From: Rhodoferax sp.
Lineage (GTDB): Bacteria > Pseudomonadota > Gammaproteobacteria > Burkholderiales > Burkholderiaceae_C
NCBI RefSeq assembly: GCF_030653815.1
Contig: NZ_JAURYQ010000031.1
Coordinates: forward strand, 62,001-126,000
DNA: 64,000 nt
Reading direction: 5' to 3'
Made by a program: the position numbers and the translations under genes. Positions within the stretch are counted from its first letter, which is position 1, and every line of letters starts with the position of its first letter. This document shows, piece after piece, positions 1 to 64,000 of the stretch. The notes below the pieces were generated by a model that made no database searches, was not told where the DNA came from, and saw only the letters and a program-made list of their open reading frames with translations.

Positions 1-4
1 GTTC

Positions 5-1258
5 ATGCTGCTGATCCTGATGGGTATGCCGGTGGCCTACGCCATGGGCCTGTCGGCGCTGATCGGTGGCTGGTGGATCGACATCCCACCCGATGCCATC
101 ATGATTGCCATCGCCGGTGGCGTGAACAAGTTCTCCTTGTTGGCTATTCCGTTTTTTGTGCTGGCCGGTGCCATCATGGCCGAAGGCGGCATGGCGCGCC
201 GGCTGGTCGCCTTTGCCGAGGTGCTGGTGGGCTTTGTGCGCGGCGGGCTGTCGCTGGTGAACATTCTGGCCTCGACCTTTTTCGGTGCCATTTCAGGTTC
301 GTCGATGGCCGATACCGCCTCGATTGGCTCAGTGCTGATCCCGGAGATGGAGAAAAAAGGCTACCCGCGCGCCTTTGCCACCGCAGTCACCATCGGCGGC
401 TCGGTGCAGGCGATTTTGATTCCGCCCAGCCACAACGCGGTGATTTACTCGCTGGCAGCCGGCGGCTCGGTGTCGATCGCGGCGCTGTTTCTGGCGGGTG
501 TTTTACCCGGCCTGTTGCTCGGACTGACGCTGGCCATCATGTGCCTGTTCATTGCCAAAAAGAAAGACTTCCCAAAAGGTCGAGCCATCCCGATGAAAGA
601 GGCGCTGAAGATTGTGGTCGATGCGCTGTGGGGCTTGATGACCATCTTCATCATCCTGGGTGGCATTTTGAGTGGCGTGTTTACCGCCACCGAGTCTGCC
701 GCCGTGGCCGTGCTCTGGGCGTTTTCGGTCACCATGTTTGTCTACCGCGACTACAAGTGGCGCGAGTTGCCCAAGCTGGTGCACCGCACCGTCAAAACCC
801 TGGCGATCGTGATGATCCTGATCGGTTTTGCCGCCAGCTTTGGCTACATCATGACTTTGATGCAAATTCCGCAGCAGATCACCACCCTGTTTACCAGCGT
901 CTCCAGCGACAAGTATGTGATTTTGCTGATGATCAACGTGCTGCTGTTGGTGCTAGGCACGCTGATGGACATGGCGCCGCTGATTTTGATCATGACGCCA
1001 ATTTTGCTGCCCATCGTCACCACGCTGGGTGTGGATCCGGTGCACTTCGGCATGATCATGATGCTGAACCTGGCGATGGGCCTGATCACGCCACCGGTGG
1101 GGGGGGTGCTGTTTGTCGGTGCGGCGGTGGCCAAACTGCCCATCGAGACGGTGGTGAAGGCCTTGTACCCGTTCTTTATCGCGCTGTTTGCGGTGCTGAT
1201 GGCGGTGACCTACATCCCCGCGATCTCCATGTGGCTGCCCAACCTGCTGCTGAGATGA
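5..1258 (+). CDS. TRAP transporter large permease (DctM-like), probably 5'-truncated by window edge
   Basis: Multi-TM protein with DctM motifs (ASTFFGAISGSSMADTASIGSVLIPEM, LITPPVG); begins at window edge. Confidence 0.9.
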   Translation: MLLILMGMPVAYAMGLSALIGGWWIDIPPDAIMIAIAGGVNKFSLLAIPFFVLAGAIMAEGGMARRLVAFAEVLVGFVRGGLSLVNILASTFFGAISGSSMADTASIGSVLIPEMEKKGYPRAFATAVTIGGSVQAILIPPSHNAVIYSLAAGGSVSIAALFLAGVLPGLLLGLTLAIMCLFIAKKKDFPKGRAIPMKEALKIVVDALWGLMTIFIILGGILSGVFTATESAAVAVLWAFSVTMFVYRDYKWRELPKLVHRTVKTLAIVMILIGFAASFGYIMTLMQIPQQITTLFTSVSSDKYVILLMINVLLLVLGTLMDMAPLILIMTPILLPIVTTLGVDPVHFGMIMMLNLAMGLITPPVGGVLFVGAAVAKLPIETVVKALYPFFIALFAVLMAVTYIPAISMWLPNLLLR

Positions 1259-1266
1259 GCGACCGA

Positions 1267-1614
1267 TCAAGCCTGGGCGTCCGGCGGCAGGTAGTCGTCA
1301 CGGCGCGGCGAAAACTGGTCCAGCAGCAGGCTGCCCTGCTCCAGTGCCAGCACGCCATGGGACGTGTGATGCGGCGCAATGAACGCATCACCCGCCCGCA
1401 ACACACGAACCTCACCATCCACAGTGGCTTCAAAAGAGCCGGCCACCACGTAGGCAATCTGGTCGTGCACATCGTGCGCGTGGGGCGTGCCGACCGCGCC
1501 CTTGTCAAACTGCATCAGCACCGACATGAGTTGCGGCGTGTGGCCGATGATCTTGCGCCGCAGGCCGTCGCCCAGTTCGGTCCAAGGGGTGGCAGTGTGT
1601 TCAAAGTAGCGCAT
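1267..1614 (-). CDS. Cupin domain protein
   Basis: Small beta-barrel pattern with GTPHAHDVHDQIAYVVAG and GDAFIAPHHTSHGV cupin motifs. Confidence 0.85.
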   Translation of the reverse strand: MRYFEHTATPWTELGDGLRRKIIGHTPQLMSVLMQFDKGAVGTPHAHDVHDQIAYVVAGSFEATVDGEVRVLRAGDAFIAPHHTSHGVLALEQGSLLLDQFSPRRDDYLPPDAQA

Positions 1615-1797
1615 GGATTCACCTTTTGAGTCTGGAAATGTGGAAATTAGTCACGCGTCTGCAGCTGTGTTTACCGTTTTTTTTGATGCTACTATAGCAG
1701 CAAGAATTTTTTTTGAACTGTTGTTTCATTAACTAGAAGTCGGCATTCCAAACCGCATGCCCTTACTTTTTGACGATCAACGAACCCTGGAGTCATC

Positions 1798-2634
1798 ATG
1801 GAAATTCGTCAACCCATCCATAGCGAGCACATGCGCAGCCTCGACACCGAGGGCTTGCGCCGGCATTTTCTGGTGCAGGACCTGTTCCAGAGCGATCAGG
1901 TCACGCTGACCTACAGTCAGATTGACCGCATCATCGTGGGCGGCATCATGCCAGTCGCAGGCGGCGTGTCGTTCTCGGCCGACCTCGGGCGCCACACCGG
2001 CACCGACTTCTTTTTACAGCGGCGCGAACTCGGCCTGATCAACATTGGCGGCGCCGCCCGCGTGGTGGTGGATGGCGAGACCTTTGAGATTGACGCGCGC
2101 GAAGCGCTCTACATTGGCCAGGGTGCACGGGCGCTGGAGTTTTTCAGCGTCAACGCCGGGCAGCCCGCCAAGCTGTACTTCAACTGCGCGCCCGCGCACA
2201 CCGCCTACCCGCATCGCAAGGTCACGCTGGCGCAGGCCTCGCCGGAAACCCTGGGTTCACCCGCCACCAGCAACCGGCGCACCATTTACAAGTTCTTGGT
2301 GCCCGATGTGCTGCCGACCTGTCAGCTGTCGATGGGCATGACGCAACTGGAGCCCGGCAACGTCTGGAACACCATGCCCTGCCACACCCATGACCGCCGG
2401 ATGGAGGTCTATTTTTACTTTGACATGAGCCCCGATGCCACCGTGTTCCACATGATGGGTGAACCAACCCAGACGCGGCACATCGTGGTGCGCAACGAGC
2501 AGGCGGTCATCAACCCGAGCTGGTCCATCCACAGTGGTGTGGGCACCCAGGCCTATACCTTCATCTGGGGCATGGTCGGCGAGAACCAGGTGTTCAAGGA
2601 CATGGACCATGTGCCCATGACCACCTTGCGCTGA
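1798..2634 (+). CDS. kduI: 5-dehydro-4-deoxy-D-glucuronate isomerase
   Basis: KduI-like throughout ([51 protein letters not shown]). Confidence 0.95.
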
Positions 2635-2652
2635 GCATTTGAGGCACGCAGC

Positions 2653-3414
2653 ATGGCACTTGACAACTTTCAACTTGAGGGGCGCACCGCCATCGTCACC
2701 GGCTGCAACAAGGGGCTGGGCCAAGGCATGGCCATCGCCCTGGCGCAGGCCGGGGCCGACATCGTGGGCATCAACAGCAGCGCGCCGAACCAGACGCGCA
2801 CCGTTGTCGAATCCATGGGGCGACGCTTTCTGGACCTGCGCGCCAACCTGGCAGAAACCAGTGGTCTGAACGCGCTGGTCGAACAATCTTTGGCGCTCAC
2901 CGGCAGGATCGACATTCTGGTCAACAACGCGGGCACCATCCGCCGCACCGACGCCATTGATTTCAGTGAGAAGGACTGGGACGACGTGATCAACCTGAAC
3001 CTGAAAAACGTGTTCTTCCTGAGCCAGGCGGTGGCGCGGCAATACATCGCCCAAGGGGGTGGTGGCAAGATCATCAACATCGCCTCCATGTTGTCGTTTC
3101 AGGGTGGCATACGGGTGCCGTCGTACACGGCGTCAAAAAGCGGCATCCTCGGCATCACCCGTGCGCTGGCCAACGAGTGGGCCACGCGCGGCATCAATGT
3201 CAACGCGATTGCGCCCGGCTACATGGCCACCGACAACACCGCGGCCCTGCAGGCCGACGCCGACCGCAACGCTGCGATTCTGGCGCGCATTCCAGCCAAC
3301 CGCTGGGGTGTACCCGACGACATGGCAGGTCCCGTGGTGTTTCTCGCATCTTCAGCCTCCAACTACGTCCACGGTCACACTCTGGCCGTGGACGGTGGCT
3401 GGTTGGCGCGCTAG
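2653..3414 (+). CDS. kduD: 2-deoxy-D-gluconate 3-dehydrogenase (SDR)
   Basis: SDR motifs (TGCNKGLGQG, NNAG, YTASKSG), KduD-like, directly after kduI. Confidence 0.93.
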   Translation: MALDNFQLEGRTAIVTGCNKGLGQGMAIALAQAGADIVGINSSAPNQTRTVVESMGRRFLDLRANLAETSGLNALVEQSLALTGRIDILVNNAGTIRRTDAIDFSEKDWDDVINLNLKNVFFLSQAVARQYIAQGGGGKIINIASMLSFQGGIRVPSYTASKSGILGITRALANEWATRGINVNAIAPGYMATDNTAALQADADRNAAILARIPANRWGVPDDMAGPVVFLASSASNYVHGHTLAVDGGWLAR

Positions 3415-3444
3415 CCTGTTTTCAGGGATTGAGGGAATAAGAAA

Positions 3445-4245
3445 ATGGATGATGACTCTTTAGCCGGCAAACAACCCGAATCGGTTGCCGCTGTTTTAAA
3501 AACCTTTGGCTTGTTGCAAGCCTTGGCCGATCGCAGCGAGTCCGGCATTTCGGACCTGTCGATGCGCCTGGCCATGCCCAAGGCCACGGTCTACCGCTTC
3601 CTGCAAACCATGATCACGCTTGGTTATGTGCGACAGGAGGCCGACAGTGAGCGCTACGCCCTGACCATGAAGGTCTACGAGTTGGGCACCAAGGCCTTGC
3701 AATACCCGGAACTGGTGGACCTGGCCAAAAACCACATGCAAGCGCTGGCCGACAAAACCGGCGAAACCGTGCACCTGGGTACCCTGATCGACAGTGAAAT
3801 CATTTACCTGCACAAGGTCGACTCCAGCCATGCCCTGGGGATGTATTCCCGGGTTGGGCGCCGCGCCCCCTTGCATTGCACCGCCATTGGCAAGGTGCTG
3901 ATGGCGTGGGAGAACCCTGAGCGCCGTGACCACGTTTTGCAGGGAGCCGAGTTCAAACGATTTCGCGACACCACCATTGTCGACCGGCAGGCCTACGAAC
4001 AAGAACTGCGGCTGGTGAAGGCGCAAGGTTTTGGCGAAGACCGAGAAGAGTTTGAAGACCACGTGCGCTGTGTGGGGGTACCGATTTTTGACCGGCTCAA
4101 TCGCCCGGTGGCCGGCATGAGCATTTCTTTCCCGATCTTTCGCTATGACCCGGCGCGGGCCCAGGAAGTGATCGCCATGTTGCGCGACGCCAGCCGCGAC
4201 ATTTCGGCGCGCCTGGGTTGTACCCAATTTCCGCTGGATGCGTGA
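3445..4245 (+). CDS. IclR-family transcriptional regulator (KdgR-like)
   Basis: N-terminal wHTH plus IclR effector domain (RVGRRAPLHCTAIGKVLMAW). Confidence 0.9.
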   Translation: MDDDSLAGKQPESVAAVLKTFGLLQALADRSESGISDLSMRLAMPKATVYRFLQTMITLGYVRQEADSERYALTMKVYELGTKALQYPELVDLAKNHMQALADKTGETVHLGTLIDSEIIYLHKVDSSHALGMYSRVGRRAPLHCTAIGKVLMAWENPERRDHVLQGAEFKRFRDTTIVDRQAYEQELRLVKAQGFGEDREEFEDHVRCVGVPIFDRLNRPVAGMSISFPIFRYDPARAQEVIAMLRDASRDISARLGCTQFPLDA

Positions 4246-4280
4246 TCGCCCGTGTTGATCCCTTGTGTGTCAAAAGTTGA

Positions 4281-5219
4281 ATGACTGTGAACAATCCAAT
4301 CAAAGTCGCGTTTTTTGGTGAATGCATGCTGGAACTCAATGGCACCGCCTTTGGTGCCATGCAGCAAAGTTACGGCGGTGACACCTTCAATACCGCGGTG
4401 TACCTGTCGCGCTGCGGTGGTGGCAACATCAAGCCGTGGTACGCGACCGCCCTGGGGGACGACCCCCTGAGCCTGGAACTGGAACGCCGTTGGGAGCAGG
4501 ACGGACTGGCGCTGGACCTGATACGCCACATCCCCGGTCGCATGCCAGGCCTGTACCAGATCCAGGTCGACGCTCAGGGAGAGCGCCGATTCAGCTTCTG
4601 GCGCGACAACAGCGCCGTAAAGGCCTATTTTGAGGTCGCAGAAACCCCGCTGGAGGCGCGCATCGCCGAATGGGACGCGTTTTACTTCTCGGGCATCAGT
4701 TTGGCCATCTTGCCGGCTGACGGACGCATTCGGCTTTTGGCCTTTGCCCAGGCCTTGCGAAAGCGTGGTGCCTCGGTGGTGTTTGACAACAACTACCGAC
4801 CCAGCCTGTGGCCCGACATTGCGGTGGCGCGCGACTGTTTCAGCCGGGCTTTTGCGGTGGCGGACACGGCCCTGATCACCGCTGACGACCATCAGGCGCT
4901 GTTTGGCTTTGCCTCACTGGAACTTGCCGTGGCTGCCGCGCAGGCACTGGAGGTGCCCGAGGTGGTCATCAAACGTGGTGCCGCGCCGACCCTGGTGCGC
5001 TCGGGCAATGGCCCTTGGCACAGTGTGCCCACCCAGGATATGGCGAACGTGGTGGATACCACGGCCGCAGGGGACTCGTTTGCCGCGGGCTACCTGAGCC
5101 GACGACTGCGCGGCACGCCGCCAGAGGAAGCGGCGCAATTCGGCAACCGCCTGGCGGCCCGTGTCATAGGGCACCGTGGCGCCATCATCCCGCTGGACGC
5201 CATGAAAGACTTGTTATGA
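4281..5219 (+). CDS. kdgK: 2-dehydro-3-deoxygluconokinase (PfkB family)
   Basis: PfkB kinase signature DTTAAGDSFAAGYL; cluster context. Confidence 0.92.
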   Translation: MTVNNPIKVAFFGECMLELNGTAFGAMQQSYGGDTFNTAVYLSRCGGGNIKPWYATALGDDPLSLELERRWEQDGLALDLIRHIPGRMPGLYQIQVDAQGERRFSFWRDNSAVKAYFEVAETPLEARIAEWDAFYFSGISLAILPADGRIRLLAFAQALRKRGASVVFDNNYRPSLWPDIAVARDCFSRAFAVADTALITADDHQALFGFASLELAVAAAQALEVPEVVIKRGAAPTLVRSGNGPWHSVPTQDMANVVDTTAAGDSFAAGYLSRRLRGTPPEEAAQFGNRLAARVIGHRGAIIPLDAMKDLL

Positions 5220-6319
5220 CGACTGTGGCAGACGCAACTGACATTTTTTCGGACCGTTTGCGGCTGGCCGTGATCGGGGCCGGGCTGGGCTCCGGCCCGC
5301 ACTTCAAAAGCCTGCTCGATCTCAACCATGAGGCGGAGGTGGGGTGGGTGCATGCGCGCGACGCCGCGCGACTGGCTGCGGCGCGGGTGCCCCACGGCGC
5401 CACCAAGACCACCCGGCTGGAGGACATTCTGGAAGACCCCAGGGTCCAGGCCGTGCTGGTGCTGACGCCGCCGAACACCCACCTCGCCCTGGTTCAACGG
5501 CTGGCGCACGCCGGCAAACATGTGCTGGTGGAGAAGCCGCTTGAGATCGATCTGGCACGTGCCCAAAGCCTGGTCCAGGTGTGCGAGAAACAAGGTGTGA
5601 AGCTGGCTGTGATGCTACAGCACCGCTTGCGCCCGGCGGCCCTTCGTTTGCGCGCCTTGCTCAACGCTGGTGACTTGGGGCAATTGGTCAGCGCCTCGGC
5701 CAGCGTGCGCTGGTGGCGACCCCAAAGTTATTACGACGAGCCTGGGCGCGGCACCCTGGCCCGCGACGGCGGTGGTGTGCTGATGACTCAGGCCATCCAC
5801 ACCCTGGACCTGCTGCTCAGTTACACCGGCTTGCCCACACGGGTCATGGGCCTGGCCAGCACCAGCCCGGTGCACAGCATGGAGGGCGAAGACTGCGCCT
5901 GCGCCCTGTTGCACTACGCCAACGGCGCCATGGCCACCGTCCAAGCCACCACGGCCGCCTACCCCGGTTTTCCCGAGCGCATCGAGCTCAACGGCACGCT
6001 GGGCAGCGCCAGCCTGGAGGCCGGGGTGCTGCAAGCGGCGTTCATGAATGGGCAAACCCTGTCGATTGGAAGTCAGCAAGACAGCGGTGGCGGCGCCGAC
6101 CCGATGGCTTTTGACCATGCCGCGCACCGCACTATCTTGCAAGATTTCATCGGAGCCGTGCGCCAGGGCCGGGAGCCTGCCGTGAGCGGACGTTCGGCGC
6201 TGGCGGCGCAGCAGGTCATCGAGGCCATCATGACTTCCGCACAATCAGGTCGCCCGGTCGACCTTGGTCAAACTAGCGCCGCTCCTGCAAGGTCTGCATG
6301 TGCGCCAGGATGTCGCTGA
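5216..6319 (+). CDS. Gfo/Idh/MocA-family oxidoreductase
   Basis: Rossmann start LAVIGAGLGSGPH and VLVEKPLEIDLARAQ; ATGA overlap with kdgK sets start at 5216, inside the longer ORF 5015..6319. Confidence 0.88.
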   Translation: MTTVADATDIFSDRLRLAVIGAGLGSGPHFKSLLDLNHEAEVGWVHARDAARLAAARVPHGATKTTRLEDILEDPRVQAVLVLTPPNTHLALVQRLAHAGKHVLVEKPLEIDLARAQSLVQVCEKQGVKLAVMLQHRLRPAALRLRALLNAGDLGQLVSASASVRWWRPQSYYDEPGRGTLARDGGGVLMTQAIHTLDLLLSYTGLPTRVMGLASTSPVHSMEGEDCACALLHYANGAMATVQATTAAYPGFPERIELNGTLGSASLEAGVLQAAFMNGQTLSIGSQQDSGGGADPMAFDHAAHRTILQDFIGAVRQGREPAVSGRSALAAQQVIEAIMTSAQSGRPVDLGQTSAAPARSACAPGCR

Positions 6320-7574
6320 TCACTTTCGGGTCGATTTCCCGCAGCGCCGGCATGGTGTCGTCTGGATGACCATTCAGCATGTTATGCAGGCTGTGCCAGG
6401 GGTCCTCACGGGTGACGCGACCCACATGGCGCTTGGCAACGAATGCACCTTCCAGGCCGTGACAACCGGCACACATGGTGCGATAGTGTGCCGCACCCCG
6501 GGCGGCGTCACCGCGCGAAAGACCGGTGCGGCCATCGATCAGGGCGTCCATGTCAATTTGCCCATAACTCACAAAATTCGCCAGGTCTTGCAAATCGCGG
6601 TGCTTCAGAACGGCGCCATAAAGGTGGCTTCTGCTGTTTAACGTGGCGATGATTTTGTCTGGCTCAACACCGACCAGGGCACGAACCCCCTTGATCCCCG
6701 TGGCATGCTTGCCACGGGCATATTGCCCCTGATGGCCCTTGTAATCCCAGCCGTGGCACTCCTTGCAGCGCCAGGTCTCAGACGCAGCATTGGCGTAGTA
6801 AGCCGTGGGCGGATAGGCGGGATGCGGCAAGGCCTGACGCTGACCACCGGTGTGCACCTGCCAGTCATCGTATAGACGCCCACCATTGGCGATGGAAGCC
6901 GCCAGATTGATACTCGGCAGAGTCTGCAGATAAGCCAGCATTTTTGCCACCGTTTCTTCGCCCAGGGTGCGCAGGGCCGGCATGTTGCCGCCCGGGTGGC
7001 CGTTCAGGGCAACGTGCAGGACTTCTTGGGGCCGTTGCCGGGCAGAATCGCCCAGCGGGGGAACCTGACGCAGCAGAGCACCATCGAGCCCATGACAATT
7101 GGCACAAACTGTGGCGTACACCTTGTCAGACGTGGCCTGCCCCGGCTTGCTCCGCAGCGCCAGCGCCTGTAATTTGCGCATGTCGGTCTGACCGCTCGCT
7201 ACAAAGTTACCAAGATCAAGCCGGTCAAGCTCGCTCAGGAGTTCGCCATAACCGTGATTGGCGTCCTTGAGCAAGGCGGCAATGACCAGCGGATCGGTCT
7301 TTTCCCGGCTGCTGATGCCCTTGACACCCTCCGCACCCTGATAGTCCCAACCGTGGCATGTGACGCAGCGCCAGCTGTCAGCCGGGGCGATGGGCGCTTG
7401 CTTCGACTTGAATGCCGGATTCGGGTGATTGGGCGCGCGCCCCTTGGCTTCGAGGCTCCAGTTGTCGTACAAACGCCCACCGCGCACCACCGACGCCGAA
7501 TCACTGGCGCATGCCAAGGGCGCTGCAAAAATTGCCAGCAAGGCCACCAAGGTGGTCAGCGTACTTTGAACCAT
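6273..7574 (-). CDS. Secreted tetraheme c-type cytochrome (two tandem diheme halves)
   Basis: Signal peptide; CXXCH motifs CVTCH, CANCH, CKECH, CAGCH; repeated GGRLYDxW...WRCxxCHGWDYxG. Confidence 0.9.
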   Translation of the reverse strand: MVQSTLTTLVALLAIFAAPLACASDSASVVRGGRLYDNWSLEAKGRAPNHPNPAFKSKQAPIAPADSWRCVTCHGWDYQGAEGVKGISSREKTDPLVIAALLKDANHGYGELLSELDRLDLGNFVASGQTDMRKLQALALRSKPGQATSDKVYATVCANCHGLDGALLRQVPPLGDSARQRPQEVLHVALNGHPGGNMPALRTLGEETVAKMLAYLQTLPSINLAASIANGGRLYDDWQVHTGGQRQALPHPAYPPTAYYANAASETWRCKECHGWDYKGHQGQYARGKHATGIKGVRALVGVEPDKIIATLNSRSHLYGAVLKHRDLQDLANFVSYGQIDMDALIDGRTGLSRGDAARGAAHYRTMCAGCHGLEGAFVAKRHVGRVTREDPWHSLHNMLNGHPDDTMPALREIDPKVISDILAHMQTLQERR

Positions 7575-7659
7575 TTGAACTCTCCTTGCGGGGGACTCAA
7601 CCCCTGAAAAGACATTCTATGGTTAGCTTAAGTTTTTTAATTTTCGAACTGGCAACTTA

Positions 7660-7673
7660 TTGACAAATGTCAA
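7660..7673. promoter_or_regulatory. Crp/Fnr-type palindrome TTGAC-AAAT-GTCAA
   Basis: Perfect inverted repeat about 90 bp upstream of the 7574 cytochrome start; 2 differences from TTGATNNNNATCAA. Confidence 0.4.
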
Positions 7674-7684
7674 ACCTGGCCAAC

Positions 7685-8689
7685 TTAGCGCGGCGCCGTC
7701 CCACGCAACTTGTCGATCAGACCGTTGAGTTCGTCGAGCGAGCCAAACTGGATGCTGAGTTCACCCATTTCTTCGATGCGTCCGGCGCGCTTGACACGCT
7801 TTTTCACCCGCACCTCCACCTCGGCCATCAGCAGGTCCGACAGCTCTTCCTCGACCCGCTTCAAGTCGCGCGACTTGTGTTTTTTGGGCTTGGAGGCCAC
7901 CAGAGAAAACTCTGCGCTGATCTTTTTGACCAGACTTTCGGCCTCACGCACCGACATTTTTTTGGCGGCAATCTGGTTGGCCGCAGTGATCTGGGTGGCC
8001 TTGTCCAGCGACAAGAGCGACCGGGCGTGACCCATGTCGATGTCACCCGCCATCAACATGGTTTGTACCGGCTCCGCCAAATTCAACAGGCGCAGCAGGT
8101 TGCTGGTGGCGCTGCGCGAGCGGCCCACGGCCTGCGCGGCGGTCTCGTGCGTCAGACCGAACTCCTTGATCAGGCGTTGCACGCCCTGCGCTTCTTCGAG
8201 CGGGTTGAGGTCTTCACGCTGGATGTTCTCGATCAGCGCCATGGCCGCGGCCGACTCGTTGGGGACGTCGCGTACCAGCACCGGAACACTTTCGAGACCC
8301 GCCAGTTTGGCAGCCCGAAACCGCCTTTCACCCGCAATGATTTCGTACACCGGGCGCACCATGCCACCGCCACTGGTGCCGCCAGTAAAGTCTGGCGACT
8401 GCTGGCTGCGCTTGAGTTCGGCGTCGGCATCGCTCAGGCGGCGCACCAGGATCGGTTGCATGATGCCTTGCGCCTTGATGGATTCGGCCAGCTCATAAAG
8501 TGCGCCCTCATCCATGCGCGTGCGCGGCTGGTATTGACCAGGTACCAAATCGGACAACAACAAGGTGGCAGGCAGACCGCTGTTGGCAGCCGAGGCCGCA
8601 GCGCTGTCAGGCGCCAGCGACTCAGCGACCGTGGGGCCCAACAAGGCTTCCAGACCGCGACCCAGGCCTTTGAGTTTTTTTGTGACCAT
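7685..8689 (-). CDS. parB: Chromosome partitioning protein ParB
   Basis: ParB/Spo0J motifs (GQYQPR, GERRFRAAKLAG, ENIQREDLNPLEEAQG). Confidence 0.97.
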   Translation of the reverse strand: MVTKKLKGLGRGLEALLGPTVAESLAPDSAAASAANSGLPATLLLSDLVPGQYQPRTRMDEGALYELAESIKAQGIMQPILVRRLSDADAELKRSQQSPDFTGGTSGGGMVRPVYEIIAGERRFRAAKLAGLESVPVLVRDVPNESAAAMALIENIQREDLNPLEEAQGVQRLIKEFGLTHETAAQAVGRSRSATSNLLRLLNLAEPVQTMLMAGDIDMGHARSLLSLDKATQITAANQIAAKKMSVREAESLVKKISAEFSLVASKPKKHKSRDLKRVEEELSDLLMAEVEVRVKKRVKRAGRIEEMGELSIQFGSLDELNGLIDKLRGTAPR

Positions 8690-8701
8690 GACAAGCCCTT
8701 T

Positions 8702-9244
8702 TTAACTGTGTAAGAGTTCGTTCAACAAAACCTGACCTTGCGGCCAGTCGCCCAAGCCGGAGTCGGCGTTGATGTGCCCTGCAACGCCAGCGTCCACCAA
8801 GGTCGCGCCCCAAGCGGCGGCAAAGCCTTGAGCTCGCGCCAAGCTGCAACAAGGGTCGTCCTGACTGGCGACCAGCGTACTTTTGAAAGGCAGGGGCTGC
8901 AGCGGGATCGGCGACCAGCTGGCCAGCACCGGACGCAGCGACTCGTGCTCGACATCACCTGGCGCCACCAGCAATGCCGCCTTGACACGGTGTGTGTTGC
9001 GGCTGTGCGACGCCCAGGCCGCCACCAGCATGCAGCCCAGGCTGTGCGCCACCAGCACCGCAGGCGCGTTGGTGGACAAGATCACGTCTTCGAGACGGGC
9101 AATCCAGTCACCACGCAGCGGCCGCATCCAGTCGTGCTGCTCCACCCGCGGGTAGCCATGCCGGGCTTGCCACAGGCTTTGCCAGTGCTGCGGGCCCGAG
9201 CCTTGCCAGCCCGGCAAGATGAGAATGTTGGCGCAATCCGTCAC
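8702..9244 (-). CDS. RBBP9/YdeN-type alpha/beta hydrolase
   Basis: ILPGWQGSGPQHWQSLW and GHSLG-like VAHSLGCML; DPCCS/GHINADSGLGDWP catalytic region. Confidence 0.88.
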   Translation of the reverse strand: MTDCANILILPGWQGSGPQHWQSLWQARHGYPRVEQHDWMRPLRGDWIARLEDVILSTNAPAVLVAHSLGCMLVAAWASHSRNTHRVKAALLVAPGDVEHESLRPVLASWSPIPLQPLPFKSTLVASQDDPCCSLARAQGFAAAWGATLVDAGVAGHINADSGLGDWPQGQVLLNELLHS

Positions 9245-10026
9245 TGTGAATTAATCCGAAGCACCATTTCCTCGGCAAACGCCAGGAAGGCTTGGGCGCC
9301 TTTGCTCGACGGATCGAAAACAACCCCCGGTACCCCGTAACTGGGCGCTTCGGCCAGGCGCACATTGCGCGGAATCACGGTGTTGAACACCTTGTCGCCA
9401 AAACGCGCCTTGAGTTGTTCGCTCACCTGCTGCTGCAGGGTGATGCGCGGGTCAAACATGACGCGCAGCAAACCGATGATGGCCAGTTCCTTGTTCAGGT
9501 TGGCATGCACCTGCTTGATGGTGTTGACCAGATCGGCCAGGCCTTCGAGCGCAAAGTATTCGCACTGCATCGGCACGATCACGCCATGGGCACAGCACAA
9601 GCCGTTGAGGGTGAGCATCGACAGGCTGGGCGGGCAGTCAATCAAAATGAAGTCGTAGTCCTGGGCAACTTGGGCGAGCGCATTTTTCAGGCGTTTTTCG
9701 CGCCGCTCCAGCTCCACCATTTCAACCTCGGCCCCAGCCAGTTCGCGGTTGGCGCCCAGAATGTCATAGCCACACCCGGCATCGACCAGCTTGCCGCTTT
9801 GAACCCGAGCCTCGGCAATGGAAGCGGACTCCAGCAGCACGTCATATACCGTCAAGTCCAGCTTGCGCTTGTCCACCCCCGAGCCCATGGTGGCATTGCC
9901 CTGCGGGTCCAGGTCGACCATCAACACCCGCTGCCCCACCTTGGCCAAACCTGCTGCCAAATTGACTGTGGTGGTGGTCTTGCCCACACCCCCTTTTTGG
10001 TTGGCAATACAGAAAATTTTGGCCAT
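9241..10026 (-). CDS. parA: Chromosome partitioning ATPase ParA
   Basis: Deviant Walker [15 protein letters not shown]; whole-length ParA/Soj. Confidence 0.97.
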   Translation of the reverse strand: MAKIFCIANQKGGVGKTTTTVNLAAGLAKVGQRVLMVDLDPQGNATMGSGVDKRKLDLTVYDVLLESASIAEARVQSGKLVDAGCGYDILGANRELAGAEVEMVELERREKRLKNALAQVAQDYDFILIDCPPSLSMLTLNGLCCAHGVIVPMQCEYFALEGLADLVNTIKQVHANLNKELAIIGLLRVMFDPRITLQQQVSEQLKARFGDKVFNTVIPRNVRLAEAPSYGVPGVVFDPSSKGAQAFLAFAEEMVLRINSQ

Positions 10027-10057
10027 GAATGCTTACCCGGTTGGAGAATCGAGGACA

Positions 10058-10073
10058 TGTTTCACGTGAAACA
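10058..10073. promoter_or_regulatory. parS site
   Basis: TGTTTCACGTGAAACA, perfect palindrome upstream of parA. Confidence 0.95.
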
Positions 10074-10109
10074 TGGGCGCTAGTGTAATTGGGCTCTGCG
10101 GCTTGTGTT

Positions 10110-10730
10110 TTAACGCGATATCGCCAGCTTGACTCCAAAACCAATCAGGCAAACACCGGCCAGCTTCTGCAAGACCGAGGACACCACAGGGCTGGCGCGC
10201 AAGCGTTCGGCCAAAAAATATGTCAACAACACCACGACAAAACAATAAATGAATGCCAACACCGCCACGGTCAGCGCCATGACGCCAAAGGTCAACCAAC
10301 CGCGGTGCGCAACCGGATCAATGAACAGCGGCAGGAAGGCCATGTAAAACACGATCGCTTTCGGGTTGAGCACCGTGATGGCCAGGGCTTGCTGAAAATA
10401 ATGGCGCGGCTTGATGTGGATGATGGCGGGCGCCCCGGGCTTGGCCATGAGCATCTTGAAGCCCAGCCAGGCGAGATACGCAGCACCCAGCCATTGCACT
10501 GCATTGAACGCCGTCGGGTAAGCCATGAGCAGCGCGGCAAGACCTGCCACCGCCAGCCACAACAACACCTGGTCCCCCAGCATCAGGCCGAAGGTGGCAG
10601 CCAACCCGCCCAGAATGCCACCCTTGGTGGTGGACGTGATGATGGCCAGATTGCCCGGTCCGGGAATGAACAGCAACACGATGAAAGCCAGCACAAACGC
10701 GCCGTAATCTGAAATACCAAACATGTCCAC
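10110..10730 (-). CDS. LysE/RhtB-family amino-acid exporter
   Basis: FIPGPGNLAIITSTTKGGILGGLAATFG LysE motif; 6 TM-like segments. Confidence 0.9.
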   Translation of the reverse strand: MDMFGISDYGAFVLAFIVLLFIPGPGNLAIITSTTKGGILGGLAATFGLMLGDQVLLWLAVAGLAALLMAYPTAFNAVQWLGAAYLAWLGFKMLMAKPGAPAIIHIKPRHYFQQALAITVLNPKAIVFYMAFLPLFIDPVAHRGWLTFGVMALTVAVLAFIYCFVVVLLTYFLAERLRASPVVSSVLQKLAGVCLIGFGVKLAISR

Positions 10731-10759
10731 CCCTTGTTATGTGGCCATCAGCCGATCAC

Positions 10760-11430
10760 TCATTCGCAATGCGCGATGGGCTTCATCCAAATCAAACACC
10801 GTTCGGCATCCAGCCCCGGCACCGTGAGTTGTTCCACGTGGAACACTTTAATGCTTGGCGACAAAGCCGCCAGCTCATCGGCAGGATACCTGGCTTTCAT
10901 GGCCATCCACACGCCTTGTACCGCCAACGCCTGCATTGACCATTGGGTGAAGTCTGCCAACGAAGCAAAGGCGCGCGAACTGATCACCTGGTATTTATCC
11001 GTCAAACTCTCAACCCGCGCGTGGACGCCCCGCAAGTTGGGTAGCTTGAGCGTCACCGCTGCCTGCTGGATGAAAGCCGCTTTCTTGCCCACGGTATCAA
11101 CACAATCCACCCGGATGTCGGGGCAGCAAATGGCGATCACCACCCCAGGCAAACCGGCGCCGGAGCCCACATCCAACAAACGAACTGGTTCGACTCGCGG
11201 ACTCGGAGCCAGCAGCGCCAGTTGCCGACGCAAGGTCGGAATCACTGCCAGACTGTCCAGCAGATGGTGTGTCAGCATGTCGTCCGGGTCGCGCACCGCC
11301 GTCAGGTTATAGACCTTGTTCCATTTCCCGATCAGTGCCTGATAAGCCAACAAACTGTCGACTTGCGCATCGCTCAGGTTCAGGTCCAGCGCCACCAGAC
11401 CGGCGCGCAATCTGGCTGCCAGCGTTTGCA

Positions 11431-11431
<1 letters not shown>
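10760..11431 (-). CDS. rsmG: 16S rRNA (guanine527-N7)-methyltransferase
   Basis: LLDVGSGAGLPGVVIAI motif; next to mnmG. Confidence 0.96.
10830..10845. promoter_or_regulatory. parS-like site within rsmG
   Basis: TGTTCCACGTGGAACA, perfect palindrome, parS core CACGTG. Confidence 0.85.
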
Positions 11432-13473
<2,042 letters not shown>

Positions 13474-13645
13474 GGTGGTCCGTCCAATGAGGAGAAATTA
13501 CAAGCAACGCAGATACGGAGCATGCAAGCAAAGCAGTGATTTTACCGACGCACCCAAAAAACTGCTCAGCGCGGCGAACCCGCAAAACTTAGCCCGCATC
13601 AGAGGCACAATTCAGCATTCTTTTCCCCTCTTCAAGGAACAGCCC

Positions 13646-14860
13646 ATGGCCTCCGGAAAAATACTCGTCGCCCAGGGCGGCGGCCCCACCGCCGTCATCA
13701 ACCAATCACTGGTGGGGGTGGCACTGGAGGCCCGGCGCTTCAGCCAGGTCGGCCACATTTATGGCGCCCACCATGGCGTGCGCGGCATCATCGACGAAGA
13801 CTTTGTCGACCTGACGCAGGAAACCAGCCACAACCTGGAGCTGGTTGCCAACACACCTTCCAGCGCTTTGGGCTCGACCCGCGACAAGCCCGACGCGGCT
13901 TATTGCCACGAGATTTTCAAGGTCTTGCAAGCGCATCAGATCGGCCATTTTTTCTATATTGGCGGCAATGACTCGTCCGACACAGTACGCATCGTCAGCC
14001 AGGAGGCGCAAGCGGCCAATTACGACCTGCGCTGCATTCACATCCCCAAAACCATTGACAACGACCTGGTCGGCAATGACCACACTCCCGGCTTTCCCTC
14101 GGCCGCACGTTTTGTGGCGCAGGCCTTTGCCGGCGCCAACCTCGACAACGCCGCCCTGCCTGGCGTCTATGTGGGCGTGGTCATGGGGCGCCACGCTGGT
14201 TTTCTGACAGCGGCGTCCGCCCTGGGCAAAAAATTCCCGGATGACGGCCCGCATCTGATTTACCTGCCGGAGCGGACCTTCGACCTGAACCAGTTTTTAC
14301 TCGACGTCAAAACCATGTATGAGCGCCACGGCCGCTGCGTGATTGCGGTTTCCGAAGGCATCCACGATGCCAGCGGCACACCCATCGCGGCACTGCTGGC
14401 CAAGGAAATGGAACACGATGCGCATGGCAACGTGCAGCTCTCGGGCAACGGCGCACTGGCAGATTTGTTGTGCGAAGAAATCAAGGCCAAGCTCAAGATC
14501 AAACGCGTCCGGGGTGACACTTTTGGCTACCTGCAGCGCTCGTTCATTGGCTGCGTGTCGGATGTGGACCAGCGCGAAGCCCGCGAAGTGGGCGAAAAAG
14601 CGGTGCAATTTGCCATGTGGGGCGGGCGCGATGGCTCAGTGGCCATCAAGCGCACCGGCTTTTACTCGGTGGATTACGAACTGCTGCCGCTGGAGGCTGT
14701 GGCCGGTAAAACCCGCGTGATGGAAGACGAGTTCATCACCGCCAGCGGCACCGATGTCACCGACGCGTTTCGCATGTACCTGCGTCCCTTGCTGGGCTCG
14801 GGCATGCCCGATGCCTTCCGGTTGCGCCACCACCCGGTCGCTCGCGTGCTCAAAAAATAG
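13646..14860 (+). CDS. 6-phosphofructokinase, PPi-dependent type
   Basis: YIGGNDSSDT and PKTIDND (Lys in place of Gly of ATP-PFK); start at ATG 13646 inside ORF 13472..14860. Confidence 0.88.
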   Translation: MASGKILVAQGGGPTAVINQSLVGVALEARRFSQVGHIYGAHHGVRGIIDEDFVDLTQETSHNLELVANTPSSALGSTRDKPDAAYCHEIFKVLQAHQIGHFFYIGGNDSSDTVRIVSQEAQAANYDLRCIHIPKTIDNDLVGNDHTPGFPSAARFVAQAFAGANLDNAALPGVYVGVVMGRHAGFLTAASALGKKFPDDGPHLIYLPERTFDLNQFLLDVKTMYERHGRCVIAVSEGIHDASGTPIAALLAKEMEHDAHGNVQLSGNGALADLLCEEIKAKLKIKRVRGDTFGYLQRSFIGCVSDVDQREAREVGEKAVQFAMWGGRDGSVAIKRTGFYSVDYELLPLEAVAGKTRVMEDEFITASGTDVTDAFRMYLRPLLGSGMPDAFRLRHHPVARVLKK

Positions 14861-14869
14861 GCAAACCCC

Positions 14870-15460
14870 ATGAAACTTCTGATTTTTGCTGGCAGCACCC
14901 GCGCCCAATCCTTCAACCGCCAGCTGGCCAAAGTGGCGGGCCGTCTGGCCAGGCAGGCCGGGGCCGAAGTCACGCTGCTGGAGCTCTCCAGCCTGGCGAT
15001 CCCGCTGTACAACGCCGACCTGGAAGCCCTTGGCACGCCCCCCGATGTGATTCGCCTGAAAGAAATCATGCTCGCGCATCCGGGCTGGATCATCTGCTCG
15101 CCGGAGTACAACGGCAGCTATACCGCGCTACTGAAAAACACCCTGGACTGGGCCTCGAGCCCGGTCAAGGGTGATCCACGCTGGCAGCAGGGTACCGAAG
15201 CCTTTACGGGCAAGGTGGTGGGTTTGTTGTCGGCCTCACCGGGCGCCTTGGGCGGCCTGCGCTCCCTGGCTCACCTGACGCCGCTACTGCTCAACCTGCA
15301 ATGCTGGGTAACACCGCAGCAATTCGCCTTGGGCCAAGCGGGCACGGCCTTCGATGCCCAAGGCGAACTGCTGATCGACAAGCAGCGTGCTGGCGTCGAG
15401 TCAGTCGTCAAACAGGTGCTGTGGGCTGCCGAGCGACTCAGCCCCCAGCCACTGCCGTGA
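14870..15460 (+). CDS. NADPH-dependent FMN reductase family protein
   Basis: AGSTRAQSFNRQLAK and CSPEYNGSYTALLKNTLDW. Confidence 0.9.
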   Translation: MKLLIFAGSTRAQSFNRQLAKVAGRLARQAGAEVTLLELSSLAIPLYNADLEALGTPPDVIRLKEIMLAHPGWIICSPEYNGSYTALLKNTLDWASSPVKGDPRWQQGTEAFTGKVVGLLSASPGALGGLRSLAHLTPLLLNLQCWVTPQQFALGQAGTAFDAQGELLIDKQRAGVESVVKQVLWAAERLSPQPLP

Positions 15461-15557
15461 ATTAACGCCCGCATGGGCAAACCGGGTCGACTCGCGTTAG
15501 CATGACAGGATTGACAAATCGTGTCGATGCACAGCAAACTTTTACTGGATTTTTCTC

Positions 15558-16166
15558 ATGAAGCTTTACTACTCACCCGGGGCTTGCTCGCTGTCAACGC
15601 ATATTGTGTTCAAAGAGTCGGGCCTGGCCTTTGAAGCCATTGCCGCGCCCACCAAGACCCACAAGCTGGCTGACGGCACCGACTACTACAGCATCAACCC
15701 ACTGGGCTATGTGCCTTACCTGGTGCTCGACGACGGCCGCACCCTGCACGAAGTCCCGGCCATCCTGCAGTACCTTGCCGACCAGGTGCCGGACAAGCAA
15801 CTGGCCCCTGCCAACGGCAGCTGGGAACGCTACAAGCTGCAGGAATGGCTCAACACCATCGGCACTGAGCTGCACAAAGGTTTTTCGCCCCTGTTCACGC
15901 CCGGCATGCCCACGGAAGCCAAGGAAATGGCCAGGACACGGCTGATGTCTCGCTTGGCCTGGGTCGACGGCGAACTGGCAGGCAAAACTTACCTGATGGA
16001 CGACACCTTTACCGTAGCCGATGCTTACCTGTTTGTGGTGGCAGGCTGGGGCAAACATGTTGGCGTTGACATCTCTGGCTTGAGTCATCTGGGCGCCTTC
16101 ATGGCGCGCGTCGCTGCGCGGCCTTCCGTGCAGGATGCGTTACGAGCAGAGGGTTTGATCAAGTAA
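15558..16166 (+). CDS. Glutathione S-transferase
   Basis: GST N-domain (KLYYSPGACSLSTHIV) and C-domain. Confidence 0.93.
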   Translation: MKLYYSPGACSLSTHIVFKESGLAFEAIAAPTKTHKLADGTDYYSINPLGYVPYLVLDDGRTLHEVPAILQYLADQVPDKQLAPANGSWERYKLQEWLNTIGTELHKGFSPLFTPGMPTEAKEMARTRLMSRLAWVDGELAGKTYLMDDTFTVADAYLFVVAGWGKHVGVDISGLSHLGAFMARVAARPSVQDALRAEGLIK

Positions 16167-16181
16167 CGAATCGCACGCAAA

Positions 16182-16207
16182 AAAGCCGCTGAAATCAGCG
16201 GCTTTTT
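16182..16207 (+). terminator. Rho-independent terminator (possibly bidirectional)
   Basis: AAAGCCGCTGA-AA-TCAGCGGCTTTTT between convergent genes. Confidence 0.85.
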
Positions 16208-16224
16208 ACAATCAGAAAATCAAC

Positions 16225-16713
16225 TCAATACTTGAGCTTCATTCTTCTGAGTTGCTCCAGGGTGATGGGAGGCATCTCGCCACGCTGGCCAATACCATTC
16301 ATATCCCATTTATTGCCCTCACCCACCACCCAGGCATTGACAATCTTGAAGTTGGCGGCGCGTTCGGCCTCAGTTTCACCCAGGTACTTGTACATGTTGC
16401 CAGGCTTGCCCTTGGCGTAGGGGTTGGTGCCATCGTCCAGGCGGCGCATGAACGCACCGGTGGAATTTCCGTTGACCAGCTGCAACAAGTGCTCATAGGT
16501 GTCGCTACGCGGCCCGACCTTGGCTTTTTTGTATTTTTCCTCGTCCAGTTTGAACTCGGCCATGGAAGGCGCATCAGCCTCCGCAGCATGGCATTCGGCA
16601 CAATATTTTTTCAGCAGTGGTGCCACATCATTGCGATAGGTCACATCGGCGGCCATGGCAGGCAAGGCAACCACAGCACCTGCCATGATGGCGAACAACT
16701 TCAATTTCATCAT
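16225..16713 (-). CDS. Monoheme c-type cytochrome
   Basis: Signal peptide, single CAECH motif. Confidence 0.85.
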   Translation of the reverse strand: MMKLKLFAIMAGAVVALPAMAADVTYRNDVAPLLKKYCAECHAAEADAPSMAEFKLDEEKYKKAKVGPRSDTYEHLLQLVNGNSTGAFMRRLDDGTNPYAKGKPGNMYKYLGETEAERAANFKIVNAWVVGEGNKWDMNGIGQRGEMPPITLEQLRRMKLKY

Positions 16714-16739
16714 TTCATCTCCTTCGGGTTAAAAAACTA

Positions 16740-17339
16740 CTATGGCCTGGTAGCCGCGTTGCTGAACAGCTCTGCGGGTCCGGGACCTTCAGGTTCCTTG
16801 TGGGCAATGGCAAAGTGGCATTCAATGCAAGTCTTGCCTTCAAGTTTGGCTCTGGCATGGCGTAACTTCGCTCTTTCAGACTGCAAATTCGGATCCATCT
16901 TGTCGTCCCGATGGCAGCTACGGCAGGTATGAGAGTCGTTCGCCTTCATTTCGCGCCAGATGTTCTGCGCCATGTGGGCGCGCTTGGCCTCGAACTTTTC
17001 CGGGGTGTCGATGGACGGTGATATGTAGGTGTAATACAGGTCCTTGGTCGCCTTGATCTTGGCCCACACCAACGGTCCCGGCTCGTGCGGGACATGGCAA
17101 TCGGTACAAATGGCCCGCACGCCAGTTCGGTTACTGTCATGGATCGTGCCTTTGTATTCAGCAAAGTTGTACGACATTTCGTGACAACTCACGCAGAACT
17201 CTTCGGTACTGGTATGCGCCAACACGTAAGCACCCGAAATGCCGAACGACACAGCAAAGACAAAAAGCGCGACGAGCCCGCCCAGGACCAGCTTCCAGTG
17301 ATGGAGGATTTTTTTAATAAATTGACGCATCTCGCGCAA
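16740..17339 (-). CDS. NapC/NirT-family membrane-anchored tetraheme cytochrome c
   Basis: N-terminal TM anchor plus CVSCH, CTDCH, CRSCH, CIECH; EFCVSCHEMSYNFAEYKGT is NapC/NirT-like. Confidence 0.93.
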   Translation of the reverse strand: MREMRQFIKKILHHWKLVLGGLVALFVFAVSFGISGAYVLAHTSTEEFCVSCHEMSYNFAEYKGTIHDSNRTGVRAICTDCHVPHEPGPLVWAKIKATKDLYYTYISPSIDTPEKFEAKRAHMAQNIWREMKANDSHTCRSCHRDDKMDPNLQSERAKLRHARAKLEGKTCIECHFAIAHKEPEGPGPAELFSNAATRP

Positions 17340-17356
17340 TCGAACTGGGGGGCTAC

Positions 17357-17725
17357 TTAACGCGACAGGATGTATTTGATGAGGTTTTTGACCGCCGCAT
17401 CATCCTTGGCCTTGATCTTCTGATGCTCTTCCTTGACCCCATCAATTTCAATGGTGGGCGCGGTGGTCAGGTGCGTGAACAGCTCGGCCTCGGCATTCGC
17501 CTTGCCCTTTAATTTAGCCGCTGTGGCCTTGTAGGCCGGGCCATCTTTTTTCTTGTCGACAGAATGGCATTTGGCACATTTGTTCGACAAGAGCAAGGCT
17601 TCTGCTGCAGCCACGTCAACGGCCTGGGCTTGCAATGCAAAAGAACCGCTGGTCAAGCCAACAGTCAACAAAGCACGTAAAAAACGGGAAAACTTGACTT
17701 GGTTCATGAAAATCCTTTGGCACAT
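17357..17725 (-). CDS. Monoheme class I-like c-type cytochrome
   Basis: Signal peptide, CAKCH, KKKDGPAYKATAAK. Confidence 0.88.
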   Translation of the reverse strand: MCQRIFMNQVKFSRFLRALLTVGLTSGSFALQAQAVDVAAAEALLLSNKCAKCHSVDKKKDGPAYKATAAKLKGKANAEAELFTHLTTAPTIEIDGVKEEHQKIKAKDDAAVKNLIKYILSR

Positions 17726-17802
17726 TAACTGACTTAAAAAAAACTTAATGTATTCATGGCGCCATATTACCCCAAGTAAAAAATTCGCAGGAAGGTCGAT
17801 TT

Positions 17803-17816
17803 TTGATTTAAATCAA
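17803..17816. promoter_or_regulatory. FNR box
   Basis: TTGATTTAAATCAA, exact match to TTGATNNNNATCAA, in divergent intergenic region. Confidence 0.85.
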
Positions 17817-17997
17817 TGAAGCAGGTTTTAAGCTCATGGCCCCAGCGCCAAACCAGGCAATGTCCGCCCGTGACAATTGGCAAAGAATTTGACGGCCGGG
17901 CATTTTTTTCGATTTCGGTTAGCATCCAACCAATTTTTTCGTTTCTTCTCTGGCGTCAAAACACTTCCCGGTGTATGCCATTTTTTTGATCAAATCA

Positions 17998-18725
17998 TGA
18001 TTTTCAACAAAGCCAGCAACAAGCCCGGCGAACTTCCCTCTGTCGCGATCGCTCCGGTGACGGTTCCGCATTACCTGGAATCTACCTATTGGTGGGCTTA
18101 CACGCACCCAAACGCAGTGCGCGTGTTCGAGCGTCAATGGTTGGTCAACCTGATCTTGTGGGGTAATTTTTCTCGCCTGCGCGACCTGGCCCTACAGGAA
18201 ATGGGCGATGTCATCAACGGCGACGTGCTGCAAGTGGCCTGTGTTTATGGCAATTTCACGGAGCATCTGGTGCGCCGTCTGGGGCCGCAGGGCCATCTGA
18301 ATGTGATTGACGTGGCGCCAGTGCAAATCACCAACCTGCATGACAAACTGGGCCATCAAAAGCAGGTCACGGTGTTGCAACAGGATTCTTCAGCTTTGAC
18401 CTTTGACGATGCCAGCCATGACACCGTGGTGGTGTTTTTCCTGCTGCACGAACAACCGGCCGACGTGCGACGCAAAACCATTGCCGAGGCCATGCGCGTA
18501 ACCAAGCCGGGTGGCAAGATCGTCTTTGTCGACTACCACAAGCCCAGGGCGATCAACCCGTTCCGCTACATCATGGTGCCGATCCTGACCACGTTGGAGC
18601 CTTTTGCCATGGATTTATGGAACGGCCAAATCACAGACTGGCTGCCTGCAGACTGCCAAAACCTGCACATCAACAAGCAAACTTACTTCGGTGGCCTGTA
18701 CCAAAAGGTGGTGATCACACGTTGA
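17998..18725 (+). CDS. rquA: Rhodoquinone biosynthesis methyltransferase-like protein RquA
   Basis: FERQWLVNLILWGNFSRLRDLAL, LQVACVYGNFTEHL, FFLLHEQPADVRRKT, YFGGLYQKVV; start ATG 17998 inside ORF 17877..18725. Confidence 0.85.
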
Positions 18726-18794
18726 TCTGGATTAAATAGCCCGCGCGGCGTGTCGTAGGATAATCCGACTTTTGCTCCTGCGACCACACTGCTT

Positions 18795-19430
18795 TTGAAC
18801 ACCATTCCATCACTGACTTTTTCCAAGCTTGGTTGCACCCGGGGTGGGCGGCAACTCTTCACGAACGTGGACTGCCAACTTGAAGCCGGTCGCTGGCTGT
18901 ATGTGGCGGGCGCCAACGGTGTCGGAAAGACCAGCCTGCTGCGCATGGTCTGTGGCCTGGCCTCCATTGAGGCCGGCGATGTGCTCTGGAACGGCCTCTC
19001 CATTCATGCCCAACGCGAGGCCTTCCGGCAAGACCTTTGTTACCTGGGCCACTTGAACGCGCTGCAGGAGTCGATGACGGTCGATGAAAACCTGGCTTTC
19101 ATCACGGCGCTGGGCGGCTTTACCCCTGACAAGGCCGAGGCACAAGCGGTGTTGACGCGCTTTGGCTTGCGCGGGCGTGGTCGGCAACTGGTGCGTCACC
19201 TGTCGCAAGGACAAAAACGCCGTGTCGCCCTGACCCGGTTGGCCTTGAGTCCGGCCAAGCTCTGGGTGCTTGATGAACCCTATGTGGCGATGGACGAGGC
19301 TGGCATTGTTTTGCTGGCCGACCTGATTGCCAAGCACTTGGCCGAGGGTGGCCTGGCGGTGCTGACCAGCCACCAGCGGGTGCCCATTGGCAATGTGCCG
19401 GCCCAGATGCTGGAGCTGCAAGCGCCATGA
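18795..19430 (+). CDS. ccmA: Heme exporter ATP-binding protein CcmA (TTG start)
   Basis: Walker A GANGVGKTSLLRMVCG, LSQGQKRRVALTRL; operon position. Confidence 0.94.
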   Translation: MNTIPSLTFSKLGCTRGGRQLFTNVDCQLEAGRWLYVAGANGVGKTSLLRMVCGLASIEAGDVLWNGLSIHAQREAFRQDLCYLGHLNALQESMTVDENLAFITALGGFTPDKAEAQAVLTRFGLRGRGRQLVRHLSQGQKRRVALTRLALSPAKLWVLDEPYVAMDEAGIVLLADLIAKHLAEGGLAVLTSHQRVPIGNVPAQMLELQAP

Positions 19431-20122
19431 TCAGCACCGTCAAACCTGTCGGACTGGGTTTTGTGCTGCTGGCCATGCTCAGGCGCGAGATCTCGCTGGG
19501 CATGCGGCAAAAGGGCGAGGTACTGACCCCATTGGTGTTTTTTGTCGTGATCGCCAGCCTGTTCCCACTTGGCGTCGGGCCTGAATCGGCCTTGCTGCTG
19601 CGCATGGCACCCGGTGTGCTGTGGGTCAGCGCGCTATTGGCGGCCATGCTGTCGCTGCAGCGCATGTTCGCCACCGATTACGCCGACGGTTCGCTCGAAC
19701 AAATGGCACTGTCCACCACCCCACTGGCGCTGCTGGTACTGGCCAAGGCACTGGCCCACTTTGTCCTGGCCGGCCTGCCGCTGGTGCTGATGGCGCCTGT
19801 GCTGGGGCTGCAATTTGGTCTGGATACCCGAGCCCTGGGCATCCTGATGCTGTCGTTGCTGCTGGGGACCCCCACCCTGAGCCTGATTGGCAGCATTGGT
19901 GCGGCCCTGACTTTGGGCGTACGCGGTGCAGGGGTTTTGCTGTCCTTGTTGATCCTGCCCCTGTATATTCCAGTGTTGATTTTTGGTGCAGGTGCGGTTG
20001 AAGCCGACGCCGCCGGCCTGGGGATTGGCGGCCACTTGTCATTGATGTCGGCCTTGCTGGTGCTCTCGCTCTTTTTCTCACCCTTGGCTACCGCAGCCGC
20101 TTTGAGGATTTCCCTGGAATGA
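19427..20122 (+). CDS. ccmB: Heme exporter permease CcmB
   Basis: Six-TM CcmB; ATGA overlap with ccmA. Confidence 0.94.
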   Translation: MISTVKPVGLGFVLLAMLRREISLGMRQKGEVLTPLVFFVVIASLFPLGVGPESALLLRMAPGVLWVSALLAAMLSLQRMFATDYADGSLEQMALSTTPLALLVLAKALAHFVLAGLPLVLMAPVLGLQFGLDTRALGILMLSLLLGTPTLSLIGSIGAALTLGVRGAGVLLSLLILPLYIPVLIFGAGAVEADAAGLGIGGHLSLMSALLVLSLFFSPLATAAALRISLE

Positions 20123-20856
20123 AAAAACGTGTGATTCATTGGTTCAAGTTCTCATCACCCCAGAACTTTTACCATTTGGCAGGCAAGATGTGGCCCTGGT
20201 TTGCCGCGTTGGCCACTGTGCTGGCATTGGTGGGCTTGTGGATATCTTTCTTCGTGGCACCCGTGGATGCCCAACAAGGCCAGGGGTATCGCATTATTTT
20301 TGTTCATGTGCCCACTTCGCAGATGTCCATGTTCATCTACCTTGTGATGGCCGGGTGGGCGGGCTTTGGACTGGCCTTCAATACCCGCTTGTCAGGCATG
20401 ATGGCCTCGGCTTTGGCACCTACCGGCGCGCTGTTTGCCTTCTTGTCCCTGGTGACGGGGTCGTTGTGGGGCAAACCGATGTGGGGGACCTGGTGGGTGT
20501 GGGACGCCCGCCTGACCTCCGAGCTGATTTTGCTGTTTTTGTACCTGGGGTTTTTGGCCCTTCAATCCAGCATTGACGATCCAAGGCGCGCCGACAAAGC
20601 CTGTGCCATCCTGGCCCTGGTGGGTGCGGTGAACGTGCCCATCATTTATTTTTCGGTCCAGTGGTGGAACACGCTTCACCAGGGCGCTTCAGTCTCCCTG
20701 AAAGGTTCCTCCATGGCCTCGACCATGCTGGCAGGCATGCTCATCATGGTACTGGCCTTCTGGATGTACACCATCGCCATCGCGCTGCTGCGGGTGCGCA
20801 ACATTATTCTGGATCGGGAACGTCACACGGAGTGGGTAAAACATGCAGTGGCTTAG
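20119..20856 (+). CDS. ccmC: Heme exporter protein CcmC
   Basis: WGKPMWGTWWVWDARLTSELILLFLYLG tryptophan-rich motif. Confidence 0.96.
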   Translation: MKKRVIHWFKFSSPQNFYHLAGKMWPWFAALATVLALVGLWISFFVAPVDAQQGQGYRIIFVHVPTSQMSMFIYLVMAGWAGFGLAFNTRLSGMMASALAPTGALFAFLSLVTGSLWGKPMWGTWWVWDARLTSELILLFLYLGFLALQSSIDDPRRADKACAILALVGAVNVPIIYFSVQWWNTLHQGASVSLKGSSMASTMLAGMLIMVLAFWMYTIAIALLRVRNIILDRERHTEWVKHAVA

Positions 20857-21016
20857 CGTTGAAGACTTTTTTCATATGGGCGGTTACGCCTTTTATGTCT
20901 GGGGCAGTTTTGGCATCACAGCCTTGGTCGTTGTGGCCGAAATCTGGCAACTGCGCGCCAAACGGCGCGAAATTCTGCGAAACCTTTTGAACGAAACCGA
21001 CTCACATCCCAATTGA
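20843..21016 (+). CDS. ccmD: Heme exporter protein CcmD (57 aa, absent from supplied ORF track)
   Basis: Translated by hand: [57 protein letters not shown]; between ccmC and ccmE. Confidence 0.92.
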
Positions 21017-21474
21017 CTTTACTCAAGACCATGAAACCTCGTCACAAACGCACTGCCATGATTGTTGGCGCCCTGGCTGCCATTTCCATGGCCGCCTACT
21101 TCGTTCTCAATGCTTTTCAAAGCAATCTGGTTTTCTTCTTCACGCCCTCGCAAGTGGGCGCCGGCGAAGCACCACAAAACCGAACCTTTCGCATTGGCGG
21201 CCTGGTCAAGGAAGGCTCCGTCAAACGCGACAACCTGACGGTGGCATTCATCGTGACTGACAGCATCAAGGAAGTCCCTGTCACCTACACCGGCATCCTT
21301 CCTGATTTGTTTCGGGAAGGTAAAGGCGTCGTCGCGCAGGGCCAATTGGGTAACAATGGCCAATTCAACGCCTCGGAAGTGCTGGCCAAACACGATGAAA
21401 ACTACATGCCACCCGAAGCCCAGCACGCGCTGGACCAGGCTGAAATCGAAAAAACCGGCAAGACGCTGAAGTAA
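21013..21474 (+). CDS. ccmE: Heme chaperone CcmE (TTG at 21013 or ATG at 21031)
   Basis: Heme-binding [12 protein letters not shown] motif. Confidence 0.96.
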
Positions 21475-21520
21475 CGCACTGGCTGTTTGACAGCCCATTT
21501 TTCCACACCCGAGACGCACC

Positions 21521-23488
21521 ATGATTCCTGAACTTGGACATTTCGCACTCATTCTTGCCCTGCCGGTGGCTGCCATCCTGGGCATCCTGAGTTTGGCGGG
21601 CGGCCAAACCGGCCGGACTGACTGGATGGCGATGGCCCGTCCCGGCGCCCAGATCTTATGGTGGCTCACCGCCTTTTCATTTTTATGCCTGAGCTACGCT
21701 TTTTACACCAATGACTTTTCGGTGATGTACGTGGCGCAGCACTCCAATTCGCAGTTGCCCATCATGTACCGCATATCCGCCGTCTGGGGTGGTCACGAGG
21801 GCTCGCTGTTGCTGTGGCTGCTGATGTTGTGCGGCTGGATGATGGCGGTGTCCATCTTTTCGCGCCAATTGCCAGATGTGATGGTATCCCGCGTGCTGGG
21901 TGTGCTGGGTTTGATTGCGGTAGGTTTTCTGCTTTTCATGTTGATCACCTCCAACCCGTTTGTCCGCCTGAGCGACATCCCCGCCGACGGCCGCGACCTG
22001 AATCCCTTGTTGCAGGACCCGGGCCTGGTGTTCCATCCGCCCATGCTCTACATGGGCTACGTCGGTCTCGCCATTCCGTTTGCGTTTTCGATTGCCGCCT
22101 TGCTCAATGGCCGGCTCGACGCCGCTTGGGCGCGCTGGACCCGTCCATGGGCCACCGCGGCCTGGATCTGCCTGACCATCGGTATTGCGCTGGGTTCCTG
22201 GTGGGCTTATTACGAACTGGGCTGGGGCGGCTGGTGGTTCTGGGACCCGGTTGAAAACGCCTCGTTTTTGCCTTGGCTGGTCAGCACTGCGCTCATCCAT
22301 TCGCTGGCTGTCACGGAAAAGCGCGGCCTGTTCCGAAGCTGGACCATCATGCTGTCGCTGATTGCTTTCTCGCTCAGCTTGCTGGGCACCTTCCTGGTGC
22401 GCTCGGGCGTGTTGACCTCGGTCCACGCATTTGCCACCGACCCCAAACGCGGTGTTTTCATCCTGTTGTTTCTGGCGGTGGTGGTCGGCGGCTCACTGAT
22501 TTTGTTTGCCGCACGCTCCGGCAAAGTGCGCGCGGGTGGCTCGTTCTCACTGGTCTCTCGCGAGACTTTTTTGCTGGTCAACAATGTGCTGCTCACCACG
22601 GCCGCGGCAGCCGTGTTGCTGGGCACGCTCTACCCGCTGATCATTGACGCCCTGAACCTGGGCAAGCTGTCGGTGGGACCACCGTACTTCAATGCTGTCT
22701 TCGCACCCATCATGACGCCCGTGCTGCTGTTCATGGTCATCGGCAGTTATGCCCGCTGGAAAAATGACACCGTGGCCAACCTGACCCAAAAACTGCGCCC
22801 CATTGCCATCGTCTCGGTGCTTCTCGGTTGTACGGCACCCCTGCTGGCGGGTGAATGGTCGGCGCTGGTGGCCATGGGTCTGACTTTGTCGATCTGGATC
22901 GTGCTGGCATCTTTCGTACAGATGTACCGCCAGTTCAAGGACACCGCGAACTGGAAATCAACGCCCATTTCCTACTGGGGCATGCATGTGGCGCACATCG
23001 GTATTGCCGTGTGTGTGGTTGGCATCACCATGGTCAAGGGCTACGAAACCGAAAAAGATGTGCGCATGACCATTGGCGACACCGTCGAGGTCGGCGGCTA
23101 CACCTTCCGCCTGACCGGTATCAATCAGGTACCGGGACCGAACTACAGCGCTGACCGGGGCGATGTAGAACTGATCCAGGGCGACCGTGTGCTGCGCGTG
23201 CTCCACCCTGAAAAACGAACCTATTTCTCGTCGACCATGCCCATGACCGAAGCCGCCATTGACAGCAGTCTGACGCGCGATGTTTACGTGTCGCTGGGTG
23301 AGCGACTGGAAGGTGAAGGTAAACCCGCCTGGGCCATGCGCGTTTATCACAAGCCCTTCATCACCTGGATCTGGCTCGGTTGCTTCCTGATGGCGTTTGG
23401 TGGCGGTATGGCCGTCGTCGATAAACGCTACCGCAAAAAAGTGGCGGCTAAATTGAGCCTGAATGATGTCAAGGGCGCGGTGGCATGA
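21521..23488 (+). CDS. ccmF: Heme lyase subunit CcmF
   Basis: WGGWWFWDPVENASFLPWL motif; long multi-TM. Confidence 0.97.
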   Translation: MIPELGHFALILALPVAAILGILSLAGGQTGRTDWMAMARPGAQILWWLTAFSFLCLSYAFYTNDFSVMYVAQHSNSQLPIMYRISAVWGGHEGSLLLWLLMLCGWMMAVSIFSRQLPDVMVSRVLGVLGLIAVGFLLFMLITSNPFVRLSDIPADGRDLNPLLQDPGLVFHPPMLYMGYVGLAIPFAFSIAALLNGRLDAAWARWTRPWATAAWICLTIGIALGSWWAYYELGWGGWWFWDPVENASFLPWLVSTALIHSLAVTEKRGLFRSWTIMLSLIAFSLSLLGTFLVRSGVLTSVHAFATDPKRGVFILLFLAVVVGGSLILFAARSGKVRAGGSFSLVSRETFLLVNNVLLTTAAAAVLLGTLYPLIIDALNLGKLSVGPPYFNAVFAPIMTPVLLFMVIGSYARWKNDTVANLTQKLRPIAIVSVLLGCTAPLLAGEWSALVAMGLTLSIWIVLASFVQMYRQFKDTANWKSTPISYWGMHVAHIGIAVCVVGITMVKGYETEKDVRMTIGDTVEVGGYTFRLTGINQVPGPNYSADRGDVELIQGDRVLRVLHPEKRTYFSSTMPMTEAAIDSSLTRDVYVSLGERLEGEGKPAWAMRVYHKPFITWIWLGCFLMAFGGGMAVVDKRYRKKVAAKLSLNDVKGAVA

Positions 23489-24009
23489 AAAAAGCGTACA
23501 TCCCGCTGGCTATTTTTGTTGTCTTGCTGGGCTTTTTAGCAGTGGGGCTGACGCTCAAGCCACATGAAATACCGTCGCCCCTGATTGGCAAGCCCGCACC
23601 CGCCTTCACTGCACCGGTGCTGGGCAAGCCGGGTGAGACGTTTTCCAACAAAGACATGCTGGGCCAAGTCTGGTTGCTTAACACCTGGGCTTCCTGGTGC
23701 GTGGCCTGTCGGGTGGAGCACCCGCTGCTGGTTGAATTTGTCAAAACCAATCCGCTGCCCATCATCGGTCTGGACTACAAAGACAAGGAGTCAGACGGCA
23801 TGCAATGGCTGGCCCGCTACGGCGACCCCTATACCCGTGCCATCGTTGATGCGGACGGCCGCATCGGCATCGACTTTGGTGTCTATGGCGTGCCTGAAAG
23901 CTTCCTGATCGACAAGCAAGGCATCATCCGATACAAACAAATCGGCCCCTTCACCGAAGAAGCCCTGCGTGAGCAACTGGTGCCGCTGATCAAGCAACTC
24001 CAACTATGA
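23485..24009 (+). CDS. ccmG: Thiol:disulfide interchange protein CcmG/DsbE
   Basis: Thioredoxin fold WASWCVACRVEHP. Confidence 0.95.
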   Translation: MKKAYIPLAIFVVLLGFLAVGLTLKPHEIPSPLIGKPAPAFTAPVLGKPGETFSNKDMLGQVWLLNTWASWCVACRVEHPLLVEFVKTNPLPIIGLDYKDKESDGMQWLARYGDPYTRAIVDADGRIGIDFGVYGVPESFLIDKQGIIRYKQIGPFTEEALREQLVPLIKQLQL

Positions 24010-24473
24010 AACTCCTGATCACCCTGTTTCTTGCCTTGCAATGCGCCATTGGGGTGCACGCCAACGAAGCCGCCCCACTGGCCGAAGACCCGGTGGTAGA
24101 GCAGCGCCTGATCGTCATTGCCGAAGAACTGCGCTGCCTGGTGTGCCAAAACGAATCGCTCGCCGGCTCGCGCGCTGACCTGGCCATGGACCTGCGCCGT
24201 GAGGTACGCACCCTGATCAAGGCTGGCAAGACCGATGCAGAAATCAAGGAATTTCTGGTCAGTCGCTACGGCGACTTTGTTTTGTATCGGCCCCCGGTCA
24301 AACCGACCACCTGGTTGCTCTGGTTCGGACCGCTGCTGCTCTTGATCGGTGCCGTGTGGCTGCTGATCAGCATTATCAAGCGTAATCAAAGACAAAAAGA
24401 AACACCTGTTCTCGACGCCACTCAACGGGCCAAGGCACAGGCACTCCTTCAAGAAACCGATTCTTCCAAATGA
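24006..24473 (+). CDS. ccmH: Cytochrome c maturation protein CcmH
   Basis: ELRCLVCQNESLAGSRADLA signature. Confidence 0.96.
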   Translation: MKLLITLFLALQCAIGVHANEAAPLAEDPVVEQRLIVIAEELRCLVCQNESLAGSRADLAMDLRREVRTLIKAGKTDAEIKEFLVSRYGDFVLYRPPVKPTTWLLWFGPLLLLIGAVWLLISIIKRNQRQKETPVLDATQRAKAQALLQETDSSK

Positions 24474-25813
24474 ATGTATTTATTGGCATTTCAGCGCTTT
24501 TAACGCTGCTGGTGGTGGCTTGGCTCGTGCGTCCGCTACTGCGTAAACATACCGTGGCAGGCATTTCAAGCGAAAAGCTCAACGCCGCCATCCACCGCGA
24601 TCAACTGCGCGCCCTGGAAGCCGACTTGGCACGTGGTGTGATTACCCAACAAGACTTTGAAACCACCCGTGACGAGCTGCAACTGCGCTTGCTCGACGAC
24701 ACGGAAAGCTTTGAAGCCAGCCCGAAGGAAAAGACACCGGGCTTCTGGACTGCCAGGCGTACTTCTGTCGCGGTTGGCATCAGCTTGCCGGTCATGGCCT
24801 TGGGGCTCTATCTGCAATTGGGCACACCCGAAGCCATCAATCCTGTCGCGGCTGACCACACCCAAAACGAGCAGCTTGCCAAAATGGTGGACACCCTGGC
24901 AGCCAGACTCAAGGACAACCCGAACGACAGCAAAGGTTGGGTCATGCTGGCCAAATCCTACAAGGCCATGGAACGTTTCGAAGAAGCACAACAGGCTTTT
25001 GAGAAAGCGGGCGACATCGTTAAAACCGATCCTGAACTACTGCTGGATCATGCCGACGTGTTGGGCGTGCTTGCCGGCAACAATCTTGCAGGCAAACCAA
25101 AACAGATGATTGAAGAAGCTTTGCGCCTGGACCCCATGAATCCCATGGCGCTGATGATGGACGGTGTCGCTCTTTACCAAAGTGGTGACTATAAGAATGC
25201 CGTGACACGTTGGGAAAAATTGCTGGACCTGTTGCAACCCGGCTCTCCCGACGCGCAGCAAGTGCAAGCCAATATAGACGATGCTCGCGCCAAAGGCGGT
25301 CTGTCTGCCGGTGCGAGTAACGCACTGCCACCGGTGCCCGCTGGCGCGGCCGCCGGCATGACCCCGGAGATGATCAACCAGATGGTGGATCGGCTGGCGG
25401 CGCGGTTGAAAGACAATCCGGACGACCTGGCTGGCTGGGCACGCCTGGCACGCGCTTACAAGGTGCAAAACCGCCTGGATGAAGCGATTGCCGCCTATGC
25501 CAAAACCGGCAAGTTGCTCGACACCGACCCAGACTTGCTAACGCAATATGCTGATGCCCTGGCCATGCGCAACAAGAGCCTGCTGGGTCAACCTGGCGAA
25601 CTGGTCCAGAAAGCCCTGGCCATCGCACCCAGGCACCCCATGGCCTTGATGATGGCCGGCCAGGCAGCTTATCAGGGCGGCCATTACGCGACCGCGATCA
25701 GCCACTGGAAGAACGTCCTGTCAGTCTTGCCGGCCAATTCACCCGACACCGAGCTCATCAAAGCTGAAATTGCCGACGCTCAAGCCAGGATCGGCAGCAC
25801 TGGCAAGCCCTAA
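24470..25813 (+). CDS. ccmI: Cytochrome c maturation protein CcmI with two tandem TPR modules
   Basis: N-terminal CcmI-1 TM domain then repeated MVDxLAARLKDNPxD...NPMALMM modules. Confidence 0.92.
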   Translation: MNVFIGISALLTLLVVAWLVRPLLRKHTVAGISSEKLNAAIHRDQLRALEADLARGVITQQDFETTRDELQLRLLDDTESFEASPKEKTPGFWTARRTSVAVGISLPVMALGLYLQLGTPEAINPVAADHTQNEQLAKMVDTLAARLKDNPNDSKGWVMLAKSYKAMERFEEAQQAFEKAGDIVKTDPELLLDHADVLGVLAGNNLAGKPKQMIEEALRLDPMNPMALMMDGVALYQSGDYKNAVTRWEKLLDLLQPGSPDAQQVQANIDDARAKGGLSAGASNALPPVPAGAAAGMTPEMINQMVDRLAARLKDNPDDLAGWARLARAYKVQNRLDEAIAAYAKTGKLLDTDPDLLTQYADALAMRNKSLLGQPGELVQKALAIAPRHPMALMMAGQAAYQGGHYATAISHWKNVLSVLPANSPDTELIKAEIADAQARIGSTGKP

Positions 25814-25833
25814 GTACCCAGTCCCCATCCCCA

Positions 25834-25859
25834 GGCCCGGTTTTACCGGGCTTTTTTTT
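25834..25859 (+). terminator. Rho-independent terminator of ccm operon
   Basis: GCCCGGTTTTACCGGGC followed by T8. Confidence 0.85.
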
Positions 25860-26210
25860 GGTCATTTTTTTTTAACCCGTCAAGAATTACGCGAATTTTT
25901 AAACTGTATAAAGTTGTGGATAAATGAACTTGAAAACAAAAGTTATCCACATTTTTTTAAAAAATCTCAAGTTATCCAAATTAAGGATGCAGATCAAAAG
26001 CATGGTACCCAACAACAGAAGAGCATGCCTAAGTTTATGATTTTTATAATGTTAATTGACTTATCCACGGAAATTGGAAGACTCTATCTACTACGACTAC
26101 TTTAAAATATAAATTAGTTGAAGACAATAAAGGCAATTTTTTAACCATTTTTTGCAACATTTAAAAAATCAAAAAAATCCTGTGCATAGAAACAATAAAA
26201 GCTGGCTCAC
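25860..26210. other. Candidate replication-origin-like region (DnaA-box cluster plus AT-rich tract)
   Basis: DnaA boxes: TGTGGATAA 25915-25923, TTATCCACA 25943-25951, TTATCCAAA 25972-25980, TTATCCACG 26061-26069; adjoining AT-rich runs; noncoding. Confidence 0.6.
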
Positions 26211-26314
26211 GACCTTTTTTGCAGCTGAATCAAGTAAGATTTGCCTGTCCGCAAACAGCAACTTGGCACTTGCCATTTGTCCAGCTACTTTTCATCCATT
26301 TTTTTTCAGGCTTC

Positions 26315-27076
26315 GTGGCAAACACCTTTGAAATCAAAAGCACGCAGTTGCCCTTGGTCGCGTTGCTGCTAAAAACACCTGAGCTTGCTCGTCTCATGGA
26401 AGATCTCGACGAGCAGTTCGGTCCGGACAGTCAAAGTCCTGATTTCTTTGATAACGATGCTTTGGTTCTTGATTTTTCCAATTTGGAATCACTCAGTCGG
26501 ACTGAAGCTCTGCCGCAGTTTCTGACTAAATTACGACAATGTCGTTTGAAGCCCATTGCGTTTAGAAATGCCGGCAAGACCATTGCCGATGAAGCACTGG
26601 CCTGTGGGTTGATTGAAGCGCCAGCAGACATGCCGCGCGGCAAGCCTGTCACGCAAAAGAAGCAAGTTGAAAAGCCAGTGGTCGAGTCGGTCAGGGAAGT
26701 TGTTCGTGAAGTGATACGCGAAGTCCCTGCCCAATCGACGCTGGTGATCGACAAGCCCTTGCGCTCAGGCCAAAAAGTTTATGCCCGAGGTGCTGATCTT
26801 GTGGTTCTGGCCATGGTGAACATGGGTGCCGAGGTGGTGGCTGACGGCAATATTCATGTTTATGCCCCCTTGCGTGGCAAAGCCATGGCAGGAGCCAGCG
26901 GCAACACCCAGGCGCGTATTTTTTCACTGTGTCTTGAACCCGAATTGATCTCTATTGCCGGCGTTTACCGTACCAGCGAAAATCCGCTTTCCAAGGACAT
27001 TCAAGGCAAGCCGGCACAAGTCCGCTTGAGTAGCGACGGGCAAGACAAGCTGCTCTTCGAAGCGCTGAATTCCTAA
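26315..27076 (+). CDS. minC: Septum site-determining protein MinC (GTG start likely; ORF opens at 26219)
   Basis: MinC C-domain ([45 protein letters not shown]). Confidence 0.95.
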
Positions 27077-27099
27077 TTTTTTTGAAAGACCTTTTACCA

Positions 27100-27915
27100 A
27101 TGGCAAAAATTATTGTGGTGACTTCTGGCAAGGGGGGGGTGGGTAAAACCACGACCAGCGCCAGTTTTTCTACCGGTCTCGCCATGCGTGGTCACAAAAC
27201 GGCCGTCATTGACTTTGACGTGGGTCTGCGTAACCTTGACCTGATCATGGGTTGTGAGCGCCGCGTGGTCTACGATCTGATCAATGTGATTCATGGCGAA
27301 GCCAACTTGAACCAGGCCCTGATCAAGGACAAGCAGTGCGACAAACTTTATGTGTTGGCGGCTTCGCAAACGCGTGACAAGGACGCTCTGACGCAGGACG
27401 GTGTCGAAAAAGTGCTGTCCGATCTGGCTGCCATGGATTTCGAGTTCATCGTGTGTGACTCTCCCGCCGGTATTGAAACTGGCGCCTTGATGGCCATGCA
27501 CTTTGCCGATGAAGCGCTGGTGGTGACCAACCCCGAGGTGTCTTCGGTACGCGACTCAGACCGTATTCTGGGCATGTTGTCCAGCAAGACCCGCCGTGCC
27601 ATGCAGGGGCTCGATCCGATCAAGGAGCATTTGTTAATCACGCGCTACAACCCGGCACGGGTCAACCAGGGGCAAATGCTGTCCTTGCAAGACATTCAGG
27701 ACATTTTGCGCATCAAGTTGATCGGTGTGATTCCCGAGAGCGAATCGGTGCTGCAGGCCTCCAACCAGGGGGTACCGGCCGTGCACATGGAAGGCAGTGA
27801 TGTCTCTGAAGCCTACAAGGACGTGATTGACCGTTTCCTGGGTGAAGAAAAGCCCATGCGCTTCACCGAGCCGCCCAAGCAAGGTTTGCTCAAGCGCTTG
27901 TTTGGAGGGAAGTGA
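27100..27915 (+). CDS. minD: Septum site-determining ATPase MinD
   Basis: [22 protein letters not shown]; full MinD. Confidence 0.98.
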
Positions 27916-27919
27916 GGCC

Positions 27920-28180
27920 ATGTCGTTTTTCTCATTTTTTCTGGGCGAGAAAAAGAAAACCGCCAGCCTTGCCAAAGAGCGTCTGCAGATCATTCTGGCG
28001 CATGAGCGCAATGGCCGCAGCCCGGCCACGCCAGACTATCTGCCGGACCTGCAACGCGAATTGATTGCCGTCATCAGCAAGTACATCAAGATCAATCCCG
28101 ACGACATCAAAGTCAATCTGGAACGCCAGGACAATCTTGAGGTGCTGGAAGTCAAGATCGAGCTGCCAGACGCCCGTTGA
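27920..28180 (+). CDS. minE: Cell division topological specificity factor MinE
   Basis: [13 protein letters not shown]; follows minD; start ATG 27920 inside ORF 27827..28180. Confidence 0.96.
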
Positions 28181-28257
28181 ACGGCATCACACAACCCCCG
28201 GATTGGCATCCGGGCTACAGATTTTTAGGAGTGGCGCCCTCGCCGCGATTGACTTGA

Positions 28258-30510
28258 TCAGTCAGATGCCTTGGGTTGCCAGCGCTTGAGCAGCAGTGCG
28301 TTGCTCATCACGCTCACCGAACTCAGCGCCATGGCGGCACCGGCCATCACCGGGTTCAAAAAGCCGAATGCGGCCAGCGGAATACCTGCCACGTTGTAAA
28401 CAAAGGCCCAAAACAGGTTTTGCCGTATCTTGGCGACAGTGCGGTCCGAAATATCCAGCGCAGCAGCCACCAGCGCCAGGTCACCGCGCATCAGCGTGAT
28501 GCCGGCTGCGTGCATGGCGACATCGGTGCCACCGCCCACATTGGCCATGGCCATGCCGACGTCAGCAGCGGCCAGCGCAGGGGCATCGTTGACCCCATCG
28601 CCCACCATCACCACGGTCAGGCCCTGTTGCTTGAGGCGGGTGATATGTTCGGCCTTGTCGCCCGGCAGCACGTCGCTGATGACCTCATCGGGCTGTAAAC
28701 CGACGCGTTGAGCCATGGCCTGTGCCGCGCCTGAGTTGTCCCCCGACAGCATCATGACCCGGATACCGCGTGCCCGTAACGTGGCAATGGCGGCGCTGGC
28801 CTCGGCCTTGGGTTCATCGCCAAAAGCCAGCAGCGCCAGCGCCCGCAAGCTTGCCGGGGTCTGTTGCGCCATCGCCGCCAGCGTGGCTCCCCGGGTTGCC
28901 AAGATTTTTCGGCGTTCATCCAGTTCACCAAAATGCACGCCCAGCTCATCCATCCAGCGCACGCTGCCAATGACGTAATCGCCGCCATTGACCTGGCCAC
29001 GCAGGCCCTTGCCCGGTGTGCTTTGCAATTGAGTCACCGCAGGCAAGGCCAGTTGTTTATCCTGGGCCGCTGTGACCACGGCTCGGGCCAGCGGGTGACC
29101 GCTGCCGCTTTGCAACGCAGCGGCCAGGGTCAACAGTGCATCCTGATCGGCATTGTCCGGCACCACAAAATCAGTCAGGCGCGCCTGTCCCAGCGTCAGC
29201 GTACCGGTCTTGTCGAACACCACCACTTCGGCCTTGTGGGCCAGCTCCAGCGCCTGCGCGTCCTTGATCAAAATACCGTGTTTGGCGGCCACGCCGGTGC
29301 CCGCCATGATGGCCGCGGGCGTGGCCAACCCCAGGGCGCAGGGGCAGGCAATCACCAGCACGGTGACGGCATTGATGACAGCCACTTCGAATGCTGCGCC
29401 ACTGAGCCACCAGCCCAGCAGCGTGAGCAGCGCCAGCACCAGCACCACAGGCACAAACACGGCGCTCACCTTGTCGACCAGGCGCTGAATGGGCGCTTTG
29501 GCCGCCTGCGCATCTTCCACCAGCCGGATGATGCCCGCCAGCACGGTGTCGACACCGGTGGCGCTTACCTGCACGATGACCCGGCCATCGCCATTGAGCG
29601 TGCCACCTGTCACCTTGTCGTTGAGCGTTTTGGTTACCGGCAGCGGTTCGCCTGTGAGCATCGATTCATCAACCTGGGTTTGGCCCTCCCTGACCCGGCC
29701 GTCCACGGCAAAGCGCTCACCCGGGCGCACCACCAGTTCGTCGCCGACCAGTACTTCGTCAATCGGCACATCGACCTCGCCGTCCAGCCCCAGTAAATGC
29801 GCTGTCTCGGGCCGCAAGGCGTGTAACGCGCGAATGGCCGAGGTGGTCTGGCGCTTGGCGCGGGCCTCGAGCCACTTGCCCAACAGCACCAATGTGATCA
29901 CCACGGCCGAGGCTTCAAAATAGAGGTGCGGCATGGTGCCGGGGTCAGCGCTTAGCCACAGCCAGACCGACAGCGCCCAGCCGGCACTGGTGCCCATGGC
30001 CACCAGCAGATCCATGTTGCCGCTCAGCGCCTTGAGTGAATGCCAGCCCGCCTTGTAAAAACGTGCGCCCAGAATGAACTGCACCGGCGTCGCCAGCACG
30101 AACTGCAGCCAGGCCGGCAACATCCAGTGCTGGCCAAACAAATCACCCAGCATCGGCAACATCAGCGGCAAAGACAACGCCAGGCCGAGTGCTACAGGAC
30201 CAAAGCCGGCCCAACTTGATTCAGCAGGTGCGTCGATGGCGGCATTGGCAGCTACCGGCTCGTAGCCGGCATCGCGCACGGCACGGCGCAGCCGTGCCTC
30301 GATCTGGTCCGACGGCAGCACCATCACACGGGCCGATTCGGTGGCCAGATTGACGCTGACTTCTTGCACCCCAGGCACTTTTTTCAGGGCACGCTCGGCC
30401 CGGCCCACGCACGATGCGCAAGTCATGCCGTGGATGCCAAGGTCGATACGCAGGGTGTCCGTTGGAGTTTGGGATGTGTTCATTAAGCTTAAGCCTGAGT
30501 TTGCTGACAA
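28258..30510 (-). CDS. copA: Copper-translocating P-type ATPase (start likely internal Met at about 30483)
   Basis: [44 protein letters not shown]. Confidence 0.95.
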
Positions 30511-30559
30511 GGTTCACAATACGCGCTTTGGTTGTCTCCGTATTTTCAAGGGATTTGAA

Positions 30560-30757
30560 ATGAAGCAAATTTTTACCGTCACGGGCATGACCTGTGAGCA
30601 TTGTGAAAAGGCGGTTGTTCGTGCGGTGCGACAGCTCGACCGCGCCGCAGAGGTGAAAGCCGACCGCACCCAGAACAGGGTTGAAGTGGATTCCGAGCAG
30701 CCACGTGAGGCCCTGGCCCAGGCCATCGCTGAAGAAGGTTACAGCGTGGCAGCGTGA
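30560..30757 (+). CDS. Heavy-metal-associated (CopZ-like) copper chaperone
   Basis: 65 aa HMA fold with GMTCEHCEKAV; divergent from copA. Confidence 0.9.
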   Translation: MKQIFTVTGMTCEHCEKAVVRAVRQLDRAAEVKADRTQNRVEVDSEQPREALAQAIAEEGYSVAA

Positions 30758-30769
30758 GGCCCGCCATAT

Positions 30770-31438
30770 ATGAACGCTTTGGCTTCGATGGCGCTGCTGA
30801 TTGACTTATACCCGTCACTGGCCCAGGTTCAGCCCGCGCCAGCGGCACCGGAATCAGGGCTGCAGCCCTTTGAGGTGCCTGCCAACACCGTGTTGTTCAG
30901 CGAAAACGCGCCGTGCCAGGGCTTTCCGCTGGTGTTGCAAGGGGAAATCAAGGTCTCGCGCCATTCGGGTGATGGGCGCTCGCTGGAACTTTACCGTGTG
31001 GTCCCGGGCGAGTTGTGCCTGGTCTCAAGCGCCTGCCTGTTTCGCGCCCAGCCGCTCACTGCCTTTGGCATCACCACCAAAGCCAGCACGCTGTTGCTGG
31101 TCAAACCGGATGTTTTCACGCGCTGGCTTGAACAGCCCGCATTTCGCGACGAGGTGCTGGGCCTGTTTGCCGAACGCATGGCGGACCTGACCAGCCTGAT
31201 TGACGCGGTGGCGTTTCAACGGCTGGACCGTCGCCTGGCCGCGGCGTTGCTGGGGCGCGGTCAACAGCTTAACCTGACCCACCAGACCCTGGCTGACGAA
31301 CTCGGCACGGTGCGCGAAATGGTGACCCGCTTGCTGCGCCGCTTTGAGCGCGAGGGCTGGGTCAGCCTGGGCCGCGAGCAAATTCAAATCGTCAATGGCG
31401 CCGCCTTGCGGACCCTCGTGAGCACCCAACCGACGTGA
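30770..31438 (+). CDS. Crp/Fnr-family transcriptional regulator
   Basis: cNMP-like domain plus HTH (LTHQTLADELGTVREMVTRLLRRFEREGWVSLGR). Confidence 0.93.
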   Translation: MNALASMALLIDLYPSLAQVQPAPAAPESGLQPFEVPANTVLFSENAPCQGFPLVLQGEIKVSRHSGDGRSLELYRVVPGELCLVSSACLFRAQPLTAFGITTKASTLLLVKPDVFTRWLEQPAFRDEVLGLFAERMADLTSLIDAVAFQRLDRRLAAALLGRGQQLNLTHQTLADELGTVREMVTRLLRRFEREGWVSLGREQIQIVNGAALRTLVSTQPT

Positions 31439-31452
31439 ACACGCTCAGCTGG

Positions 31453-31466
31453 GTGACTTGAGTCAC
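31453..31466. promoter_or_regulatory. Crp/Fnr-type palindrome GTGACT-TG-AGTCAC
   Basis: Centre lies 32 bp from a TGTAAT -10-like hexamer (31489-31494), class II spacing, upstream of the 31533 gene. Confidence 0.55.
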
Positions 31467-31532
31467 AGACCTGCTGGCCGATTGGCGTTGTAATCAGCCC
31501 TGTGTTTTTTCACCTGACCTCAAGGAGTTTTC

Positions 31533-31724
31533 ATGAAATCAAATGTTGGCGGTATTGACCGCATTTTGCGCATTGTTCTCGGCCTGGTGCTGATTGGTTT
31601 GACCCTGACCGGCACCATCGGTGTCTGGGGTTGGCTGGGTGTGGTGCCGCTGGCCACGGGAGCCATTGGCTGGTGCCCGCCCTATGCCATCTTTGGTTGG
31701 AACACCTGCTCGGTGAAAAAATAG
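31533..31724 (+). CDS. DUF2892-type small membrane protein
   Basis: MKSNVGGIDRILRIVLGLVLIGLTLTGTIG...GWCPPYAIFGWNTC. Confidence 0.88.
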   Translation: MKSNVGGIDRILRIVLGLVLIGLTLTGTIGVWGWLGVVPLATGAIGWCPPYAIFGWNTCSVKK

Positions 31725-31746
31725 GCGAAAAAACAAATGAACGCTC

Positions 31747-31773
31747 AAAAAGCGGCTTTAAGCCGCTTTTTTT
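31747..31773 (+). terminator. Rho-independent terminator
   Basis: AAAAGCGGCTTTAAGCCGCTTTTTTT. Confidence 0.85.
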
Positions 31774-31892
31774 CGTTCCAACCGACGATCAGACTCTGGA
31801 ACGAAGGATCCAGCGGAAACAAAACAACTGAATTTTGAAAAATCCATAAATGCTTTACTAAGCATGTAAATATATAAATTATTCTAAATGTG

Positions 31893-31906
31893 TTGATTTA
31901 AATCAG
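31893..31906. promoter_or_regulatory. FNR-type box upstream of octaheme cytochrome operon
   Basis: TTGATTTAAATCAG, 9/10 to FNR consensus; -10-like TATTAG/TATTAA at 31925-31936 at class II distance. Confidence 0.7.
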
Positions 31907-32004
31907 AGATTTAAGCAGGGGCGGTATTAGTATTAACCCTATGTTGTTGCTGTTGGTTTGCAACGGCTTCCAGCGAACAGCATTTGACTAGTACGGAGTT
32001 CTTG

Positions 32005-33606
32005 ATGCGTATACCGAATTTCTTAATCGGCGTTTTAACCGCCATTTTTTTGCTTCAATCAGCTTCGGCAGTCACTGAAACAACCCCGCTCAAGGTGCCT
32101 CAATCCACCGCGGATCACAGCAAGTTCAAAATTCTGGACCAGGATTTTGCTTCTGGCCCCGACGTGACAAAGGCTTGTTTGAGCTGCCACACCGAGGCTT
32201 CCAAGCAAATCCATCAGACCCAGCATTGGAAATGGGAATACGTCAACCCGGAAACCAAGCAGGTACTGGGTAAAAAACACGTCGTCAACAACTTTTGTAC
32301 GTCGGTGAAATCAAACGAAGCGGCCTGCAACAGCTGCCACATTGGCTACGGCTGGAAAGACGACACGTTTGACTTTGCCTCGCAAGAAAACGTGGACTGC
32401 CTGGCCTGTCATGACCACACTGGCAAGTATTCCAAACCGAGTGGTTTTGCCGGCAACCCGGTGGCCAAGGACACTGAGTTTCCCGCCGGTTCGGGCAAGA
32501 TCGTCAGGGGCATCAATCTGAAAGAAATTGCCCAGAAAGTCGGTCCCACCACACGCAATACCTGCGGTGCATGCCATTTCAAGGGCGGCGGCGGTGACGG
32601 CGTCAAACACGGCGATCTGGACAGCTCGCTCGAGGCACCGGACAAGGCGCTTGACGTGCACATGGATGTCGATGGGCTGAATTTTTCCTGCGCCACCTGC
32701 CACAAGACCGATGGCCACCAGGTGTCGGGCAGTCGCTATGCCCCCACGGCCAAGGACAAGGAAGCTGCACACCTGCGCGGCGCCGGCAACAAGACCAATC
32801 CCGCCACCTGCCAGGCTTGCCACGGCCAGGCACCGCACCAGGTGGCCAAGCTCAATGATCACACCGCCAAAATCGCATGCCAGACCTGCCACATTCCAGC
32901 CTTCGCGCGTGGCGGTGTTCCAACCAAGATGACCTGGGACTGGTCGACCGCCGGCAAGCTTGACAAGGATGGCAAATTCCAGACCCTGCGCGACGAAAAC
33001 GACTATGACACCTACATGACGATCAAGGGCGACTTCACCTGGGCCGAGAACGTCACACCTGAATACGTCTGGTTCAACGGCACGAACAAATACACCTTGA
33101 TCGGCGACAAGATCGAGAAGGGCGACAAGCCGATTCAGATCAACGGCTTTGAGGGCAGCGCGACCGATGGCAAGTCCATGATCTGGCCGATCAAGGTGTT
33201 CCGCGGCAAGCAGCAATACGATCCCATCAACAAGTCGCTGGTCATCACCCACCTGGCGGGCAATGACGACACGGCCTATTGGAAAAACCTGGATTGGGTG
33301 AAAGCGGTAGAGGCTGGTATGGCCAAGGGCGGCGTCAAGTTCTCTGGTCAGGTGGACTTTATCGAGACCGAGAGCATGTGGGCGATCAATCACATGGTGG
33401 CGCCGAAAGAAAAAGCGCTGGGTTGTGTCGAGTGCCACGCCAACGCCGGTCGGCTAAACCAGATTGATGGTGTCTATATGCCGGGCCGCAGCCGCGACCA
33501 CGCCCAGTGGCTCGAAATCGGGGGTTGGTTACTGGCCACCCTGACCCTGCTCGGGGTCCTCGGTCATGGCTTGATTCGCATCGTGGCGAACAAGCGCAAT
33601 CGTTAA
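32005..33606 (+). CDS. Octaheme c-type cytochrome, tetrathionate reductase family (OTR-like), C-terminal TM anchor
   Basis: Eight CXXCH motifs (CLSCH, CNSCH, CLACH, CGACH, CATCH, CQACH, CQTCH, CVECH); signal peptide; C-terminal TM. Confidence 0.9.
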   Translation: MRIPNFLIGVLTAIFLLQSASAVTETTPLKVPQSTADHSKFKILDQDFASGPDVTKACLSCHTEASKQIHQTQHWKWEYVNPETKQVLGKKHVVNNFCTSVKSNEAACNSCHIGYGWKDDTFDFASQENVDCLACHDHTGKYSKPSGFAGNPVAKDTEFPAGSGKIVRGINLKEIAQKVGPTTRNTCGACHFKGGGGDGVKHGDLDSSLEAPDKALDVHMDVDGLNFSCATCHKTDGHQVSGSRYAPTAKDKEAAHLRGAGNKTNPATCQACHGQAPHQVAKLNDHTAKIACQTCHIPAFARGGVPTKMTWDWSTAGKLDKDGKFQTLRDENDYDTYMTIKGDFTWAENVTPEYVWFNGTNKYTLIGDKIEKGDKPIQINGFEGSATDGKSMIWPIKVFRGKQQYDPINKSLVITHLAGNDDTAYWKNLDWVKAVEAGMAKGGVKFSGQVDFIETESMWAINHMVAPKEKALGCVECHANAGRLNQIDGVYMPGRSRDHAQWLEIGGWLLATLTLLGVLGHGLIRIVANKRNR

Positions 33607-33620
33607 TCAGGAGACCCATC

Positions 33621-34241
33621 ATGGCACGCGTTTATCTCTTCAAACCCTTCGAGCGGTTCTGGCACTGGTGCCAGGCTGCACTGATCATTTTCATGCTGCT
33701 GACCGGTTTCGAAGTCCATGGAACCTATTCCCTCTTCGGCTTCGAAAAGGCGGTGGCTTACCACACCATTGCCGCCTGGACCTTGGTGGGGCTGTGGATC
33801 TTTGCCATCTTCTGGCATGTCACTTCCGGCGAGTGGCGCCATTACATCCCGACCACCCACAATATCTTTGTCATTGCGAAATATTACTCATCGGGCATCT
33901 TCAAGGACGAGCCGCATCCATTCCGCCCCAGCCTGAGTAACAAACATAACCCGCTACAACGCCTGACCTATCTGGCCGTGCTGACGCTGCTCAGTCCGCT
34001 ACTCTGGTTGACCGGCTGGCTCTATCTGTTTTACGCCGACTGGCAGGCTTGGGGATTGGGGAAACTGCAACTGCAATGGATTGCGACCAGCCATACGCTG
34101 GGTGCCTTCCTGATGTTGGCCTTCCTGATCTCGCACCTGTATCTGGCCACCACCGGCCACAAGATCACCTCGCAGGTGAAGGCCATGATTACCGGTTGGG
34201 AAGACCTCGGGGACGACGCTGCACCTGGAAAAAAACATTAA
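33621..34241 (+). CDS. Membrane cytochrome b subunit (thiosulfate-reductase/b561-type)
   Basis: ERFWHWCQAALIIFMLLTGFEVHG, HVTSGEWRHY, four TMs with His; ATG 33621. Confidence 0.88.
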   Translation: MARVYLFKPFERFWHWCQAALIIFMLLTGFEVHGTYSLFGFEKAVAYHTIAAWTLVGLWIFAIFWHVTSGEWRHYIPTTHNIFVIAKYYSSGIFKDEPHPFRPSLSNKHNPLQRLTYLAVLTLLSPLLWLTGWLYLFYADWQAWGLGKLQLQWIATSHTLGAFLMLAFLISHLYLATTGHKITSQVKAMITGWEDLGDDAAPGKKH

Positions 34242-34284
34242 CGCGGCACATAAATTTTTATTGTTTAAACACTTGGAGTTATTC

Positions 34285-36060
34285 ATGGACAAGAGGTTTC
34301 AGAAAAAACTGCTGGTCGCATTGATCACAGGCATGTTGATGCCGCTGGCCGCCAGCGCGGCAGATGCTGATTTGATGAGCAAGATTGAGGCAATGTCGCG
34401 CGAACTGGAGGCCTTGAAAGCCCAAGTCAAGGCGAACGAAGTCAAGTCGGCCCAGACGGCAGAGCAAGTCAAGGCGGTGGCCGCCAAGACCGAGTCAACC
34501 GAGGTCGCCGAACTGAAGAGCCAGGTCACCAGGCTGGAAGGTAAATCGCTCAGCAAGTGGCTCACCATTGGCGGTGATTACCGTTTTCGCTACGACTACC
34601 TGGAAGGGCAGAGCAAGACCTTTACCGATGTCTCGGCAACCTTTGCCAATGCGCAGACTTCGCTGCAAACAGCCATGCTTACGGATACGACCGGCACCGC
34701 CGCAGCGAACCTGGCTGGGTTGGCTCAATTCAGCAGTGCCATGATGGGCGTCCAAACCTACGATCAGGCGGTCGCATTCCAGCCGATGGTCGACGGAATG
34801 ATGCCAGCTTTGGGCGCCTATGCCGTGACGGTTCCCGCCTACAAACCCAAAAACTCCAGCCTCTACAGCAACCGCTTCAACCTCAACCTGAACGCCAAGG
34901 CAACGCAGGATGTGTCGGTCACCGCCAACCTGGCCATGTACAAAGTGTTTGGTTCACAGACTGACAGCGCCGTCACCAATGCCGGCAGCGCGCCGTTTTT
35001 TGCCGACCGGGTCGGTGTCTTTGATGGCACGCTCAGCCATGTGCCCTCCAGCAGCAACCTGAATGTGGACCGCGTCTATGCCACCTGGAGCAACATTGCC
35101 GACCAGGAAATGTGGTTGTCGGTGGGGCGCAGGCCGTCGACCGGCGGTGCGCCGAGCAATTTGCGCAACAACACGGCAGTTCGACCCGGCAATGGCGGCA
35201 CACCCTCGTTGCTGGTGGACTACGCCTTTGACGGCGTCACCCTGGGTTATGCACCCGAGATTGATGCCCTGCCGGGTGCCTATGCCAAGTTCTGCTACGG
35301 TCGTGGGTTTGAGAGCGGTTTTACCGACTTTACCGGCAACTCGCTCGAAGACACCGACATGGTGGGCATCTCTGTGGTGCCGATCGACACCGACCCGCTG
35401 CGTGTCTGGCTGCAGTGGAACCGCGGCATGAACATCTTTGATGCGCCCACCATGAGCAACACCTATTTTGGCAACACGGCGCCGAAAACCAATCTGGGTG
35501 ACATCGACTGGTTTGGTGTCGGCTTCATGAGCACGCACAAGAATGTCGGACCTGGCACCCTGCAGGTTTTTGGCGATGTGGGCATGAGCATCACGCGCCC
35601 GAACAACAATGTGTCAGCCCAGTTTGGCTTTCAGGGTTTGATGACCGGTGCTTTTTTCAACCCGGAAGCGCCCAGCACCAAGAAGGGCACCGCAGTGGCC
35701 CTTGGCGTGCGGTATGACCTGCCTTCGCGGTCCAAGTTTGGTTTCGAGTGGAACCATGGCTCGAAAAACTGGATCACCTTTGCCCCGGCCGCAGACGACA
35801 TGTGGACCGCCAAAATGGGTACCCGTGGCGACGTTTATGAAGCCTATTACATCCAGGAACTGGACCGCCAGCCCATTTCAAGCTTCTTCAGCAAGGCGTT
35901 TTTCCGCGTTGGTGTGCAGTACTACAAGTTTGACTACACCGGCAGCAACAACTGGGTTGGCGCACCGGTTGCCATCGGCGATGTCAATGGCAACCTGATG
36001 ACCACCACGCCGCTGGAAGACGCCACCAACCTGTATGCCACTTTTGAAGTCAAGTTCTGA
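34285..36060 (+). CDS. Outer-membrane beta-barrel porin-like protein (DUF3373-like)
   Basis: Signal peptide, coiled-coil N-terminus, long beta-barrel pattern ending ...LYATFEVKF (terminal Phe). Confidence 0.75.
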   Translation: MDKRFQKKLLVALITGMLMPLAASAADADLMSKIEAMSRELEALKAQVKANEVKSAQTAEQVKAVAAKTESTEVAELKSQVTRLEGKSLSKWLTIGGDYRFRYDYLEGQSKTFTDVSATFANAQTSLQTAMLTDTTGTAAANLAGLAQFSSAMMGVQTYDQAVAFQPMVDGMMPALGAYAVTVPAYKPKNSSLYSNRFNLNLNAKATQDVSVTANLAMYKVFGSQTDSAVTNAGSAPFFADRVGVFDGTLSHVPSSSNLNVDRVYATWSNIADQEMWLSVGRRPSTGGAPSNLRNNTAVRPGNGGTPSLLVDYAFDGVTLGYAPEIDALPGAYAKFCYGRGFESGFTDFTGNSLEDTDMVGISVVPIDTDPLRVWLQWNRGMNIFDAPTMSNTYFGNTAPKTNLGDIDWFGVGFMSTHKNVGPGTLQVFGDVGMSITRPNNNVSAQFGFQGLMTGAFFNPEAPSTKKGTAVALGVRYDLPSRSKFGFEWNHGSKNWITFAPAADDMWTAKMGTRGDVYEAYYIQELDRQPISSFFSKAFFRVGVQYYKFDYTGSNNWVGAPVAIGDVNGNLMTTTPLEDATNLYATFEVKF

Positions 36061-36093
36061 TCTTTACCCATTCATTTCATTTAGGAGTACACC

Positions 36094-36414
36094 ATGAAAT
36101 CCAAACTTTCTTCCCTGATCATCGCCGCCGTGCTGGGCCTGTCCGGCGCAGCCTTTAGCGTCAATGCCTTGGCCGACGAAGGCAAGCTGGTCGGCCCGAT
36201 CACCAAGATCACGATGGCCGCTGACGGCAAGTCGGCCACCGCCGTTCTGAAGGACGTCAAGGCTGGCACACCTGTCACCATCACCATCACCGATGACCTG
36301 ACCCTGGAGAAATTCAAGGACAAGCGCATTGTCGAAGGCGACGAGATCCGGGCCCGCTTCGAAAAAGACGGCAAAAACACCAGCAAGTCGTTCAAGAAGA
36401 CGGCCGGATGCTGA
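36094..36414 (+). CDS. Small secreted hypothetical protein
   Basis: Signal peptide; 106 aa; in OTR operon. Confidence 0.75.
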   Translation: MKSKLSSLIIAAVLGLSGAAFSVNALADEGKLVGPITKITMAADGKSATAVLKDVKAGTPVTITITDDLTLEKFKDKRIVEGDEIRARFEKDGKNTSKSFKKTAGC

Positions 36415-36462
36415 GGCCAGCGCCAGGGTCGGTTGCTTTTCACTGACCCTGGGGTTCAAGCA

Positions 36463-37059
36463 ATGAACAAACGCATGGTCTGGGCTGTTGCGCTGGGCAT
36501 GGCCTGGGCCGGATGCGCGCAGGCCACGGACGACCAACCGCTGCGCATCACCCGGGACAGCACCGAGTTTGTGGTGCAAACGCCCGGCGGGCCCCTGGTG
36601 ATCAAGCGCAGCAAAACAGCCAGTGGCGTTGGTAAGGGCTTTGTGCAGGCGCTGGTGCCGCAGGTCGGCGTCACCCCGGTCACCGAGATCGAGGTGTTGC
36701 ACGCCCTCAACGACCCGGCCACCATGGTCATCGACATGCGCGACGAAGATGAGCCGCTGAAATCCACCATCCCCAACAGCTACCACATTCCCTACAACGA
36801 GCTGGAAGACCGGCTCGATGTGCTGGGTTGTCAACGCCGTTCAGATAAGTCCTGGGACTGCGCCAGAGCCATCAAGATCGTGGCGTTCTGTCATGGCCCG
36901 ATGTGCCTGCAAAGTCCCGCCGGCATCGCCATCATCGTGAGGATGGGCTATCCGGTCGAAAAAATCTCATACTACCGTGGTGGCATGACGGACTGGCAGG
37001 CGCTGGGCCTGACCACGGTCAGCGTCAACAGGCCACTGAGCACGCGACCGGTGCCCTGA
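36463..37059 (+). CDS. Periplasmic rhodanese-domain protein
   Basis: Signal peptide; MVIDMRDEDE, IPNSYHIPYNEL, VAFCHGPMCLQSP active-site Cys; YYRGGMTDWQALGL. Confidence 0.88.
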   Translation: MNKRMVWAVALGMAWAGCAQATDDQPLRITRDSTEFVVQTPGGPLVIKRSKTASGVGKGFVQALVPQVGVTPVTEIEVLHALNDPATMVIDMRDEDEPLKSTIPNSYHIPYNELEDRLDVLGCQRRSDKSWDCARAIKIVAFCHGPMCLQSPAGIAIIVRMGYPVEKISYYRGGMTDWQALGLTTVSVNRPLSTRPVP

Positions 37060-37086
37060 TTGGCCCAAGTAAGTGCCTGGCTTGAC

Positions 37087-37986
37087 TCAGCCGGGCAGAA
37101 CCCGCTCACCCCCCAGCGCTTCGAGCAGCGCCGGCAGCGCCTTTTGCAGCTCAGCGGTGGCAATCGCCACGTCGGCGTCAAAGCCGTCGTCCTTGCCAGC
37201 GCTGGCGCCTTCAAACACCACGTCAAGAAAAGCCAGCTTTTTAAGCTGCAGGCCCTCGGTCAGCACAAAGGAAACGCGGTCGTTCCAGGTCAGGGCCAGG
37301 CGGGTGGGCATTTTGCCGCCCTCGATGTGCTGCTTGACCTCTTCGGTATCGAGCCTGTGGCGGGCATAACGCACTACCGCTTTGGATTCATCGGCGGCCT
37401 TGAGTTCACACTCCCGGTCCACGCTGAAGCCTTGCGGGGCTTCCTGGCTGACCAGCCAGTCGGCCATGGCGGCGCCCGGCGAGATCTGGGTGTCGATCAA
37501 ACTCAAGGCCAGGCCCGGCAGGCCTTGCACCAGCAGGGTGATCAGCTCGTCAGCACGGGCCTGACTGCCGGCATCGGTCACCAGCAACTGCGCTTCCCGG
37601 TCGAGCCAGACCCGGGTGCTGGACTGTTTGGTGAACGCCATCGGCAACAACTCTAACCGGATGTCGTCCTTCAGGTCACGAGTCTCCTTTTTGCCTGGTT
37701 TTCGGCCGGTGCTGGCTTCGATCTGGGCGACCCGCTCCTGGGCCTTGCGGTTGACCACCGAGGCGGGCAGGGCACGGACCTCAAGCATGAGCTTCAAAAT
37801 CCATTGGCCTGCCACCGCTTCCAGCAGCGGTCCGTTGGCCTCGCCACGCGGTGCCACCCACCCCACTGATTTTTCCTGACTGGCACCACATTCAACAAAA
37901 GGGTTGTCTTGCAGGCGGGCCTCCACTTGCTCGGCGGTCAGGCTCCAACCCGGAGCGATGCGGTACATGATGACATTCTTGAACAC
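37087..37986 (-). CDS. rdgC: Recombination-associated protein RdgC
   Basis: MFKNVIMYRIAPGW...; full-length RdgC-like. Confidence 0.93.
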   Translation of the reverse strand: MFKNVIMYRIAPGWSLTAEQVEARLQDNPFVECGASQEKSVGWVAPRGEANGPLLEAVAGQWILKLMLEVRALPASVVNRKAQERVAQIEASTGRKPGKKETRDLKDDIRLELLPMAFTKQSSTRVWLDREAQLLVTDAGSQARADELITLLVQGLPGLALSLIDTQISPGAAMADWLVSQEAPQGFSVDRECELKAADESKAVVRYARHRLDTEEVKQHIEGGKMPTRLALTWNDRVSFVLTEGLQLKKLAFLDVVFEGASAGKDDGFDADVAIATAELQKALPALLEALGGERVLPG

Positions 37987-38172
37987 AGAGAACTTTCTAA
38001 AGATAACGACAATGCGAAACCGCCAATCATCCCATTAATTCCGGAAAAAACGGGCTGAAAAACTTTACAAAGCTTTCACGCATCCTTATGGTCGCGATAC
38101 ACAGGCGGCGCACACTTCTCTTCACGCCGATGCCACTTTCTGGTCATTGGTCTTAACTTGAAGGACATGACG

Positions 38173-38733
38173 ATGAAAACCAATCTCAAAATTTCCCTGG
38201 TTGCCGGTTTGCTGATGGCTGCCGGCTTGGCTTATTCACAAGGCCCCATGGGGGGTGCGCCCTGCGATATGTCAGGCCCCCATGGCATGATGCAAGGTCA
38301 AGGCATGATGCAAGGTCAAGGCATGAGCCAGCGTGGCATGGGCAAGATGGATCCAGCCAAGATGCAGGTCATGATGGACAAGCGCCATGCAGCCCTGAAA
38401 GCGCAACTCAAGATCACCCCGACGCAAGAAGCGGCCTGGACCGACTTTCTGGCCAGTCACAAAGGTCCTGCCGGCATGAAAGGCCAGCCTGCGGCCATGC
38501 CTGACATGAGCAAGCTCACCACGCCCGAGCGCCTGGACAAAATGAAAGAGCTGCGTGCCCAGCACATGGGCGAGATGACCGCCGCCATGGACCAGCGCGC
38601 CATGTCAACCAAGGCGTTTTATGCGGTGCTGACACCGGAACAGCAAAAGGTGTTTGATGCCCATGCCATGCAAGGCCGCGGGTCACACAAAGGCATGCAT
38701 GGTGGCAAGGGCATGATGCAACCCAAAGTCTGA
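38173..38733 (+). CDS. Periplasmic LTXXQ-motif (Spy/CpxP-like) protein
   Basis: Signal peptide; ITPTQ and LTPEQ motifs; Met/Gln/Gly-rich N-terminus. Confidence 0.82.
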   Translation: MKTNLKISLVAGLLMAAGLAYSQGPMGGAPCDMSGPHGMMQGQGMMQGQGMSQRGMGKMDPAKMQVMMDKRHAALKAQLKITPTQEAAWTDFLASHKGPAGMKGQPAAMPDMSKLTTPERLDKMKELRAQHMGEMTAAMDQRAMSTKAFYAVLTPEQQKVFDAHAMQGRGSHKGMHGGKGMMQPKV

Positions 38734-38760
38734 GTTTTGACAAGCCGGGTTGTTGGCGCC

Positions 38761-38812
38761 AGACCCTCAGGGGCGGCATTCGCAAAGCGCGGATGCCGCC
38801 CCTGGTCTTTTT
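38761..38812 (+). terminator. Rho-independent terminator
   Basis: CAGGGGCGGCATTCGC-AAA-GCGCGGATGCCGCCCCTG then TCTTTTT. Confidence 0.8.
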
Positions 38813-38875
38813 GGACCCGCAACGGCCCGCTTGCCCGCTTATGGCAATATTCGCCTGTTTCAATTTTTACCAGCC

Positions 38876-39718
38876 ATGTCCAACTCTTTGCCATCTGCCC
38901 GAAATCCGGCTTCCTCCAGCGCCTCGATCATCGTCCGTACCATTGGCACGGCTCAGCCGATCTCGTGGTTGCTCAGGGCCTGGCATGACCTGATGCGCTG
39001 CGGCTGGATCAGCGTTTTGCACGGGGTGGCGATCGCACTGATTGGCGCGCTCATGCTGTGGCTGGCGCATGATCGTTTCTGGTTCATGGCGGGTGCGTTC
39101 TCGGGTTTTTTGTTGGTGGGCCCGGTGCTGGCCACCAGCCTGTATGCCTTGAGCCGTGGTCTGGAGCGTGGTGACAAACCCGGTTTGGCCAAGGTGCTGG
39201 AAACCTGGCTCAACTGGAAACATGGCCGGGTGCAAGCCTGGGGCGAGGCGCAATGGCGCCTGGTGCAGTTTGGTGTCTTGCTGGCGCTGGCGGGCACCGC
39301 CTGGGTACTTGTTTCTGCGGGGCTGATCACCTGGCTGGCACCTGTGCCCATCACCTCGCCCTTGGTTTTTATTGAACAGGTGGTGTTGGCCAGGGAGGGT
39401 TGGCTGTTCGAGATCTGGCTGGCCCTGGGTGGGGCGCTGGTAGCCCCCATTTTTGCCTCGACGGTCATCACCATCCCCTTGTTGTTGGACCGTCAGGTCA
39501 GCATCGGGCAGGCCATCGCGGCGAGCTGGCAGGTGATCTTTGCCAACCCGGTGCCCATGGCCTTTTGGGGTGCCCTCATCATGCTGCTGACCTTGTTGGG
39601 TTTTGCCACGGCCCTCATCGGCCTGGTGCTGCTGGTACCGCTGCTCGGCCATGCCAGCTGGCACGCTTACCGCGACCTGCTGGACGTGTCTGCCTTGCCG
39701 GAACAGGAGCAGCGCTGA
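38876..39718 (+). CDS. DUF2189-type membrane protein
   Basis: Multi-TM; WISVLHGVAIALIGALML...GPVLATSLYALSRGLERG; start ATG 38876 inside ORF 38750..39718. Confidence 0.82.
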   Translation: MSNSLPSARNPASSSASIIVRTIGTAQPISWLLRAWHDLMRCGWISVLHGVAIALIGALMLWLAHDRFWFMAGAFSGFLLVGPVLATSLYALSRGLERGDKPGLAKVLETWLNWKHGRVQAWGEAQWRLVQFGVLLALAGTAWVLVSAGLITWLAPVPITSPLVFIEQVVLAREGWLFEIWLALGGALVAPIFASTVITIPLLLDRQVSIGQAIAASWQVIFANPVPMAFWGALIMLLTLLGFATALIGLVLLVPLLGHASWHAYRDLLDVSALPEQEQR

Positions 39719-39930
39719 TGTTTGGTTTTACCGAGGAGCAAATCGCCGCCTTTGGCATGACTTTTGGCGTCGGTGGCCTGATGCTCTACATGTTGTTCAT
39801 CATTGGCCAGTTGGCCTGGGAGTCCAAGGCGGGCAAGTTTGGCTTTTTTGTCATGATGCTGGGACTGGCCTTTGGCATGGTGGGTTTTGTTGCCAAGTAC
39901 ATGATCCAGTGGCTGATGGGGATTAAGTAG
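39718..39930 (+). CDS. DUF2788-type small membrane protein
   Basis: 70 aa, MFGFTEEQIAAFGMTFGVGGLMLYMLFIIGQLAWESKAGKFG; TGATG overlap with upstream gene. Confidence 0.8.
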   Translation: MFGFTEEQIAAFGMTFGVGGLMLYMLFIIGQLAWESKAGKFGFFVMMLGLAFGMVGFVAKYMIQWLMGIK

Positions 39931-40509
39931 TCAGCCAAAAGGCCGAACTCCGATCAGCAGGCCGTGCAGCCAGAGCGTAAACGCGATCCAGAGCGCGACC
40001 CCCAGCGCCACGGTAATGCCAGTTGCGCCCGTGTTGCCCTGTGAATACCGTGTGTCACCCTGCTCGTCACGTTTTTTGGCAGCCAGGAAAACCAGAACTG
40101 ACCAAACCAGAAACGTGCCAAACAAGATGACATGGGCCAGGTTGCCGTTGGCCAGCAAATGGGCCAGCGCCCAGAGCATCACGGCAGCCGTCATGGGGTG
40201 GTGCAGGCGTGCCTTGATCCGGTTGCCCGGCACGTAAGCAGCGGCCAGCAGCACAAAGCTCAACAAGGTCAACAACAGCGCCAGATGGCGCAGCGCCAGC
40301 GGCGGGCTCCACAGCTGTACCGGCATTTGCCGCGCCTGACCAAAGCCCCATGTGATCAGAACAAACCCCAGCAAGGACAGCAGTGTGTACAGCGCACGCC
40401 AGCGCAAAGCCCCCAGCCTGGCCCGGGTGCGGGTACGCCAGCCGTCGGCCACGATCCGCACCGAATGCGTGCCCACAAACAGCAACAGCCCCAGGATCAG
40501 GTAAAGCAT
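39931..40509 (-). CDS. NnrU-family membrane protein
   Basis: MLYLILGLLLFVGTHSVRIVADGWRTRTRARLG; ORF opens at 40620 but Met at 40509 fits. Confidence 0.85.
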   Translation of the reverse strand: MLYLILGLLLFVGTHSVRIVADGWRTRTRARLGALRWRALYTLLSLLGFVLITWGFGQARQMPVQLWSPPLALRHLALLLTLLSFVLLAAAYVPGNRIKARLHHPMTAAVMLWALAHLLANGNLAHVILFGTFLVWSVLVFLAAKKRDEQGDTRYSQGNTGATGITVALGVALWIAFTLWLHGLLIGVRPFG

Positions 40510-40600
40510 AGGACGCGTGGTGATCTTTCGCTCAAAGCGTGCGACGTGGATGAAACAAGCTTTTGATTTGACCACAGGCTGGGCATCCCCAGCATCAAGG

Positions 40601-42187
40601 CTAGACGCCGCAGGCCGCACCGTCGCTGCGCGGATCGGCAGCGCCTTCGATCAGGCCAGTGGGGTGGCGTACCAGGGCGCCGGCATGACCCATGGTGTCG
40701 CTGAAGGCTTCGTCCAGCAGCTCGACCTGATGCCCCGCCGCTTTGAGGGACGCCACCAGCGCCGGGGCGAATCGGTTCTCCAGCTTCAGTGAGGTACTGA
40801 CATCACCCCAGGTGCGGCCCAGCAGCCAGCGCGGTGCTGTCACCGCTTGCTGCAAGCTTTGCCCAAAGCGCGCATAGCGGGTGAACACCGCTGCCTGGGT
40901 TTGCGGCTGGCCCTCACCACCCATGGTGCCGTAAGGCATGACGCGGCCGTCATCAAACAAGGCCAGCGATGGATTCAGGGTGTGAAAGGGTTTGTGGCCG
41001 GGCTCCAGCGTGTTCAGGGCGCTTGGGTCGAGCGAGAAACTGGTGCCCCGGTTTTGCCAGGTCACACCCGTGTCTTGCAGTACCACGCCAGAACCAAACT
41101 CCCAGTACACACTTTGAATGAAACTGACCGAGCGCCCTTTGTTGTCAATGGCGCCCATCCAGATCGTGTCGCCGGGTGCCGCCATGTCGGGCCAAGGCAG
41201 CGCCTGCTGTGGGTCAATCTGGCTGGCCAGCGCGTCCAGCGCCTCGGGGGTGAGAAAACTCTTGGGGTCGGCGGGCAGGCGCCTGGGGTCGGTGACCACG
41301 CGGTCGCGCACCCGGAAAGCACGCTTGGTCGATTCCACCAGGCCGTGCAGGTGGGCAAAACCCTCGCCCTCGGTCACCCCCAGTCGCTCAAACAGCCCCA
41401 GAATCATCAGTGCCGACAAGCCCTGGGTGGGTGGCGGCAAGTTGTAGACCGTGCAGTCATTCAGGCGCACCGCCAAGGGTTCCACAATCTGGGCGTGGTA
41501 GGCCGCCAGGTCGGCGGTGCGCAGCGGGCTGCCGACCCGCTCTAGCTCGGCCCCCATGCGCTGGGCCAGCTCGCCACGGTAAAAATCATCCAGCCCGCGC
41601 TCGGCCAGCGTCGCCAGGGTGCGACCCACGGCCGGCTGCTTGAGCACGTGGCCCACAGGTGGCGGCAAACCATTGACCAGATAGGTGTCGGCAAAACCGG
41701 GCGCGTCTTTGAGGCCGTCAAACTTTTGCTGGGTGAGCTGCGCCTGGCTGGCCGTCACGGCCACGCCGTCGTGCGCATGGCGTATGGCGTCGGCCAGCAG
41801 CCTTGAGAGCGGCAGGGCCTGGCCCCACGGTGCCGCCACCTCCAGCGCCTTGGCCCAGCCGCCCACGGTGCCAGCGACGGTGAGCGCTGCTTTGGGGCCG
41901 CGTGACGGAATCGCATCCAGGCCGTCATAAAAGGCCCGGTCCGCCAGACCGGCCGCAAAGCCGCAGGCGTCAATGGCCACCGGGGGTTTGCCCGGCTCAT
42001 GGATCAGCCAGAAGCCATCGCCACCCAGGGCGTTCATGTGCGGATAAACCACGGCAATGGCGGCGGCTGCTGCCACCATGGCCTCGACCGCGTTGCCACC
42101 GTCGCGCAGCACATCGCGGCCCGCTTGCGCCGCCAGGTGGTGGGGGGCTACCTGCATGCCGCCCAGGGCGGTGCGTGTGTGAATCAT
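40601..42187 (-). CDS. Gamma-glutamyltransferase-family protein
   Basis: Ggt-like throughout (AGRDVLRDGGNAVEAMVAAAA; YNLPPPTQGLSALMILG). Confidence 0.9.
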   Translation of the reverse strand: MIHTRTALGGMQVAPHHLAAQAGRDVLRDGGNAVEAMVAAAAAIAVVYPHMNALGGDGFWLIHEPGKPPVAIDACGFAAGLADRAFYDGLDAIPSRGPKAALTVAGTVGGWAKALEVAAPWGQALPLSRLLADAIRHAHDGVAVTASQAQLTQQKFDGLKDAPGFADTYLVNGLPPPVGHVLKQPAVGRTLATLAERGLDDFYRGELAQRMGAELERVGSPLRTADLAAYHAQIVEPLAVRLNDCTVYNLPPPTQGLSALMILGLFERLGVTEGEGFAHLHGLVESTKRAFRVRDRVVTDPRRLPADPKSFLTPEALDALASQIDPQQALPWPDMAAPGDTIWMGAIDNKGRSVSFIQSVYWEFGSGVVLQDTGVTWQNRGTSFSLDPSALNTLEPGHKPFHTLNPSLALFDDGRVMPYGTMGGEGQPQTQAAVFTRYARFGQSLQQAVTAPRWLLGRTWGDVSTSLKLENRFAPALVASLKAAGHQVELLDEAFSDTMGHAGALVRHPTGLIEGAADPRSDGAACGV

Positions 42188-42206
42188 GGGAGTCTCCTTG
42201 GAAAAA

Positions 42207-42252
42207 CTTGCGGGTCAGACCACTCGCGCAGTGACGTGCTCTGACCCCAACT
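42207..42252. repeat. REP-like palindromic element, copy 1
   Basis: CTTGCGGGTCAGACCACTCGCGCAGTGACGTGCTCTGACCCCAACT; tandem with copy 2 at 57-bp period. Confidence 0.85.
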
Positions 42253-42263
42253 CGGGTGATAGG

Positions 42264-42309
42264 CTTGCGGGTCAGACCACTCGCGCAGCGACGTGCTCTG
42301 ACCCCAACT
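42264..42309. repeat. REP-like palindromic element, copy 2
   Basis: 45/46 identical to copy 1. Confidence 0.85.
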
Positions 42310-42332
42310 GATTAATGAAGATGTCATGGTCT

Positions 42333-43169
42333 CTAGCTCAGCAAGCCGTAAAACATGCGCAGCGAGGTCAGCGTCAGAAACAGGGCAAACACCTGGCGCA
42401 AACGCCGGGCATCAATGGCATGGGCCAGCCGCGCACCCCAGGCCGTGGTCACCATGGTGGCCGGCACGATCAGCGCCATGCCCAGAAAATTGACATACCC
42501 CACGCTGGCTGGCGGCAGGTTGGGCACCCCCAAACCGTTGATGAGAAAGCCCAAAGCGCCCGGCAAACTGATGACCATGCCCAGCGTCGCCCCGGTACCC
42601 ACGGCGGTGTGCATGGGCGTGCGGTAGGCATTCAAGATAGGCACACTCAGGGTGCCGCCACCGATGCCCATGAGCGTGGAAATGCCGCCAATGGCGCCAC
42701 CGATCAGCGATGTGCCCACAGGCCCTGGCAGGCCGTCACCCAAAGAAAAACCGTCACGCTTGAACGCCATGTTGATCGCCACCAGCAGCGCCATCACCGC
42801 AAACACCGCCGTCAATACCCGCCCGCTGAGAAAACCGCTGAGCACCGAGCCCACCAGCACACCCACCACCACCGACGGCATGAGCTTTTTCAGCAAGGCC
42901 AGATCCAGGCTGCCGCGCTTGCGGTGCGCCCGCGACGACATGATGGATGTCGGAATGATGGTGGCCAGCGAGGTGCCCACCGTGACGTGCATGCGCACCG
43001 ATTCGTCAACGCCCAGCAGCGTAAACAAGTGATAGAGCACCGGCACGATGACAATGCCGCCGCCCACGCCCAGTAGCCCGGCCAGAATGCCCGCCACCAC
43101 GCCGGTCGCCAGCAAAGCCAGCGCCAGCCCGAGCAGCCAAGCCGCGCTGTAGTTGTTAAACAGTTCCAT
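42333..43169 (-). CDS. TSUP/TauE-SafE family membrane protein
   Basis: GLLGVGGGIVIVPVL and GIGGGTLSVPIL repeats; start 43169 inside ORF to 43412. Confidence 0.9.
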   Translation of the reverse strand: MELFNNYSAAWLLGLALALLATGVVAGILAGLLGVGGGIVIVPVLYHLFTLLGVDESVRMHVTVGTSLATIIPTSIMSSRAHRKRGSLDLALLKKLMPSVVVGVLVGSVLSGFLSGRVLTAVFAVMALLVAINMAFKRDGFSLGDGLPGPVGTSLIGGAIGGISTLMGIGGGTLSVPILNAYRTPMHTAVGTGATLGMVISLPGALGFLINGLGVPNLPPASVGYVNFLGMALIVPATMVTTAWGARLAHAIDARRLRQVFALFLTLTSLRMFYGLLS

Positions 43170-43189
43170 GCAAACGCCCTCGTTGAGGC

Positions 43190-44515
43190 TTACCAGCCAA
43201 TCGCCTGGGGCAACCACAATGCCACCTGGGGAAACTTGAACAAAATCACCAGCGCGACACCCTGCATGGCAATGAATGGCAGTACCCCTTTGTAAATGTC
43301 CTTGATCGAGATACCCACCGGCGCCACGCCTTTCAGGTAAAACAAGGCCCAGCCAAATGGAGGCGTCAAAAACGAGGACTGCAGATTGAGGGTGATCAAC
43401 ATGGCCAACCACACCGGGTCAACACCCTGCGCCAGCAAAATTGGCAAAAAAAGCGGCACCGCGATGTAGCTGATCTCGATCCACTCGATAAAAAACCCGA
43501 GCAGAAAAATCATCAGCATCATGAACCACACGGCGGTGTCGACACCCCCTGGCAGCATCTCGAACAGCCGGGCAATCAAGTCTTCACCATGGAGCCCGCG
43601 AAACGACAACGCAAACACCTGCGCCGCCATCAGGATGAACATCATCATGGCTGTGATTTTGCTGGTGTCGAGCGCCACGGCGTGCAGGGTTTTCCAATTC
43701 AAACGGCCTGACAGCGCGGTGATCAGCACGGCCCCCACCGCCCCCATGGAGGCGGCCTCGGTGGGGGCAGCCACCCCGCCCACAATCGAGCCCAGCACCG
43801 CCACCACCAGCATGATCGGCGGCACCACCACCTTGATAAACCGCACCCCGAGTTCCCGCCGGGTGACGTCGTTGCGCTCGGCCAGCGGAATCGGTGGCAT
43901 GGCGTTCGGGTCCAGCATGCCACGCACCAGCAGGTAGACGATGTAGAGCGCAGCCAGCATCATGCCCGGCCCCACCGCCGCCGCAAACAGCGTACCCACT
44001 GACAACTGCATGATGTCTGACAGCAAAATCAGGATCAGGCTGGGCGGAATGATTTGCCCCAGACAGCCCGAAGCACAAATCACCCCGCAGGCCAGACCTT
44101 TGTCGTAGCCGCGGCGCACCAGCGTGGGCAGCGCCAGCAGGCCCAGCGTGATCACCGTGGCCCCCACAATGCCGGTCGTGGCGCCCATGAGCACACCGAA
44201 CAACACAATGCCCACCCCCATGCCGCCGCGCAGGCCACCCGCAATGTGGCCCATGACATCCAGCAGGTCATCGGCCAGGCGCGACTTTTCTAGCATCACA
44301 CCCATGAACACAAAGAGCGGAATGGCCATCCACTGGTAACCCGCCACAATGCCGTAAAAACGTGCCGGCAGCAGACTGAACAACGAATCGCCAAAGCCCA
44401 GATAGCCAAAGACAAAGCCCACTGTGGCCAGGCTGGTGGCCACCGGAATACCGATCATCAGCAAGCAGAAAAAACCCACCAGCATCAAGATGGCGTAAGT
44501 CTGGGGTTCAAACAT
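43190..44515 (-). CDS. TRAP transporter large permease DctM
   Basis: DctM motifs (SGCLGQIIPPSLILILLSD, NLQSSFLTPPFGWALFYLKG). Confidence 0.93.
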   Translation of the reverse strand: MFEPQTYAILMLVGFFCLLMIGIPVATSLATVGFVFGYLGFGDSLFSLLPARFYGIVAGYQWMAIPLFVFMGVMLEKSRLADDLLDVMGHIAGGLRGGMGVGIVLFGVLMGATTGIVGATVITLGLLALPTLVRRGYDKGLACGVICASGCLGQIIPPSLILILLSDIMQLSVGTLFAAAVGPGMMLAALYIVYLLVRGMLDPNAMPPIPLAERNDVTRRELGVRFIKVVVPPIMLVVAVLGSIVGGVAAPTEAASMGAVGAVLITALSGRLNWKTLHAVALDTSKITAMMMFILMAAQVFALSFRGLHGEDLIARLFEMLPGGVDTAVWFMMLMIFLLGFFIEWIEISYIAVPLFLPILLAQGVDPVWLAMLITLNLQSSFLTPPFGWALFYLKGVAPVGISIKDIYKGVLPFIAMQGVALVILFKFPQVALWLPQAIGW

Positions 44516-45032
44516 CGTCCAACTCCCCTGGTGCCCGGTAGGTTTGCACAATGCGCATCAACTGCCCGGCCGACTGCAGCACCAGCAGGCTGTAGCCCAG
44601 CGGAATCAGCCCCTTCACCAACCATCTAAAGGGGATGCCACCGGGGTCTGGCGACTGTTCGTTGATGGCATAAGCCTGACCCACATAACCCAGTGACAGC
44701 ACCACAAAGAGCAGCGCCACCACCATGATCAACAGCACCGACACCACGTCCACCACATACTTGGCGCGGGTGCTGTAGCGCGCGTAAAACAGGTCTACCC
44801 GCACGTTGTCCCCACGCAAAAGCGCATGGCTCATGCCCAGCAAGATGAGTGCTGCCAGAAGATGCCACTCCAGCTCTTGCGCCCAGACCGACCCCAGACT
44901 GAACGCGTAGCGCAGCAGCACATTGACGGCAACCAGTGAGATCATGGCCAGCGCCACCCAGGCGGTCAGCTTGCCAATGTGGTCAATCGACGCTTCGATG
45001 CCGACAACGGCACGGGTGATCGTGTTCTGCAT
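44508..45032 (-). CDS. TRAP transporter small permease DctQ
   Basis: 4-TM; VWAQELEWHLLAALILLGMSHALLRGDNVRVD. Confidence 0.92.
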   Translation of the reverse strand: MQNTITRAVVGIEASIDHIGKLTAWVALAMISLVAVNVLLRYAFSLGSVWAQELEWHLLAALILLGMSHALLRGDNVRVDLFYARYSTRAKYVVDVVSVLLIMVVALLFVVLSLGYVGQAYAINEQSPDPGGIPFRWLVKGLIPLGYSLLVLQSAGQLMRIVQTYRAPGELDDV

Positions 45033-45048
45033 GGGTGGGACTCTGGGC

Positions 45049-46140
45049 TTAACCGCGCACGGTGCTGTGGTAAGCACCTTCGCTGACATCGGCCCAGCGT
45101 TGGTACTTGGCCATGAACGCCATGTAAGAGTCGTGCACCTTCTTGGTCATGGGGTCCTTGGCCACGGCTTCGGTCAGCACCTTGTCGGTTTCCGTCCGCA
45201 GCGCCTTGATCACGCCCTCAGGCAGCGGCTTGGCGATGACCTTCTGGTTCTTGATCAGGTCTTCCATGGCATCGGCATTGGCCTTCTGGCACCAGGCCTC
45301 GCTGATCACGTTGCAGGCTGCGGCGGCGTTTTGCACAATGGCCTGCAAGTCCTTGGGCAGCGTTTGCCAGGCCGCCTTGTTGATCAACAACTCGGACACC
45401 GTGGCCGACTCGTGCCAACCGGTGGTGTAGTAGTACTTGGCCGCCTTGTGTAGCCCCAGGCGACGGTCCTGGAACGGGCCAACAAACTCGGCCGCATCAA
45501 TCACGCCGCGCTCCAGCGCCGGGAAAATTTCACCGCCTGGCAGCACCTTCACATCGACACCCAGGTTGGCGTACACCTTGCCCGCCAGGCCGGGAATACG
45601 CATCTTCAAGCCCTTCAGGTCGGCCACGGTCTTGATCTCTTTTTTGAACCAGCCGGTCATCTGCACCCCGGTATTGCCACACGGCATGGCCACCATGCCA
45701 AAGGGCGCGTACACCTCGTTCCACAGGTCAATGCCGCCGCCGTCGTACAGCCAGCCGTTCATGCCCTGGAAGTTCATGCCAAAAGGCACCGCCGTGAAGT
45801 ACTGCGCGGCAAAGGTTTTGCCGGTCCAGAAATAGCTGTTGGCGTGGTTCATTTCCACTGTGCCGGCGCGTACGGCGTCAAAGCCCTCAAAGGCCGGGAT
45901 CAACTCACCCGCGCCAAACACCTGAATGTTGAGCCGACCATCAGACATCTCCTTGATGCGCTTGGCCAGGTCGGTGGCGCTGCCGGGGCCATCGAAGTAA
46001 AACGGCGACCCCTTGGGGTAGGCACTGGTCATTTTCCAGTTGAAAGTTCCCTTGCTTTGGGCTTGAACGAGCGACGGTGCGCTCAATACACCACCAGACA
46101 AGGCAGCGGTCGTGAGAAATTTGCGGCGAATCAGTGTCAT
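45049..46140 (-). CDS. TRAP transporter substrate-binding protein DctP
   Basis: Tat-like RRKF signal; FAAQYFTAVPFGMNFQGMNGWLYDGGG; LKGLKMRIPGLAGKVYANLG. Confidence 0.93.
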   Translation of the reverse strand: MTLIRRKFLTTAALSGGVLSAPSLVQAQSKGTFNWKMTSAYPKGSPFYFDGPGSATDLAKRIKEMSDGRLNIQVFGAGELIPAFEGFDAVRAGTVEMNHANSYFWTGKTFAAQYFTAVPFGMNFQGMNGWLYDGGGIDLWNEVYAPFGMVAMPCGNTGVQMTGWFKKEIKTVADLKGLKMRIPGLAGKVYANLGVDVKVLPGGEIFPALERGVIDAAEFVGPFQDRRLGLHKAAKYYYTTGWHESATVSELLINKAAWQTLPKDLQAIVQNAAAACNVISEAWCQKANADAMEDLIKNQKVIAKPLPEGVIKALRTETDKVLTEAVAKDPMTKKVHDSYMAFMAKYQRWADVSEGAYHSTVRG

Positions 46141-46522
46141 GTGAAATGGCTCCAGTTGCAATTGAGGGTTAACAGTCGTACGAAACCGTTTGTAAGGCGG
46201 TCTATCTACCCCTATGCAAAAGCCATGCCATCATAAAAATTGATTTAAGTTGTTGTTTTATAAGAGTTTATTTAAATAAAAAGGAAGCCCCTGAAAAGTC
46301 GCCGCACACGGAAAAAGCGAGTTTTTCAAAAAATGATTGTTTCGAATGTTTGTTAAATGAGGTCTTCAAGGTCATTTGTATGGTGATGAGCACCACTTTG
46401 GTTTGCTTGAGTTCGCGCAACGACTCAAAACAGCCACCAAAAATGACAATTGGCAACGAAGCCCCTCGGTGCACATCTAACGTGCACCTGCACCACAACG
46501 GGGTAAACCCTTAATCAGCTGA

Positions 46523-46563
46523 GGTCAGAGCAAGTCGCTTTGCAAGCGGTCTGACCCGCTTGC
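46523..46563. repeat. REP-like palindromic element, copy 3 (opposite orientation)
   Basis: GGTCAGAGCAAGTCGCTTTGCAAGCGGTCTGACCCGC; 33/38 identical to reverse complement of copy 2. Confidence 0.8.
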
Positions 46564-46567
46564 ATTT

Positions 46568-47059
46568 CTAAAGGCGGGCGCCACCGCGCCGGTTTTTGAC
46601 ACGGGTCATCAGCGTCTTGCAGTCCACGGACAAAATTTCAGGCCGGTTGAAGATGCGCTTGCGCACAAAGGCGTCAAAAGTTTCCATGCTGTCGGTGAGC
46701 GCATGGATGTGCAAACTTTGCAAGTCACTCATGATGTAGAGACTCACCACTTCATGGCAGTCTGCCAACTCCTGGGCGACGGCTTCAAGCGCCGCAGGTG
46801 CCACACGAATGTCAACAAAAGTCGAAATCACTTTGCCCAGCTTTTCCGGGTTGATGACCGCCCCGAACAGCTCGATCACACCACTGCTAACGAGCACCTG
46901 CACACGGGCGCGGGCATAGGCCCGAGACACGCCAAGCTGGCGTGCAATGTCGGCAAAGGAGGCACGGCCATCCTTGACCAAAATATTGAGCAAGGCGCTG
47001 TCCAGCTTGCTCAAGGTGGCGCTGGTCGCTTCTTGGGGAACAGGGGGTGGTGTGGTCAT
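46568..47059 (-). CDS. Lrp/AsnC-family transcriptional regulator
   Basis: N-terminal HTH (LDSALLNILVKDGRASFADIARQLGVSRAYARARVQVL) plus RAM domain. Confidence 0.9.
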   Translation of the reverse strand: MTTPPPVPQEATSATLSKLDSALLNILVKDGRASFADIARQLGVSRAYARARVQVLVSSGVIELFGAVINPEKLGKVISTFVDIRVAPAALEAVAQELADCHEVVSLYIMSDLQSLHIHALTDSMETFDAFVRKRIFNRPEILSVDCKTLMTRVKNRRGGARL

Positions 47060-47562
47060 GGTTTGCTATTCGGTGCAAATATAGTCGTAAACAGGCACCT
47101 GGCATTCATGCGGGTTAGCGGCCTGGCAAATTGACAATAGTCGAGTTGAAGTCGTAAACAACTTTACACCATTGATCACCGCGATTGGGTCTCGCAGCGT
47201 CTGAACTTGCCAGAGCTGAGCACTTTGGCTGCCGTCAACCGGTCCGTCGTCGCTGACTCTTGAGTGCCCAAAGCTGTCAGCCGTCGTCGGCGGAAGCAGT
47301 CATTCAACTTTGCTCAGGAAAATCATTAAGCTGACTGTCATCGTCGAAGGGTAATGTGTGTCGAATGGTTGGCTCTACGCGTGTTAATTTCATTTACACG
47401 TGACGCCAAAAAACCGACAGCGATGTACTTCCGTTTGGCGTCATGTCGGGCATCCTCTCCCTCCAATTGGAGTGCCTGCTGCAGTCCTTCAGCCCGAAGT
47501 ACCATCAAGCATGTGTCGTATGGAATGCGTCAGTGACATGGTTCGCATTGATCAATGCGATG

Positions 47563-48657
47563 TCAAGGCGAAGATGACTCTCTCCAATAGCCACCCACAT
47601 TCCTGAACGATGTTTGCGCAGCGCGTATATATCCTGCGCCAGTGCCGTTTGTGTAAACGTACCCATTCGAGCGCATTTTCAATTGAGTTGGCCATGATAA
47701 CGGGCGCGGCATGAGTGACTCGGTATGGATTAATGCCTCATTATGGTCGTCGGCTTCTTTTCTTTTTACTGTACGGTAGACTTTGTGGTCTCCTTCTACT
47801 CGGTCGAGAACAGCATAATTTACGCGGTGTCGAAACAGTAACCTTTGCTTTTCGATAGAACGACAACTTCTGTAAACCCATTCGCGATGTTCCCATTCCC
47901 GAAAGTAAATGTTGGCCTGAGCATTTAAGAACTGATGCTCATTGATTGCAGCAACATCTCGATCTCTGCGCAAGTCCGACCATCCTCTCTCGTGTGAAAG
48001 GTTATAAACGTCGCCGTCATAGGCCACGCACATTACACGGGGGCTCAGTGGAAGAAAGAAAGTTACCCCACAAGCCATCATTCCCGCAGAATTATGCTGC
48101 ACCCGGGGATCCACCATATGCCAGCGGTTGCTCATTACGGAGGGATCGTCCGACGTGACGAAGGGTCGGGATGTCCTGTTACGCAATAAACAAACCTTCA
48201 GGTCATCAATGACATGCATCATGCTGGAGAAATTTCGCATCGCCATCTGAACGGCCTCTTTGATGGATGGTTTGAAATCCGGTATGCCTGGATCAATGAC
48301 GCTATTCATGCTGTCGAGCATTTCTACATTGCGACGTGAGGCGGCTTCAGTTCTTATGTACTGAAAGATCATAAAAATCCGCAGAACAACGCGATCGGCC
48401 TCTGTTAAATGGTAGCCGGGCTTATGAATCCGTGATACGACTGCAGCGTACTCACCTTCTATTCTTTGAATCGCACTCTCAAGTTGGAAATCTTGACCGT
48501 AAAAGTAATCGCCAGAGCACTGGTTCTTTACTGGAGCACCAGAAATACAGCGATTCCTATCCAAATTAAGAATGTTTATGGCCAAGTTTTCACCGTTGTG
48601 GGTAAAAGACTTTAAATAGCACCTGGGAACGAAATGCTGGTTTTTATTTGTGGCCAC
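47563..48657 (-). CDS. DUF4238-type protein
   Basis: Opens MATNKNQHFVPRCYLKSFTHNG, the DUF4238 signature. Confidence 0.82.
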   Translation of the reverse strand: MATNKNQHFVPRCYLKSFTHNGENLAINILNLDRNRCISGAPVKNQCSGDYFYGQDFQLESAIQRIEGEYAAVVSRIHKPGYHLTEADRVVLRIFMIFQYIRTEAASRRNVEMLDSMNSVIDPGIPDFKPSIKEAVQMAMRNFSSMMHVIDDLKVCLLRNRTSRPFVTSDDPSVMSNRWHMVDPRVQHNSAGMMACGVTFFLPLSPRVMCVAYDGDVYNLSHERGWSDLRRDRDVAAINEHQFLNAQANIYFREWEHREWVYRSCRSIEKQRLLFRHRVNYAVLDRVEGDHKVYRTVKRKEADDHNEALIHTESLMPRPLSWPTQLKMRSNGYVYTNGTGAGYIRAAQTSFRNVGGYWRESSSP

Positions 48658-48663
48658 GGTTAA

Positions 48664-49221
48664 TTATGCGGCCCGTATATGCGCTGCTAACATTGACGCT
48701 AGTTCAATATACGACTTAGCATCATTTTCACTGAGATTCAACTCTTTCGCATGTGCAACTTTATTACGGAGCTGCCTAAGTTTGTTGAATGTTTCGAGCT
48801 GATTTTTGTCTATTACTTTGCATTGAAGCAGGTATTCACCAAGTTTTGGATAGTTTCTAAATATCTCGTTTGGTGGCTTATTCCAGAAGGAACTAGCGAT
48901 TGTGGTGGCCGCAGATTCGACCTCAAGCCACGCCTCCATAATGGCAGCGCGAGTGGAGTACGAAACAAGATTTAATAGACGAGCCTCTGTGGAGGCTTGC
49001 GTGAGCTGTTCTTGTATTTTTGTAGGCTCCAATCCCGCCGCAACGGCTTTTAGTTCAGCCACCTCTTTAGAAAACTCGATTTCAAGCTCTTTATATTTTA
49101 GATTTCGAAGGAATGGCAGGAGCTCAACGACAGGCTTCCTGAGCATCAGCGCCAAAATAACTGCGGCGGTTGGCCATGCTAAGGATTTAATTGCTTCTGA
49201 CAAGAATGTGAGAATGTCCAT
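48664..49221 (-). CDS. Membrane-anchored hypothetical protein with C-terminal HEPN-like RX4H motif
   Basis: N-terminal TM then coiled segment; KLRQLRNKVAHAKEL motif. Confidence 0.65.
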   Translation of the reverse strand: MDILTFLSEAIKSLAWPTAAVILALMLRKPVVELLPFLRNLKYKELEIEFSKEVAELKAVAAGLEPTKIQEQLTQASTEARLLNLVSYSTRAAIMEAWLEVESAATTIASSFWNKPPNEIFRNYPKLGEYLLQCKVIDKNQLETFNKLRQLRNKVAHAKELNLSENDAKSYIELASMLAAHIRAA

Positions 49222-49300
49222 CTACTATCAATACTCCTTTGCTACCCGAAGGTGTCAATTGAAAATAACCTTCGGCCTATGACGCCTTTAAACAAAAGAG

Positions 49301-50080
49301 CTAAATTTTCAGCGTCTGCTTAATCGTCTCCCACTCGACAGTGAGTGTCGGATTTAGTCTGTGAAAAACTTTCGTTGACAGCGTGACTGCAGCATTTGCC
49401 TTCGCGGACTCATACATTACAAACGCAGCGACCGATCGGGCACGAAAGTTCGCTGAACTTTTCTGGTCACCAAGGAATAGTTGGTACAAAGTTGAATACG
49501 TGGCTTCAAACTTCTGCCTTAGCCACTCCAGCCGTAGCCATTTGGAGATGATTTGTTCACTAAAAACAATCTGCGACACCGCCACAATCCATCCGATGTC
49601 GGTAGTCCGGTTTATAGCGGCAAATACCCACAAGGCAGCATAAGCAAAGGCACGCCAACGCTCCAATACAAGCATTGTCAGAGCAATGTTCTTGCTGAAG
49701 AACGCATTTTCTAGAGCTTGCGCAGCTACGCGCCGCACAGCATCAGTCGCATCATTGTTGTAATACCCTGTCGTCGTGATGTGCGTTAGTGGAATGTCAT
49801 ATGCCTTCGCAAAGAAGTCCTGAATCCTTGCCTCATCCGCGCGTGGCATCCAGTACAGCCTCACTGCTAGCCCAATACAAAAAACCGCGACAACCGCGAA
49901 CGCGAAGACTACGTTCAATACGTTGAAAAGCAATGGATACTCGGCACGTTCGACAAACAATACGACGACTGAAACTAATGCAGTGAAGTAGAAAACCCGA
50001 TCTGCCCAGACATTTGCCTTATCGAGAGCAACAAAGTAGCGACCATGAATTGGGTCAGACCGAGGTGTGATGCTAGCCAT
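49301..50080 (-). CDS. S-4TM-type putative pore-forming effector (CBASS)
   Basis: Two paired TM segments before and after a soluble linker (VFYFTALVSVVVLFV, LFNVLNVVFAFAVVAVFCIGLAVRLYW ... FAYAALWVFAAI); overlaps the CD-NTase 3' end. Confidence 0.75.
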   Translation of the reverse strand: MASITPRSDPIHGRYFVALDKANVWADRVFYFTALVSVVVLFVERAEYPLLFNVLNVVFAFAVVAVFCIGLAVRLYWMPRADEARIQDFFAKAYDIPLTHITTTGYYNNDATDAVRRVAAQALENAFFSKNIALTMLVLERWRAFAYAALWVFAAINRTTDIGWIVAVSQIVFSEQIISKWLRLEWLRQKFEATYSTLYQLFLGDQKSSANFRARSVAAFVMYESAKANAAVTLSTKVFHRLNPTLTVEWETIKQTLKI

Positions 50081-50936
50081 ATACAGGGAACCTCTCGCCA
50101 AAGAGTTGCTTCCACTTAGTGATCGCGGCCTTGGGATCATTGTTTGTTCCGTAAGTCAATGACCAAGCACTTCTGCTAAGTTCAATGGCCGTATCGAATC
50201 GCTTGCATATTTCAGTACGATCATTGGATGACAAATAGTCGTCAGCAAATCCGAGGTCGTGCCACAGGATGGTATTCAGTAATGGTCGAGCCTTGTCAAA
50301 GAACTGGAACACTTGCCAACCAGTGTCATCAAGGTTGCTATCAAACACTTTGAGCGCGAGCACCTCAATGTGATAACTCTGGAGGTAACGACCGTGTAGG
50401 CGATTCCACTCCTTGATCATCTTGATGATGCGTCTAAAATTTGCACCGCACGTAGTGGACCGTTTCTCGATATCGTCTGCGTGAACTTTCGGACGAGACG
50501 CAATCCAGGTGTCCGTGTTGGAATTTGGAACGTTGTAATGCGTAATATTGCCAACTGAATCTTGAACGCGGCTGACAGGCACTACATCCACGGTGGGCCA
50601 TGTCGTGTAGTACAGCGTGACAGCCTGACCATTCTTTCTACCGCCAGTCTTCCATTCGGAGAGTGATTTTCGAATGCTCTCAAGTACCTCGGTCGGCGTC
50701 TTGTCCTTTATGTGCTTTCCATAGTGCAATGCGACGATCACATCAAGGTCTGCATGATCCTTCAAAGCTGTGAACTTCGGGATTGACCCACTCGCGAAAG
50801 ACTCGACGATCTCGAAGTCCTTACTCAACTTCGAGACGATGTTGTCTCTTCTCGAATTCGCTGTGTCACGATGGTTACCACCAAGGTTTATATTCTCGTA
50901 GAAGGTATTGAAAGACGACGCGACTGTTGTTGGCAT
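50073..50936 (-). CDS. CD-NTase (SMODS/cGAS-like nucleotidyltransferase) of CBASS
   Basis: ASGSIPKFTALKDHADLDVIVAL = GS...DxD active site with third acidic VDVVPV; start Met at 50936. Confidence 0.85.
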   Translation of the reverse strand: MPTTVASSFNTFYENINLGGNHRDTANSRRDNIVSKLSKDFEIVESFASGSIPKFTALKDHADLDVIVALHYGKHIKDKTPTEVLESIRKSLSEWKTGGRKNGQAVTLYYTTWPTVDVVPVSRVQDSVGNITHYNVPNSNTDTWIASRPKVHADDIEKRSTTCGANFRRIIKMIKEWNRLHGRYLQSYHIEVLALKVFDSNLDDTGWQVFQFFDKARPLLNTILWHDLGFADDYLSSNDRTEICKRFDTAIELSRSAWSLTYGTNNDPKAAITKWKQLFGERFPVYG

Positions 50937-51160
50937 AGGCTCCAAATGTGAATTACTAATCGTCCCCGCTTCCGCTGCGCAAGAGCCGCCCAGCAGCAGA
51001 ACCTGATTTTCCATAAATAACGGCGGCTGACGACGGTGCGGTCAGCTCTATGTCTGCAATGGAGGGCTGCGTAAATGACCGCTGTCGAGTCGGCGTCCAA
51101 AAAAGTGCCTGATTCGAATACACGGTTTCGTTGTCATTCTGATGGTTTAGGCATGGTTTG

Positions 51161-51184
51161 TATATCCCCCAAATGGGGGGTATC
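51161..51184. promoter_or_regulatory. G/C-tract palindrome, CsoR-operator-like
   Basis: TATATCCCCCAAATGGGGGGTATC. Confidence 0.35.
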
Positions 51185-51869
51185 GCTGAATGACCGTAAC
51201 TAGCTGCACTGCTGTCGGCCAAACGAAGGATTGGTCTTTCTACCATCGAATGACTGCTGTTGATCTCTGTCGTCAGATCAGTGACTGCAATGGAGGGCAT
51301 ATGGCCAATGTCTCCATCTGGTCGCCACAAGCCAGCCATAGTCACAAAATGCTAGCCTCAGACCTGACTTTGGGCTTTGATTAAATCGAGCGACCATACA
51401 GCCGCTGGTTGTGGCCGTGAACTATGTGCCCAAAGCCGAATTTCGGTTTATCGAAATGCCAGCCCGACAACGGCCGTTGATCCCGTCAAGTAATGCTCGC
51501 GGGATAGCCGGCTGGAGTTCCATAAAGCAGCCCTTCAATTCACCTCGACCGATCCACATTACCGACATTGGCGGAGGGAAAGTTTGAGGCCACAGTGAAC
51601 CTATAAGCGGAAGTTGGCGAGGCGCTAACTGGACTTTCTCGATCAACGGGTATGTCGGAACCACGATGCCGCGTAATGCCTCGATCATGCTCCTGCCAGG
51701 AATTACGCGGGCACCAGCAATGTCGCTTCGCCATCGCGATGTTCTCGATTGACGTGGCCAAGGAATTTGAGCAGTTTGGCTTCGTGAAGCTTCTTCCCGT
51801 CGTTCAAATACTCGCGTACGATAGGCGCTTCGTGCGCGCATTTCAAAGACCAACCGGAGACAACATATC

Positions 51870-53177
51870 ATGGCGACGCAATCGATTCACCAGCCAATCA
51901 ATGACGGCGAGACCATCTTTACCGTGAGCTCCTCGCCAATCAAGTTCGGTGCCGGCGCGCTGCGCGAGCTCGGCGAAGATGCCTTGGCGCTCGGCATGAA
52001 GCGCGTGGCGTTCTTCGTCGATTCGCACGTGCTGTCGAGCGCACCGGGCGAGACCGCGCTCGCGTCGCTGCGCGCGGCGGGGGTCGATGTGGTGGTCTAC
52101 GACCAGTTGCGCTACGAGCCCAACAGCGATTCCTTCGAGGCCGCAGCCGCCTTTGCGCGCGAGGGCGCCTTCGACGGTTTTGTGTCGCTGGGCGGTGGTT
52201 CGGTGATCGACACCGCCAAGGCGGCGAACCTGCTCTCGACTTACCCGGACGAGCTGATCGCCTACATCAATGCGCCGATCGGCCGCGCCAAGCCGGTGCC
52301 CGGCAAGCTCAAGCCCCATATTGCCTGCCCGACCACCTGCGGCACCGGCAGCGAAACCACGGGCATCACGATCGTCGACCTGAAGTCGGTGGGCCTCAAG
52401 ACCGGCATTGCCTCACCGTTCCTCAAGCCCACGCTGGCGCTGGTCGACCCCACCACCACCGAGACGCTTCCGGGCGGTGTGGTGGCGGCGTGCGGCTTTG
52501 ACGTGCTCACGCACGCGGTCGAGTCCTACACGGCCAGGCCCTTCACGAGCCGCCCGCGCCCCGCGCACCCGAGCCAGCGTCCGCCCTACCAGGGATCCAC
52601 GCCCTACAACGACATCGGCGCCATTGCGGCGATCCGCATCGGCGGCAAGTACCTCGCGCGTGCAGTGCGCGATGCAAGCGACATCGAGGCGCGGCATCAG
52701 TTGATGTTCGCCTCCACGCTGGCGGGGCTGGCATTCGGCAGCGCAGGCGTGCATATCCCGCACGCGATGTCGTACTCGGTGGCCACGCTGCGCCACGAGT
52801 TCACGGCGAGCGGCTACCAGGACCGCGACCCGATGGTGCCGCACGGCATCGCGGTGGTGATCAACGCACCGGCGGCGTTCCGCTTCACGGCGAGCGCCAA
52901 CCCGGCGCGACACCTCGAGGCGGCCGCGGCGCTCGGTGTGGACGTGAGCGGCGCGGCGCCGGAGAATGCGGGCGAGATTCTGGCCAATGCGTTCATCGCC
53001 CTGATGCGCGAGACGGGGTTACCCTCGGGCATTGCGGCGCTGGGCTACAGCGACGCCGACGTGCCGGCGCTGGCCGAAGGGGCGTTCGCGCAGCAGCGCC
53101 CGCTGGTGATGGCGCCGCGCGCGGTGACCAAGCCCGACCTCGAAGCGATGTATCGCGACGCGATGCGCTACTGGTGA
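51870..53177 (+). CDS. Iron-containing alcohol dehydrogenase, hydroxyacid-oxoacid transhydrogenase-like
   Basis: SLGGGSVIDTAKAANLL, PTTCGTGSETT, HIPHAMSY, VPHGIAVVI. Confidence 0.9.
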   Translation: MATQSIHQPINDGETIFTVSSSPIKFGAGALRELGEDALALGMKRVAFFVDSHVLSSAPGETALASLRAAGVDVVVYDQLRYEPNSDSFEAAAAFAREGAFDGFVSLGGGSVIDTAKAANLLSTYPDELIAYINAPIGRAKPVPGKLKPHIACPTTCGTGSETTGITIVDLKSVGLKTGIASPFLKPTLALVDPTTTETLPGGVVAACGFDVLTHAVESYTARPFTSRPRPAHPSQRPPYQGSTPYNDIGAIAAIRIGGKYLARAVRDASDIEARHQLMFASTLAGLAFGSAGVHIPHAMSYSVATLRHEFTASGYQDRDPMVPHGIAVVINAPAAFRFTASANPARHLEAAAALGVDVSGAAPENAGEILANAFIALMRETGLPSGIAALGYSDADVPALAEGAFAQQRPLVMAPRAVTKPDLEAMYRDAMRYW

Positions 53178-53240
53178 GGCAGTCCTCGGGGAGAAATTAG
53201 TCAGCACCCCGGCATTTAGTTGCTGCAGCGGACCGTCATG

Positions 53241-53277
53241 CCGTCACGCCTCGGTTAGGGTGACGGGGACGCTTTTT
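53241..53277 (+). terminator. Possible terminator
   Basis: CCGTCAC...GTGACGG then GGACGCTTTTT. Confidence 0.4.
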
Positions 53278-53532
53278 CTGCGCTGATTCGGCAAATCGCT
53301 TGCCTGTCGGTCAAGAAATTTTTTAAAAGTTTTGAAACTTGAGGGGCCATGCCATCATGGACATCGGTTCTCGGCCAGGAACCGACCAAGGCCGAATTCC
53401 GCTTTTGCAAACTGAGTGACCGGTATTTGGAATTCGGTTTGCCCAATGACCATCTCAAATTGTTTGCCAGTCAACCCGACGTTGGGATTGACGTCGAATC
53501 GGGATGCGCTGAACCAGCCCGTCGTGGCGTGT

Positions 53533-54735
53533 TTACCAGTTGGCTTCGCGCTCAGGCGAGGCGCTGATCTTGTGGATCGACAGGTCGGCGCCGTCGTATT
53601 CTTCTTCCTGGCTCATGCGGATGCCCATGCTCATCTTGAGCAGGCCGTACACCAGCAAACCGCCGCCGGTAGCCCAGGCCACACCCATGAGCGTGCCGAT
53701 CAGTTGCGCGCCCAGTGTCACGCCGCCCAAGCCGCCCAACGCCTGGCTGCCAAACAGCCCGGCAGCCACCCCGCCCCAGGTGCCGCACAAGCCGTGCAAG
53801 GGCCAGACGCCCAGCACATCGTCAATCTTCCACTTGTTTTGCGTCAGTGTGAACATGGCCACAAAAATGGCGCCAGCGACCGCCCCAACCACCAGCGCGC
53901 CCAGCGGGTGCATCAAGTCCGAGCCCGCACACACCGCCACCAAGCCCGCCAAAGGGCCGTTGTGGACAAAGCCGGGGTCGTTCTTGCCCAGCGCCAGGGC
54001 CGCCAGCGTGCCCCCCGCCATGGCCATCAGCGAGTTGACCGCCACCAGGCCGGAGATCTTGTCGAGTGTTTGTGCGCTCATCACGTTGAAACCAAACCAG
54101 CCCACCGTCAGCACCCAGGCCCCCAGCGCCAGAAAGGGGATGCTGCTGGGCGGGTGCGCCGACATGCCGCCGTCCTTGCGGTAGCGGTTGGCGCGCGCGC
54201 CCAGCAGCAGCACGGCCGGCAGGGCGATCCAGCCGCCCACCGCATGCACCACCACGCTGCCGGCAAAGTCGTGAAACTCAGCCCCGGTGAGGTCCTTGAT
54301 CCAGGCCTGTACGCCGAAATGCTGGTTCCAGACGATGCCTTCAAAAAATGGATAGATCAGGCCGACGATGACGGCCGTGGCAATCAGTTGCGGCCAGAAC
54401 TTGGCGCGCTCGGCAATGCCGCCCGAAATGATGGCGGGGATGGCGGCGGCAAAGGTCAGTAAAAAGAAAAACTTCACCAGCTCGTAGCCATTTTTGGCGG
54501 CCAGTTGTTCGGCCCCCACAAAAAAGTGGGCCCCGTAGGCCACGCCGTAACCGACCGCAAAATAGACGATGGTGGACACCGAAAAGTCCACCAGAATCTT
54601 GACCAGGGCGTTAACCTGGTTCTTGCGCCGCACCGTGCCCAGCTCCAGAAAGGCAAAGCCGGCGTGCATGGCCAGCACCATGATGGCGCCGAGAAGAATG
54701 AACAAGGTGTCTGCGCCCTGTTTGAGTGCTTCCAT
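53533..54735 (-). CDS. amtB: Ammonium transporter
   Basis: Amt motifs (DFAGSVVVHAVGGWIALPA, GWFGFNVMSA, PLHGLCGTWGGVAAGLFG). Confidence 0.94.
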   Translation of the reverse strand: MEALKQGADTLFILLGAIMVLAMHAGFAFLELGTVRRKNQVNALVKILVDFSVSTIVYFAVGYGVAYGAHFFVGAEQLAAKNGYELVKFFFLLTFAAAIPAIISGGIAERAKFWPQLIATAVIVGLIYPFFEGIVWNQHFGVQAWIKDLTGAEFHDFAGSVVVHAVGGWIALPAVLLLGARANRYRKDGGMSAHPPSSIPFLALGAWVLTVGWFGFNVMSAQTLDKISGLVAVNSLMAMAGGTLAALALGKNDPGFVHNGPLAGLVAVCAGSDLMHPLGALVVGAVAGAIFVAMFTLTQNKWKIDDVLGVWPLHGLCGTWGGVAAGLFGSQALGGLGGVTLGAQLIGTLMGVAWATGGGLLVYGLLKMSMGIRMSQEEEYDGADLSIHKISASPEREANW

Positions 54736-54908
54736 GAAAACCTCTTGGGATAAATTGATTTGATTTGGTGCGTCAAAGCCTTGAAGATTCAAAACGCACC
54801 AACATAAAGCAAATAACATGCCGGAATATGCGCTGGCGACCCAGAATCGTGCAAAGCGGCCGTGGCGGCGCCGCGAAGGTGGTTTGCGCTTCGACTACCA
54901 TCGTCCGC

Positions 54909-55466
54909 ATGGATGCATTTTTGATTTCTACCGGTATCGTCGCCCTGGCCGAAATGGGCGATAAAACCCAGCTGCTGGCGCTGGTGCTGGCGCTGCGTTT
55001 TCGCAAACCCTGGCCCATCGTGATGGGTATCTTGGTGGCCACACTGGCCAATCACGCGTTGGCCGGTGCCGTGGGTGCCTGGGTCACCACCGTGCTCGGA
55101 CCCGATGTGCTGCGCTGGGTGCTGGGCGCCTCGTTCATCGCCATGGCGGTCTGGATGCTCATTCCGGACAAGCTCGACGAAGAGGAGGCCGGCAAGCCAC
55201 CGCGCCTGGGTGTCTTTGGCACCACCGTGGTGGCCTTTTTTATTGCCGAGATGGGTGACAAAACCCAGGTCGCCACGATCATGCTGGCGGCCCAATACAC
55301 CAGCACCGTGCTGGTGGTGGCAGGCACCACGCTGGGCATGATGCTGGCCAATGCGCCGGTGGTCTGGCTGGGTGAGCGCATGACGCGGCTGGTGCCGCTG
55401 CGGGTGGTGCACCTGGTGTCGGCCGCAATTTTCATGGGCCTGGGCTTGTGGGCTCTGCTGAGCTGA
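54909..55466 (+). CDS. TMEM165/GDT1 (UPF0016) family cation transporter
   Basis: Two EMGDKTQ motifs; ATG 54909. Confidence 0.93.
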   Translation: MDAFLISTGIVALAEMGDKTQLLALVLALRFRKPWPIVMGILVATLANHALAGAVGAWVTTVLGPDVLRWVLGASFIAMAVWMLIPDKLDEEEAGKPPRLGVFGTTVVAFFIAEMGDKTQVATIMLAAQYTSTVLVVAGTTLGMMLANAPVVWLGERMTRLVPLRVVHLVSAAIFMGLGLWALLS

Positions 55467-57564
55467 CAAACTTGGCGATATCGACCTCGTCGATCTGTTC
55501 GGGCAGCAGGTATTTCTCGGCGTAGCGCTGGTAGACGCCCGAGGTCAGCAGCAGATCGAACAGCACCGGGTCGATGTGCCCGTCCTTCTTGAAGAATGAC
55601 AGGATCTTGATCGACTCGGACAGGGTCTTGGCCTTCTTGTAGGGCCGGTCGCAGGCGGTCAGGGCTTCAAAAATGTCGGCAATGGCCATGATGCGCATGG
55701 GAACGCTCAACTGGGCCGCGCTGAGCTTGCGCGGGTAGCCACTGCCGGTCAGCGTCTCGTGGTGGGTGCCGGCGTACTCGGGCACCCGTTTGAGGTTCTT
55801 CGGCAGCGGCAGCTGCTCCAGCATCACCAGGCTGTGGATGACGTGCTCATTGATTTTGAAGCGTTCTTCCTCGGTGAGTGTGCCGCGCCCGACGCTGAGG
55901 TTGTAGAGCTCGCCGTAGTTGTAAAGGTGCTCCGGCACGTTGACCTTGAAACCCCACTTGGGGTCGAGCACCCGCAGGTCGGTGCGCGCGATGATGTGGT
56001 GTGGCTTGTCGTCAAGCAGCCGCTCGGTGGCGGGCAGTGGGGTGGGTTCGGTTTGGTAGCGCTTGAGCTCGTCGTGGGACAAGCCGATGCGGTCGTCGAA
56101 GTGGCGCTGCCAGGTTTCTGCGGCAATGGTTTTCAGGCGCTCCAGTTTTTCCGGCGCCATGAACTCGCCGCCCATATTGCATTCGGCGACAAAGGCAAAG
56201 TCATCGGCCAGTTGGGCCTTGCGGGCTTCAAAGGCGGCCTGGGCCTGCTGCGGGTCAGCGCCTGCGGCCACGGCTTCGAGCTGGGTGATCTTGGCGTCGC
56301 GCAGCAGCACGTCGAAGCGCACGCGCACATCGTGGATGCGGTTGTAAATGGTCTCCAGCTTGGTCGCCTTGTCCACCACGTACTCGGGCGTGGTGACCTT
56401 GCCGCAATCGTGCAGCCACGCGCCGATGCGGAACTCGCGCCATTCGTCGTCGGTCTTGAAGGCAAAGTCCGCCAGTACGCCCTCTTTGACCTGGCAGGCT
56501 TCCTCGGCCAGCATCATGCCGAGTTCCGGCACCCGTTCGCAGTGGCCGCCGGTGTAAGGGCTCTTGGCGTCAATGGCGCCCGCCATGATCTTGATCATCG
56601 AGTCCATCAAGGCCTTTTGCGCCTCCAGCAAGCGCTGCTGGTCGATGGCCACCGCCGCCGAACTGGAAAAGGCTTCCGCCAGCGCCATGCGGTCATTGGA
56701 GGGCTCGGGCTTGCCGGGCGCCAGGAAGTTGCAGACGATGCCGACCAGGGTGCTGTCGCTGGAGCGCAGCGGCACGGCCACCAGTTGCACCGGCCGTTTG
56801 CCGTAGCGCTCGTCAAGGAACTCCATGCCTTTGGGCCGCGGGAAAGCGATGGTCAGCAGGCTGGTGGCGCTCTGGTTTTTGAAGGCTGCGGCCACCGGAT
56901 GGTTGGCATCGTCCAGCGGCATATCCTGCCAGGCATTGGGTTGTGGCCCGCCCTCTTTGGTCCAGCGCTGCGAGGCCTGCTTGAGCTGGTTCAGGCCCTC
57001 GTCGTGCAGGTAGATCACGCCGCCATCGCCGTCCAGGGCCTCGCGCATTTCGTGCAGCACCTTGCCCAGCAGCTTGCCAAAATCGCGCTCGCCCGACAGT
57101 GCCAGGCTGACCCGCATGAATTTTTGAATGGTGCCTTTCATTTGCCGCATGGCGCGACCCAGCCCGAAAATTTCCCGGATTGGCGTGTCCAGCGGGATGT
57201 CGGTCTTGAAGTCCAGCACGCGAATCACGGCGGCCTGTTCCTTCAGGATGTCGAGTCTGCTGGCGATGCGCCGCGCCAGCCACCACGCCAGCGGCAGGGA
57301 CAGCAGCATGGCCAGCAAGACCCCCAGTGACAGGGCCTGCCCGGCCTGTTGAACGCCATTCGCCAGCTGCTCTGCGGGGAGCGCCGCCAGTGCCTGCATT
57401 TCACGGCGCGTGTAGAGCCACAAGCCCAGCAGAATCAGCAGTTGCGCCGGGATGAACAGCGCGGCGATGTGGTAGTGAAAGGGGTGGTTGTTCCAGAGGT
57501 TCCGGGCTTTTTTGAGCGGAGCGGCTGGGGCGGAGCCGGTTGCAGTGGCAGCTTGGGTTGACAT
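55432..57564 (-). CDS. Membrane HD-GYP domain phosphodiesterase with GAF-like region
   Basis: GGHCERVPELG, WLHDCGKVTTPEYVVDKATKLE, GTHHETLTGSGYPRKL; TM N-terminus. Confidence 0.9.
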   Translation of the reverse strand: MSTQAATATGSAPAAPLKKARNLWNNHPFHYHIAALFIPAQLLILLGLWLYTRREMQALAALPAEQLANGVQQAGQALSLGVLLAMLLSLPLAWWLARRIASRLDILKEQAAVIRVLDFKTDIPLDTPIREIFGLGRAMRQMKGTIQKFMRVSLALSGERDFGKLLGKVLHEMREALDGDGGVIYLHDEGLNQLKQASQRWTKEGGPQPNAWQDMPLDDANHPVAAAFKNQSATSLLTIAFPRPKGMEFLDERYGKRPVQLVAVPLRSSDSTLVGIVCNFLAPGKPEPSNDRMALAEAFSSSAAVAIDQQRLLEAQKALMDSMIKIMAGAIDAKSPYTGGHCERVPELGMMLAEEACQVKEGVLADFAFKTDDEWREFRIGAWLHDCGKVTTPEYVVDKATKLETIYNRIHDVRVRFDVLLRDAKITQLEAVAAGADPQQAQAAFEARKAQLADDFAFVAECNMGGEFMAPEKLERLKTIAAETWQRHFDDRIGLSHDELKRYQTEPTPLPATERLLDDKPHHIIARTDLRVLDPKWGFKVNVPEHLYNYGELYNLSVGRGTLTEEERFKINEHVIHSLVMLEQLPLPKNLKRVPEYAGTHHETLTGSGYPRKLSAAQLSVPMRIMAIADIFEALTACDRPYKKAKTLSESIKILSFFKKDGHIDPVLFDLLLTSGVYQRYAEKYLLPEQIDEVDIAKFVSSAEPTSPGP

Positions 57565-57597
57565 GGATGCTTACTCCGGACTAGTAAAGAGGGTGAC

Positions 57598-58530
57598 TCA
57601 GCCGTCGGTGTTGATGCGCTGGATCAGGGTCTTGATGACCTCGTCGGCTCGGTCGTTGGCGACCTGGCAGGTGCCGGCAGCCTGGTGGCCACCCCCGCCA
57701 AACGCCAGCATCAGGTTGCCCACATGGGTTTTGCTGCTGCGGTCCAGCACCGACTTGCCCACCGCCAGCACGGTGTTTTGCTGTTGCATGCCCGGCATCA
57801 CGTGCATGGAAATATTGGCCGTGGGAAAAAGTGCGTAGATCATGAAGCGGTTGACCACCCACACCGTGGCTTCGTGGCGCAAGTCGAGCACCACCAGATG
57901 GCCGTGCTGTGTGGCGCAATGCAAAATCTGCTCGCGGGCGCGCCCGGCGTGCTCGGCATACAGCGTGACACGCTCCTGCACGTCGGGCATGGCCAGAATC
58001 TGGTCAATGCCAAGCTGGCTGCAGTGCTTGATCAGGTCCATCATCAACTGGTAATTGCTGATGCGGAAATCACGAAAGCGACCCAGGCCGGTGCGCGAGT
58101 CCATCACGAAGTTCAGCAGTGTCCAGCCCGTCGGGTTCAGAATTTCGTCGCGTGTGTACTGGGCGGAATCCGCTTTGTCGACGGCGTCCATCAAGGCATC
58201 GGTGATGCGCGGAAACGCCGCCTTGCCGCCGAAGTGCTGGTAAACCACCCGCGCCGCTGACGGGGCATGCGCTTGGATGATGTAGTTGGCGGGCTTGTCA
58301 ATATTGCGGGTGTCTTCGGACTCATGGTGGTCGAGCACCAGATAGGCCTGCGGCGTGTAGGGCAGGTTGGTGGTGATGTCGCGCCCGGTGATGTCGATTT
58401 TGCCGTCCTGCATGTCTTTCGGGTGGACAAACAGCACATCGTCAATCATGCCGAGTTCGGTGAGCAGGACACCGCACACCAGACCATCGAAGTCGCTGCG
58501 GGTGACGAGACGGTACTTGGTCTGGCTCAA
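57598..58530 (-). CDS. DHH-family phosphoesterase
   Basis: TRSDFDGLVCG, LVLDHHESE, C-terminal GGGGHQAAGT. Confidence 0.9.
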   Translation of the reverse strand: MSQTKYRLVTRSDFDGLVCGVLLTELGMIDDVLFVHPKDMQDGKIDITGRDITTNLPYTPQAYLVLDHHESEDTRNIDKPANYIIQAHAPSAARVVYQHFGGKAAFPRITDALMDAVDKADSAQYTRDEILNPTGWTLLNFVMDSRTGLGRFRDFRISNYQLMMDLIKHCSQLGIDQILAMPDVQERVTLYAEHAGRAREQILHCATQHGHLVVLDLRHEATVWVVNRFMIYALFPTANISMHVMPGMQQQNTVLAVGKSVLDRSSKTHVGNLMLAFGGGGHQAAGTCQVANDRADEVIKTLIQRINTDG

Positions 58531-58605
58531 GGCACTCCCCCTGTGTTGCTGATGATGAACGGCACGCGCATCATAGACAAGAATGTGCCCGCCGTGTCAT
58601 GGGGT

Positions 58606-59229
58606 TCACCCCGGTCGTGCGTTCAGGCCCTCAAAACAGGTGATCATGACCAGTTCGATGATTTCCTCGTCACTGTGCAACGCACTCATTTTCAGGAATT
58701 CCAGCACCGGGTCACAGGCGCGGGCATAGAGCGTGTAGAGCACGGCAATGGCGGGCAATTTGGGGTTGAGGCTGCCCTGCGCCTGCGCCGCCTCGATCCA
58801 GCCGCCGAGCCGGTCACTGACCTCGATCAGGCCGTTCATGTAGGCGGCGTTGCCCATCAGTGCCGCACGCAAGCTGGAGTTCTGGCTGGGCAGCGACGGC
58901 ATTTCGCCGGCCAGTTTGAGGCCCATGGTCCAGGCCACCACGGTGCGCAAGTTGTCCATGGGGGCGGCATCGGGTGGCAGCTTGTCCAGAAACGCCTGGG
59001 CCCGATGCATCACACTGACCATGGCGGCGGCGGCCAGGTCTTCCTTGCTGGGAAAGTGCTTGTACAGGCTGGCTTTGGCGATGCCCACGTCGGCCGCCAC
59101 CTCATCGACCGTCATGGCCTCGAAACCTTTGCTGGCCAGCAAATAATTGACCGTCCGGATGATGGCTTCTTCGCGCGCTTGCAGCATCTGCGCCTTGAAG
59201 GAAACCCGGGGACTGTTGCGAGTAACCAT
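58606..59229 (-). CDS. TetR-family transcriptional regulator
   Basis: N-terminal HTH (ASKGFEAMTVDEVAADVGIAKASLYKHFPSKEDL). Confidence 0.93.
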   Translation of the reverse strand: MVTRNSPRVSFKAQMLQAREEAIIRTVNYLLASKGFEAMTVDEVAADVGIAKASLYKHFPSKEDLAAAAMVSVMHRAQAFLDKLPPDAAPMDNLRTVVAWTMGLKLAGEMPSLPSQNSSLRAALMGNAAYMNGLIEVSDRLGGWIEAAQAQGSLNPKLPAIAVLYTLYARACDPVLEFLKMSALHSDEEIIELVMITCFEGLNARPG

Positions 59230-59299
59230 ATGGGAATTGTTGCTTTTGGCTGGTTGAGAATGAAAAACTTGACGGCAATAATACTATCAAGTTAAATTG

Positions 59300-59313
59300 T
59301 GACCAAACGGTAT
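59300..59313. promoter_or_regulatory. Possible TetR operator
   Basis: TGACCAAACGGTAT imperfect palindrome in divergent TetR/FAD-gene intergenic region. Confidence 0.35.
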
Positions 59314-59345
59314 TTAAATAGCTTTTACAGTTTTAAGGAATAAAT

Positions 59346-60671
59346 GTGTCGTTGAAAGTTGCCATCGTGGGTTCGGGAATATCGGGTTTGGCGGCCGCAC
59401 ATGCCCTGTCCGGGCGGGCTGAAGTGAGCCTGTTTGAGGCCGGCAGCTACTTTGGCGGCCACACGCACACGGTGGATGTAACGCTGGCCACGCCCCAGGG
59501 CTTGGTGACCCACGGGGTGGACACCGGCTTTCTGGTGCTCAACGAGCGCACCTACCCCAACTTGCTCAAGCTGTTTGCCGAACTTGGGGTGGCCACGGCC
59601 AAGTCGGACATGTCGTTCTCGGTGCAGGCCTTTGACCCCATTCACGATCGGGCTCTGGAGTGGAGCGGCTGCAACCTCAACACGGTGTTTGCCCAGCGCA
59701 GCAATCTGGTCAATGGCCAGTTTTGGGGCATGCTGCGCGACCTGCTGCGCTTCAATGCGCTCACCACCCGCATCGCCCAAAGTGGTTCCGAGGCCGAGCT
59801 GGCGCAGCCGCTGGGTGACTTTTTGCGCGAACACCGCTTTGGCAGCGCCTTTTGTGACTGGTATTTTTTACCCATGATGGCCTGCATCTGGAGCTGCCCC
59901 ACCGCCCAGATGATGCAGTTCCCGGTAGCGACCATGGTGCGTTTTTGCCACAACCACGGGCTGCTGCAAATCACCAACCGACCCCAGTGGTGGACCGTGC
60001 AGGGCGGTGCCAGGCACTATGTGGAAAAAATCACCGCCGGTGTTCAGGACAAGCGCCTGAACAGCCCGGTGCGCCGTATCGAGTCCGTCAGCGCCACGCC
60101 TGCACAGGCGGCTGCGGTGCGCATCAGCACCGACGCCGGGCAGGAACTCTTTGACAAGGTCATCATCGCCACCCACGCCAACCAGGCGCTGGCCCTGCTG
60201 GCGACACCCACGTGGTTTGAGCACAACACGCTGGGTGTCATGCGCACCCAGCCCAACCAGGCCGTGTTGCACACCGATGTGTCGGTGCTGCCCAAACGCC
60301 AGGCCGCCTGGGCCGCCTGGAATTACGAGCGTGCACCGGCCACAGTGAAGGAAAACGCCCGGGTTTGCCTGCATTACCTGATCAACCGCTTGCAGCCGCT
60401 GCCCTGGCAGCAGCCGGTGGTCGTGTCCTTGAACCCGGCGCGTGACATCGATCCGGCCAAAATTCTGGGCAGCTATGAGTACGCACACCCGGTGTTTGAT
60501 CAGGCTGCCGTGGCGGCGCAAAGCCAGATGCACCTGTTGCAAGGCGAGCAGGGCCGTTATTACGCCGGCGCCTGGATGGGTTATGGCTTCCACGAAGACG
60601 GCCTCAAAGCGGGCCTGGCGGCGGCGCAAAAATTGCTGGCGGACGTGGCCCAGGCCGGAGCGCCCGCATGA
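59346..60671 (+). CDS. FAD-dependent amine-oxidase-like oxidoreductase
   Basis: VAIVGSGISGLAAAHALS; EAGSYFGGHTHTVDV. Confidence 0.92.
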   Translation: MSLKVAIVGSGISGLAAAHALSGRAEVSLFEAGSYFGGHTHTVDVTLATPQGLVTHGVDTGFLVLNERTYPNLLKLFAELGVATAKSDMSFSVQAFDPIHDRALEWSGCNLNTVFAQRSNLVNGQFWGMLRDLLRFNALTTRIAQSGSEAELAQPLGDFLREHRFGSAFCDWYFLPMMACIWSCPTAQMMQFPVATMVRFCHNHGLLQITNRPQWWTVQGGARHYVEKITAGVQDKRLNSPVRRIESVSATPAQAAAVRISTDAGQELFDKVIIATHANQALALLATPTWFEHNTLGVMRTQPNQAVLHTDVSVLPKRQAAWAAWNYERAPATVKENARVCLHYLINRLQPLPWQQPVVVSLNPARDIDPAKILGSYEYAHPVFDQAAVAAQSQMHLLQGEQGRYYAGAWMGYGFHEDGLKAGLAAAQKLLADVAQAGAPA

Positions 60672-61477
60672 CGCCGCAGCCGCTGATCGGTTTTGGCGAG
60701 GTGCGCCATGTGCGCCAGCGGCCGGTGGCCAACGCCTTTGTCTACCCCAGCTATTTCCTCATGTTGCCCCTGCGCAGCCTGAGCAGGGCAACAGCGCCCG
60801 TGGCCGGTGCCTGGGCCATCAACCGCCCGGGGCCGGTGAGTTTTTTTGAGGTGGACCATGGCGACGGGCGCGCACCGACCCAGGGCGGGGCCGTGGCCTG
60901 GCTCGATGAATTGCTGCACAACGCGGGCATTTTTGACGCCACCGGCGAAGCCTGGTTGCACACCTATCCGCGCGTGCTGGGTTACACCTTCAAGCCCGTG
61001 AGCTTCTGGTACTGCCACCGTGCCGCTGACGACCAGGGCGGCGCCCTGCGCGCGGTGGTGGTCGAGGTCAACAACACCTTTGGCGAACGCCACTGTTACC
61101 TGCTGGACCACCCGCGCTATGGCGTTGAGCAACGCGCCAGCAAGGTGTTCCATGTGTCGCCGTTTTGCCAGGTGCAGGGGCACTACCGTTTTCGGTTGAT
61201 GCGCACCTTTGGCCCCGGCCCCCAGCGCACCGTGGCGCGCATTGACTATTTTGATGCCGAGGAAACCGACCCCGATGCGGCCGTGCTGCTGCAAACCAGC
61301 GTCAGCGGCGCGCTGGAGCCCGTCACCCCGGCGGCGCTGCGGCGCGCGCTGTGGCGCTACCCCGCCATGACTTTTGGTGTGATGGCACGCATCCATTGGC
61401 AGGCGCTGCAGTTGTGGTTGAAAAAAGCACCGTTCTTTCGCAAACCCGCGCCGCCGCAAGCCTTCATCACCCGCTAA
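60668..61477 (+). CDS. DUF1365 protein
   Basis: GEVRHVRQRPVANAFVYPSYFLMLPL; HVSPFCQVQGHYRFR. Confidence 0.92.
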   Translation: MTPQPLIGFGEVRHVRQRPVANAFVYPSYFLMLPLRSLSRATAPVAGAWAINRPGPVSFFEVDHGDGRAPTQGGAVAWLDELLHNAGIFDATGEAWLHTYPRVLGYTFKPVSFWYCHRAADDQGGALRAVVVEVNNTFGERHCYLLDHPRYGVEQRASKVFHVSPFCQVQGHYRFRLMRTFGPGPQRTVARIDYFDAEETDPDAAVLLQTSVSGALEPVTPAALRRALWRYPAMTFGVMARIHWQALQLWLKKAPFFRKPAPPQAFITR

Positions 61478-61519
61478 GCCCAATCACTTCCCGCCATTTC
61501 CCAACGCTCAGACCTGACC

Positions 61520-62788
61520 ATGAACACCGCCACTTCTGTTGCCCCCCGTTACGCCATTCCCCAGCATGCCCCCACCTCCGCCCGCGCCGGTTTGCGCCTG
61601 CTGGAGCAACTGCGCCACGGCGCGCTCACGCTGGTGCTGCCCGACGGCTCGCATCGGCGTTATGGTGAACACCCGCATCAGCACGCGCTGCCCAGTTCGC
61701 AACATCCCTGCGCGACGCTGCAGCTGCACAACTGGAAGGTGTTTGCCGCCGCGCTGAAATCGGGTGACATCGGTTTTGCCGAAAGTTTTATCGCGGGCGA
61801 CTGGAGCACACCCGACCTGACCGAGTTGCTCAAGCTGTTTGCCGCCAACCGGCAGGCCATGGAGTCGGTGATTTACGGCACCTGGGGCGGGCGCCTGCTG
61901 TACCGCATCAAACACCTGCTGCAGCACAACAGCCGCGCCAACAGTCGCAAGAACATCCATGCCCATTACGACCTGGGCAATGACTTTTACCGCCTGTGGC
62001 TCGACGAGACCATGAACTACTCGTCGGCCTGGTTCGACGGTGATTTTTCGCAGCCGATGGCGCAGGCGCAGACCGCCAAGGTGCGCCGCGCCCTGGAAAT
62101 GGCCCGGGTCAAGCCGGGTGACCGGGTGCTGGAAATTGGTTGCGGCTGGGGCGCGCTGGCGCAGGAAGCCAGCACCGAATTCAAGGCCTCGGTGGTGGGC
62201 GTGACCCTGAGCACCGAGCAGCTGGCATTTGCACAGCGGCGTCTGCAGCGGCTGGGGGTCAGCACCGGTGCCGGTGCGACAGCCGACCTGCGCCTGCAGG
62301 ACTACCGCGACATTGCGGATGCGCCGTTTGATGCCATTTGCTCGATCGAGATGGTCGAGGCGGTGGGCCGCGCCTACTGGCCGCAGTATTTCCAGACCGT
62401 GAGCCGGTTGCTGAAACCCGGCGGTCGCGCTTGTGTGCAGAGCATCGTGATCAGCGACGCCCTGTTTGAGCGTTACGTCAACGGCACCGACTTCATCCAG
62501 CAATACATTTTTCCGGGCGGCTGCCTGCCGTGCCCGCGCGAGTTTCGCCAGCAGGCGCAGGCCGCCGGCTTGGTGGTCGAAGACGAATTTGCCTTTGGCC
62601 TGGACTACGCCGAAACCCTGCGCCGTTGGCGCGATGCCTTTCTGGCGCGCCAGGCCGAGGCGGTGGCGCTGGGCTTCGACACCCGCTTCATGCGTATCTG
62701 GGAGTTTTACCTGGCTTATTGCGAAGCGGCTTTCGAGGTCGGCAACATCGACCTGGTGCAATACACCCTGGTCAAACCCGCGCCATGA
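61520..62788 (+). CDS. Cyclopropane-fatty-acyl-phospholipid synthase-like SAM methyltransferase
   Basis: AHYDLGNDFYRLWLDETMNYSSAWF; VLEIGCGWGALAQEA. Confidence 0.94.
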   Translation: MNTATSVAPRYAIPQHAPTSARAGLRLLEQLRHGALTLVLPDGSHRRYGEHPHQHALPSSQHPCATLQLHNWKVFAAALKSGDIGFAESFIAGDWSTPDLTELLKLFAANRQAMESVIYGTWGGRLLYRIKHLLQHNSRANSRKNIHAHYDLGNDFYRLWLDETMNYSSAWFDGDFSQPMAQAQTAKVRRALEMARVKPGDRVLEIGCGWGALAQEASTEFKASVVGVTLSTEQLAFAQRRLQRLGVSTGAGATADLRLQDYRDIADAPFDAICSIEMVEAVGRAYWPQYFQTVSRLLKPGGRACVQSIVISDALFERYVNGTDFIQQYIFPGGCLPCPREFRQQAQAAGLVVEDEFAFGLDYAETLRRWRDAFLARQAEAVALGFDTRFMRIWEFYLAYCEAAFEVGNIDLVQYTLVKPAP

Positions 62789-63351
62789 AACCGCTTGTCA
62801 GACAGGCTGTCTTGACTGGTGCGGCCGGGCTTTTCAGCCTCCAGGTCTGGGCTACCAGCCTGCCCGTTGAGCTGCGCCTGGCGATGCCCGCAGCCGCGTT
62901 AGCGGGCCAGGCCAAGCTGACTTTCTGGGGTTTTGAGGTGTACCAGGCGTCTTTGTGGGTGGCGCCGGGGTTCACGGCCAAGGCTTACGCGGACCACGGC
63001 TTTGCGCTGGAGCTGAGCTACCTGCGCGACTTTGCAGGGGCTGACATTGCCAAGCGCTCACTGGCCGAGATGGCGCGTCAGGTGCCCATCAACGCCCACC
63101 AGGCAACGCGCTGGGGCGCGCAGATGCACGCGCTGTTTCCCGATGTCAAGGCCGGTGAGCGGCTGACCGGCATCCACCTGCCGGGTGTGGGCGCGCGCTT
63201 TGTGTTCAACGGACAGCCTTTGGGTGACATTGCCGACGCCGAATTCGCCCGACTGTTTTTTGGCATCTGGCTGTCACCGCAAACCTCGGAACCCAAGTTG
63301 CGTCTGGCCCTGTTGCAGCAGCTGGCGCCCGCCGCTGGCGCCACGCCATGA
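62785..63351 (+). CDS. Chalcone isomerase-like domain protein, secreted
   Basis: Signal peptide; KLTFWGFEVYQASLWVAPGF; ATG 62785 overlapping upstream stop. Confidence 0.82.
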   Translation: MKPLVRQAVLTGAAGLFSLQVWATSLPVELRLAMPAAALAGQAKLTFWGFEVYQASLWVAPGFTAKAYADHGFALELSYLRDFAGADIAKRSLAEMARQVPINAHQATRWGAQMHALFPDVKAGERLTGIHLPGVGARFVFNGQPLGDIADAEFARLFFGIWLSPQTSEPKLRLALLQQLAPAAGATP

Positions 63352-64000
63352 CTGACGGGGCCGCCTTTGGCACGCGGGATGGCTGGCGCTATGGCCTGCT
63401 GGGCTTGCCGCTGGCGTTTTGCGCCCTGCCGCTGTATGTGCTGATGCCCAATTTGTATGCGCGCGAGTGGGGCGTGTCCCTGGCGGCGCTGGGCGCCGTG
63501 CTGCTGGCCGCGCGCCTGCTCGATGCCGTGTTGGACCCGTGGCTGGGCCGGGTCTGTGACCGCTTGTTTGCCCGTTCCATCCGCGCCGTGCTGGCGTTTG
63601 GCGCGGCGGCAGCGGTGCTGCTCGGGTTGGGCTTTTCCGCCATTTTTTTGCCGCCGGTGCAAGAGCCTGCTGCCTTGCTGGCGTGGGCCGGTGGCTGGCT
63701 GGTGCTCACTTACCTGGCCTACAGTGCTCTGGCGGTGGCGCACCAGTCCTGGGGTGCCATGCTGGGCGGTGACGCGCTGCAGCGCAGCCGCGTGGTGGCC
63801 TGGCGCGAGGGGCTGGGGCTGGTCGGTGTGGTGTTGGCCTCGGTCACTTCCACGCTGCTGGGTGTGCCGGTGATGCTGGCTTTGTTGTGGTTGATGCTGG
63901 TCTTGGGCTGGTGGGCCTGGTCGCGCGCGCCCAGGCCGGCGCGCGCAACGTCTGGCAGTCTGGCTGGGCCGTCTGACCCGCACTCCAGGGCTCCAGTGAG
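63348..64000 (+). CDS. MFS transporter, 3'-truncated by window end (not in ORF track)
   Basis: Translated by hand: MTDGAAFGTRDGWRYGLLGLPLAFCALPLYVLMPNLYAREWGVSLAALGAVLLAARLLDAVLDPWLGRVCDR; ATGA overlap; open to window edge. Confidence 0.85.
   Translation, partial: MTDGAAFGTRDGWRYGLLGLPLAFCALPLYVLMPNLYAREWGVSLAALGAVLLAARLLDAVLDPWLGRVCDRLFARSIRAVLAFGAAAAVLLGLGFSAIFLPPVQEPAALLAWAGGWLVLTYLAYSALAVAHQSWGAMLGGDALQRSRVVAWREGLGLVGVVLASVTSTLLGVPVMLALLWLMLVLGWWAWSRAPRPARATSGSLAGPSDPHSRAPV

Follow-up and report, generated by a model that had tools for sequence, protein, structure and literature searches.

We identified a segment in an AT-rich gap upstream of minCDE (positions 25906-26199) that, from comparison of its sequence with related genomes, is very probably the chromosomal origin of replication, oriC, relocated from the dnaA-dnaN gap. 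The window, meaning the whole stretch of 64,000 nucleotides analyzed here, corresponds to bases 62001-126000 of contig C31 in an assembly of 3.57 Mb and 44 contigs that is 98% complete. The nearest named relatives of its MinC belong to Rhodoferax and other Comamonadaceae metagenome-assembled genomes, and the closest (88% identity) is that of Burkholderiales bacterium RIFOXYD12_FULL_59_19. The gap has a GC content of 0.343, against 0.589 for the 64-kb window, and the lowest-GC 300 bp of the window (27% GC) start inside it, at 25894. Profile and parS searches of the window located a parABS partition locus near the candidate origin. The arrangement of the region is as follows.

7685-8689, minus strand: parB, left of the gap
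9241-10026, minus strand: parA, left of the gap
10058-11986, no strand: parS cluster with perfect sites at 10058, 11770 and 11971, origin-proximal partition sites
10760-11431, minus strand: rsmG, left of the gap
11431-13473, minus strand: mnmG, left of the gap
24470-25813: ccmI, left flank of the gap (profile TIGR03142)
25814-26314, no strand: intergenic region holding the candidate relocated oriC, 501 bp, 34% GC, between ccmI and minC
26227-26245, plus strand: GAATCAAGTAAGATTTGCC block adjoining minC, with ATCAAGTAARATT nearly invariant in the minC-linked alignment
26315, GTG start: minC, right flank of the gap (profile TIGR01222)

The GAATCAAGTAAGATTTGCC block is probably part of the minC promoter region and not of the origin.

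A preliminary description of this DNA had claimed the 501-bp AT-rich gap between ccmI and minC, the leftward-reading mnmG, rsmG, parA and parB with parS sites to its left, and two perfect and two one-mismatch DnaA boxes within it. The profiles and base composition bore out the gap and its flanking genes, all four genes to the left lie on the minus strand with three perfect parS sites, and all four boxes were found where they had been placed. A DnaA-trio array and an IHF-like site were absent from that description. Together, the boxes, the trio array and the IHF-like site form a cassette of approximately 210 bp.

25906-26113, plus strand: core of the oriC cassette, approximately 208 bp, 29% GC, a full-length match to the cassette model R1
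25915-25923, minus strand: DnaA box 1, perfect, TGTGGATAA, 28 bp left of box 2, a conserved spacing
25943-25951, plus strand: DnaA box 2, perfect, TTATCCACA, the most conserved box
25972-25980, plus strand: DnaA box 3, one mismatch, TTATCCAAA, degenerate in relatives
26030-26042, minus strand: IHF-like site, one mismatch to WATCAANNNNTTR
26061-26069, plus strand: DnaA box 4, one mismatch, TTATCCACG, adjoining the trios
26085-26102, plus strand: DnaA-trio array TATCTACTACGACTACTT, reading GAT GAT GCT GAT GAA on the other strand, 3' to 5', from 26088
26100-26199, no strand: putative AT-rich unwinding element, 21% GC

The clustering of DnaA boxes exceeded chance expectation. Fourteen boxes with at most one mismatch were observed in the window against 7.3 expected, a number reached in 3 of 100 shuffles, and four of them, both perfect ones included, fall within 155 bp, beside the AT-rich element. 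Genome-wide, 14 perfect boxes were found in 3.57 Mb, with no other pair at most 200 bp apart. The spacing of the elements is also preserved: in most relatives, 142-143 bp separate box 2 from the trio motif to its right, and in 88 of 110 distinct cassettes box 4, the last box, is followed after 15 bp by TAnCTACTA, where the alignment shows the conserved TATCTACTACNACTA. The IHF site is perfect in 58 of the 110 distinct cassettes and has at most one mismatch in 102, compared with 2.7% and 35% in shuffles; in 50 of the 110 the sites share one fixed offset.

The basal unwinding system of Bacillus subtilis and Helicobacter pylori consists of a DnaA box, a spacer, at least three 3'-GAT-5'-type trios and an AT-rich region (PMC8287927). 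The DnaA-trio consensus is 3'-GAT-5', the usual spacer is 10-13 bp, and the published search was run with a preset maximum of 16 bp (PMC8287927). The window shares with this system a box followed by at least three such trios and an AT-rich region, and its trio element is a good, but not textbook, match to the published DnaA-trio, since the spacer between box 4 and the first GAT trio, at 18 bp, slightly exceeds the preset maximum. Unlike the B. subtilis and H. pylori system, the window adds an upstream box pair and an IHF-like site, giving one larger cassette.

From this anatomy we infer DnaA and IHF binding, unwinding and firing. DnaA would bind the box pair at 25915/25943 and the box at 26061, and an IHF bend near 26030 would join the pair with the latter. 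From box 4, DnaA-ATP would spread onto the DnaA-trio strand at 26085-26102, and DnaA on the trios would melt the adjoining AT-rich DNA at 26100-26199, leading to helicase loading. The new origins would be segregated by ParB bound at parS, which lies 14-16 kb left of the cassette.

Loss of the boxes in close relatives had been set as a refuting test, and their conservation was instead observed: throughout the genus, by which we mean 90 genomes of Rhodoferax-like Comamonadaceae, the boxes are conserved along with their spacing, the trio and the IHF site. Of 80 named minC loci, 43 have boxes in matching positions, with separations of 28 and approximately 118 bp. This spacing holds although the gene beyond the boxes varies, with ccmI in some loci and divergent genes in others. 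The trio pattern TANCTACTACNRCTA occurs in 66/90 genus genomes, mostly once, with a low reversed-pattern background. R1, a cassette model that uses sequence alone, matched 86/90 genus genomes and 50 of the 51 good ones, scores that are partly circular because R1 was built from the genus. Its seed includes the window cassette, so that the window's own match (G000:C31:87907-88114, 114.6 bits, E 8.6e-33) is likewise non-independent; the matches in other genera are independent. In a family sample of 131 genomes from 126 genera, R1 matched 125 genomes at E <= 1e-5. Five chance hits to the trio pattern in other genera, all without boxes (L168, L174, L183, L184 and L190), served as a negative control and gave no match to R1. 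Two family genomes with dnaA, G132 and G214, had no cassette match at E <= 1e-5; they may have a different kind of origin or one that has diverged too far. Upstream of minC in Mitsuaria sp. WAJ17 (L064), a cluster of two perfect and two one-mismatch boxes lies at 289-647 bp; its spacing differs and it gave no match to the cassette model.

The strongest evidence for origin function is homology to the cassette that follows dnaA in other genera. The dnaA-dnaN gap is the classical position of a bacterial origin. Among the 112 best family matches listed with positions, 42 lie on the same strand as dnaA and within 600 bp downstream of it, 38 are at other places on the contig that carries dnaA (some of these distances wrap around a circular record beginning at dnaA, as in G005), and 32 lie on another contig. 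The dnaA-dnaN cassettes of other genera score 72-115 bits for most, and those of the Burkholderiaceae genera represented by G092, G102 and G163 are homologous to the window cassette, with a box 142-143 bp before the trios, the trio motif and the AT-rich tract. The window cassette differs in being detached from dnaA and lying upstream of minC. Since it is conserved and homologous to the cassette at the canonical dnaA site, the window copy would itself be an origin. From its frequency, the dnaA position would be the ancestral one, and we infer the direction of the move from it.

As the preliminary description had claimed, the cassette does not adjoin dnaA in the window's genome; dnaA is on contig C25, in the order rpmH-dnaA-dnaN-gyrB, where dnaA was tested by profile and the other three are what we take to be rpmH, dnaN and gyrB from their order and sequence. 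The dnaA-dnaN gap there is only 105 bp, and a search with R1 of 20 kb around this dnaA gave no cassette match. The reading as a dnaA-detached oriC proposed earlier is supported by the conservation of the boxes and by the homologous cassette directly downstream of dnaA elsewhere.

One alternative is that the boxes regulate minC in a DnaA-dependent manner, coupling division-site control to replication, with the true origin elsewhere. Such a role is favored by the placement of the cassette in the window's lineage, where its distance upstream of minC is almost always 160-310 bp, and by the conserved promoter-like block that separates the two. However, in other genera the cassette follows dnaA or occupies other sites, and the minC genes of Acidovorax and Variovorax lack it, their upstream regions giving no match to R1. 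A DnaA-trio array and an AT-rich tract would also be unexpected for a promoter. Furthermore, the cassette remains where minC was not detected: in G018 and G028, draft genomes in which minC may have been missed, it is still beside the homologue of the Cu-ATPase that follows minCDE in the window. These observations indicate that the cassette is not simply a minC control region, and we consider this alternative very unlikely.

Just as improbable is a reading of the cassette as a DnaA-titration or reactivation locus, similar to datA or DARS, with oriC in the rpmH-dnaA gap. That region (C25:53490-53898) does contain one perfect and one one-mismatch DnaA box, 49 bp apart, as this reading would have it. 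The comparison with the dnaA-upstream region, which had been proposed as a check, nevertheless gave no match to the origin model in the rpmH-dnaA gap, and its two boxes fit dnaA autoregulation. A datA or DARS locus would be a box cluster without an unwinding element and trios, and the trios, the AT-rich tract and the homology to the dnaA-dnaN origin are unexpected for one; neither does the GC skew of a relative, G031, favor dnaA. Cassette homology and placement led us to reject both the regulatory and the datA/DARS-like readings. A box pair similar to that in the rpmH-dnaA region lies directly before dnaA in G005, and such pairs possibly serve dnaA autoregulation.

GC skew supports the assignment of the cassette as oriC in one genome. 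In the complete 4.59-Mb chromosome of G031, the 20-kb blocks that were sampled have negative skew between 1.15 Mb and the cassettes (3.17-3.18 Mb) and, past the cassettes, mostly positive skew, so that the sign switches at the minC-side cassettes. A step model with the origin at the cassettes scored 0.955 (tied best) against 0.793 at dnaA, 154 kb away, in a comparison made without a significance test and with denser sampling of blocks around the cassettes and dnaA. Elsewhere skew is compatible with this assignment but not decisive, and in the window's fragmented genome it is only roughly compatible. The skew minimum of G005 is at +0.4 kb, at most 15 kb from both of its cassettes. In G003, of which approximately 252 kb were read, nearly all on one side, a local minimum lies at 35.4 kb, next to the cassette at 40.8 kb (40.7 kb from dnaA), with dnaA at 0.4 kb. 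In G002 and G025, the minimum is located between the cassettes and dnaA and does not distinguish the two positions. A skew minimum near the gap had been suggested as a check; the cumulative minimum of the window's contig is approximately 28 kb to the right of the cassette. A search of eight genomes for dif with an E. coli-like core found none; the published R. ferrireducens dif differs from that core.

Several relatives carry two complete cassettes, which raises the further alternative that the window cassette is one of at least two working origins or sub-origins in its genome. Only one strong R1 match was found there, the others being a reverse-strand overlap and one at E = 0.004, and in an assembly that is 98% complete a second copy is unlikely. 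We therefore give this alternative very little weight. Among the relatives, complete second cassettes lie approximately 630 bp apart in G002, G026 and G035, 530 bp apart in G048 and 1.1 kb apart, with a third match, in G066. Second matches on separate contigs of the more contaminated drafts G032, G057, G076 and G089 were not counted as duplicates. Examples with coordinates, each with both cassettes on one chromosome, are the following.

G002, C2:2239290-2240128: two cassettes
G005, C1:4936252-4936457 and 14541-14749: two cassettes, one immediately upstream of dnaA and, approximately 15 kb on, one upstream of minC
G025, C3:283035-283244 and 305516-305726: two cassettes, 22 kb apart
G031, C1:3171194-3171401 and 3176020-3176229: two cassettes (L103), 4.8 kb apart

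Two or three matches, some of them weaker, were obtained in 39 of the 131 genomes that make up the family sample. Three matches each were observed in G093, G094, G106, G127, G135 and G197, some spread over 4-30 kb of one contig.

In a tree of cassettes, based on approximately 210 bp and with unreliable deeper branches, the copies in G002, G026 and G035 group by position (91-98% identity) and not by genome (75-80%), indicating that both copies were kept through speciation. In each of G048, G066 and G005, the copies within the genome have one another as closest or joint-closest relatives, a pattern that suggests separate duplications or conversion. Origins would move through such duplications. 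We tentatively propose, at less than even likelihood, that the Burkholderiaceae oriC is a movable cassette of approximately 210 bp that has repeatedly duplicated and left dnaA, that lineages with two cassettes (G002/G026/G035, G005, G025 and G031) may fire both as origins or sub-origins, and that relocation may proceed via two-origin intermediates.

The prevailing view of bacteria is that there is one origin per chromosome, usually beside dnaA. Origins detached from dnaA are already known from E. coli, in which oriC (mnmG-mioC) has DnaA boxes, an IHF site and an AT-rich unwinding element, with mnmG in the neighborhood. The window cassette shares with it the detachment from dnaA, the DnaA boxes, an IHF(-like) site, the AT-rich element and mnmG in the neighborhood; it differs in its clear DnaA-trios, in having minC as its neighbor and in lying 12 kb from mnmG. 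The separation of the E. coli oriC from dnaA has been noted, and its trio (BUS) score is weak (PMC8287927). Putative double origins, in which a chromosome has multiple predicted oriC regions, have also been reported, and one of the species concerned, Ralstonia pickettii 12D, belongs to the Burkholderiales (Gao 2015; PMC4403523). In contrast to those cases, the extra copies in the relatives studied here are recognizable homologues of one cassette, and the window's genome has one. Our search of the open literature yielded neither a described Rhodoferax or minC-linked origin nor an account of a family in which one homologous cassette can be followed from dnaA to minC and occurs in natural duplicates. 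DoriC may already list some of these positions. One recognizable cassette can be tracked over approximately 120 genera, beside dnaA, beside minC, elsewhere or with a second copy, and origin relocation and natural two-origin chromosomes become testable questions. Placing origins or numbering genomes by dnaA can err by tens to hundreds of kilobases in Burkholderiaceae.

Two further features of this genome were observed. At 46000-51500 of the window, near the contig's local GC-skew minimum, a stretch with several open reading frames has 46-50% GC against 59% and is possibly acquired DNA. On contig C17, two perfect DnaA boxes at 230495 and 230699 (L008) lie in a non-origin context; they are spaced 204 bp apart, gave no match to the cassette model and are possibly a DnaA-binding regulatory site.
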